Positions 1 through 36,722 of a stretch of 36,722 nt of DNA are shown here, piece by piece (the first letter of the stretch is position 1; each line of letters opens with the position of its first letter). Source of the stretch: Vicinamibacterales bacterium (GTDB lineage Bacteria; Acidobacteriota; Vicinamibacteria; Vicinamibacterales; UBA2999); the NCBI GenBank assembly GCA_030680175.1, contig JAUXWO010000038.1:1-36722 (forward strand). The letters run 5' to 3'. Below the pieces are notes generated by a model. The model worked only from the letters and a program-made list of their open reading frames with translations. It did no database searches and was not told the DNA's origin. A program made the translations under genes and the position numbers.

Positions 1-162
1 CCTGACCCCCTCTCCCCCCAGTCCGGCTCCGTTCATGATTCATGACCTGACCCCGCCGGACCCCCAGGCACGATTCATGACCTGACCCCCTCTCCCCCAG
101 TCCGGCTCCGTTCATGATTCATGACCTGACCCCGCCGGACCTTCATGACCTGACCCCGCCGG
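1..162. repeat. 80-bp tandem repeat with TCATGACCTGACCCC core
   Basis: An approximately 80-bp unit begins at 1 and again at 81; the first 60 bases of the second copy match the first with one C missing. A truncated third piece follows to about 162. The 15-mer TCATGACCTGACCCC occurs four times (40-54, 75-89, 119-133, 143-157). The stretch is pyrimidine-rich on this strand and I see no gene in it. It resembles dispersed intergenic repeats, but its family is unknown to me. Confidence 0.75.
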
Positions 163-212
163 CCCCCCCCGGCTCCGGACCCCGGCTCCGCTCTCCCCGG
201 CGCCGCTGACGG

Positions 213-1622
213 ATGCACTACGATCACGGCATGCCGCTCACATCGACGAACCCCGCCACCGGCCTCGAGGTTGCCCGCTACGACGAGATGACCGAGGCCG
301 AGCTGGAGGCGGCGCTCGCCGCGGCCGACGAGGCCTTCCGCGCGTGGCGGACCTCGCCGCTCCCCGCCCGCGCGGCGCTGCTCACGCGGGCCGCCGCCGA
401 ACTCCGCGCCCGAGCCCGGGATCTCGCGCGGCTGATGGCCGAGGAGATGGGCAAGCCCCTCGCCCAGGGCGAGGCGGAAGTCGAGAAATGCGCGTGGGTG
501 TGCGAGTACTACGCCACGCACGGCGCCGGCATGCTGGCGCCCGAGACCATCGCCACCGACGCCGCGCGCAGCTTCGTCACGTATCAGCCGCTCGGCTCCG
601 TCCTGGCGATCATGCCGTGGAACTTCCCCTTCTGGCAGGCGCTGCGCTTCGCCGCCCCCGCGCTGATGGCCGGCAACACGGCGCTGCTCAAGCACGCGCC
701 CTCGGTGACCGGATGCGCGCTGGCCATCGAGGCGATCTGGGCGGCCGCAGGCGCCCCGGCAGGCCTCTTCCAGGTGCTGCGCCTCGACGAACCGCGCGTG
801 GGTCCCGTGATCGACGACCCCCGCGTCGCGGCCGTCACGCTCACCGGCAGCACACGCGCCGGCCGCGCGGTCGCCGCGCGCGCGGGCGCCGCGCTCAAGA
901 AGTGCGTCCTTGAACTCGGCGGCAGCGATCCGTACGTCCTGCTCGATGACGTGGACCTCGACCAGGCGATCGCCCTGTGCGTCACCTCTCGCCTGATCAA
1001 CTCGGGACAGAGCTGCATCGCCGCCAAGCGATTCATCGCCACCCGCCGGCTCGCCGGCGAGGTGGCGCGCCGTTTTGTTGACCTCATGCGCGGCAAGACG
1101 ATGGGCGATCCGTTCAGCGAGGGCGTCGCACTCGGCCCGCTCGCGCGGCACGACCTGCGAGACACGGTGCACGCACAGGTCGAACGCAGTGTGGCCGCCG
1201 GCGCGCGTCTTCTGCTCGGCGGCCACCTCCCCCCGGGACCTGGCGCCTACTACCCGCCCACCGTCCTCGCCGACGTCCGGCCCGGCATGCCGGCCTACGA
1301 CGAGGAGATCTTCGGGCCCGTCGCCGCGCTCATCACCGCCGAGGACGAGGAAGACGCGCTCCGCATCGCCAACGACACCCCGTTCGGCCTGGGCGCGGCG
1401 GTGTTCACGCGCGACGTGGCACGCGGCGAACAGATCGCCACCGAGCGCCTGGACGCCGGCAGCGCGTTCGTGAACGCGTTCGTGAAGTCTGATCCGCGCC
1501 TGCCCTTCGGCGGGATCAAGGCATCGGGCTACGGGCGCGAACTCAGCCTGTGGGGGCTGCGGGAGTTCGTGAACGTCAAGACGGTGTGGGTGGACGGGGG
1601 GTGGGGGGTGGGTCGTGGGTAG
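213..1622 (+). CDS. NAD(P)-dependent aldehyde dehydrogenase, succinate-semialdehyde type
   Basis: This 469-residue protein is a cytosolic aldehyde dehydrogenase that oxidises an aldehyde to the acid using NAD(P)+. The catalytic pair is visible: E234 in LELGGS and nucleophile C268 in SGQSC, 34 residues apart as usual for the family. The PWNFPFW cofactor-binding segment, the EEIFGPV motif and the C-terminal PFGGIKASGYGRE motif are all present, so it looks intact. Overall it most resembles Sad/YneI-type succinate-semialdehyde dehydrogenases, but the substrate is inferred. An alternative ATG at 231 would give 463 residues, and neither start has a clear Shine-Dalgarno. The stop codon lies inside a heptamer repeat array, so the last residues (GWGVGRG) are repeat-encoded. 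No neighbouring gene indicates the pathway. Confidence 0.9.
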   Translation: MHYDHGMPLTSTNPATGLEVARYDEMTEAELEAALAAADEAFRAWRTSPLPARAALLTRAAAELRARARDLARLMAEEMGKPLAQGEAEVEKCAWVCEYYATHGAGMLAPETIATDAARSFVTYQPLGSVLAIMPWNFPFWQALRFAAPALMAGNTALLKHAPSVTGCALAIEAIWAAAGAPAGLFQVLRLDEPRVGPVIDDPRVAAVTLTGSTRAGRAVAARAGAALKKCVLELGGSDPYVLLDDVDLDQAIALCVTSRLINSGQSCIAAKRFIATRRLAGEVARRFVDLMRGKTMGDPFSEGVALGPLARHDLRDTVHAQVERSVAAGARLLLGGHLPPGPGAYYPPTVLADVRPGMPAYDEEIFGPVAALITAEDEEDALRIANDTPFGLGAAVFTRDVARGEQIATERLDAGSAFVNAFVKSDPRLPFGGIKASGYGRELSLWGLREFVNVKTVWVDGGWGVGRG

Positions 1623-1681
1623 TGTGGGTCGTGGGTAGTGTGGGTCGTGGGTCGTGGGTTGTGGGTTGTGGGTTGTGGGTC
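1608..1681. repeat. GTGGGT(C/T/A) heptamer tandem array
   Basis: About ten units of GTGGGTN, mostly 7 bp apart with two 2-bp GT insertions. The array contains the stop codon of the aldehyde dehydrogenase and ends just before the convergent ubiX stop. Regularly spaced GGG runs could form G-quadruplexes on this strand. The same heptamer lies in inverted orientation (CCCACTA) at 2908-3034. Confidence 0.85.
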
Positions 1682-1687
1682 GTACGG

Positions 1688-2272
1688 CTAGTCCATCTTT
1701 CCCTGCCACCGTTGTGCCTCGAGCGTGACGCCGACCTGGTCGAGGAGGCGGATGGCCGTGTAGGTGACCATCTCGTCGAGTGACTGCGGCTTCTGGTAGA
1801 ACGCCGGCATCGGCGGGCTGATGACGACGCCCATGCGCGCGAGCTTGAGCATGTTCTCGAGGTGAATCTCGCTGAGGGGCGCCTCGCGCACGGCGAGCAC
1901 CAGCCGGCGCCGCTCCTTCAACACGACATCCGCCGCCCGGTGCACGAGGTGATCGCCCAGCCCGGTGGCGATCGCCGCCAGCGACTTCACGCTGCACGGC
2001 GCCACAATCATCCCCATCGTCTGGAACGAGCCGCTCGAGATCGCGGCGCCCTGGTCGCCCGGGTGATGCACCACGCTCGCCAGCGCCTCGACCTCGTCCT
2101 TGGTCCGCCCCGTCTCGTGCATCATCGTCCGCACCGCCCACTTGCTCATGATGAGATGGGTCTCGACGTCCGTATCGCGCAGCAATTCAAGCAGGCGGAT
2201 GCCGTAGATCGAACCGGACGCGCCGGTCATGCCGACAATCAGACGGCGGGGGACGGAGGAAGTGATGGCCAT
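1688..2272 (-). CDS. ubiX: UbiX-family flavin prenyltransferase
   Basis: This 194-residue protein matches the UbiX/Pad1 family, which joins a dimethylallyl group to FMN to make the prenylated-FMN cofactor of UbiD-type decarboxylases. The N-terminal FMN-binding signature VGMTGASGSIYG (about residues 13-24) is present, as are the SSGSFQTMGMIVAPCS segment and the C-terminal MPAFYQKPQSLDEMV region typical of the family. Length is normal. No UbiD partner lies in the window, so its client pathway (quinone synthesis or aromatic decarboxylation) is unknown. Directly upstream of the ATG, where a Shine-Dalgarno would be expected, there are three GCTGTTC heptamers instead. It runs in the same direction as the flavoprotein gene upstream, with about 114 bp of repeats between them. 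Confidence 0.92.
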   Translation of the reverse strand: MAITSSVPRRLIVGMTGASGSIYGIRLLELLRDTDVETHLIMSKWAVRTMMHETGRTKDEVEALASVVHHPGDQGAAISSGSFQTMGMIVAPCSVKSLAAIATGLGDHLVHRAADVVLKERRRLVLAVREAPLSEIHLENMLKLARMGVVISPPMPAFYQKPQSLDEMVTYTAIRLLDQVGVTLEAQRWQGKMD

Positions 2273-2276
2273 GCTC

Positions 2277-2297
2277 GCTGTTCGCTGTTCGCTGTTC
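2277..2297. repeat. GCTGTTC heptamer, three perfect copies
   Basis: Three consecutive GCTGTTC units end 5 bp upstream of the ubiX start codon. On the coding strand they read GAACAGC and occupy the ribosome-binding region. The unit differs by one base from GCTATTC at 12670-12732. Confidence 0.8.
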
Positions 2298-2358
2298 GCA
2301 GGAAGATCAAAAGATCAATCAGCAGATAGATCGTCAGATTGTCACATCGGACATCGTC

Positions 2359-2390
2359 GAGATCACCACATCACGAGATCACCACATCAT
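2359..2390. repeat. 16-bp direct repeat, two copies
   Basis: GAGATCACCACATCA(C/T) occurs at 2359-2374 and 2375-2390. The second copy overlaps the stop codon of the flavoprotein gene. The surrounding 2300-2395 stretch is clearly more AT-rich than the rest of the window and is made of loose repeats of about 8 bp. Confidence 0.75.
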
Positions 2391-2875
2391 GAGATGTCCT
2401 GATTCCCCTTCAGTGCCTCCCACATCTCCCTTGCCTTCTCCCAATGGACGTCGTCGGCGGCGAATTGGATCCCGGATGTGATGCGGACGTGCCCTTCGCG
2501 GGCCGCGTCCGTCTCGTCAATGCGCACCTCGTCGACCCGCACGTCGAAGAACGCGTATCCACGGGGGGCGCTCGTCGTCGACGGCTCCGCGTGCCCCGTC
2601 ACATAGTAGACCGCGCCGGGCTCCACGACGACGAGGGTGACGAGGCCGCGCACGGCGAGGTTGGCGGCCGTACGGCTCGAGTCGTAGGTGGCCAGTCGCA
2701 GCGCTTCAGCGCCGGTCGCCGCCACCTCTAGTGAGCTGAGCATCGCCGGGTGCGGCCGGCCGGCCTCGTCGACCGTGCAGATGACGAACGCCAGGCTCTC
2801 GCCCTCTGCATGCGCCTCCCGCTCGAGAAGCGCCCGCAGACCGCCCGGCAGCGTACACCCCATGCTTCTGGCCAT
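2387..2875 (-). CDS. Pyridoxamine 5'-phosphate oxidase-like FMN-binding split-barrel protein
   Basis: The 162-residue product has the pattern of a small split-barrel flavoprotein. An N-terminal helix is followed by a strand (FVICTVDEAGRPHPAMLSS), then ALRLATYDSSRTAANLAVRG with the SRTAANL motif common in PPOX-like proteins, then VTLVVVEPGAVYYVTGHAE. Such proteins bind FMN or related cofactors and act as oxidases, reductases or heme-handling proteins; nothing here tells which. The ATG at 2875 fits, and a second ATG four codons downstream is also possible. The stop falls in a 16-bp repeat. It lies upstream of ubiX on the same strand; a link through flavin chemistry is possible but unproven. Confidence 0.75.
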   Translation of the reverse strand: MARSMGCTLPGGLRALLEREAHAEGESLAFVICTVDEAGRPHPAMLSSLEVAATGAEALRLATYDSSRTAANLAVRGLVTLVVVEPGAVYYVTGHAEPSTTSAPRGYAFFDVRVDEVRIDETDAAREGHVRITSGIQFAADDVHWEKAREMWEALKGNQDIS

Positions 2876-2907
2876 GCCCCATCTTAGCGGTCAGACCGCC
2901 GCCCGCT

Positions 2908-3034
2908 CCCACCGCCCACGCCCCACTCCCCACCGCCCACTACCCACTACCCACTACCCACTACCCACGACCTACTACCCACGACCCACTACCCACGACC
3001 TACTCCCACGACCTACTCCCAACTCCCCACTCCC
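2908..3034. repeat. CCCACTA-type heptamer tandem array
   Basis: A 127-bp stretch of units such as CCCACTA, CCCACGA and CCTACTA, about 7 bp apart. It is the reverse complement class of the GTGGGTN array at 1608-1681, so the ubiX/flavoprotein pair is bracketed by inverted copies. It fills the divergent gap upstream of the rhomboid gene and would include any -35 element there. Confidence 0.85.
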
Positions 3035-3036
3035 GG

Positions 3037-3042
3037 TATGAT
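3037..3042 (+). promoter_or_regulatory. Candidate -10 box of a leaderless transcript
   Basis: TATGAT ends 6 bp before the rhomboid ATG at 3049, so a normal start site would fall on or next to the start codon. No Shine-Dalgarno and no convincing -35 are visible. Confidence 0.35.
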
Positions 3043-3048
3043 TCCTGA

Positions 3049-3900
3049 ATGTTCCTGAAGCGACAAACCGAAGGGTCGGTGCTCTGCACGTCGTGCGGCG
3101 TGCTGGTGGGAGTCAAGGACGAGACCTGCTACAACTGCGGCCGGCGCAACCCCGGTCTCTGGGGTTATGGGCCGGCGTTCCGGCGGCTGGGCAACGACAT
3201 GGGCTTCGTGCCCCTCGTCATTGGCGCCTGTGTCGGGCTGTACGCGCTCGCTCTGTTGCTGTCGCGCTCGAACATGCAGATGATGCTGGCGCCGAGCACG
3301 GAGATCCTGTTCTTGCTGGGCGCGAGCGGCGCCGTGCCGGTCTTCGGCTACGGGCGGTGGTGGACGGTGCTGACGGCGGGCTGGCTCCACGCCGGCGTCC
3401 TGCACATCCTCTTCAATGTGTTGTGGCTGCGCCAGCTCGCGCCGGCGACCGCGGACCTCTACGGCGCCGGGCGCATGATCATCATCTATACGGTGTCGAG
3501 CGTCACGGGCTTCACGTTGAGTACGCTGGCGGGCGCGTACCTGTACTGGATGCCGATTCCGTTCCTGCGCGGCGCGCAGTTCACGGTTGGCGCCTCAGCG
3601 GCGATCTTCGGCCTGCTGGGCGCCCTCGTGTACTACGGACGCCGCACGGGCAGCAGCCACGCCGGCAGCCAGGCGCTGATGTACGCCGCGGTGCTCGGGG
3701 TGTTCGGCCTGATCTTCCCGGGCGTGGACAACTATGCCCACCTCGGGGGGTTCCTCGGCGGCTACGGCGCGGCGCTCGTCATGGACCCGTTGAAGCCCGA
3801 GCGCATCGACCACCTCGCGGCGGCCGTCGTGTGCCTGGTGCTGAGCGCCGGCGCGATCATCCTGTCGTTCGTGACCGCGCTGCCGCTGTTGTTGGGGTGA
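3049..3900 (+). CDS. Rhomboid-family intramembrane serine protease with N-terminal zinc ribbon
   Basis: This 283-residue membrane protein should cleave other membrane proteins within the bilayer. The rhomboid dyad is visible: S183 in VGASAAIFG and H231 in NYAHLGGFLGGYG. The segment GWLHAGVLHILFNVLWLR is the usual H-x3-HxxxN helix. About six hydrophobic helices are present. Before the first helix there is a small Cys4 motif (C13-x2-C16, C27-x2-C30), a probable zinc ribbon found in some bacterial rhomboids. The catalytic loop reads GASA rather than the more common GASG. The start is the ATG directly after a TATGAT box. Substrates cannot be predicted. No operon partner is seen on either side. 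Confidence 0.9.
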   Translation: MFLKRQTEGSVLCTSCGVLVGVKDETCYNCGRRNPGLWGYGPAFRRLGNDMGFVPLVIGACVGLYALALLLSRSNMQMMLAPSTEILFLLGASGAVPVFGYGRWWTVLTAGWLHAGVLHILFNVLWLRQLAPATADLYGAGRMIIIYTVSSVTGFTLSTLAGAYLYWMPIPFLRGAQFTVGASAAIFGLLGALVYYGRRTGSSHAGSQALMYAAVLGVFGLIFPGVDNYAHLGGFLGGYGAALVMDPLKPERIDHLAAAVVCLVLSAGAIILSFVTALPLLLG

Positions 3901-4011
3901 TGACGTACACACACGAAGCTCACGTCCGCCTTCGCGGCCGATGGCCGCTACGGCGAGACCTCGCCGAAGCTCGCCAGGCTCATGATGGCGAGCGCAGGCG
4001 GGAAGGCCACG

Positions 4012-4088
4012 AGGACGCACGAAGAATCCTTGACTTCGCCGGTCCGGTTCGCCACCGGATCCTCGCACGTGGTCGTTTCGTGCGTCCT
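4012..4088. repeat. Inverted repeat with 12-bp perfect arms
   Basis: AGGACGCACGAA at 4012-4023 is matched by its reverse complement TTCGTGCGTCCT at 4077-4088, with 53 bp between. The right arm continues into further TTCGT repeats. It may be a dispersed repeat or a structured leader of the receptor transcript. Confidence 0.7.
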
Positions 4089-4491
4089 TCGTCTCTTCGT
4101 GTCCTTCGTATTTGTCCGTGATCACGTGGACCGCAATGCGTCGGGCGGGTCGATGGCGGTGGCGTGCCAGGCCGGCATCTGGAGCGTACCGTTGAGGGGT
4201 GCCACGGCTGGCGGACTTCGCCGTTTCGGATATCGCCCTTCGCCAAATTGAACCGCGCGGCATTTCGTCACCGCGTCTCGCCCCACGACAGGATTCCTCG
4301 GCCGCGGTGAGCGGCGGCGGGAGCGGGACGAGTCGTCGCTCGCCCCAGCGGACCACCACTCGTCCCATCGCGCCTCTTCGACCCGCTCGCACGCGCGGTC
4401 GCGGCACCCTCCTTGCTCTGCTGCGGATGCCGGTCTCGATGGACCGGCGGTTTCGGATGCGCCGGGCGCATTCGTGTATTCGTGACCCCAC

Positions 4492-4496
4492 AGGAG
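4492..4496 (+). promoter_or_regulatory. Ribosome binding site fixing the receptor start
   Basis: AGGAG lies 9 bases before the ATG at 4506. The open frame extends upstream to an ATG at 4413, but only the 4506 start is followed directly by a signal peptide, so this site decides the start. Confidence 0.8.
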
Positions 4497-4505
4497 AGTT
4501 CGCCA

Positions 4506-7382
4506 ATGGTGACACGTACGATCAACATCATCGCAGCGCTCATGGCGGCCGTGCTGCTGTCAGCGTCGCCCGCGCTCGCCCAGGGCGGCGGCGCCAGCTC
4601 GACCGGCAGCATCAGCGGCGACGTCAAGGACACGAACGGCGGCGTCCTGCCGGGCGTGACGGTGACCGCCAGCAGCCCCGCGCAGATCGGCCTGCTGACC
4701 GCGGTGACCAACGAGGCCGGCATCTACCGCTTCCCCTCGGTGCCGCCCGGGGAGTACCGGCTGTCGTTCGAACTGGCCGGGTTCCGGACCGTCGTGCGGG
4801 ACGGCCTCCGCATCACGCTCGGCTTCAACGCCTCGGTGAGCGTGCAGCTCGGCATCGCGTCCCTCGAGGAAACCGTCACGGTGAGCGGCGCTTCGCCGGT
4901 CATCGACACGACGGCCACACGCGTGCAAACCAACTACGACCAGCAGGCGCTGGCGTCGCTGCCGAACGCCCGCGACATGTGGTCGCTGCTCGCGACCACG
5001 CCGTCGGTCACGCTCAACCGCGTGGACGTCGGCGGCAGCACCGCAGGCACCCAGACGACGTACTTCGCGTACGGGTACTCCGGGCAGAACCGGCCCCTCA
5101 TCGAAGGGATCAACACCACGGAAGGCACGGCGGCCGCCGGCTTCTACCTGGACTACGGCTCGTTCGAGGAGGTCTTCATCGGCGCCGCCGGCAACTCCGC
5201 CGAGATGCCGAACCCCGGGGTGCTGACGCAGTTCGTGGGCAAGAGCGGCGGCAATACACCGTCGGTCAGCCTCTACTACGACTTCGAACACGAGTCGATT
5301 CAGAGCCGGAACCTGACGAGCGACCAGACCCGCCCCGCGCCCGGCGCCACGATCCGTGAAGACGGGAACCGCCTGGCCGAGTACAAGAACCTGAACCTCG
5401 GCATCGGCGGCCCGATCATGCGCGACCGGATCTGGGGGCACTTCTCGTACCTGAACCAGCAGAACTCCGTGGCCGCGCCCCCCGCGGGCTCGATCCTCGA
5501 CGGCACGCCGTTCAACACGACGCTCACCAACTACACGGGCAAGCTCACCTACCAGATCAACCAGGCCAACAAGCTCGTCGGATACCTGCAGCACGGTACG
5601 AAGCAGCAGCCGAACCGCACCGACAGCAGCAACCTGCTCGGCGCCCCCGTGCACCTCGAAGCGGCCTCCACGGTGCTGCAGGAGTCGCCGAGCTGGGTGT
5701 ACAAGGGTGAGTGGAACGGCACGATCGGCCAGAACCTGTACGCCGAAGTGCGCGGCGGCCAGTTCGGCTACAACTTCGGCCTCGTGAGCAACACGACCGA
5801 CACGCGCTACGAATCGCTCACGACCAACCAGGTCGTTGGCGGCGGCCGCGACTGGGAGCTGCGTCGGCGGCGCAATCAGTACACGGGCGCCCTCAGCTAC
5901 TTCAAGGACAACTTCGCGGGCGGGTCGCACACCTTCAAGGTGGGCCTCGAGTACCTCGACGAGAAGGGTCAGACCCTCTGGAACCAGGGCTACGCCGACA
6001 ACGTGATCCACTTCGTCAACGGCGACCTGTCGGGCGGACTCGCCGGCACCACGCCGGCATCCGTCCGGCTCTACAACAACTCCAACAGCTGGAGCGCCCT
6101 CGCCACCACCAGCGCGTTCGTCACCGACACCTGGAACCTGGGCCGGCTCACGCTGAACCTCGGCGCACGGTTCGACCACTACCGTCCGTGGCTGCCCGAG
6201 CAGTCGCTGGCCGCGGGCCGCTTCGTCGCGACCGCCACCTCATTTCCCGAGCACTCGGAAGTCGTCTCGTTCTCGCACATCGTGCCGCGCGCCGGCGCGA
6301 TCTACGACTTCGGGCGTGACGGCAAGACGGTGGCCAAGGCCAACTACGGCCGGTTCTACTTCAACACCGGCGTGAACCTCGCGGACGCCGTGAACGAGAA
6401 CTCCGGCAACCAGTACAGCGACTACACGTGGAACGACGCCAACGGCGACTTCGTGTTCCAGAACGGCGAAGAAGGCGTGTTCCAGCGGCGGGTGGGCGGC
6501 TCGAACGTCTCAATCGACCCGAGCCTCCGCAACTCCTATACCGACGAAGCCTCGTTCTTCCTGGAGCGGGCGGTGCTCGCCGACCTCGGCGTGCGCGTCG
6601 GCTACGTGTGGAAGAAGGACAGCGACGGCTGGCAGCAGATGAACACGGCGAGGCCGGCCTCGGCGTTCAACGTGCCGACCACGATCCGCGACCCGGGCCC
6701 CGACGGCGTCCTGGGCACGGCGGACGATGGCGCGGACATCGCCGGCTTCAACCTGGACAACCCCGCGCGCGGCTCGAACGTCGTGACGATGAACGTCCCC
6801 GGCTACGAGGGCACGTACAAGACGCTGGAGTTCTCCGCCAACAAGCGCTACACGAACCGCTGGTCGATGAACGCGTCGTTCTCGTACACCTGGACGGACG
6901 AGTTCGGCAACCTGTACTTCAACAACCGGTTCGGCACGGCCGTGAACCAGTTCTCGCTGTTCGGGTCGTATCCGACGAACCCGAATGAGCGGACGCGGAA
7001 CGAGTACACGAACTGGAACGCCAAGCTGTCCGGGACAGTGGACGCGGGCTGGGACGTGCGCGTGACGCCCGTGGTGAAGCTGCAGAGCGGCTCGCCGTAC
7101 GGCCGGTACTTCACGGCGCCGATGAACTACGGCAACCAGGTCATTCTGGTGGAGCCGATCGGCACGCGCCGGCAGGACACCGTGAGCATCATCGATGTGC
7201 GCGCGGAGAAGCAGGTGCGGTTCGCCGATCGGGCGCGCGTCGGCGTGTTCGTGGACGTGTTCAACGTGTTCAACTCGAACACGGCGGTGAACATCAACTG
7301 GCGGTCGGGCGCGAGCTTCGAGAAGGCGACGACGGTCCTCGGGCCGCGCATCGCGAAGTTCGGCGTCAAGTTCGACTGGTAG
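4506..7382 (+). CDS. TonB-dependent receptor, Oar-like, with carboxypeptidase-regulatory N-terminal domain
   Basis: The 958-residue product is an outer-membrane receptor. Residues 1-26 are a signal peptide (hydrophobic core IIAALMAAVLLSA, then ASPALAQ). Next comes a carboxypeptidase-regulatory-like beta-sandwich (GSISGDVKDTNGGVLPGVTV to about residue 110), then a plug region (about 120-260, including ETVTVSGASPVID), then a long beta-barrel ending in a terminal aromatic (KFGVKFDW), as needed for barrel insertion. No clear TonB box is seen. The architecture is typical of the large receptor families of Acidobacteriota, which take up glycans, peptides or siderophores; the ligand here cannot be predicted. 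It appears monocistronic, with a strong hairpin just after the stop. Confidence 0.92.
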   Translation: MVTRTINIIAALMAAVLLSASPALAQGGGASSTGSISGDVKDTNGGVLPGVTVTASSPAQIGLLTAVTNEAGIYRFPSVPPGEYRLSFELAGFRTVVRDGLRITLGFNASVSVQLGIASLEETVTVSGASPVIDTTATRVQTNYDQQALASLPNARDMWSLLATTPSVTLNRVDVGGSTAGTQTTYFAYGYSGQNRPLIEGINTTEGTAAAGFYLDYGSFEEVFIGAAGNSAEMPNPGVLTQFVGKSGGNTPSVSLYYDFEHESIQSRNLTSDQTRPAPGATIREDGNRLAEYKNLNLGIGGPIMRDRIWGHFSYLNQQNSVAAPPAGSILDGTPFNTTLTNYTGKLTYQINQANKLVGYLQHGTKQQPNRTDSSNLLGAPVHLEAASTVLQESPSWVYKGEWNGTIGQNLYAEVRGGQFGYNFGLVSNTTDTRYESLTTNQVVGGGRDWELRRRRNQYTGALSYFKDNFAGGSHTFKVGLEYLDEKGQTLWNQGYADNVIHFVNGDLSGGLAGTTPASVRLYNNSNSWSALATTSAFVTDTWNLGRLTLNLGARFDHYRPWLPEQSLAAGRFVATATSFPEHSEVVSFSHIVPRAGAIYDFGRDGKTVAKANYGRFYFNTGVNLADAVNENSGNQYSDYTWNDANGDFVFQNGEEGVFQRRVGGSNVSIDPSLRNSYTDEASFFLERAVLADLGVRVGYVWKKDSDGWQQMNTARPASAFNVPTTIRDPGPDGVLGTADDGADIAGFNLDNPARGSNVVTMNVPGYEGTYKTLEFSANKRYTNRWSMNASFSYTWTDEFGNLYFNNRFGTAVNQFSLFGSYPTNPNERTRNEYTNWNAKLSGTVDAGWDVRVTPVVKLQSGSPYGRYFTAPMNYGNQVILVEPIGTRRQDTVSIIDVRAEKQVRFADRARVGVFVDVFNVFNSNTAVNINWRSGASFEKATTVLGPRIAKFGVKFDW

Positions 7383-7390
7383 CGGCGGGG

Positions 7391-7420
7391 CGGGGACCGG
7401 GCCACAGGGCCCGGTCCCCG
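7391..7420 (+). terminator. Strong GC hairpin after the receptor gene
   Basis: A perfect 13-bp stem (CGGGGACCGGGCC at 7391-7403 with its complement at 7408-7420) closes a 4-nt ACAG loop, 9 bp after the receptor stop. No T-tract follows, so intrinsic termination is likely but not certain. Confidence 0.6.
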
Positions 7421-7549
7421 ATCGTCCGCGTCAGCCCCGCAGCCGGTGCCGCTTCGTGAGCGCCTCGGCCCCGTCCATCGACCGCAGGATCTCGTCGCGG
7501 TCCACGCCGGTGGAATAGCAGGATGCGTCACAGGAGCGAGGGGGATGGA

Positions 7550-7564
7550 GGGCCTGAGAGGCCC
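7550..7564. terminator. Short hairpin between convergent genes
   Basis: GGGCCT and AGGCCC pair around a GAG loop, about 75 bp downstream of the minus-strand gene that ends at 7641. It could end transcription from either direction. No T-tract is present, so support is weak. Confidence 0.3.
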
Positions 7565-7640
7565 CCCGCGCCTGTGTCCCGCCGCTACCGGCCGTCGCCC
7601 GTCGCCAGCCGCGCCTGCAGGGCTTCCTTGCACAGCCGCG

Positions 7641-7982
7641 TCAGGCATCGAGCCACGTCGCGATCTGCTCCCGGCTCCAGCGATGGTGGTCGTTCAGGTG
7701 GACGATGATCGACGCGAGGGCCAGCGTCTTGTGACAGCCCTCGGCGGGGCACTGCCGCACCGTCCCCTCGAGGCAGTCGAAGAACCACTCGAGATCCTTC
7801 GACGGATGCTGCCCGCCCATCTCCCGTGGCAGCCGGTACATGCCTTCGTACGCGGCGCCAAGGGCGCAGGACGCGCGCTGCCCCTTGAAGTAGTCCCCGT
7901 ACGCCTGGTCCGGACGCCGTTCGGCGCCGGCTCGGATGAACGACGCCAACGCCTTCTCGCTCTGGTGGTTCTGCTCGGGCAT
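7641..7982 (-). CDS. Small conserved-looking protein of unknown function
   Basis: I do not recognise this 113-residue protein as a named family. It begins MPEQNHQSEKALASFIRAGA, has a central CALGAAYEGMYRLP segment and ends with two features that look conserved: CPAEGC, a possible metal-binding cysteine pair, and VHLNDHHRWSREQIATWLDA, which reads as a histidine-rich turn plus an amphipathic helix. There is no signal peptide or membrane segment, so it is probably cytosolic. Codon usage and high GC at third positions fit a real gene. It is isolated: the receptor is convergent on one side, and a REP-like element and the LytTR operon lie on the other. Confidence 0.65.
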   Translation of the reverse strand: MPEQNHQSEKALASFIRAGAERRPDQAYGDYFKGQRASCALGAAYEGMYRLPREMGGQHPSKDLEWFFDCLEGTVRQCPAEGCHKTLALASIIVHLNDHHRWSREQIATWLDA

Positions 7983-8153
7983 CGCGGCCTCCCTGCTTGT
8001 CCACAGGGTAGCGCGAGCGGCGGCCTCCGGCGTCCCCGGCGCCGCGGAACGCTGTGATGAACGGCCCGGGCCAGAACGCCCGATGGCGGGACGCCAGGTG
8101 TCCGGATCCGGGCGCTGGACGGGTGGCGTGTCCCGATTGAAGAGGTGCTACCC

Positions 8154-8220
8154 GCGCCCCTGCTCAGCGGCGCTTCTGCGGGCCGCCCACGGGGCGGCCC
8201 GATCGTGCACCGTCAACGAC
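8154..8220. repeat. REP-like 67-bp palindromic element, copy 1
   Basis: This element shares 57 of 67 positions by my count with 26328-26394. Its core is a perfect 10-bp stem (CGGGCCGCCC at 8179-8188, complement at 8192-8201) with a 3-nt loop. It ends with CCGTCAACGAC in both copies and sits 7 bp beyond the response-regulator stop, where it could serve as a terminator. Confidence 0.8.
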
Positions 8221-8227
8221 CCTCCAC

Positions 8228-8998
8228 CTAGAACGACTTGCCGAGCCGCTCCTGCAGCTTCTCGCGGTAGCCTCGGCTCAGCGTGAGCCGCGTGCCGTTC
8301 CGGAGCACGACGACGTACTCGCCGTTGAACCAGGGCTGCATCTCCTTGATGCGGTCGGTGTTGACGATGCGGGAGCGGTGGATGCGGACGAAGCGCCGGG
8401 GATCGAGCCGCGCCTCCATGCCGTTCATCGTCTCGCGGAAGAGATGCGAGGTCTCGCCGAGGTGCAGCCGGACGTAGTTGCCGGCGGCCTCGACCCAGTC
8501 GATTTCGTCGGTGCGCAGGAAGAACACGCGCCCCCCCGACTTGATCACGAGCCGGTCGAGGCGCTGCGGCTGGGGCTTGATGTCCTGCACGAGGGCGAGC
8601 AGCCGCCGTCCCAGGTCCCCGGCGCGGCGCCGTTCCAGGTGCTCGCGCGCGTGCTGCAGCGTCTGCTGGAAGCGGTCGCGGCCGAAGGGCTTCAGCAGGT
8701 AATCGATCGCGTGGACTTCAAATGCCTTGAGCGCGTAGTCGTCGTACGCGGTGACGAACACGACCGTCGGCATCTGCTCCGCGCCGATCTGCTGGATCAC
8801 GTTGAAGCCGTCGCAGGCCGGCATCTGCACGTCGAGAAACACGAGGTCGGGGTGCTGCTGGCGGATGGCGCTCACGGCCTGCTGGCCGTCCGTGCACTCG
8901 CCAATCAGCTCGATGTCCTGCTCCTGCTGGAGCAGCCCCACGATACGCTCGCGCGCCACCGGCTCGTCGTCTACCACCATCGTGCGGATCTTGGTCAC
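8228..8998 (-). CDS. LytTR-family response regulator
   Basis: The 256-residue protein has an N-terminal receiver domain (residues about 3-120) with acidic pocket DDE at 10-12 and phospho-acceptor D56 in FLDVQMP, and a C-terminal LytTR DNA-binding domain (about 150-256) with LVIKSGGRVFFLRTDEIDWVEAAGNYV and FVRIHRSRIVN. It is expected to bind DNA when phosphorylated by the kinase encoded just upstream. The start is GTG at 8998, overlapping the kinase stop as GTGA, which implies translational coupling. An upstream extension of the frame is non-coding in character and was not used. Target genes are unknown; systems of this class often control transport or envelope genes. Confidence 0.93.
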   Translation of the reverse strand: MTKIRTMVVDDEPVARERIVGLLQQEQDIELIGECTDGQQAVSAIRQQHPDLVFLDVQMPACDGFNVIQQIGAEQMPTVVFVTAYDDYALKAFEVHAIDYLLKPFGRDRFQQTLQHAREHLERRRAGDLGRRLLALVQDIKPQPQRLDRLVIKSGGRVFFLRTDEIDWVEAAGNYVRLHLGETSHLFRETMNGMEARLDPRRFVRIHRSRIVNTDRIKEMQPWFNGEYVVVLRNGTRLTLSRGYREKLQERLGKSF

Positions 8999-10152
8999 GC
9001 CACACCCTCCATGCCGTCCTCGTCCAGCAATTCGCCTGCCACTTCGTCGAGCGGGATGACGATCACCACCGAGAGCCCGCCGGCGGCGGGCTGGCGGAAC
9101 TCGAAGCGATGGTCGGAGCCGTACAGGTGCTGCAGCCGCGAGCGCGTGTTGGCCAGCCCCACGCCCTGGTTGAAGTCCGACAGCGTCGCCGCCGAGAGCC
9201 CCACGCCGTCGTCGCGCACCTCGAGGACGAGCTGCCCGGCGTCGGGCTGCGCGGAGATCGACACGGTGCCCCCCGAGGGGCACGGCCCGAGTCCGTGCTT
9301 GATGGCGTTCTCGACGAGCGGCTGCAGAATCAGGTTCGGCACGAGCGCGTCGAGGACGCCCGGATGGACGTCGAACTGCACGATGAGACGATCGCGGAAG
9401 CGCGTCTGTTCAATCTCGAGGTAGCGCTCGAGGAACTCGAGCTCCTGCTTGAGCGAGACTTCCTGCACGCCGGCGGTCTCGAGGGAGGCACGCAGCAGCT
9501 CGCCGAGCCGCGCGATCATGCGGTCGGCGGCGTCGACGTCGCGGTGCATGAGCGCCGAGATCGTGTTGAGCGTGTTGAAGAGAAAGTGCGGCTGCAGCTG
9601 GTGCTGCAGGCTGTGGAGCCGTGCCTCGACGAGGCGGGTTTCGAGCTGGCTCTCGCGGAGCGCGCGCGCCTGCGATTCGTAGTGGAACCGGAGCGCGTGG
9701 CTCAGGCCGACGATGCACCAGTAGGTCATCATCTCCCAGTCGAAGTTCAGGAAGAACATCCGCTGGAATTCCTGGAGCCACGCCGGCCCGCCCTCGGCCC
9801 CGGCGTACCGCATGTCCGGGCCGAACGCGCCGAGGATCACCATCCGCCCCGTCACGACCATCACGGCGTGCAGGAAGATGCAGACCACGACGCCGCCGGC
9901 GTGCGCGGCAATCGACCGGACCCATTCCGCCCGCTCGATCGGAAAGCGTCGCGACAGCCACAGCACGGCGGGCACGAGGACGGCCCAGCCGTACCAGTAA
10001 TTGAGGTTGAGGGCGAGCAGCAGCGGGAACGAGGACGGCCGCTCGGTGAAGGTCGAGACGAAGTAGTAGGCCTGGAATCCGGAGAAGAATCCGAGGAGCG
10101 TCGCGACGCCCCAGATCACACGCAGGCGGATGTGGCCCCACGGCGCTTGCAT
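8995..10152 (-). CDS. LytS-type sensor histidine kinase (His_kinase/HATPase_c)
   Basis: The 385-residue protein has about four or five hydrophobic helices in residues 10-135 (such as VIWGVATLLGFFSGF and GWAVLVPAVLWL), then a His_kinase domain with HQLQPHFLFNTLN (phospho-acceptor H189), then a HATPase_c domain with an N-box (LVENAIKHGLG) and a G-box (DDGVGLS). It should autophosphorylate at the inner membrane and pass phosphate to the LytTR regulator encoded next. The ATG at 10152 is chosen because it directly precedes the first membrane helix; upstream residues in the frame are Pro/Arg-rich and fall in a hairpin-rich leader. No extracytoplasmic sensor domain is seen, so the signal is probably sensed in the membrane. 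Confidence 0.93.
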   Translation of the reverse strand: MQAPWGHIRLRVIWGVATLLGFFSGFQAYYFVSTFTERPSSFPLLLALNLNYWYGWAVLVPAVLWLSRRFPIERAEWVRSIAAHAGGVVVCIFLHAVMVVTGRMVILGAFGPDMRYAGAEGGPAWLQEFQRMFFLNFDWEMMTYWCIVGLSHALRFHYESQARALRESQLETRLVEARLHSLQHQLQPHFLFNTLNTISALMHRDVDAADRMIARLGELLRASLETAGVQEVSLKQELEFLERYLEIEQTRFRDRLIVQFDVHPGVLDALVPNLILQPLVENAIKHGLGPCPSGGTVSISAQPDAGQLVLEVRDDGVGLSAATLSDFNQGVGLANTRSRLQHLYGSDHRFEFRQPAAGGLSVVIVIPLDEVAGELLDEDGMEGVA

Positions 10153-10192
10153 CCGGCCACTATCAGCGGCGCCGCGTGCCGGGTCAAGGCGT

Positions 10193-10241
10193 CCGGGGGG
10201 CGAACGGCGGCCGGCCCTGAAGGCCGGCCACTCGCCCCCGG
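10193..10241. terminator. Large two-part hairpin between glgB and the kinase gene
   Basis: An inner perfect stem GGCCGGCC/GGCCGGCC (10209-10216 and 10222-10229, loop CTGAA) is enclosed by an outer near-perfect stem (CCGGGGGGCGA at 10193, TCGCCCCCGG at 10232). A third GGCCGGCC lies at 10266-10273. Both flanking genes run leftward, so it could terminate glgB transcripts or structure the kinase leader. Confidence 0.55.
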
Positions 10242-10381
10242 ATTCGTCCCAGTCCGTTGGGCGAAGGCCGGCCGGCAGCGGTCTGAATCTCACCGCACAG
10301 TTAGACGGTGGAGACGGCCCTTTTGGTCGCCCCACATGGCGCGGGCTCGCGCGGCCGTGATCGTGCGCAGGGGCGAGGCGG

Positions 10382-12628
10382 TCAGGCGTCCGGCGCCAGG
10401 ACCAGGCAGCCGAGGGGCGGGACCGTGAGGCTCAGCGTGAACGGGTGCCCGTGCCGCGGTTCCTCGAGCGCGATCACGCGGCCGGCGTTGCCCATGTTGC
10501 TGCCCCCGTACGCCTCGGCATCGCTGTTCAACCGCTCGACGTACGCGCCCCCGCGCGGCACGCCCACGCGGTAGTCCGTGCGCGGGATCGGCGTGAAGTT
10601 CACGAGCACCACCGCCAGGCCCGACGTGCCGGGCGCGGCGGGCGCCGCCGCGGCGCCGGCGGCGGGGACGCCCATGCGCAGGAACGAGATCACGCTGTTC
10701 TCGTGGTCGTGGCAGTCGATCCAGGCGAAGCCCGCGCCGTCGGCGTCACGTTCCCAGAGTGCGCGCTCCTCCGCGTACACGCGATTCAGGTCGCGCACCC
10801 ACCGCTGCAGCCCGGCGTGGAGCGGGTCGCCGAGCACGCCCCAGTCGAGCGGCCGGTCGTGATGCCATTCGCGCCACTGCCCGATCTCGCCGCCCATGAA
10901 CAGCAGCTTCTTGCCCGGGTGCGCGAACATGTAGCCGTAGAGACCGCGCAGCGTCGCGTGCTTCTGCCACACGTCGCCCGGCATCTTGTCGAGCATCGAC
11001 CGCTTGCCGTGCACGACTTCGTCATGCGAGAACGGCAGGATGAAGTGCTCGCTGAAGGCGTAGAGCATCGAGAAGGTGATGCGGTCGTGGTGCCACTTGC
11101 GATGCACGGGATCCTGCGCGCAGTAGTCCAGCATGTCGTGCATCCAGCCCATGTTCCACTTGTGCGTGAAGCCGAGGCCGCCGAGGTGGACGGGCCGGCT
11201 GACGCCCGGCCACGACGTGGACTCCTCCGCCACCATCATCGCGCCGGGGCACTCGGCGCCGACGACCGTGTTCAGCTGCTGGAGGAAGCGGATGGCGTCG
11301 AGGTTCTCGCGGCCGCCGTACTCGTTCGGCACCCACTCGCCTTCCTGCCGTGAGTAGTCGAGGTACAGCATCGACGCCACGGCATCCACGCGCAGGCCGT
11401 CGATGTGGAACTCGCGCAGCCAGTAGATCGCGTTCGACAGCAGGAACGCGCGCACTTCGTGGCGTCCGTAGTTGAAGACGAGGGTGCCCCACTCCTGGTG
11501 CTCGCCCTGCCGCGGGTCGGCATGCTCGTAGAGCGAGGTGCCGTCGAAGCGCGCGAGGCCGTGCTGATCCTTCGGGAAGTGCCCCGGCACCCAGTCGAGG
11601 ATCACGCCGAGCCCGTGCTGGTGGCACACGTCGACGAAATGCTTGAAGTCCTCGGGCGGGCCGAAGCGGCTGGTTGGCGCGAAGAACCCCGTGACCTGGT
11701 AGCCCCACGATCCCGTGAACGGATGCTCCATCACCGGCAGCAGCTCGAGATGGGTGAAGCCGAGATCGCGCACGTACGGCACGAGCCGCTCCGCCATCTC
11801 GCGATACGTGAGCGTCCGCCCGTGCTCCTGCTGCCAGCTCCCGAGATGCACCTCATAGATGGACATCGGCCGCTGCTGCCACGCGCCCGCCGCGGGGCGC
11901 GCCGCCATCCACGGCTCGTCCTGCCACGCGTAGCCGGGGTCCTCCCACACGATCGACGCCGTGCGCGGCGGCGCCTCGAACCGGCGGCCGTAGGGATCCG
12001 CCTTGAGGACGATCGCGCCGTCGGCGCCGGCGACCTCGTACTTGTAGCGGTCCCCGGCCTCGAGCCCCGGCACGAAGACCTCCCACAGGCCGGACGGCTG
12101 CCGCAGCCGCATCACGTGCACGCGGCCATCCCAGCCGTTGAAGTCGCCGACGACGCTCACGCGCCGTGCGTTCGGCGCCCACACGGCGAACGACACGCCG
12201 CGCGCCCCCTCGTGAGACATCAGGCGCGCCCCCAGCCGGTCGTACGCGCGCACGTGCGTGCCCTCGCCGAGGAGGTGCAGGTCGAAGTCGGTCAGCACGG
12301 GGGCGTAGCGGTACGGATCGTCGACCTCCGTCTCCGTCCCGTCGGTCCACGTCGCCACCAGCCGGTAGTCGAGGGTGGCCCGGCGCGCGCCGGCGAGGAA
12401 GACCTCGAAGACGCCCTCCGGATCCACGCGCGTCATCGCGTGCCGGTCCGTCCCGGGCCACATCCGGACCTCGAGCGACGCCGCGAAGGGCCGGAACGCG
12501 CGGACGACGACGCCGTCGCGCCCGCCCACGCGGGCATCGTGCGGGCCGAGCACGGCGAACGGATCGAAGTGGAGCCCGCGCGCGAGCGCCGCCAACTCGG
12601 CGGGAGAGAGGGTGGAAGAGGAGTCCAT
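10382..12628 (-). CDS. glgB: 1,4-alpha-glucan branching enzyme (GH13)
   Basis: The 748-residue enzyme forms alpha-1,6 branches in glycogen. Domains in order are an N-terminal beta-sandwich (about 1-115), a CBM48 (about 130-230, [19 protein letters not shown]), the GH13 barrel (about 260-620) and a C-terminal beta domain. Catalytic residues can be read as D415 in [13 protein letters not shown]468 in MMVAEEST and the aspartate of [10 protein letters not shown]; the 53-residue spacing between the first two equals that of the E. coli enzyme as I recall it. Length is normal for the long bacterial form. It stands alone, with no other glycogen genes nearby, and shares a divergent gap with the ALDH7-type gene. 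Confidence 0.96.
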
Positions 12629-12669
12629 GGCTGATTCTATCGTGCGGAGCCGTATGGTACAGTCGGATC

Positions 12670-12732
12670 GCTATTCGCTATTCGCTATTCGCTATTCGCT
12701 ATTCGCTATTCGCCAATCGCCAATCGCTGTTC
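12670..12732. repeat. GCTATTC heptamer tandem array, nine units
   Basis: Six perfect GCTATTC copies (12670-12711) are followed by GCCAATC twice and GCTGTTC once, all exactly in 7-bp register. The array lies in the divergent gap between glgB and the ALDH7-type gene, inside the latter's presumed leader. Confidence 0.9.
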
Positions 12733-12761
12733 GCGGGCGTGCGGCTTCCCGGAGCGCTTCC

Positions 12762-14288
12762 ATGTCTCAGCCACTCCTCGAGGCCCTCGGCCTCTCGGCG
12801 CAGAACCCCGGCGCCTGCACCGGCCCCGACGGCTGGATCACCGAACCCGACGCGCACCAGCTGACCTCGTTCAACCCGGCGACCGGCGCCCCGATCGCCA
12901 CCGTGGCGCTCGCCTCGCCCGCCGCGTACGACCGCGTCGTGGAGGCCGCGCGCACGGCGTTTCTCGCGTGGCGCGAGACGCCGGCGCCCAAGCGCGGCGA
13001 GGTCGTGCGCGATCTCGGCCAGGCGCTGCGCGACAAGAAGGAGGCGCTCGGCGACCTCGTGTCGCTCGAGATGGGCAAGATCCGCGCGGAGGGCCACGGC
13101 GAAGTGCAGGAGATGATCGACATCTGCGACTTCGCGACCGGGCTCTCGCGCCAGCTCTACGGCCTCACCATCGCGTCTGAGCGCCCTGGCCACCGGATGA
13201 TGGAGCAGTGGCACCCGCTCGGACCGGTCGGCGTCATCTCGGCGTTCAACTTCCCCGTCGCGGTCTGGTCGTGGAACGCCGCGATTGCGGCGGTCTGCGG
13301 CGACACCGTCGTGTGGAAGCCGGCGGAACCGACGCCGCTCACCGCGATTGCCGTGCAGCACATCGCCAACCGCGTGATGGCTGACCACGGCCTGACCGGC
13401 ATCTTCACCCTCGCCGTGGGCACGGGCCAGACCACGGGCGAAGCCATGCTGGCGGACGCGCGGCTGCCGCTCATCTCGTTCACCGGCTCGACGAAGGTGG
13501 GCCGCCGCGTCGCCGAGGCCGTCGCCGGCCGCTTCGGCAAGACCATCCTCGAACTCGGCGGCAACAACGCCATCATCGTCGCCGAGGATGCGAACCTCGA
13601 CATGGCCACGCGCGCAATCCTGTTCGGGGCGGTCGGCACGGCGGGCCAGCGATGCACGTCGACGCGCCGCATCATCGCGCACCGGTCGATTCTGCCGGCG
13701 CTCGAGGAGCGCCTCGTCAAGGCCTACGCACAGGTGCGCATCGGCGATCCGCTCGACGCGTCCACGCTGATGGGCCCGCTCGTCTCGGCCGACGCGGTCG
13801 CGCGCATGGAGGCGGCGCTGGCGCAGGCGCGCGCCGAAGGCGGCGAGGTGCTCTGCGGCGGCGGGCGGCGGCCCGACCTCGGCCCGCACTTCGTCGAACC
13901 CGCGATCGTGCGGATGCCGGCGCAGACCTCGGTGGTCCGGCAGGAGACGTTCGCCCCGGTGCTCTATCTGCTCGCGTACGACCGGTTCGAGGACGCGATG
14001 GCGCTGCACAACGACGTGCCGCAGGGGCTGTCGAGCGCGGTCTTCACCGAGAGCGTGCGCCGCGCCGAGGCGTTCCTGTCGGCGCGCGGCTCCGACTGCG
14101 GCATTGCCAACGTGAACATCGGCACCTCGGGCGCCGAGATCGGCGGCGCCTTCGGCGGCGAGAAGGAAACGGGGGGCGGCCGCGAATCCGGCTCCGACGC
14201 GTGGAAGGGCTACATGCGCCGCCAGACGAACACCGTGAACTGGTCCGACGCGCTCCCGCTCGCGCAGGGCATCACGTTCGGAGACTGA
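12762..14288 (+). CDS. ALDH7-family aldehyde dehydrogenase (alpha-aminoadipate semialdehyde type)
   Basis: The 508-residue protein matches the ALDH7/AmaB group, which oxidises L-2-aminoadipate 6-semialdehyde (in equilibrium with piperideine-6-carboxylate) in lysine breakdown. The catalytic glutamate is E264 in LELGGNNAI and the nucleophile is C298 in GQRCTSTRR, 34 residues apart. The segments PLGPVGVISAFNFPVAVWSWN and GGAFGGEKETGGGRESGSD are characteristic of this subfamily. The ATG at 12762 is supported by GGAG at 12751-12754; the open frame reaches further upstream, but that part is made of heptamer repeats. No other lysine-catabolism gene is in the window, so the substrate is a family-based inference. 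Confidence 0.92.
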   Translation: MSQPLLEALGLSAQNPGACTGPDGWITEPDAHQLTSFNPATGAPIATVALASPAAYDRVVEAARTAFLAWRETPAPKRGEVVRDLGQALRDKKEALGDLVSLEMGKIRAEGHGEVQEMIDICDFATGLSRQLYGLTIASERPGHRMMEQWHPLGPVGVISAFNFPVAVWSWNAAIAAVCGDTVVWKPAEPTPLTAIAVQHIANRVMADHGLTGIFTLAVGTGQTTGEAMLADARLPLISFTGSTKVGRRVAEAVAGRFGKTILELGGNNAIIVAEDANLDMATRAILFGAVGTAGQRCTSTRRIIAHRSILPALEERLVKAYAQVRIGDPLDASTLMGPLVSADAVARMEAALAQARAEGGEVLCGGGRRPDLGPHFVEPAIVRMPAQTSVVRQETFAPVLYLLAYDRFEDAMALHNDVPQGLSSAVFTESVRRAEAFLSARGSDCGIANVNIGTSGAEIGGAFGGEKETGGGRESGSDAWKGYMRRQTNTVNWSDALPLAQGITFGD

Positions 14289-14307
14289 TGGAGGCTGACG
14301 CTGGTCA

Positions 14308-14370
14308 GCTCTCGGCTCTCGGCTCTCAGCGATCGGCTATCGGCGATCGGCGATCAGCTCTCGGCTCTCA
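14308..14370. repeat. GC(T/G)(C/A)TC(G/A)-type heptamer array, nine units
   Basis: Nine units in strict 7-bp register, including GCTCTCG, GCTCTCA, GCGATCG, GCTATCG and GCGATCA. It fills the gap between the ALDH7-type gene and the cyclophilin gene. Confidence 0.85.
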
Positions 14371-14398
14371 GCTGGAAGCCGAAAGCTGATCGCCATCA

Positions 14399-15808
14399 TC
14401 ATTTCAACCAGGGGGAGATGTGATTCACGCCATTTTCAAGACCAACCAGGGCACGTTCAAGGTGCAGCTGTTCGATGACAAGGCGCCCAACACGGTGGCC
14501 AACTTCGTCGGGCTCGCCGAGGGCACGAAGGAGTGGACCGACCCGAAGACGCGGCAGGCGGTAACGCGGCCGTTCTACGACGGGTTGTCGTTCCACCGCG
14601 TCATCGAAGGCTTCATGATCCAGGGCGGCTGCCCGCTCGGGACGGGGACCGGCGGCCCGGGCTACCAGTTCAAGGACGAGTTCGGCCCCGGGCTGACGCA
14701 CGACCGCGACGGGCTGCTCTCGATGGCCAACGCCGGCCCGAACACCAACGGCAGCCAGTTCTTCATCACGCTGGCCCCGACCGGGTGGCTTGACAACAAG
14801 CACGCGATCTTCGGCGCCGTCGTCGAGGGGATGGACGTCGTGCGTGCGATCGGCAGCACGAAGACCGGCTCGGGGGATCGCCCGGTGCAGCCGGTGATCG
14901 TCGAGACGGTCACGATCGAGCGGTCGTAGGCTCGGGCCCTGAGAGGGGTCTGGCACCGTGACGAGCGCCTGGATCTGCTCGCGCGTGAGGCGCACCTGAC
15001 CGTTGCTGATGAAGGGGGACACGTCCACCGGGCGGTCCCCCAGCATCAGCGTCACCCCCGCCGTCGTGCCCACGGCGACATACACCGGCAACGCGCGGAA
15101 CCGGATCGCCTCGCCCGGGGTGATCGACCGCTCCACCGTGCTGTTGTCCGGATAGCGCACGAACACCCAACTCACACGGCCAACCGCGACCGAACCCGCC
15201 CCACCCGCCGCGGCCGAGGCCACTGGCGCAGGAACCGGCGAAGGCGCGACCGCTTCGGGCACGGCCGGCGCCTGGACCGGGGGCGCGGGCGCGGACACCG
15301 CCTCCTCTGGCGGGTCGTCCACCTCCGGTGCCAGCGGGCCGAGGGGCTCTGGCGATGGCGGCGCCACTGGTGGTTCGGCGGTCACCGGGACCGCGTCCGG
15401 CGGCGAGGCCACCGCCCCGGCATACCAGGTACCGGCCGCCATCGCCGCGATCACGACGAGCAGCAGCACCGCGGCCAGCCCCCAGCCACGACGCGGTCCC
15501 TCCGCGCGCCGCTCGGGCTCGGGGGGGGCGGCCACCATCCCCTCGAAGCGGTCGGGCGTGATGCCGAGACACTCGCAGTACTTCCGCAACGCGCGCACGT
15601 AGTAGATCGGCGCGTGGAAGACGCGCGGCTCGGCCCGTTCGAGGGCCACGATCTGCCGCTTCGACAGCAGCAGGTCGTGCGCCACATCGTCGATCGCCAG
15701 CGCCCGCGCCTCGCGCTCGGTCGAGAGTTGGCGGCCGATCTCCGCGCACCGGCGCAGATCGAGGGCGCTCTCCTCCAGATCCGGATCCACGTGGGAGGAC
15801 TCAGTCAC
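14399..15808 (-). CDS. RodZ-like HTH/single-pass membrane protein with antisense-overlapping tail
   Basis: Residues 1-293 look like a RodZ-type protein. A cytoplasmic helix-turn-helix (about 25-80, DDVAHDLLLSKRQIVALE then YYVRALRKYCECLGI) is followed by one membrane helix (about 110-130, GLAAVLLLVVIAAM), a Pro/Ala-rich linker (about 135-205) and a DUF4115-like beta domain (about 210-285, VSWVFVRYPDNSTV to GQVRLTREQIQAL). RodZ proteins link MreB to cell-wall synthesis; other members of this architecture are regulatory. The frame then stays open for about 176 more residues, fully antisense to the cyclophilin gene, so only 14930-15808 is trusted. The start is GTG, 8 bp after the methyltransferase stop, so it may be the last gene of the PKS/NRPS operon. 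Confidence 0.7.
   Translation of the reverse strand: MTESSHVDPDLEESALDLRRCAEIGRQLSTEREARALAIDDVAHDLLLSKRQIVALERAEPRVFHAPIYYVRALRKYCECLGITPDRFEGMVAAPPEPERRAEGPRRGWGLAAVLLLVVIAAMAAGTWYAGAVASPPDAVPVTAEPPVAPPSPEPLGPLAPEVDDPPEEAVSAPAPPVQAPAVPEAVAPSPVPAPVASAAAGGAGSVAVGRVSWVFVRYPDNSTVERSITPGEAIRFRALPVYVAVGTTAGVTLMLGDRPVDVSPFISNGQVRLTREQIQALVTVPDPSQGPSLRPLDRDRLDDHRLHRAIPRAGLRAADRTHDVHPLDDGAEDRVLVVKPPGRGQRDEELAAVGVRAGVGHREQPVAVVRQPGAELVLELVARAAGPRPERAAALDHEAFDDAVERQPVVERPRYRLPRLRVGPLLRALGEPDEVGHRVGRLVIEQLHLERALVGLENGVNHISPWLK
14420..14929 (+). CDS. Cyclophilin-type peptidyl-prolyl cis-trans isomerase
   Basis: This 169-residue single-domain cyclophilin catalyses proline cis-trans isomerisation in protein folding. 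Signature segments are all present: FYDGLSFHRVIEGFMIQGG with the catalytic Arg, GPGYQFKDEF, LLSMANAGPNTNGSQFFITL and WLDNKHAIFGAVVEGMDVV. No signal peptide is seen, so it is cytosolic. The start is GTG at 14420. An ATG two bases earlier would be followed at once by TGA, so it cannot be used. GGGGGAG at 14411-14417 sits unusually close to the GTG. The whole gene lies opposite the 3' extension of the RodZ-like frame. Confidence 0.94.
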   Translation: MIHAIFKTNQGTFKVQLFDDKAPNTVANFVGLAEGTKEWTDPKTRQAVTRPFYDGLSFHRVIEGFMIQGGCPLGTGTGGPGYQFKDEFGPGLTHDRDGLLSMANAGPNTNGSQFFITLAPTGWLDNKHAIFGAVVEGMDVVRAIGSTKTGSGDRPVQPVIVETVTIERS

Positions 15809-15816
15809 TGCCGTGA

Positions 15817-16839
15817 TTATAGGCCGCCCGGCGCGGCGTGCATCTCAATCACGACATGTCCCGAAGGCAGCCAGCCGGTGTCGGTCACCGCGAAGCCCGC
15901 GGCGCGGGCCAGATCCTCGAGGGCGGCCACGGTGCGGGGCATGGCGCCAGGCGCCGAGACGACCCGCTGCATCAGGCCATCGAGGGCGCGGTACATCGGC
16001 GGCATCCGCCCGTCCTCCACGGCCTCGATGATGAGCACGCGCGCGTCCCGCGCCCCGGCGGTCGCCTTGGCGATGACGCGCAGCAATCGCACCGCGTCCG
16101 CGTCGCCCCAGTTGTGCAGCACGTTCTTCACCAGGTAGCGGTCGGCGCCGGCCGGCACCGACGTGAAGAAGTCGCCGCCGGCGAACGTCAGCCGGCCCGC
16201 CAGGTCGGGCGCCGTCTGCGGCAGCGCCGCCTGCGCCCGCGCGCACACATCCGGCCGATCGACGACGATGCCGGACACGCCGTCGAGCGCGCGGAGCACG
16301 CCCTTCAGGAGCCCGCCGCGTCCGCCGCCGACATCCACGATGGTCCGCACGCCTCTGAAGTCGCGCGTGGTGGCCAGCACGCGGCTCGACGCACGCGTCA
16401 GATCCTCCATCGCGCGGTCGTACACCTCCGCCGCCTGTGCGTCGGCCTCGAGGTGTTCGTAGAGCGTCGCCCCGAGGGCCGGACGCGCGGCCGGTTCGCC
16501 GGTCGCCACGGTGTGCGCGAGGTGCTGGAAGATTCGCTGGTAGTCGCCCGAGGCGAGCTGGCAGAAGTACTTCACCGACTCCGGGTGGTCCTCTCGCAGG
16601 CGCGCGCCCTCCTCCGTCGTCCGGTATCGTCCGTCCTCGAGGATGAACAGGCCTGTCTCCACGAGCACGGCCAGCACGCCCGCCAGGGCCGGCGCTGTCG
16701 TGCCCGTGCGAGCGGCCAATTCATCGGCGCTCAAGGGCGCGTCCTTCACGTGGTCCGCCAGGCCGAGCGACGCCGCCACGCCCACCGTCGATGCCACCCA
16801 TCCGCCGCACGCCAGATACGCTGCCTTCATTGCGCACAT
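15817..16839 (-). CDS. SAM-dependent O-methyltransferase (COMT-like)
   Basis: The 340-residue protein has the plant-COMT/antibiotic O-methyltransferase layout. A winged-helix dimerisation domain (about 10-80, LSADELAARTGTTAPALAGVLAVL) precedes a Rossmann SAM-binding domain with VDVGGGRGGLLKGVL near residue 167. The catalytic histidine is H242 in KNVLHNWGDAD. It probably transfers a methyl group to a hydroxyl or enol oxygen of the PKS/NRPS product, because it follows the NRPS gene by 30 bp on the same strand; this role is inferred. ATG codons at 16839 and 16830 are both possible starts. The gap before it consists of heptamer repeats rather than a clear Shine-Dalgarno. Confidence 0.88.
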   Translation of the reverse strand: MCAMKAAYLACGGWVASTVGVAASLGLADHVKDAPLSADELAARTGTTAPALAGVLAVLVETGLFILEDGRYRTTEEGARLREDHPESVKYFCQLASGDYQRIFQHLAHTVATGEPAARPALGATLYEHLEADAQAAEVYDRAMEDLTRASSRVLATTRDFRGVRTIVDVGGGRGGLLKGVLRALDGVSGIVVDRPDVCARAQAALPQTAPDLAGRLTFAGGDFFTSVPAGADRYLVKNVLHNWGDADAVRLLRVIAKATAGARDARVLIIEAVEDGRMPPMYRALDGLMQRVVSAPGAMPRTVAALEDLARAAGFAVTDTGWLPSGHVVIEMHAAPGGL

Positions 16840-16845
16840 CCCATC

Positions 16846-16873
16846 GGTTCAAGGTTCAGAGTTCGAGGTTCAC
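16846..16873. repeat. GGTTCAN heptamers at the NRPS/methyltransferase junction
   Basis: Four units in 7-bp register (GGTTCAA, GGTTCAG, AGTTCGA, GGTTCAC) fill the NRPS-methyltransferase gap and include the NRPS stop codon. Confidence 0.7.
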
Positions 16874-19800
16874 AGGTTGTCCAGCGATCGGGCCAGCGTG
16901 GAGACGCCCGGCGGCGTCAGCATCGTGATGTGCGAGCCGGGGACGGTGACGGTGCGGACGGGCCACGAGGTCCAGCGTTCCCAGCCAAGCGTGGGCGACT
17001 CGGGCCAGCCTTCGTGGGCGAGCGCGCGGTCCTGGTCTTCGGCACGGACGACGAGGAGGGGAATGGCGGCCGGCGCCGAGGGCCGATACTCGGCCGCGGC
17101 GCGCACGTTCGCACGATAGCGCGCGACGTACTCGTCGAAGAAGGCGCGGCTCGTCTCGGGCGGCAGCAGGCCCGCGGCGCGCATCCGACCGAACAGGTCG
17201 ACAGGCCCCGCGGTGCCGATGGCCTCCGCCCCCGGCATCGATACGCCGTAGAGGCGCTCGATCCGGGTGGCGATGTGCCGCTCCCAGTCGTCGCGGGTCC
17301 ACCCGTCGTGCGCGTCCACCGGCGTCGCGCCCGGCGCGGGCTGATCGAGAATCGCAACCCAGGCGACCGCCTCGCCCGCCTCGCGGAGACGGCACGCGGT
17401 CTCGAACGCCACGAGCGCGCCGAAGGAATGGCCCGCGAGCTGATACGGCGGCGCGATCGCCGCCTCGCACCGCAGCGCCTCCGCGTAGCGCGCCGCGAGC
17501 GCCGGCACGTCCGACCGTCCGGACTCGCCGTTCGGCGGCTGCGCGCCCCACACGGGCACCTCGACGCCGAGGGCCGCGATGAGGTGCTGGAAATACAACA
17601 GGCTCCCGCCGGCGCCAGGCAGGCACACGATCGGCACCGCGTCTCGGCCAGGCTGCAGCGAGACCAGCAGGCGCATGTCCCCACCGTCGAGCGCCTCGCG
17701 GACCGCCGCGGCAAGCCGGGTGAGGGTCCGATGGGTGAAGAACGTGGCGAGCGGCAGGCGGATCCCCCACGCCGTGTGCATCCGGCTGGCCAGCCGCACC
17801 GCCATCAGCGAGTGCCCGCCCGCCTCGAAGAAGTCCGTGTCCGGCCCGGGCGGCTCGCCAAGCACCTCGCGCCAGAGGCCCGCCAGGGTGAGCTCGATGA
17901 CATCCCGCGCGAGTGGTGCGCCCTCACGCGGTGCGCGCGCGGGCGCGGCGCGCTCGAGCGCCGCGACATCGACCTTGCCGTTCGCCGTCAGCGGCAGCCG
18001 CTCGAGGACGTCGATCCGCGACGGCACCATGTAGTCCGGCAGATGATCGCCCAGCCACCGCGTCAGCGCCTCGGCGCCCGGCGACGGCACGACGTCCGGG
18101 TCGAGGGTGGCCCAGGCCCGGAGGCCATCGACCGCGCCGCCGGTGCGATGCGGCAGCACCACGGCCTGACGCACCGCACGATGGGCGGTGAGCGCGGCTT
18201 CGATCTGCCCGGGCTCCACGCGGTACCCGCGCACCTTCACCTGCCGGTCGACACGGCCCGCGACGAGCAGCATCCCGTCCGGGAGCCGGCGCGCGAGGTC
18301 CCCGGTGCGGTACGCCCGGCCGGTGTGCGCCGTCGTCACGAACCGCTCCGCCGTCCGCGCCTCGTCACCGGCGTAGCCTCGTGCGAGACACGGCCCACTC
18401 ACCCAGATCTCGCCAGGCATCCCCGGCGGCACGGGCCGGCCCGCCTCATCCATCAGCCAGATATCGGTGTTGGCCACGGCGCGGCCGAGCGGCAGCGTCG
18501 GCGTCGCCGGCGGCCGGGCCGGGTCCACCTCGTACGTCAGCACCCCCACCGTGGTTTCGGTCGGGCCGTAATGGTTGAAGACGCGGCACGCACCACGCGC
18601 GGCCAGCCCGCACGCCCACGCGGTCGCGGTGGACTCACCGCCGAGGATCACCGCGCGGCGCGGCACTGCGTGCGGCTGTCCTTCCATCAGCGCCAGCAGG
18701 TGCGACGGCACGATCTTCAGGTAGTCGATGCCGGCGTCGTGCATGAAGCGCGCGAACCGCACGCCGTCCGTCACGATGTCCTCGCCGGGGATGTGGAGGG
18801 TGCCGCCGGTCGTGAGCGCGGGGAAGATCGCGGTGTGGCCCAGATCGGCGCCGAGCGCCGAGACGAACGCGTGGGACGCGCGCGGCTCGATGGCGAGATC
18901 CTCCACGATGCTCGACACGTAGTTGGCCAGGGCGCGATGCGGCACCTCCACGCCCTTCGGCGTGCCCGTCGAACCCGACGTGAAGATGACGTACGCCAGC
19001 GCGTCGAGGGGATCCACCGGCGCCGCCGTCGCCCCGCCCGCCTCGCGCGGGGTGACGAGGCCGGCGGGTCCGACCGTTGCGCGCGCGCCCGCCGTCTCGA
19101 GCATCGCGTCCACCGCGGCGCGCGGCGTGCGCGGATCGATCGGCACGTAGGCGGCGCCCGCCCGCCAGATCCCGAGCAGCCCGGCGATGAAGTCGCGCGA
19201 CCGCGGCACGACCAGGCCCACCGCCCCGCCGGGGCCGCAGCCGCACGTCCTGAGCCGCGCCGCGATCGCGTCGGCGCGGTGCAGCAACTCGCGGTACGTG
19301 AGCGTGCCGTCGGGCCCGGCGACCGCGATCGCATCAGGGGTGCGCGCCGCCCACGCCGCAACCGCCTCGGGCACGGGCACGAGGCGTGCCTGGTCCCCCA
19401 TGCGGCCGGCGATGGCGGGCGCGGCGGCCGCGGCCCCGAGGGGCAAGGCGTCCAGGGCCTGATCCGGATCCGCGGCGGCGGCCGTCAGCAGCACGATCAG
19501 CGACTCGGCGAGGCGCTCGATCGTCGACTGGTCGAAGAGGTCCACGTTGTAGCCGAACGCCGCGCGCAGCGCATCACCCTCCTCCACGACGGTCAGCGTC
19601 AGGTCGAACTTGCCGTCGGCCTGTGCCAGCGGCAGGTCGCGCAGTCCGCCGTCCCCGGCCGCCCGCCGGCTGAGGAAGTTGAAGGTGACGTCGAAGATCG
19701 GCGATCGGCTTGGATCGCGATCGACCTTGAGGCGCTCGACCATCAGGGGGAACGGCAGGTCCGCGTGCGCCAGGGCGCCCGCCGCGGCCGACTTCGTCGA

Positions 19801-20891
19801 GGCGAGCAACCCCTCGAACGTCGCCGCCTCGGGCACGCGGATGCGCACCGGCACCGGGGCGACGAAGTACCCGACCAGCGGCGCCCACTCGGGCTGCGAT
19901 CGTCCCGCCGTCGGCGTGCCCACGACGAGATCCGCCTGGCGGGTCCATCGGTGCAGCAGCGCCGCGAACCCGGCGAGGAGCAGCGTGTGCAGCGTCACGG
20001 CCCGCTCGCGCGCGAGGGCGGTGAGCGCGCGCGCCAGTTCGGGCGGACACGACGCGGTGACCGAACGCCCACGATAGGTGGGCACGGCGGGCCGCGGACG
20101 ATCGGCCGGCAGGTCGAGGACCGCGCGGGGCTCGGCCAGCGTCTCCGCCCAGTACGCCCAGAGCCGCGCCCCCTCGGCGCTCTCGATCACCGCACGCTGC
20201 CAGAACACGTAGTCGCGATACCGCGCCGGCAAGGCGGGAGGCGTCCACGTCTCGCCGCGCCCGATGGCCAGCGCCGCGGCCTCGATCTCGCGCCGCAGGA
20301 TCTCGAACGACCACGCGTCCGTCGCGATGTGGTGCATCGTGACGAGCAGCACCGCGTCGGCGCCGGTCTCGAACCACTCGAAGCGGACGGGCGGCGCCCC
20401 CGCCAGATCGAATGGCCGTGCGTGCGCCGTCATCATCGCGCGCGTCACCTCGTCCGGCGGCCATCCGCGGGCATCGTGGGCCACCCACGCGGCGGAGTCG
20501 ACGGCCCGCACATGCTGGGCCGGTTCGCCGTCGCGATCGATGATGCGGGTGCGCAGCGCGGGGTGACGGGCGACGAGGGCCTCGGCGGCCGCGCGCCAGA
20601 CACGCGGGTCGACGTGCGCGGTGATCCGCAGCGGCAGCGACTGGTGGTACGCGGAGCTCTCCGGCGACAGCAGCCACAGGAACCACAGCGCGCGCTGGCC
20701 GTGCGACAGCGGGGCCAGGTCGTACGCGTCGGGCTGTTCGGTCAGCCGCGCATGGATCTCGTCACGATGCGCCTTCAGCCGCGCCAGGACCTCCGGCGTG
20801 GCGGCGTCCGCGGGCGCGCGGTAGCGCAGCCGCCCGTCCTCGAGATAGAACTCCCAGCCCTCGAGCGCGAGCTGCGTCACCCACGTGTCGG

Positions 20892-20895
<4 letters not shown>
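16870..20895 (-). CDS. Non-ribosomal peptide synthetase, docking-C-A-PCP-TE, predicted aspartate-activating
   Basis: The 1341-residue NRPS begins with a TubC-type docking domain (about 1-52). It continues with a condensation domain (about 58-480, active motif HH at 188-189 and D193 in HHIATDAWS), an adenylation domain (about 510-990, A3 motif near 638, YGPTETT, YRTGDLARRLPDG, TANGKVD), a carrier domain (about 1000-1070, S1029 in GGHSLMAV) and a terminal thioesterase (about 1080-1341, S1157 in GHSFGA, H1322 in GSHITM). Aligned by eye to GrsA, the pocket residues read D-L-T-K-I-G-H-V-G-K, close to the known aspartate code. It should accept the acyl chain from the PKS, join it to the amino acid and release the product. 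The GTG start overlaps the PKS stop (GTGA). Confidence 0.95.
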
Positions 20896-26225
<5,330 letters not shown>

Positions 26226-26287
26226 AACACAACGACAGGGGGCGGGGCCACTGGCATGCTACCCCAGAGCGCACACGCGCCGGTCCA

Positions 26288-26296
26288 CGTATACTA
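26288..26296. promoter_or_regulatory. Candidate bidirectional promoter core between PKS and deoxysugar operons
   Basis: CGTATACTA gives a TATACT -10-like box rightward (26290-26295) and TAGTAT leftward. It is 63 bp from the PKS start and about 142 bp from the cupin gene start. The reverse complement TAGTATACG recurs at 32985-32993. No good -35 elements are visible. Confidence 0.4.
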
Positions 26297-26327
26297 GTGG
26301 CGCGTCTCGACTGCGGAGGTCCTTCCA

Positions 26328-26394
26328 GCGCCTCTGCTCAGCCGCGATTCTGCGGGCGGCCCAACCGGCGGCCCGGTAGTGGACCGTCAACGAC
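26328..26394. repeat. REP-like 67-bp palindromic element, copy 2
   Basis: Aligned without gaps to 8154-8220, with 57 of 67 positions identical. The central palindrome is CGGGCGGCC/GGCGGCCCG with one mismatch and a 5-nt loop. It lies in the leader of the deoxysugar operon. Confidence 0.8.
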
Positions 26395-26437
26395 ACGCCA
26401 CGGCACACCGTGCGCGGCCACGCGGGCCGCGAGACCC

Positions 26438-26902
26438 ATGACCGACGCGCCGCCCCCCACTTCGCTGCACCGCCCCCCCACGGCCGTCCCCGGCGACCTC
26501 GACGCCGTGCGCTGGATCGACCTGCCCTCGCACGCCGATGCCCGGGGCGTGCTCACGGCCGTCGAGGGCGGCCGCGACCTGCCGTTCGCGATCGCGCGCG
26601 TCTACTTCGTGCACGACATCGTGCAGGAGCGCGGCGGGCATGCCCACCGGGACACACACCAGGTCGTGGTGGCCGCGCACGGCCAGTTCACCATCACCCT
26701 GTCCGACGGGACGCGCGAGCGCGCGTTTGTCGTCAGCGACATCCGCCGGGGCCTCTACCTGGGTCCGATGCTGTTCATCCGGCTGCACGATTTTTCACCG
26801 GGCGCCGTGATGGCGTCGCTGGCGAGCACGCACTACGACACCGCGCGCTCGATTCGCTCGTGGCCCGACTACCTGGCGGCCATCGGACACCCGGGGCCGT
26901 GA
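26438..26902 (+). CDS. WxcM/FdtA-like cupin, NDP-ketohexose isomerase family
   Basis: The 154-residue single cupin resembles FdtA/WxcM sugar 3,4-ketoisomerases, which move the keto group of dTDP-4-keto-6-deoxyglucose to C3. The cupin signature is clear: SHADARGVLTAVEG near residue 30, VYFVHDIVQERGGHAHRDTHQV with the HxH pair, AAHGQFTITLSDG, and GPMLFIRLHDFSPGAVMASLAS. Length is typical. It opens a plus-strand operon with the 2,3-dehydratase (stop and start overlap as TGATG) and the 3-ketoreductase. An isomerase is not normally needed in a 2,3-dehydratase route and no FdtB-type aminotransferase is present, so its exact reaction may differ from FdtA. The ATG at 26438 is the only start that avoids the repeat-rich leader. 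Confidence 0.85.
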   Translation: MTDAPPPTSLHRPPTAVPGDLDAVRWIDLPSHADARGVLTAVEGGRDLPFAIARVYFVHDIVQERGGHAHRDTHQVVVAAHGQFTITLSDGTRERAFVVSDIRRGLYLGPMLFIRLHDFSPGAVMASLASTHYDTARSIRSWPDYLAAIGHPGP

Positions 26903-28359
26903 TGCACGCGCTCGACCGGATCGCCGACGCGTCGCTGCGTTCCGCCGTCCTGGCCGATGGGCCCGGCGCGTCGCTCAAGGCCGTGGAGGACTGGCTCGAG
27001 GCGCAGCGCGCCGCCCAGGCGATGACGGTGCGCCGGGTGCCGCTCGCCGCGATGGAGGGCTGGTCGCTCGGCGGCGACCCGCGCGCCCTGACGCACGAGT
27101 CCGGACGGTTCTTCTCGGTCGAAGGCGTGCACGTGGAGACGGACATCGGCCCGGTCCACGCCTGGGACCAGCCGATCATCCGCCAGCCCGAGATCGGCAT
27201 CCTCGGCATCGTCACCCGCGTCGTGGGCGGCGTGCGGCGCTTCCTGATGCAGGCCAAGGTCGAGCCGGGCAACGTCAACGGGGTGCAGCTCTCGCCGACG
27301 GTGCAGGCCACGCGCAGCAACTACACCCGCGTCCACGGCGGCGAGCGTCCGCCGTACCTCGAGTACTTCCTCGACCCGGCGCGCGCGCGCGTGCTCGTCG
27401 ATCAGCTGCAGGGCGAGCAGGGGTCGCGGTATCTGCGCAAGCAGAACCGCAACATGATCGTCGAGATCGACGACGACCTGCCGGCGGAGGGCCGCTTCTG
27501 CTGGATGACGCTCGCGCAGATCAAGCAGCTGCTGAAGCGCCCGAACCTCGTGAACATGGATACGCGGACGGTGCTGGCCTGCCTGCCGCTGCTCGGCCGG
27601 GGCCCGCTCGTCCCGGGCGAGACCGAGGACGACTCGCCGCCGCTGCTGATCGGCGACCTGCCGCTTGGCGCGTTCGCCCGCGAGCTGCTCGCCTCGGTGC
27701 TCGATCATCATCGCCCGGCCAGCCCGATGCACGAGCTGCTCCACTGGCTGACCGACCTGCGCGCGCGCCACACGATGACGGTGGCGCCGCGCCCGCTCGA
27801 CGCGCTCGCGCAGTGGGTGGCCGACGAGATGTCGGTGCACCACGCCTCCGGCCGCTACTTCTCGGTGGTCGCGGTGGCCGTCGAATCCGGGGTGCGCGAG
27901 GTGCGGAGATGGCAGCAGCCGCTCATCGCGCACGCCGGCCACGGCCTGAACGGCTTCCTGCTGCAGCGCATCAACGGCGTCCTGCACTTCCTGGTGCGCG
28001 CCTCCGCCTATCCCGGCAACGTCTCGCTGTTCGAGCTGGGGTCGACGGTCTCGCGATCCGGCGCCGGCGAGTACTTCTCGCGGCCGGACGCGCCGCCGTT
28101 CCTCGACCTGTTCCGCGATCCCCCACCCGCGTGGGTGCGGTACGACGCCGTGCAGTCGGAAGAGGGCGGGCGTTTCTACCAGTACCAGAACCGCTACATG
28201 ATCCTCGAGCTGCCGGAGGGCCTGCCGGTCGCCGGCTCCCCGATTCACCGGTGGATGACGCTCGGCCAGATCCAGGACCTGCTGGTGCACGGGTACTTCA
28301 ACATCGAGGGCCGCAACCTGCTCGCGTGCCTGGATCTCTGCGACGGGGTCCCATCCTGA
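26902..28359 (+). CDS. NDP-hexose 2,3-dehydratase (EvaA/TylX3/SpnO family)
   Basis: The 485-residue enzyme belongs to the family that removes the C2 hydroxyl from an NDP-4-keto-6-deoxyhexose, the committed step to 2,6-dideoxysugars. The expected internal duplication is plain. GRFFSVEGVHVET, IIRQPEIGILGIVTR and AKVEPGNVNGVQLSPTVQ in the first half (from about residue 70) correspond to GRYFSVVAVAVES, LIAHAGHGLNGFLLQ and ASAYPGNVSLFELGSTVS in the second (from about residue 320). YLRKQNRNMIVEI and FYQYQNRYMILEL are the matching third blocks. Length is normal. The ATG at 26902 overlaps the previous stop; a GTG one codon earlier is also possible. It makes the unstable diketo sugar that the next gene product should reduce. 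Confidence 0.93.
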   Translation: MHALDRIADASLRSAVLADGPGASLKAVEDWLEAQRAAQAMTVRRVPLAAMEGWSLGGDPRALTHESGRFFSVEGVHVETDIGPVHAWDQPIIRQPEIGILGIVTRVVGGVRRFLMQAKVEPGNVNGVQLSPTVQATRSNYTRVHGGERPPYLEYFLDPARARVLVDQLQGEQGSRYLRKQNRNMIVEIDDDLPAEGRFCWMTLAQIKQLLKRPNLVNMDTRTVLACLPLLGRGPLVPGETEDDSPPLLIGDLPLGAFARELLASVLDHHRPASPMHELLHWLTDLRARHTMTVAPRPLDALAQWVADEMSVHHASGRYFSVVAVAVESGVREVRRWQQPLIAHAGHGLNGFLLQRINGVLHFLVRASAYPGNVSLFELGSTVSRSGAGEYFSRPDAPPFLDLFRDPPPAWVRYDAVQSEEGGRFYQYQNRYMILELPEGLPVAGSPIHRWMTLGQIQDLLVHGYFNIEGRNLLACLDLCDGVPS

Positions 28360-28361
28360 CG

Positions 28362-29303
28362 GTGCTGGTCCTCGGCTACTCGTCACTCGCGCGCCGGCGC
28401 ATCCTTCCGGCGCTCGCGCGCCTCGGCCACACCCACGTGGACATCGCGTCGCGCACCCGCACCCCCGGGTGGCCGGAGGGCGTCACGGGCCGGGGGTTCC
28501 GCGACTACCGCGAGGCCCTCGAGGGCAGCGAGGCCGGGCTCGTGTACGTCTCGACGCGGAACCACGAACATGCGCCGTGGGCGGCCGCCGCGCTCGACGC
28601 CGGCCGCGACGTGGTGATCGACAAGCCCGCGGCGCTGTCGCTCGCGGACGTCCGCGCGCTCGTCGACCGCGCCGGAACGCGGGGACGGCTGATTGCCGAA
28701 GCCACCACCTGGCCGTGGCACCCGCAGGTCGAGGCGCTCTGCGCGCGGATTGACGAGGCGGGGCCGGTCACGCGCGTCGTCGCGCACTTCAGCTTCCCGC
28801 CGCTGCCCGCCGACGACGTGCGGCACCGGGCGGCGTGGGGCGGCGGCGCGCTGTGGGATCTGGGACCGTATGCGGTGACGGCGGGGCGGCGGATCTTCGG
28901 CGCGGCGCCCGACGAGTGCCTGGTCCGCACCGCAACGCGGCCGGGCGACGAGGTCGAGACGGCCTTCAGCGTGCTGCTGGGCTATCCAGATGACCGCGTC
29001 CTCGTCGGGCACTTCGGATCGACGACGGCGTACGTGAACCGGCTGGAGGTGTACGGGCCGCGCCTGGCGCTGCGGCTCGAGCGCGCGTTCACGACGGCGC
29101 CGGATCACCCGTGCCGCCTCGTCGGAGAGCAGGCCGGCGCGCGGGTGGACGTCGAGGTGCCGGCGGCCGATGCGTTCGAGCGGTTCCTGGCCGACGTGGT
29201 GGCGGCGTCGGGCCACGGCCCGCACAAGGGGTTCGCCGACCTGATGCTAGGCGACGCCGAGGTGCTCGACCGGATCCGGCACGCCGCCGGTCACGGCGGG
29301 TAG
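28362..29303 (+). CDS. Gfo/Idh/MocA-family NDP-sugar 3-ketoreductase
   Basis: The 313-residue protein has an N-terminal Rossmann fold (VLVLGYSSLARRRILPAL) and the family DKP motif (K88 in VVIDKPAALS), then WGGGALWDLGPYAVTAGRRIFG in the substrate domain. Next to a 2,3-dehydratase, such proteins are usually NDP-hexose 3-ketoreductases (KijD10, SpnN or TylC1 type) that use NAD(P)H to reduce the C3 keto group; this role rests on context. The start is uncertain: GTG at 28362 fits the fold best, while a CTG at 28356 would overlap the dehydratase stop. Its last 57 bp overlap the convergent radical SAM gene. Confidence 0.85.
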   Translation: MLVLGYSSLARRRILPALARLGHTHVDIASRTRTPGWPEGVTGRGFRDYREALEGSEAGLVYVSTRNHEHAPWAAAALDAGRDVVIDKPAALSLADVRALVDRAGTRGRLIAEATTWPWHPQVEALCARIDEAGPVTRVVAHFSFPPLPADDVRHRAAWGGGALWDLGPYAVTAGRRIFGAAPDECLVRTATRPGDEVETAFSVLLGYPDDRVLVGHFGSTTAYVNRLEVYGPRLALRLERAFTTAPDHPCRLVGEQAGARVDVEVPAADAFERFLADVVAASGHGPHKGFADLMLGDAEVLDRIRHAAGHGG

Positions 29304-30854
29304 CCGTGTTTCCACGCCGAGCGCGGTGAGTTCGTCCAGCAGGGCGCGGCACCGCTCGGCGGCCGCCTCGCCGTCGCCGAAGTCCTTCACGACGTGGCCC
29401 AGGCGCTCGAGGGCCTTCTCGATCTTCAGGTTGACGGAGAGCGGCGCGCCGGCCATGAACGGACGCGTGTAGGCCGACTGCCACACGTCGTTGACCGCGT
29501 GATCGTTCTTCCAGCGGACCTCGTGCAGCGTCTTCAGCCGCAGGCGCATCGCGGTGATCGAGTCCATGCCCGCATGGGTCCACGTCCATCCGTTGGTGAC
29601 CTCGAGATCGTAAATCGGCGCATCCTGCCAGACGGGCATCGTCTCATCCGTGAAGAGAAAGAACTGGACGTTGAACAGGCCCCGGTACTCCTGCACGAGG
29701 AAGTCGTGCGTCTGCTGATAGTCGGCCGCCGTCTCGCCGGGGTACCCGACAAGAAACGAGCCGCGCACCTCGAGGCTCGATCCCTTCAGCGCCTCGAAGG
29801 CCCGCCGGTTCTGCTCGACGCTCACCTTCTTGTCCATGTTGGCCAGGGCGGTCGCGTTCATCGACTCGAACCCGATGAAGAGCCGCCGGCAGCGCGCCGC
29901 CTCGAGCTTGTCGACGATCTCGCGGGAGCCGAGCGCGTTGGCCCGCGAGTAGCCCTCCCAGGGCACGCCGAGGGCCGGCAGCGCGTCGAGCAACTGCCGG
30001 AACCGCGCTGGCGGAATCGTGAACGTCGAGTCGTAGGCCTTGATCAGCTCGGCGCCGTTCTGCTCCGCATACCCGGCCCAGTCACGCACGATCTTCCCGG
30101 CGGACTTGAAGCGCCACTTCGGCGAGGCGGCCGGGAACGAGCAGAACTTGCAGGTGAAGGGGCACCCCCGCATCGACTCGTACGGCACCATGGGCAGGGG
30201 GCCGCGAAAGCCGGGTGACGGGTGCGATTCGATGTCGATGTACTGCAGGGGCGGCGCCTGGACCGATCCGTCGGGGCCCCGCCACGCGAGGTTCGGCACG
30301 TCCGAGAGCGATCCGCGTCCGCGAAGGGCGCCGATGAACGCCGGAAGGGCGAACTCGGCATCACCGCGAATCACGAAGTCCACCTCCGGATGGCGCGCGA
30401 GGATGTCGGCGAACTTCAGGTTGCTGTACTGCCCGCCAAGCACGAGCGTCGCGGCCGGAAAGCGCGCGCGGATCCAGGCGATCACCAGGGCCAGCGTCGC
30501 CGCGTCCCAGATGAACGTGGTGGACAACCCGACCACGGCGTAGTCACCCGTGGGCTCGGCCTTGCCGGACCAGATGCCGTCGATCGCGAACCAGTCGTGG
30601 TCGATGTCCGCGCCTTCGAGGATGGACCGTACCGTGGCGGTCGGCAGGTGCGGGGCCACCCCGCGCGACGGCCGGAGCAGCAACCGTCCGTGCTCGGCAG
30701 GGAGGTGAAACGCGCGGATATCGACGGGCCGGCCGGCCAGACGCGCGTACGTATCCGACAACTCGCGCGGCACGTCGTCGGCGAACAGCGTGCCGTCGAA
30801 CGCGCCCGTATGAATGACCGAGGGCCCCAGGCCGGAGATCAGCAGTAGTCGCAT
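29247..30854 (-). CDS. B12-binding-domain radical SAM enzyme
   Basis: The 535-residue protein has an N-terminal cobalamin-binding-like Rossmann region (about 85-180: [53 protein letters not shown]). A radical SAM domain follows, with C231-x3-C235-x2-C238 in [10 protein letters not shown] binding the 4Fe-4S cluster. [21 protein letters not shown] and [10 protein letters not shown] are typical of the B12/BchE-like class. A helical C-terminal part (about 440-535) is of unknown role. Such enzymes often methylate unactivated carbons or rearrange rings; acting on the sugar or the polyketide here is a guess. The canonical DxHxxG cobalamin motif is not seen, so cobalamin use is unproven. It is third in a minus-strand operon. 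Confidence 0.88.
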
Positions 30855-30860
30855 ACGACA

Positions 30861-30899
30861 GGCGCCGAACGATGATACGCCACCTCGACCGTTGGCGCC
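30861..30899 (-). promoter_or_regulatory. Imperfect hairpin upstream of the radical SAM gene
   Basis: GGCGCCGAACG (30861-30871) pairs with CGTTGGCGCC (30890-30899) with one bulged base, filling most of the 50-bp gap between the GT4 gene and the radical SAM gene. It could reduce read-through or shape the leader. No Shine-Dalgarno is visible for the downstream gene. Confidence 0.35.
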
Positions 30900-30904
30900 G
30901 GGAT

Positions 30905-32053
30905 TCACCCCGGGGGCCGCACCTCGAGCAGCCGGGCGTACAAGGCCAGCCACGCGTCGCGCTCGCGCGCGGGGCTCAGCGCCTCCGCCAGCGCGCGTCC
31001 CCCGGCCGACAGCCGCGCCGCCAGCCCGTCGTCGGTGATCACCCGGCAGAGGGCGCGCGTCATCGCCGCGGGATCGCCGTGCGGCACGAGCAGGCCCGAC
31101 ACGCCGTCCTCGATCACCTCCCGCATGCCCCCCACCGCCGTGGCGACGAGGGGGACGCCGAGGCTCGCGGCCTCGAGCAGGGCGTTCGGGAGGCCTTCGT
31201 ACGCCGAGGACTGCACGTAGACGTGCATGCCGCGCAGGTGCGCATCGACCTCGGCATGCAGGAAGACGCCCGTGACCGTCGTCTCGGCGTCGAGCGCGAA
31301 CTCGGTGACGAGCGTGCGTGACCACCACGCCTCTTCCTCGTCGCTGAAGAACCCCGCCAGGCGCAGCCCGCGGCGCGCGGACGCGGGCACACCCGCGTAG
31401 GCACGCACGAGCAGCGGGATGTCCTTCACCTTGCGGAACTCGCCCACGGTCCCGACGATGCCGCGGTTGCCGGCGGTGAGCTGCCACGCGTCCTGAGGCA
31501 GGCGCCGCGGCGCCACGCTGTTGCGGATCACCGACGCGCGTCCGTCGATCGGGACCTCCTCCGCGACGCGGTCCAGATACGCCTGGTTCACCGACGTGAT
31601 CCACGACGCGTGCGTCAGGACCGGCAGCAGCACCGCGCGCGCCAGCGGATGCTCGAGGAGCGTCGCCACATCGCTGCCGCGAATGCTGGCGATCAACGGA
31701 CGCGGACGCCCGCGGCGGGCCGCGAGCAGGCAGGGATACGCGGCGGTGAGGAAGAACCCGTGCCAGAGCGCGAATCCGTGCGCCGCATCGAGCGCCTGCA
31801 TCGCCTGGCGCATCGCAAACTGCCCCGCGCCGCTCGTGGGGTCCTCGTGCGCCATGCGGTGCACCGTGATCCCGCCCTCGTCGCCGGACGCCACGCCGCC
31901 GGTGGCGCCGGCGCGGGTCACGGGCGCGACCACATGCACGTCGTAGCCGCCGTCGTGGAGCAGGCGCGCCAGCCTGGCACTGGCGACGGCGACGCCGCCC
32001 GGGTGCGGCGGGTACTCGCTGGTGCTGAGGCAGATGGGTGGACGCTCGCTCAC
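30905..32053 (-). CDS. Glycosyltransferase family 4-like (GT-B)
   Basis: The 382-residue protein has a GT-B fold. The N-terminal acceptor domain starts with ICLSTSEYPPHPGGVAVASARLARLL, the segment SIRGSDVATLLEHP follows, and the C-terminal donor domain has IVGTVGEFRKVKDIPLLVRAY and the E-x7-E motif in AYEGLPNALLEAASLGVPLVAT. It should transfer a sugar from an NDP-sugar onto a lipid, glycan or natural-product acceptor; neither substrate is predictable. The GTG at 32053 is chosen because it directly precedes the first beta-strand and lies 8 bp after the upstream stop, indicating an operon. The open frame upstream is out of phase with the neighbouring gene and was rejected. Confidence 0.9.
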   Translation of the reverse strand: MSERPPICLSTSEYPPHPGGVAVASARLARLLHDGGYDVHVVAPVTRAGATGGVASGDEGGITVHRMAHEDPTSGAGQFAMRQAMQALDAAHGFALWHGFFLTAAYPCLLAARRGRPRPLIASIRGSDVATLLEHPLARAVLLPVLTHASWITSVNQAYLDRVAEEVPIDGRASVIRNSVAPRRLPQDAWQLTAGNRGIVGTVGEFRKVKDIPLLVRAYAGVPASARRGLRLAGFFSDEEEAWWSRTLVTEFALDAETTVTGVFLHAEVDAHLRGMHVYVQSSAYEGLPNALLEAASLGVPLVATAVGGMREVIEDGVSGLLVPHGDPAAMTRALCRVITDDGLAARLSAGGRALAEALSPARERDAWLALYARLLEVRPPG

Positions 32054-32061
32054 GGCCGTCC

Positions 32062-32937
32062 TCAGTACCGCGCCAGCGTGGCGCCGTCGACCACCGCGAG
32101 CCAGGTGCCATCGGTGCGCGGCACGGCATCGAGGTGGTGCATCCCGACGGCGTGCCACCCCGCGCGGCTCGCGCGCAGGATCGGGCTCTCCGCGATCTCC
32201 GCTTCCTCGTACGTCGTGGGCGAGAGCGCGGTGATCGCGAACGCGCGCAGGCTGTGCCCGTAGGTGGGCCAGCCGTCCTGGGCAAAGCGCCACAGGCGGC
32301 CGTCGACGTGCAGCACCCGCCCGCCGGGCCTGGTGCGCCGCCGGTTGCCGGGCCAGAGCGGACTCGACGGATGCGGGGTCCAGCCGCGGTCCAGCGTGGC
32401 GCTCGACCACAGCCCCAGCTCGTCGAGGCCGCGCTGGGCGAACATCCACCAGCGGTCGTCATGCCGGACGATCGTGGCATCCGCGAAGGGGCCCTCGAGC
32501 AGCGTGGCCACCGGGCGCCAGCCGCGCGGGAAGTCCTCGGCGACGTACAGCCGCACCGCGCGATCCTGGCGCGACTCCGGCACCATGTAGATCGCCCCGT
32601 TGGCGGCGAACACGTGCGGGTACGACAGGTGAAACGGCTCGCGCAGCACGACGGCGTCGTACGTCCAGCTGCCCCCCTCATCGTCGCTGGTGGCATGCGC
32701 GATCTCCCCGCGATCGACGGCGCCGTTCCAGATCTCGAAGAACAGATGCCACTGCCCGTCCACGATCAAGAGGAACGGATCCGCCACGGCCTGGCCGTCG
32801 ACATCGGTGGCATCACGCCCCGAGAGCACCGGCCGGTCGCCGGGGGGGGCGGCCAAGCGCGTCAGCGACGGGCCCGTGCGCACACCAATCGCCCACTGAT
32901 TGCGCCACGACGGAGGGGAGGCGGGAGATGCAGGCAC
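32062..32937 (-). CDS. Beta-propeller protein resembling GH43/GINT1-N domains of glycan clusters
   Basis: The 291-residue protein shows repeating beta-propeller blades: ADPFLLIVDGQWHLFFEIWN, IAHATSDDEGGSWTYDAVVL, PFHLSYPHVFAANGAIYMVP, VRLYVAEDFPRGWRPVATLL and TIVRHDDRWWMFAQRG. The opening WAIGVRTGPSLTRLAAP recalls the propeller domain found with glycosyltransferases in bacterial polysaccharide clusters (GINT1 N-terminal or GH43/GH32-like). I could not identify catalytic carboxylates with confidence, so it may bind rather than cleave glycans. There is no signal peptide. The start is GTG at 32937. It is the first gene of the minus-strand operon with the GT4 and radical SAM genes, and is divergent from the gene at 33029. 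Confidence 0.7.
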   Translation of the reverse strand: MPASPASPPSWRNQWAIGVRTGPSLTRLAAPPGDRPVLSGRDATDVDGQAVADPFLLIVDGQWHLFFEIWNGAVDRGEIAHATSDDEGGSWTYDAVVLREPFHLSYPHVFAANGAIYMVPESRQDRAVRLYVAEDFPRGWRPVATLLEGPFADATIVRHDDRWWMFAQRGLDELGLWSSATLDRGWTPHPSSPLWPGNRRRTRPGGRVLHVDGRLWRFAQDGWPTYGHSLRAFAITALSPTTYEEAEIAESPILRASRAGWHAVGMHHLDAVPRTDGTWLAVVDGATLARY

Positions 32938-32984
32938 AGGGGCGTGGGTGGGGACGGCCGGTTGCCGGGTCCCGTGGGCTCCGG

Positions 32985-32993
32985 TAGTATACG
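32985..32993. promoter_or_regulatory. Candidate bidirectional promoter core, TAGTATACG
   Basis: TAGTAT (32985-32990) is a -10-like box rightward, about 40 bp before the ATG at 33029. The opposite strand reads TATACT, about 50 bp before the GTG at 32937. The same 9-mer, inverted, is at 26288-26296. The -35 positions are not convincing. Confidence 0.4.
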
Positions 32994-33028
32994 AGCACTT
33001 CCTTCACCTCCGGGGACCCATCAGCCGC

Positions 33029-33991
33029 ATGCCTCCCGTCTCCTCTGATTTCTGGGCGCTGACGACGGTCTTCGAACCCGTCCCGCGCACGACGACGCTG
33101 GGCCACCTGGCGCTCAGCGCCCGCGCGCTCCGCGCGCAGGGCGTGCCGCTCGCGATCGTCGAGCTCGCGTTCGGCGACGCGCCGTTCCGCGTGGCCGATG
33201 AGGCGGCGGATCTGGTGGTGCGCCGGCGATCGCGCACCACGCTCTGGCACAAGGAGCGCCTGCTCACCCTCGGGGTGGCCGCGCTGCCCGAGGCGTGCCG
33301 GGCCGTGGCGTGGATCGATGCCGACGTGATCTTCGAGGACGCGGGCTGGGCCGACGCCACGCGCGCGCAACTGAAGACGGTCGCGGTGGTGCAGCCGTTC
33401 GAGACGGCCTGCTGGCTCGGGCCTGGCGAGACCGCCGCCGCGGCCGGCGCCCCCACCCTCCCCGGCTTCGCCGCGACCATGGCCCGGACGGCGGATCGGC
33501 GCGCCGCGCTGACGCGGTTCGAGCGGCACGGCCACACGGGCTTTGCCTGGGCGGCCCGACGCGACTTCCTGACCGCCCACGGGCTGTACGACCGCGCGAT
33601 CGTCGGCGGCGGCGATTTCATCGCCGCGCATGCGTTCGCGGCCGACCACGATTACCTGCGGGGCCGCCACCTCGCGCTCCGCCGGAGCCCGCCGGCCGAG
33701 CGCGCCGCGATCGCCGCCTGGGGGACGCCGGTGGCCGAGGCGACGGGGGGCCGGATCGGCTGGGTGCCCGGCCGCGTGCTGCACCTCCATCACGGCGACT
33801 GGCAGAGCCGCGGCTACGACGAGCGCCAGGCGATCCTGCACCGCGCGGAGTTCGACCCCATGGCGGATCTCACCCTCGACGAGGCGGGCTGCTGGCAGTG
33901 GGCCAGCGACAAGCCCGCGCTCCACGCGGAGGTCGCCGCGTACTTCGCCGCACGCGCGGCGGTCGACGCGCCCAGTGGGGCGATCGCGTGA
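33029..33991 (+). CDS. GT-A-like glycosyltransferase
   Basis: The 320-residue product looks like a GT-A glycosyltransferase. It starts with a beta-alpha segment (DFWALTTVFEPVPRTTTLGHLALSARAL) and has a metal-binding DAD at residues 97-99 in VAWIDADVIFE. A later segment, HTGFAWAARRDFLTAHGLYDRAIVGGGDFIAAHAF, resembles the acceptor/metal region of galactosyltransferase-like families. GRVLHLHHGDWQSRGYDERQAIL near the end contains the HxHHGxxxxRxY pattern seen in such enzymes. Donor and acceptor are unknown. The ATG at 33029 has a GGGGA-like site upstream. It opens a plus-strand operon: its stop overlaps the next start as GTGA. Confidence 0.8.
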   Translation: MPPVSSDFWALTTVFEPVPRTTTLGHLALSARALRAQGVPLAIVELAFGDAPFRVADEAADLVVRRRSRTTLWHKERLLTLGVAALPEACRAVAWIDADVIFEDAGWADATRAQLKTVAVVQPFETACWLGPGETAAAAGAPTLPGFAATMARTADRRAALTRFERHGHTGFAWAARRDFLTAHGLYDRAIVGGGDFIAAHAFAADHDYLRGRHLALRRSPPAERAAIAAWGTPVAEATGGRIGWVPGRVLHLHHGDWQSRGYDERQAILHRAEFDPMADLTLDEAGCWQWASDKPALHAEVAAYFAARAAVDAPSGAIA

Positions 33992-35289
33992 GCGGCACGC
34001 CGCCCTCCTCCAGCTTCTGCGTGTTGCCGTGGATGCACCTGTTCGCCGACGAGGGCGGGCTGATGTATCCCTGCTGCCGGTCCGTCTCGACGAAGAAGAT
34101 GAACGTCGACGCCCAGGGGCACCCGCTCCGGGTGTTCGATGCCGGCGGGCTCGACGCCGCCTGGAACTCGGCCTACATGCGGCAGATCCGGCTCGACATG
34201 ATCGCGGGCGCGCGTCCGGTGCCGTGCGAGCGCTGCTACATGTACGACGACCTCGGCATGCGCAGCCATCGCCAGGACGTCAACGACGAGTACGCCGCGC
34301 GCATTCCGGAAATGCTCGCGTCCACGGATGACGAGGGCGCCGCGCCGCTGGACCTGCGGTCGGTGGACCTGCGGCTCGGCAACGTGTGCAACCTGCGGTG
34401 CCGGATGTGCTCGCCGCAATCGAGCAAGGCCCTGCTCGGCGAGTTTGCCGCCGCGGCCCGGCTGCCCGTCGCGCACAAGCTCTTCGACGACTACCGGAAG
34501 ATGGAGTGGTTTGTCGGCGACCAGTTCTGGGAGATCTTCGAGCGCCACACCCCGGCGGTGGAGCGCCTGCATTTCGCCGGCGGCGAGCCGCTCATCATCC
34601 CGGAGATGTTCGACTTCCTGGCGCGGCTCATCACGCTCGGCCGCGCCGGGGGCATCAGCCTCAGCTACAACACGAACCTGTCGGTGCTGCCGCCGCGGGT
34701 GTACGAGCTCTGGCCCCATTTCGCGCAGGTGCGCGTCACCGTCAGCCTCGACGGCGCGGGCGCGGTGAACGAGTTCATCCGCTTCCCCTCCGACTGGACG
34801 GCGATCGACCGCCACCTCCGGACGCTCGCCGCCGACGCCGGCCGGCTGAACCTCGGCGGCGGCATCGCGTTCAACACGACCGTGCAGATCTTCAACGTGC
34901 TCCGGGTCGGGGAGCTGCTCGAGTACCTCGTCGACGCGGCGCCCACGGCGGAAGCGCCGAACCTGAGCGTCCTCAGCTACCCGCGCCATTTCAGCATCCA
35001 GGCGCTCCCGGCCTCGCTCAAGGACGAGGCCACGCGCCGGCTGCGCGAGACGATGGCCCGGCTCGACACGCGGTGGCCCGCGCACTGGCGCGAGACGGGC
35101 CTCGAGGGCCTCGTGTCGGCCGTGGACGGCATCATCAGCCACATGCACGAGCAGGATCGGACGGCCTACCTGCCGGAGTTCCGCCGCTGGACCGCGATCC
35201 AGGATCAGCATCGCGGGCAGGACACGCGCGCCTGCCTGCCGGAGCTCGCGTCGCTGTTCGACGTACCCGCCACGGGGGTGCCCGCGTGA
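33988..35289 (+). CDS. Radical SAM protein with N-terminal twitch-like domain, paralogue 1
   Basis: The 433-residue protein has a cysteine-rich N-terminus that looks like a twitch/SPASM-type auxiliary cluster site placed before, not after, the radical SAM domain. C11 is in FCVLPWMHL, C29-C30 in YPCCRS, and C80-x2-C83 in CERCY. The radical SAM site follows as C134-x3-C138-x2-C141 in GNVCNLRCRMCSP, then HFAGGEPLI (the GGE SAM-binding motif), NTNLSVLP and VSLDGAGAVNEFIRFPSDW. Members of this N-twitch class have largely unknown substrates and often lie in polysaccharide or natural-product clusters. GTG start, overlapping the upstream stop. It is a close relative of the next gene. Confidence 0.88.
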   Translation: MSGTPPSSSFCVLPWMHLFADEGGLMYPCCRSVSTKKMNVDAQGHPLRVFDAGGLDAAWNSAYMRQIRLDMIAGARPVPCERCYMYDDLGMRSHRQDVNDEYAARIPEMLASTDDEGAAPLDLRSVDLRLGNVCNLRCRMCSPQSSKALLGEFAAAARLPVAHKLFDDYRKMEWFVGDQFWEIFERHTPAVERLHFAGGEPLIIPEMFDFLARLITLGRAGGISLSYNTNLSVLPPRVYELWPHFAQVRVTVSLDGAGAVNEFIRFPSDWTAIDRHLRTLAADAGRLNLGGGIAFNTTVQIFNVLRVGELLEYLVDAAPTAEAPNLSVLSYPRHFSIQALPASLKDEATRRLRETMARLDTRWPAHWRETGLEGLVSAVDGIISHMHEQDRTAYLPEFRRWTAIQDQHRGQDTRACLPELASLFDVPATGVPA

Positions 35290-36611
35290 GCGCCTCGGGA
35301 CCGCCGCGCGCGCTGCCCTCGCCCACCTTCTGCATCATTCCGTGGGTGCACGCCTTCGGCGATGAACGCGGGCGGCTGCGGCCGTGCTGCATGACGCTCG
35401 GCGACACCGAGCGCGTGCTCGAGAACACGGATCCGGCCGGCCGGCCGCTCACCGTGTACGACCCGGGCAGCCTCGAGGCCGGCTGGAACACGCCCTTCAT
35501 GCGGACGCTGCGGCGCGACATGCTCGAGGGCCGCCGGCCGCCCGTCTGCCGGCGGTGCTTCGAGGAAGAGGACCTGCACATCCGGAGCTACCGGCAGGAC
35601 TCGAACGAGACGTTCGAGGCGCACATCGATCGGGCGGTCGCCGCGACGGCCCCCGACGGATCGGCGCCGATCGACCTCGTGTGCAGCGCGGACTTCCGGC
35701 TCGGCAACGCCTGCAACCTGAAGTGCCGCATGTGCTCGCCGATCTCCACGAAGCTCCTGATCCCCGAGTGGCAGCAGCTGTTCGATGTCCCGGACGGCCA
35801 TCCGGAGCTCGAGGCGCTCCGCGCCGTCGACTGGTTCGACGGCGACGCGTTCTGGGCGAACTGCCAGGCGCGGCTCCCCACCCTCGAGCGGCTCCACTTC
35901 GCCGGCGGCGAGCCGATGATCATCACGCGCATGCTCGACTTCCTCCAGCAGGCGATCGACGAGGGGCACGCACATCACATCCAATTGAGCTACGTCACCA
36001 ACCTCACGACGCTGCCCGAGCGCGTGACCGCGCTCTGGCCGGCGTTCAAGGGCGTCACGCTGACGGCGAGCCTCGACGGGCATGCGCCGGTGAACTCGTT
36101 CATCCGCTATCCCTCGAAGTGGGATCGGATCGACGCGCACCTGGCGCGGCTGCAGCGCGACCCTGCGGCGTTCAACTGCACGAAGGTCACCGTGAACACG
36201 ACCGTGCAGGCGTACAACGTGCTCTCGCTCACCGAACTCTTCGAGTACCTCTTCACGCGCCACGCCCCGCACGTCGTCGTCTACCCGAGGCTGACGCTGT
36301 TGACGTGGCCGTCGTGCTTCAGCGTCCAGGTGCTGCCGCCCGCACTCAAGGCGCTGGCCGCCGCACGGCTGCGGACGTTCGTCGCGCGCTGGGAGGGGCG
36401 GTGGCCCGACACGTCGGGCGAGCTGGATCGGTTCCGGCAGGCCATCGACGGCGTCATCGCGCACATGGAGGCCGCGGATCGCACGGCGGAGCTCGCCGAG
36501 TTCGCGCGGCGCACGGCCGTGTACGACCGGTCGCGCGGGCAGCAGGCGCGCGTGACGCTCCCCGACCTCGCCCCGGCGCTCGACCTCGCGGCCAGCGCCA
36601 CGGTCGACTGA
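35286..36611 (+). CDS. Radical SAM protein with N-terminal twitch-like domain, paralogue 2
   Basis: The 441-residue product has the same plan as its upstream neighbour: C16 in FCIIPWVHA, C34-C35 in RPCCMTL, C88-x2-C91 in CRRCF, the radical SAM cluster C143-x3-C147-x2-C150 in GNACNLKCRMCSP, HFAGGEPMI, and ASLDGHAPVNSFIRYPSKW. The two proteins align over their full length, so they are a tandem duplication that has diverged clearly. They may act in sequence or as a heterodimer; that is inference. The GTG start overlaps the previous stop (GTGA), and its own stop overlaps the next ATG (TGATG), so translation of this operon is tightly coupled. Confidence 0.88.
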   Translation: MSASGPPRALPSPTFCIIPWVHAFGDERGRLRPCCMTLGDTERVLENTDPAGRPLTVYDPGSLEAGWNTPFMRTLRRDMLEGRRPPVCRRCFEEEDLHIRSYRQDSNETFEAHIDRAVAATAPDGSAPIDLVCSADFRLGNACNLKCRMCSPISTKLLIPEWQQLFDVPDGHPELEALRAVDWFDGDAFWANCQARLPTLERLHFAGGEPMIITRMLDFLQQAIDEGHAHHIQLSYVTNLTTLPERVTALWPAFKGVTLTASLDGHAPVNSFIRYPSKWDRIDAHLARLQRDPAAFNCTKVTVNTTVQAYNVLSLTELFEYLFTRHAPHVVVYPRLTLLTWPSCFSVQVLPPALKALAAARLRTFVARWEGRWPDTSGELDRFRQAIDGVIAHMEAADRTAELAEFARRTAVYDRSRGQQARVTLPDLAPALDLAASATVD

Positions 36612-36722
36612 TGGCCGGCGGCGACGTCCGGCTCCTGACGCTCGCGGCCGCCGATCGCGCGGCGCTCGTCGACGCCGCCCGCACGCTGGCCGCCCTGCCG
36701 CCCGACGATCTCGATCGCGCGA
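36611..36722 (+). CDS. Partial gene at window edge, function unknown
   Basis: Only 37 codons are visible, starting at an ATG that overlaps the previous stop. The protein begins MAGGDVRLLTLAAADRAALV and continues as an alanine-rich helix. I do not recognise it. The pattern (beta-strand, then Ala-rich helix) is loosely like the KS-AT linker of type I PKSs, for instance the VEVLPLSAHTASALAAGA part of the PKS in this window, so an acyltransferase or PKS may begin here. This is weak. Confidence 0.5.
   Translation, partial: MAGGDVRLLTLAAADRAALVDAARTLAALPPDDLDRA

Follow-up and report, generated by a model that had tools for sequence, protein, structure and literature searches.

Two paired N-twitch radical SAM genes coupled to a glycosyltransferase gene in an acidobacterial PKS-NRPS-deoxysugar cluster

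Results

Gene content of the locus

The stretch of DNA analysed (the window, 36,722 nucleotides) is the whole of contig JAUXWO010000038.1 from the Vicinamibacterales assembly GCA_030680175.1, so that the operon described here is cut at the contig end. Two adjacent genes encoding radical SAM proteins, rSAM1 and rSAM2, follow a glycosyltransferase gene, GT-c6, and are preceded by biosynthetic genes:

15817-16830, minus strand: O-methyltransferase (PF00891, E 5e-32)
16870-20895, minus strand: NRPS with TubC_N docking, C, A, PCP and TE domains
20892-26225, minus strand: type I PKS with KS, two AT and two carrier stretches
26438-26902, plus strand: FdtA/WxcM-type protein, 3,4-ketoisomerase family (PF05523, E 2e-31)
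26902-28359, plus strand: NDP-hexose 2,3-dehydratase (PF03559, E 9e-142; scanned as ORF 26410-28359)
28356-29303, plus strand, start inferred: Gfo/Idh/MocA sugar reductase-like protein (PF22725, E 7e-14; PF01408, E 8e-10; scanned as ORF 27813-29303)
29247-30854, minus strand: B12-type radical SAM protein (PF04055, E 1.3e-15)
30905-32053, minus strand: GT4 glycosyltransferase (PF13692, E 2e-24)
32062-32883, minus strand: GINT1_N-domain protein (PF24793, E 3e-52)
33029-33991, plus strand: GT-c6, GT-A-like glycosyltransferase (weak model) with a DxD motif (WIDAD)
33988-35289, plus strand: rSAM1, N-twitch radical SAM protein of type A, 433 aa, GTG start
34018-34236, plus strand: predicted N-terminal twitch segment of rSAM1, Cys11/29/80/83 plus Cys30 (alignment; BtrN profile match)
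34387-34410, plus strand: CX3CX2C of rSAM1, SAM [4Fe-4S] cluster, Cys134/138/141
35286-36611, plus strand: rSAM2, N-twitch radical SAM protein of type B, 441 aa, GTG start
35331-35558, plus strand: predicted N-terminal twitch segment of rSAM2, Cys16/34/88/91 plus Cys35 (alignment)
35712-35735, plus strand: CX3CX2C of rSAM2, Cys143/147/150
36611-36722, plus strand: start of a gene for a PfaBC-like AT-DH protein, first 37 codons, cut by the contig end

An earlier sequence-only reading had described a glycosyltransferase operon in which the genes are joined by GTGA overlaps. The coupling stands, as GTGA is found at both the GT-c6/rSAM1 and the rSAM1/rSAM2 junction, but the setting is a larger PKS-NRPS-deoxysugar cluster. 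A third overlap, TGATG at 36611, couples rSAM2 to the following gene, the start of which resembles the N-terminus of the AT-DH protein of a family relative, G006 (17/28 identities, score 67, maximum 47 in 500 shuffles), while its score against the copy in locus L009 (52 vs a shuffle maximum of 54) was not significant. These 37 codons are the pfa-like content of the window, the rest of the gene lying beyond the contig end; PKS and NRPS genes, as expected of a PKS-NRPS-PUFA hybrid, are present at 16870-26225. Homologues of the Gfo/Idh/MocA-like gene occur in L009, L030 and L136. The protein at 29247-30854 scored 21 bits for B12-binding, under the cut-off of 32.1, and its best NCBIfam model was the PhpK-like TIGR04479 (159.5 bits, cut-off 600). 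No aminotransferase or RmlA/B was found among the window ORFs scanned.

Family, motifs and phylogeny of the two proteins

Both proteins pass, over their full length, the curated cut-off of 170 bits (a whole-protein score) of NF033640 (N_Twi_rSAM, twitch domain-containing radical SAM protein), with 355.6 bits (E 3.7e-106) for rSAM1 and 343.3 bits (E 2e-102) for rSAM2, and they are the only two above it among seven matches in the genome. Since, in addition, 204 of 439 aligned columns are identical (46%), their likeness is not due to chance, which bears out the proposed paralogous pair. The cysteine motifs and the CNLxCRMCSP and HFAGGEP stretches previously noted in both were confirmed: FC..PW, CC, CxxC, CNLxCRMCSP and HFAGGEP lie at residues 10, 29, 80, 134 and 195 of rSAM1 and at 15, 34, 88, 143 and 204 of rSAM2. 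Both carry the CX3CX2C and GGE motifs of the radical SAM core, and the eight conserved cysteines are intact in each.

Nine enzymes from five related clusters fall into types A and B and, unlike NF033640 at large, are tied to a PKS-NRPS-sugar cluster and branch together. Group support in a 25-row tree (bootstrap/SH-aLRT) was 89/89 for the nine, 93/95 for the A/B split and 82/59 for the B clade; in a 66-row FastTree the values were 0.998 for the nine, 0.836 for A and 0.659 for B. rSAM2 groups with the L009 and G006 copies at 100/100. Judging from the A/B split, the paralogues are old. A 15-row tree (SH-aLRT/bootstrap) recovered type A at 96.4/78 and held neither a supported type B group nor a supported group of nine (29.1/35), the type B genes of L010 and L011 being placed beside A (30.6/39). 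No residue separates all four type A from all five type B rows; when only the three acidobacterial type B rows are compared with it, type A differs at 11 positions.

The N-terminal twitch domain

C11, C29, C80 and C83 (rSAM1 numbering) are invariant in all 95 aligned members, and C30 is present in 91. When a profile of the N-terminal segment was compared with the PDB, the sole match at E<=0.01 was BtrN, 2-deoxy-scyllo-inosamine dehydrogenase (E 3.9e-6, four cysteines aligned). The matched part, chain residues 162-237 of 269, is the C-terminal twitch domain of BtrN, whereas the twitch of rSAM1 and rSAM2 is N-terminal to the core; from sequence, the domain thus looks as though a BtrN-like twitch had moved to the opposite end of the protein. 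According to PMC9012708, BtrN holds its auxiliary cluster by four cysteines and catalyses an oxidation. Each of the two enzymes is predicted to bind, besides the usual SAM [4Fe-4S] cluster, a single auxiliary [4Fe-4S] cluster held by the four N-terminal cysteines.

The AF2 model of rSAM1 has a pLDDT of 95.9. BlsE and DesII, two sugar enzymes which share the radical SAM core fold and differ by the extra N-terminal twitch here, were among the top rows of the core comparison (Z 13.4 and 13.3), tied with the peptide enzymes anSME and SkfB (Z 13.3-13.4); because of this equality the fold gives no choice of substrate. Scores for the BlsE model TIGR04466 (cytosylglucuronate decarboxylase) were 28.6 and 20.6 bits for rSAM1 and rSAM2, below the cut-off of 400. 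BtrN did not appear in the listed rows of the whole-model comparison, which is no evidence of difference.

NeoN is an epimerase with a cysteine as hydrogen donor. Beyond the cluster cysteines, Cys occurs in at most 15 of the 95 rows of any alignment column, so that an epimerase of the NeoN type, with Cys as donor, is not supported.

GT-c6 and its association with rSAM1

The start of GT-c6, ATG 33029, was picked from the homologues (four aligned); TTG 32900 is open too. The protein has no Pfam match, and the N-terminal part of its model resembles glycogenin at E 7e-4, in a model that is poor (pLDDT 53.5) and usable over roughly the first 115 residues only. In all four clusters with type A, rSAM1 directly follows GT-c6 with a four-base overlap (window and L009 GTGA, L010 TTGA, L011 ATGA, with starts as read here), and neither gene has a match in G006, which is rated 100% complete. 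As the two genes adjoin, a single deletion could strip both from G006 without a shared function. Across 132 records the GT-c6 profile matched only the window, L009 (with its copies L032 and L036), L010 and L011, and 3 of 295 genomes of the Poseidonocella family gave a match. Two of these three, which were new (203 bits; 181 and 161 bits), yielded no N-twitch match at E<=1e-20, a search in which the controls gave none either. rSAM1 seems to be tied to a particular sugar-attaching enzyme.

Related clusters

Related clusters were found in an acidobacterial MAG, in G006 and in the cultured Poseidonocella sedimentorum. Their content, read in L009/L040/L041, L030/L031 and L011/L136, continues past the point at which the window is cut with PfaD-PfaA-like and PfaBC-like genes, an ACP and GT1s. 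The pfa-like genes are present in L009/L041, L031 and L011, with the PfaA model below its cut-off in each (best NCBIfam model, 826 and 699 bits; cut-off 1010), and an NMO/enoyl-reductase-like domain precedes the PfaA-like part. Type B occurs in all five clusters and the A/B pair in four; G006 has rSAM2 alone. The two types lie side by side with four-base overlaps in the window and L009 and apart in L011, and FdtA directly follows the type B gene in L010 and L011. Rather than accompanying an unrelated, well-characterised system throughout, the pair is found with the deoxysugar gene FdtA in 4/4 loci, three of which were shown to hold PKS/NRPS genes.

PKS-NRPS-PUFA-synthase hybrids have recently been described, for example in Ottowia thiooxydans. 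The related clusters share with the Ottowia hybrid a PfaD-PfaA-like fusion, a PfaBC-like AT-DH protein without KS, a PKS and an NRPS, and differ in that they also have several GTs, radical SAM enzymes and genes for a deoxysugar; the terms 'acidobact', 'rSAM', 'radical', 'deoxy' and 'Poseidonocella' are absent from the main text of the paper on the hybrids. Searches of open-licence PMC literature found no product for the PKS-NRPS-deoxysugar cluster. Elsewhere in the phylum, the N-twitch loci compared (G051, G054, G259, G448; G072 was left out) have only the N-twitch gene in common with these clusters, by our own gene calls, several of which are apparently wrong-frame ORFs in high-GC DNA.

The N-twitch family at large

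The class had been called poorly characterised, and indeed no described function or characterised member of NF033640 was found in the open-licence PMC literature searched. At E<=1e-30, one Elusimicrobia genome had 48 N-twitch matches and two Bdellovibrionia genomes had 20 each, and tandem copies are common, with at least two N-twitch genes in 66 of 70 viral contigs. Phage records gave two weak matches (22.8% identity), and a plasmid collection gave none. PHROGs gave families labelled 'radical SAM domain-containing' and one of unknown function, or no match at all.

The distant cellular members (L012-L029) had 102 neighbours of 100-900 aa at a distance of up to 3 kb, of which 92 were scanned after dropping seven from L024, which nearly duplicates L023, and three pieces clustering with N-twitch proteins. 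Radical_SAM came first with 12 of 92, a count that may include N-twitch pieces left in the scan. The 25 families listed, out of 88, included no GT family, although single GT matches may be hidden. Ten chosen neighbours comprised two Radical_SAM proteins, one antiporter, one transglutaminase and six without match. Among ten neighbour clusters of the viral contigs (one member each), seven had no Pfam match and the others were a GT7, a UDP-glucose dehydrogenase-like protein and another radical SAM protein. These cellular neighbours do not support a general role in glycan chemistry for the family as a whole; as GTs are not prominent there, the glycan reading is limited to the present subclade.

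Discussion

A gene cluster common to two bacterial phyla probably builds a sugar-decorated lipid-amino acid compound. For this genome we infer the product class, since the PfaDA gene is expected past the end of the contig. The product would consist of a PUFA-synthase-like acyl chain, extended by a PKS module and one amino acid, released by the TE, and would carry a 2-deoxysugar and further sugars. We favour, tentatively and with a probability of roughly 0.4, that rSAM1 and rSAM2 are two separate tailoring enzymes of such a glycosylated product, each oxidising (or epimerising) a C-H, most likely on one of its sugars. A 5'-deoxyadenosyl radical would take hydrogen from a sugar carbon, and the auxiliary cluster may accept a second electron to give a keto-sugar, as in BtrN-like oxidation; alternatively, the radical might be quenched from the other face, resulting in epimerisation. 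rSAM1 would act on the sugar that GT-c6 attaches, or ready the place of its attachment, and rSAM2 would act on a part of the molecule common to all five clusters, perhaps the deoxysugar.

The overlap of GT-c6 and rSAM1 and their joint absence from G006 count for this sugar-tailoring reading, as do FdtA behind type B, the BtrN match and the BlsE/DesII fold. Against it stand the fold tie with peptide enzymes, the GT-c6 relatives without N-twitch genes, the lack of an A/B-diagnostic residue and of a GT link for distant members, and the absence of aminotransferase or RmlA/B genes from the scanned window ORFs. It is a real though minority possibility that the enzymes instead act on the lipid/polyketide part or the amino acid of the assembly-line product (by C-H oxidation, a C-C or thioether link, or epimerisation), as might be expected from the overlap of rSAM2 with the AT-DH gene in the window and G006 and from SkfB and anSME being level with sugar enzymes in fold; the consistent GT-c6/rSAM1 coupling, FdtA adjoining type B in two clusters and BtrN as the nearest twitch domain argue for a sugar. 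A reaction without parallel among known SPASM/twitch enzymes, with which the lack of a described NF033640 function would agree, has no positive evidence in its favour and appears distinctly unlikely.

The sequence-only reading had proposed two-step or heteromeric chemistry on a glycan or conjugate. Two steps fit, as rSAM1 goes with the GT and rSAM2 with the shared core, and a conjugate, a PKS-NRPS product with sugar genes, is the likely substrate. An obligate heterodimer, in which one paralogue does the catalysis and its partner has a structural or electron-relay role, might explain the adjoining genes of the window and L009 and the pair in 4/5 clusters, but G006 keeps rSAM2 without rSAM1 and GT-c6, so that such a complex is quite improbable and two separate tailoring steps are likelier; the distance between the genes in L011 and the intact cysteines and GGE motif of both copies point the same way. 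Action on a ribosomal peptide as part of a RiPP system is very improbable indeed: the matches to maturases such as PapB (30.6 and 22.7 bits, cut-off 340) and RumMC (25.2 bits for rSAM1, cut-off 720; rSAM2 not listed) are weak, the overlapping junctions from the GT to the gene after rSAM2 leave no space for a precursor between those genes, and PKS/NRPS genes accompany the pair at three of four loci.

Extending the sugar-tailoring reading, it might be speculated, doubtful as this is in its entirety, that N-twitch proteins are end-swapped relatives of BtrN, that they act here as GT-matched sugar oxidases, with GT-c6 and rSAM1 as an attach-then-oxidise module in the pathway to a glycosylated PKS-NRPS-PUFA lipid, and that rSAM2 acts on the core sugar. 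If true, GT-matched sugar oxidation would be the first function for the N-twitch family, and the triple-hybrid lipids would gain a distinct branch modified with sugars. N-twitch genes can be numerous, and the cluster offers the family a defined small-molecule setting; since a related cluster is carried by P. sedimentorum, a marine bacterium kept in culture collections, N-twitch function can be put to the test with deletion strains and mass spectrometry. In two phyla, the cluster also draws attention to PKS-NRPS-PUFA lipids of a branch that bears sugars and has been little explored.

The paired radical SAM genes and their cluster

The paired N-twitch radical SAM genes and the GT-A-like glycosyltransferase gene preceding them are:

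33029-33991: GT-c6, glycosyltransferase, GTGA overlap with rSAM1
33988-35289, + strand: rSAM1 (type A), N-twitch radical SAM
35286-36611, + strand: rSAM2 (type B), N-twitch radical SAM

The paralogous pair described in the sequence-only reading is real: both proteins score at about twice the cut-off of the N-twitch family model NF033640, share 46% identity, and each contains every motif that had been listed. The GTGA overlaps between GT-c6 and rSAM1 and between rSAM1 and rSAM2 were likewise found as described, and rSAM2 shares TGATG with the gene after it. No further NF033640 member above the cut-off occurs in the window's genome. The pair had also been placed in a glycosyltransferase operon, and while this observation is correct, the setting is richer than could be seen at that stage. 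Upstream of the pair, the window encodes an O-methyltransferase, an NRPS (docking-C-A-PCP-TE), a PKS (KS, two AT, two carrier stretches), an FdtA-type protein, an NDP-hexose 2,3-dehydratase, a Gfo/Idh reductase, a B12-type radical SAM protein, a GT4 and a GINT1_N protein. A 2,3-dehydratase acting with a Gfo/Idh reductase (KijD10-type reductases) is a usual route to 2-deoxysugars. The window is a complete contig, so the operon breaks off at 36722, inside a gene whose first 37 residues match the AT-DH protein of G006, a relative from the same family (17/28 identities, beyond 500 shuffles), and the score against the L009 copy is not above shuffles.

Scanning genome contigs with both proteins yielded 21 loci, the best being L009 (an Acidobacteria MAG, 69% to rSAM1; the same locus as G141 of the genome searches), L010 (a Blastocatellia MAG contig of 5 kb) and L011 (Poseidonocella sedimentorum, Pseudomonadota). 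When these and the window and G006 clusters were compared by tblastn, FdtA and the type B enzyme were found in all five, the 2,3-dehydratase, PKS, NRPS, GT4, GINT1_N and Gfo/Idh proteins in four each (the fifth being the short L010 contig), and the O-methyltransferase in three. Type A and GT-c6 were each present in four and missing from G006, whose whole genome, rated 100% complete, holds a single N-twitch match (E<=1e-20) and no GT-c6 match (E<=0.001). The B12-type radical SAM protein (29247-30854) scores far under the PhpK cut-off; the window and G006 copies share 66% identity, two more distant proteins occur in L011 (best match 25%), and tblastn gave no match in L009. GT4 and GINT1_N (30905-32883) are adjacent in each of the four clusters whose length allows both to be seen. 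In two clusters GT-c6 is preceded by a short 98-99-residue protein (L010:444-743, L011:8505-8801); nothing in the window, L009 or the related locus L030 matches it, and the L011 copy is without a Pfam match.

Past the point of the window's contig end, three clusters encode an AT-DH protein, a protein without a Pfam match whose sequence suggests an ACP, one or two GT1 enzymes of EryCIII-like type and a large KS-AT-KR protein. PfaA is the best-matching model for the latter (826 bits in L031, 699 in L011, 452 for the L009 part), and since all scores lie under the cut-off of 1010 it is not a proven PfaA. In L031 and L011 an NMO/enoyl-reductase-like part precedes the KS, as in PfaD-PfaA fusions. 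In these related clusters, and probably in the window's, the layout is that of described PKS-NRPS-PUFA-synthase hybrids, to which deoxysugar genes, more glycosyltransferases and the N-twitch genes are added. The main text of the hybrid paper has no mention of acidobacteria, rSAM/radical, deoxy or Poseidonocella; the present cluster may be one of its 63 clusters.

Age and pairing of types A and B

In a 25-row tree (bootstrap/SH-aLRT), the nine cluster enzymes form one group (89/89) in which a branch of 93/95 separates type A from type B, rSAM1 groups with the L009 copy (100/98) and rSAM2 with the L009 and G006 copies (100/100). With FastTree (66 rows), support was 0.998 for the nine enzymes, 0.836 for type A and 0.659 for type B. 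In contrast, a 15-row tree (SH-aLRT/bootstrap) supported type A (96.4/78) and not type B, placed the type B genes of L010 and L011 beside A (30.6/39) and joined the nine enzymes at 29.1/35 only. Thus, the A/B duplication most likely happened before these clusters, found in two phyla, separated from one another; for the acidobacterial copies, divergence ahead of the separation of L009 and the window is firm. A separate N-twitch pair in L013 is younger and arose independently.

GT-c6 and type A overlap by four bases in all four clusters that have them (GTGA, GTGA, TTGA, ATGA), given the starts as read. The A and B genes overlap in two of four; in L010 a gap separates them, and in L011 FdtA, the dehydratase, the 98-residue protein and GT-c6 lie between. 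The type B gene directly precedes FdtA in L010 and L011 and overlaps the AT-DH gene in the window and G006. This pattern ties type A to GT-c6 and type B to the common core, with the caveat that, the genes being neighbours, one deletion could explain the loss of both type A and GT-c6 from G006. Two GT-c6-like proteins stand in tandem at L142:6960-8826, by eye adjoining carbamoyltransferase-like and asparagine-synthase-like genes, in a genome (G791) with no N-twitch match at E<=1e-20.

Enzyme anatomy and proposed mechanism

In an alignment of 95 N-twitch members, C11, C29, C80 and C83 never vary, and the CX3CX2C cysteines are retained (with X at C138 in a single row); apart from the cluster cysteines and C30, Cys occurs in at most 15 rows of any column. 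Cys30 of rSAM1 (34075-34077), second of the CC pair, is a fifth N-terminal cysteine present in 91/95 members; it has no cysteine partner in the BtrN alignment and may serve as an alternative ligand or in catalysis. When a profile was built from the first 118 residues of 80 of the 95 rows (the final 15 being omitted) and run against the PDB, BtrN was the sole hit at E<=0.01; two entries matched over the C-terminal twitch segment (E 3.9e-6 and 8.2e-6), and the four cysteines aligned. BtrN holds its auxiliary cluster through four cysteines and is described as oxidising an aminocyclitol by two electrons (PMC9012708). Thus, to judge from the profile, the twitch domain, C-terminal in BtrN, seems to have been relocated to the N-terminus in N-twitch enzymes. 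AlphaFold2 gave a confident model of rSAM1 (pLDDT 95.9, pTM 0.93), whose core (about residues 121-391) scores almost equally against BlsE (Z 13.4), anSME (13.4), DesII (13.3) and SkfB (13.3). The modeled fold therefore speaks for a SPASM/twitch-type enzyme and shows no preference for sugar over peptide.

The family assignment, the cysteines, the homology to a twitch domain, the gene content of the clusters and the pairing pattern are the established part of the case. Each chain would carry two [4Fe-4S] clusters and take hydrogen from a C-H, a sugar being the favoured substrate and the auxiliary cluster receiving the second electron. A lipid or an amino acid is a less likely target in its place: a sugar is preferred because of the coupling to GT-c6, the adjacency to FdtA and the BtrN-type domain.

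The N-twitch family beyond the cluster

Under strict thresholds, N-twitch enzymes are rare among relatives, own genome included: 2/43 genomes of the window's taxonomic family (E<=1e-20), 6/193 of the class (E<=1e-30) and 4/396 drawn from the phylum (E<=1e-60). Elsewhere they can be abundant, with 48 matches in an Elusimicrobia genome and 20 in each of two Bdellovibrionia genomes. Among viral loci (76 found, 70 of at least 9 kb gene-called), all chosen for holding an N-twitch gene and possibly including duplicates, 66 of the 70 contigs carry at least two such genes, 41 three, ten five and three one; the gene caller used found none in one. In pelagimyophages, radical SAM gene cassettes, possibly of the N-twitch type, and glycosyltransferases are reported from the host-recognition region (PMC7029224). 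Radical_SAM was foremost (12) among Pfam families in 92 neighbours of distant cellular members, and the 25 families listed include no glycosyltransferase. Tandem copies are thus a habit of the N-twitch family, and the glycosyltransferase link is a feature of the present cluster, with no such link for the family as a whole among the families listed.

The viral arrays consist of diverged genes (L056-L130; e.g. L072:5104-12481, L102:4947-13581, L108:3230-11170). A 37-kb island in one of the two Bdellovibrionia genomes (L143, L144; G556 C1 743000-780000) holds 12 N-twitch genes in two adjoining stretches and, by Pfam, an Asp/Asn beta-hydroxylase-like gene. In L019:1-15782, from the Elusimicrobia genome, six N-twitch domains each end a long repeat-bearing protein, the repeats being tetratricopeptide-like by eye and the last protein cut.

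As far as our searches go, a known enzyme family and an assembly line of known general kind are here joined in a new combination, and the function of these N-twitch enzymes is open to test in a cultured strain.
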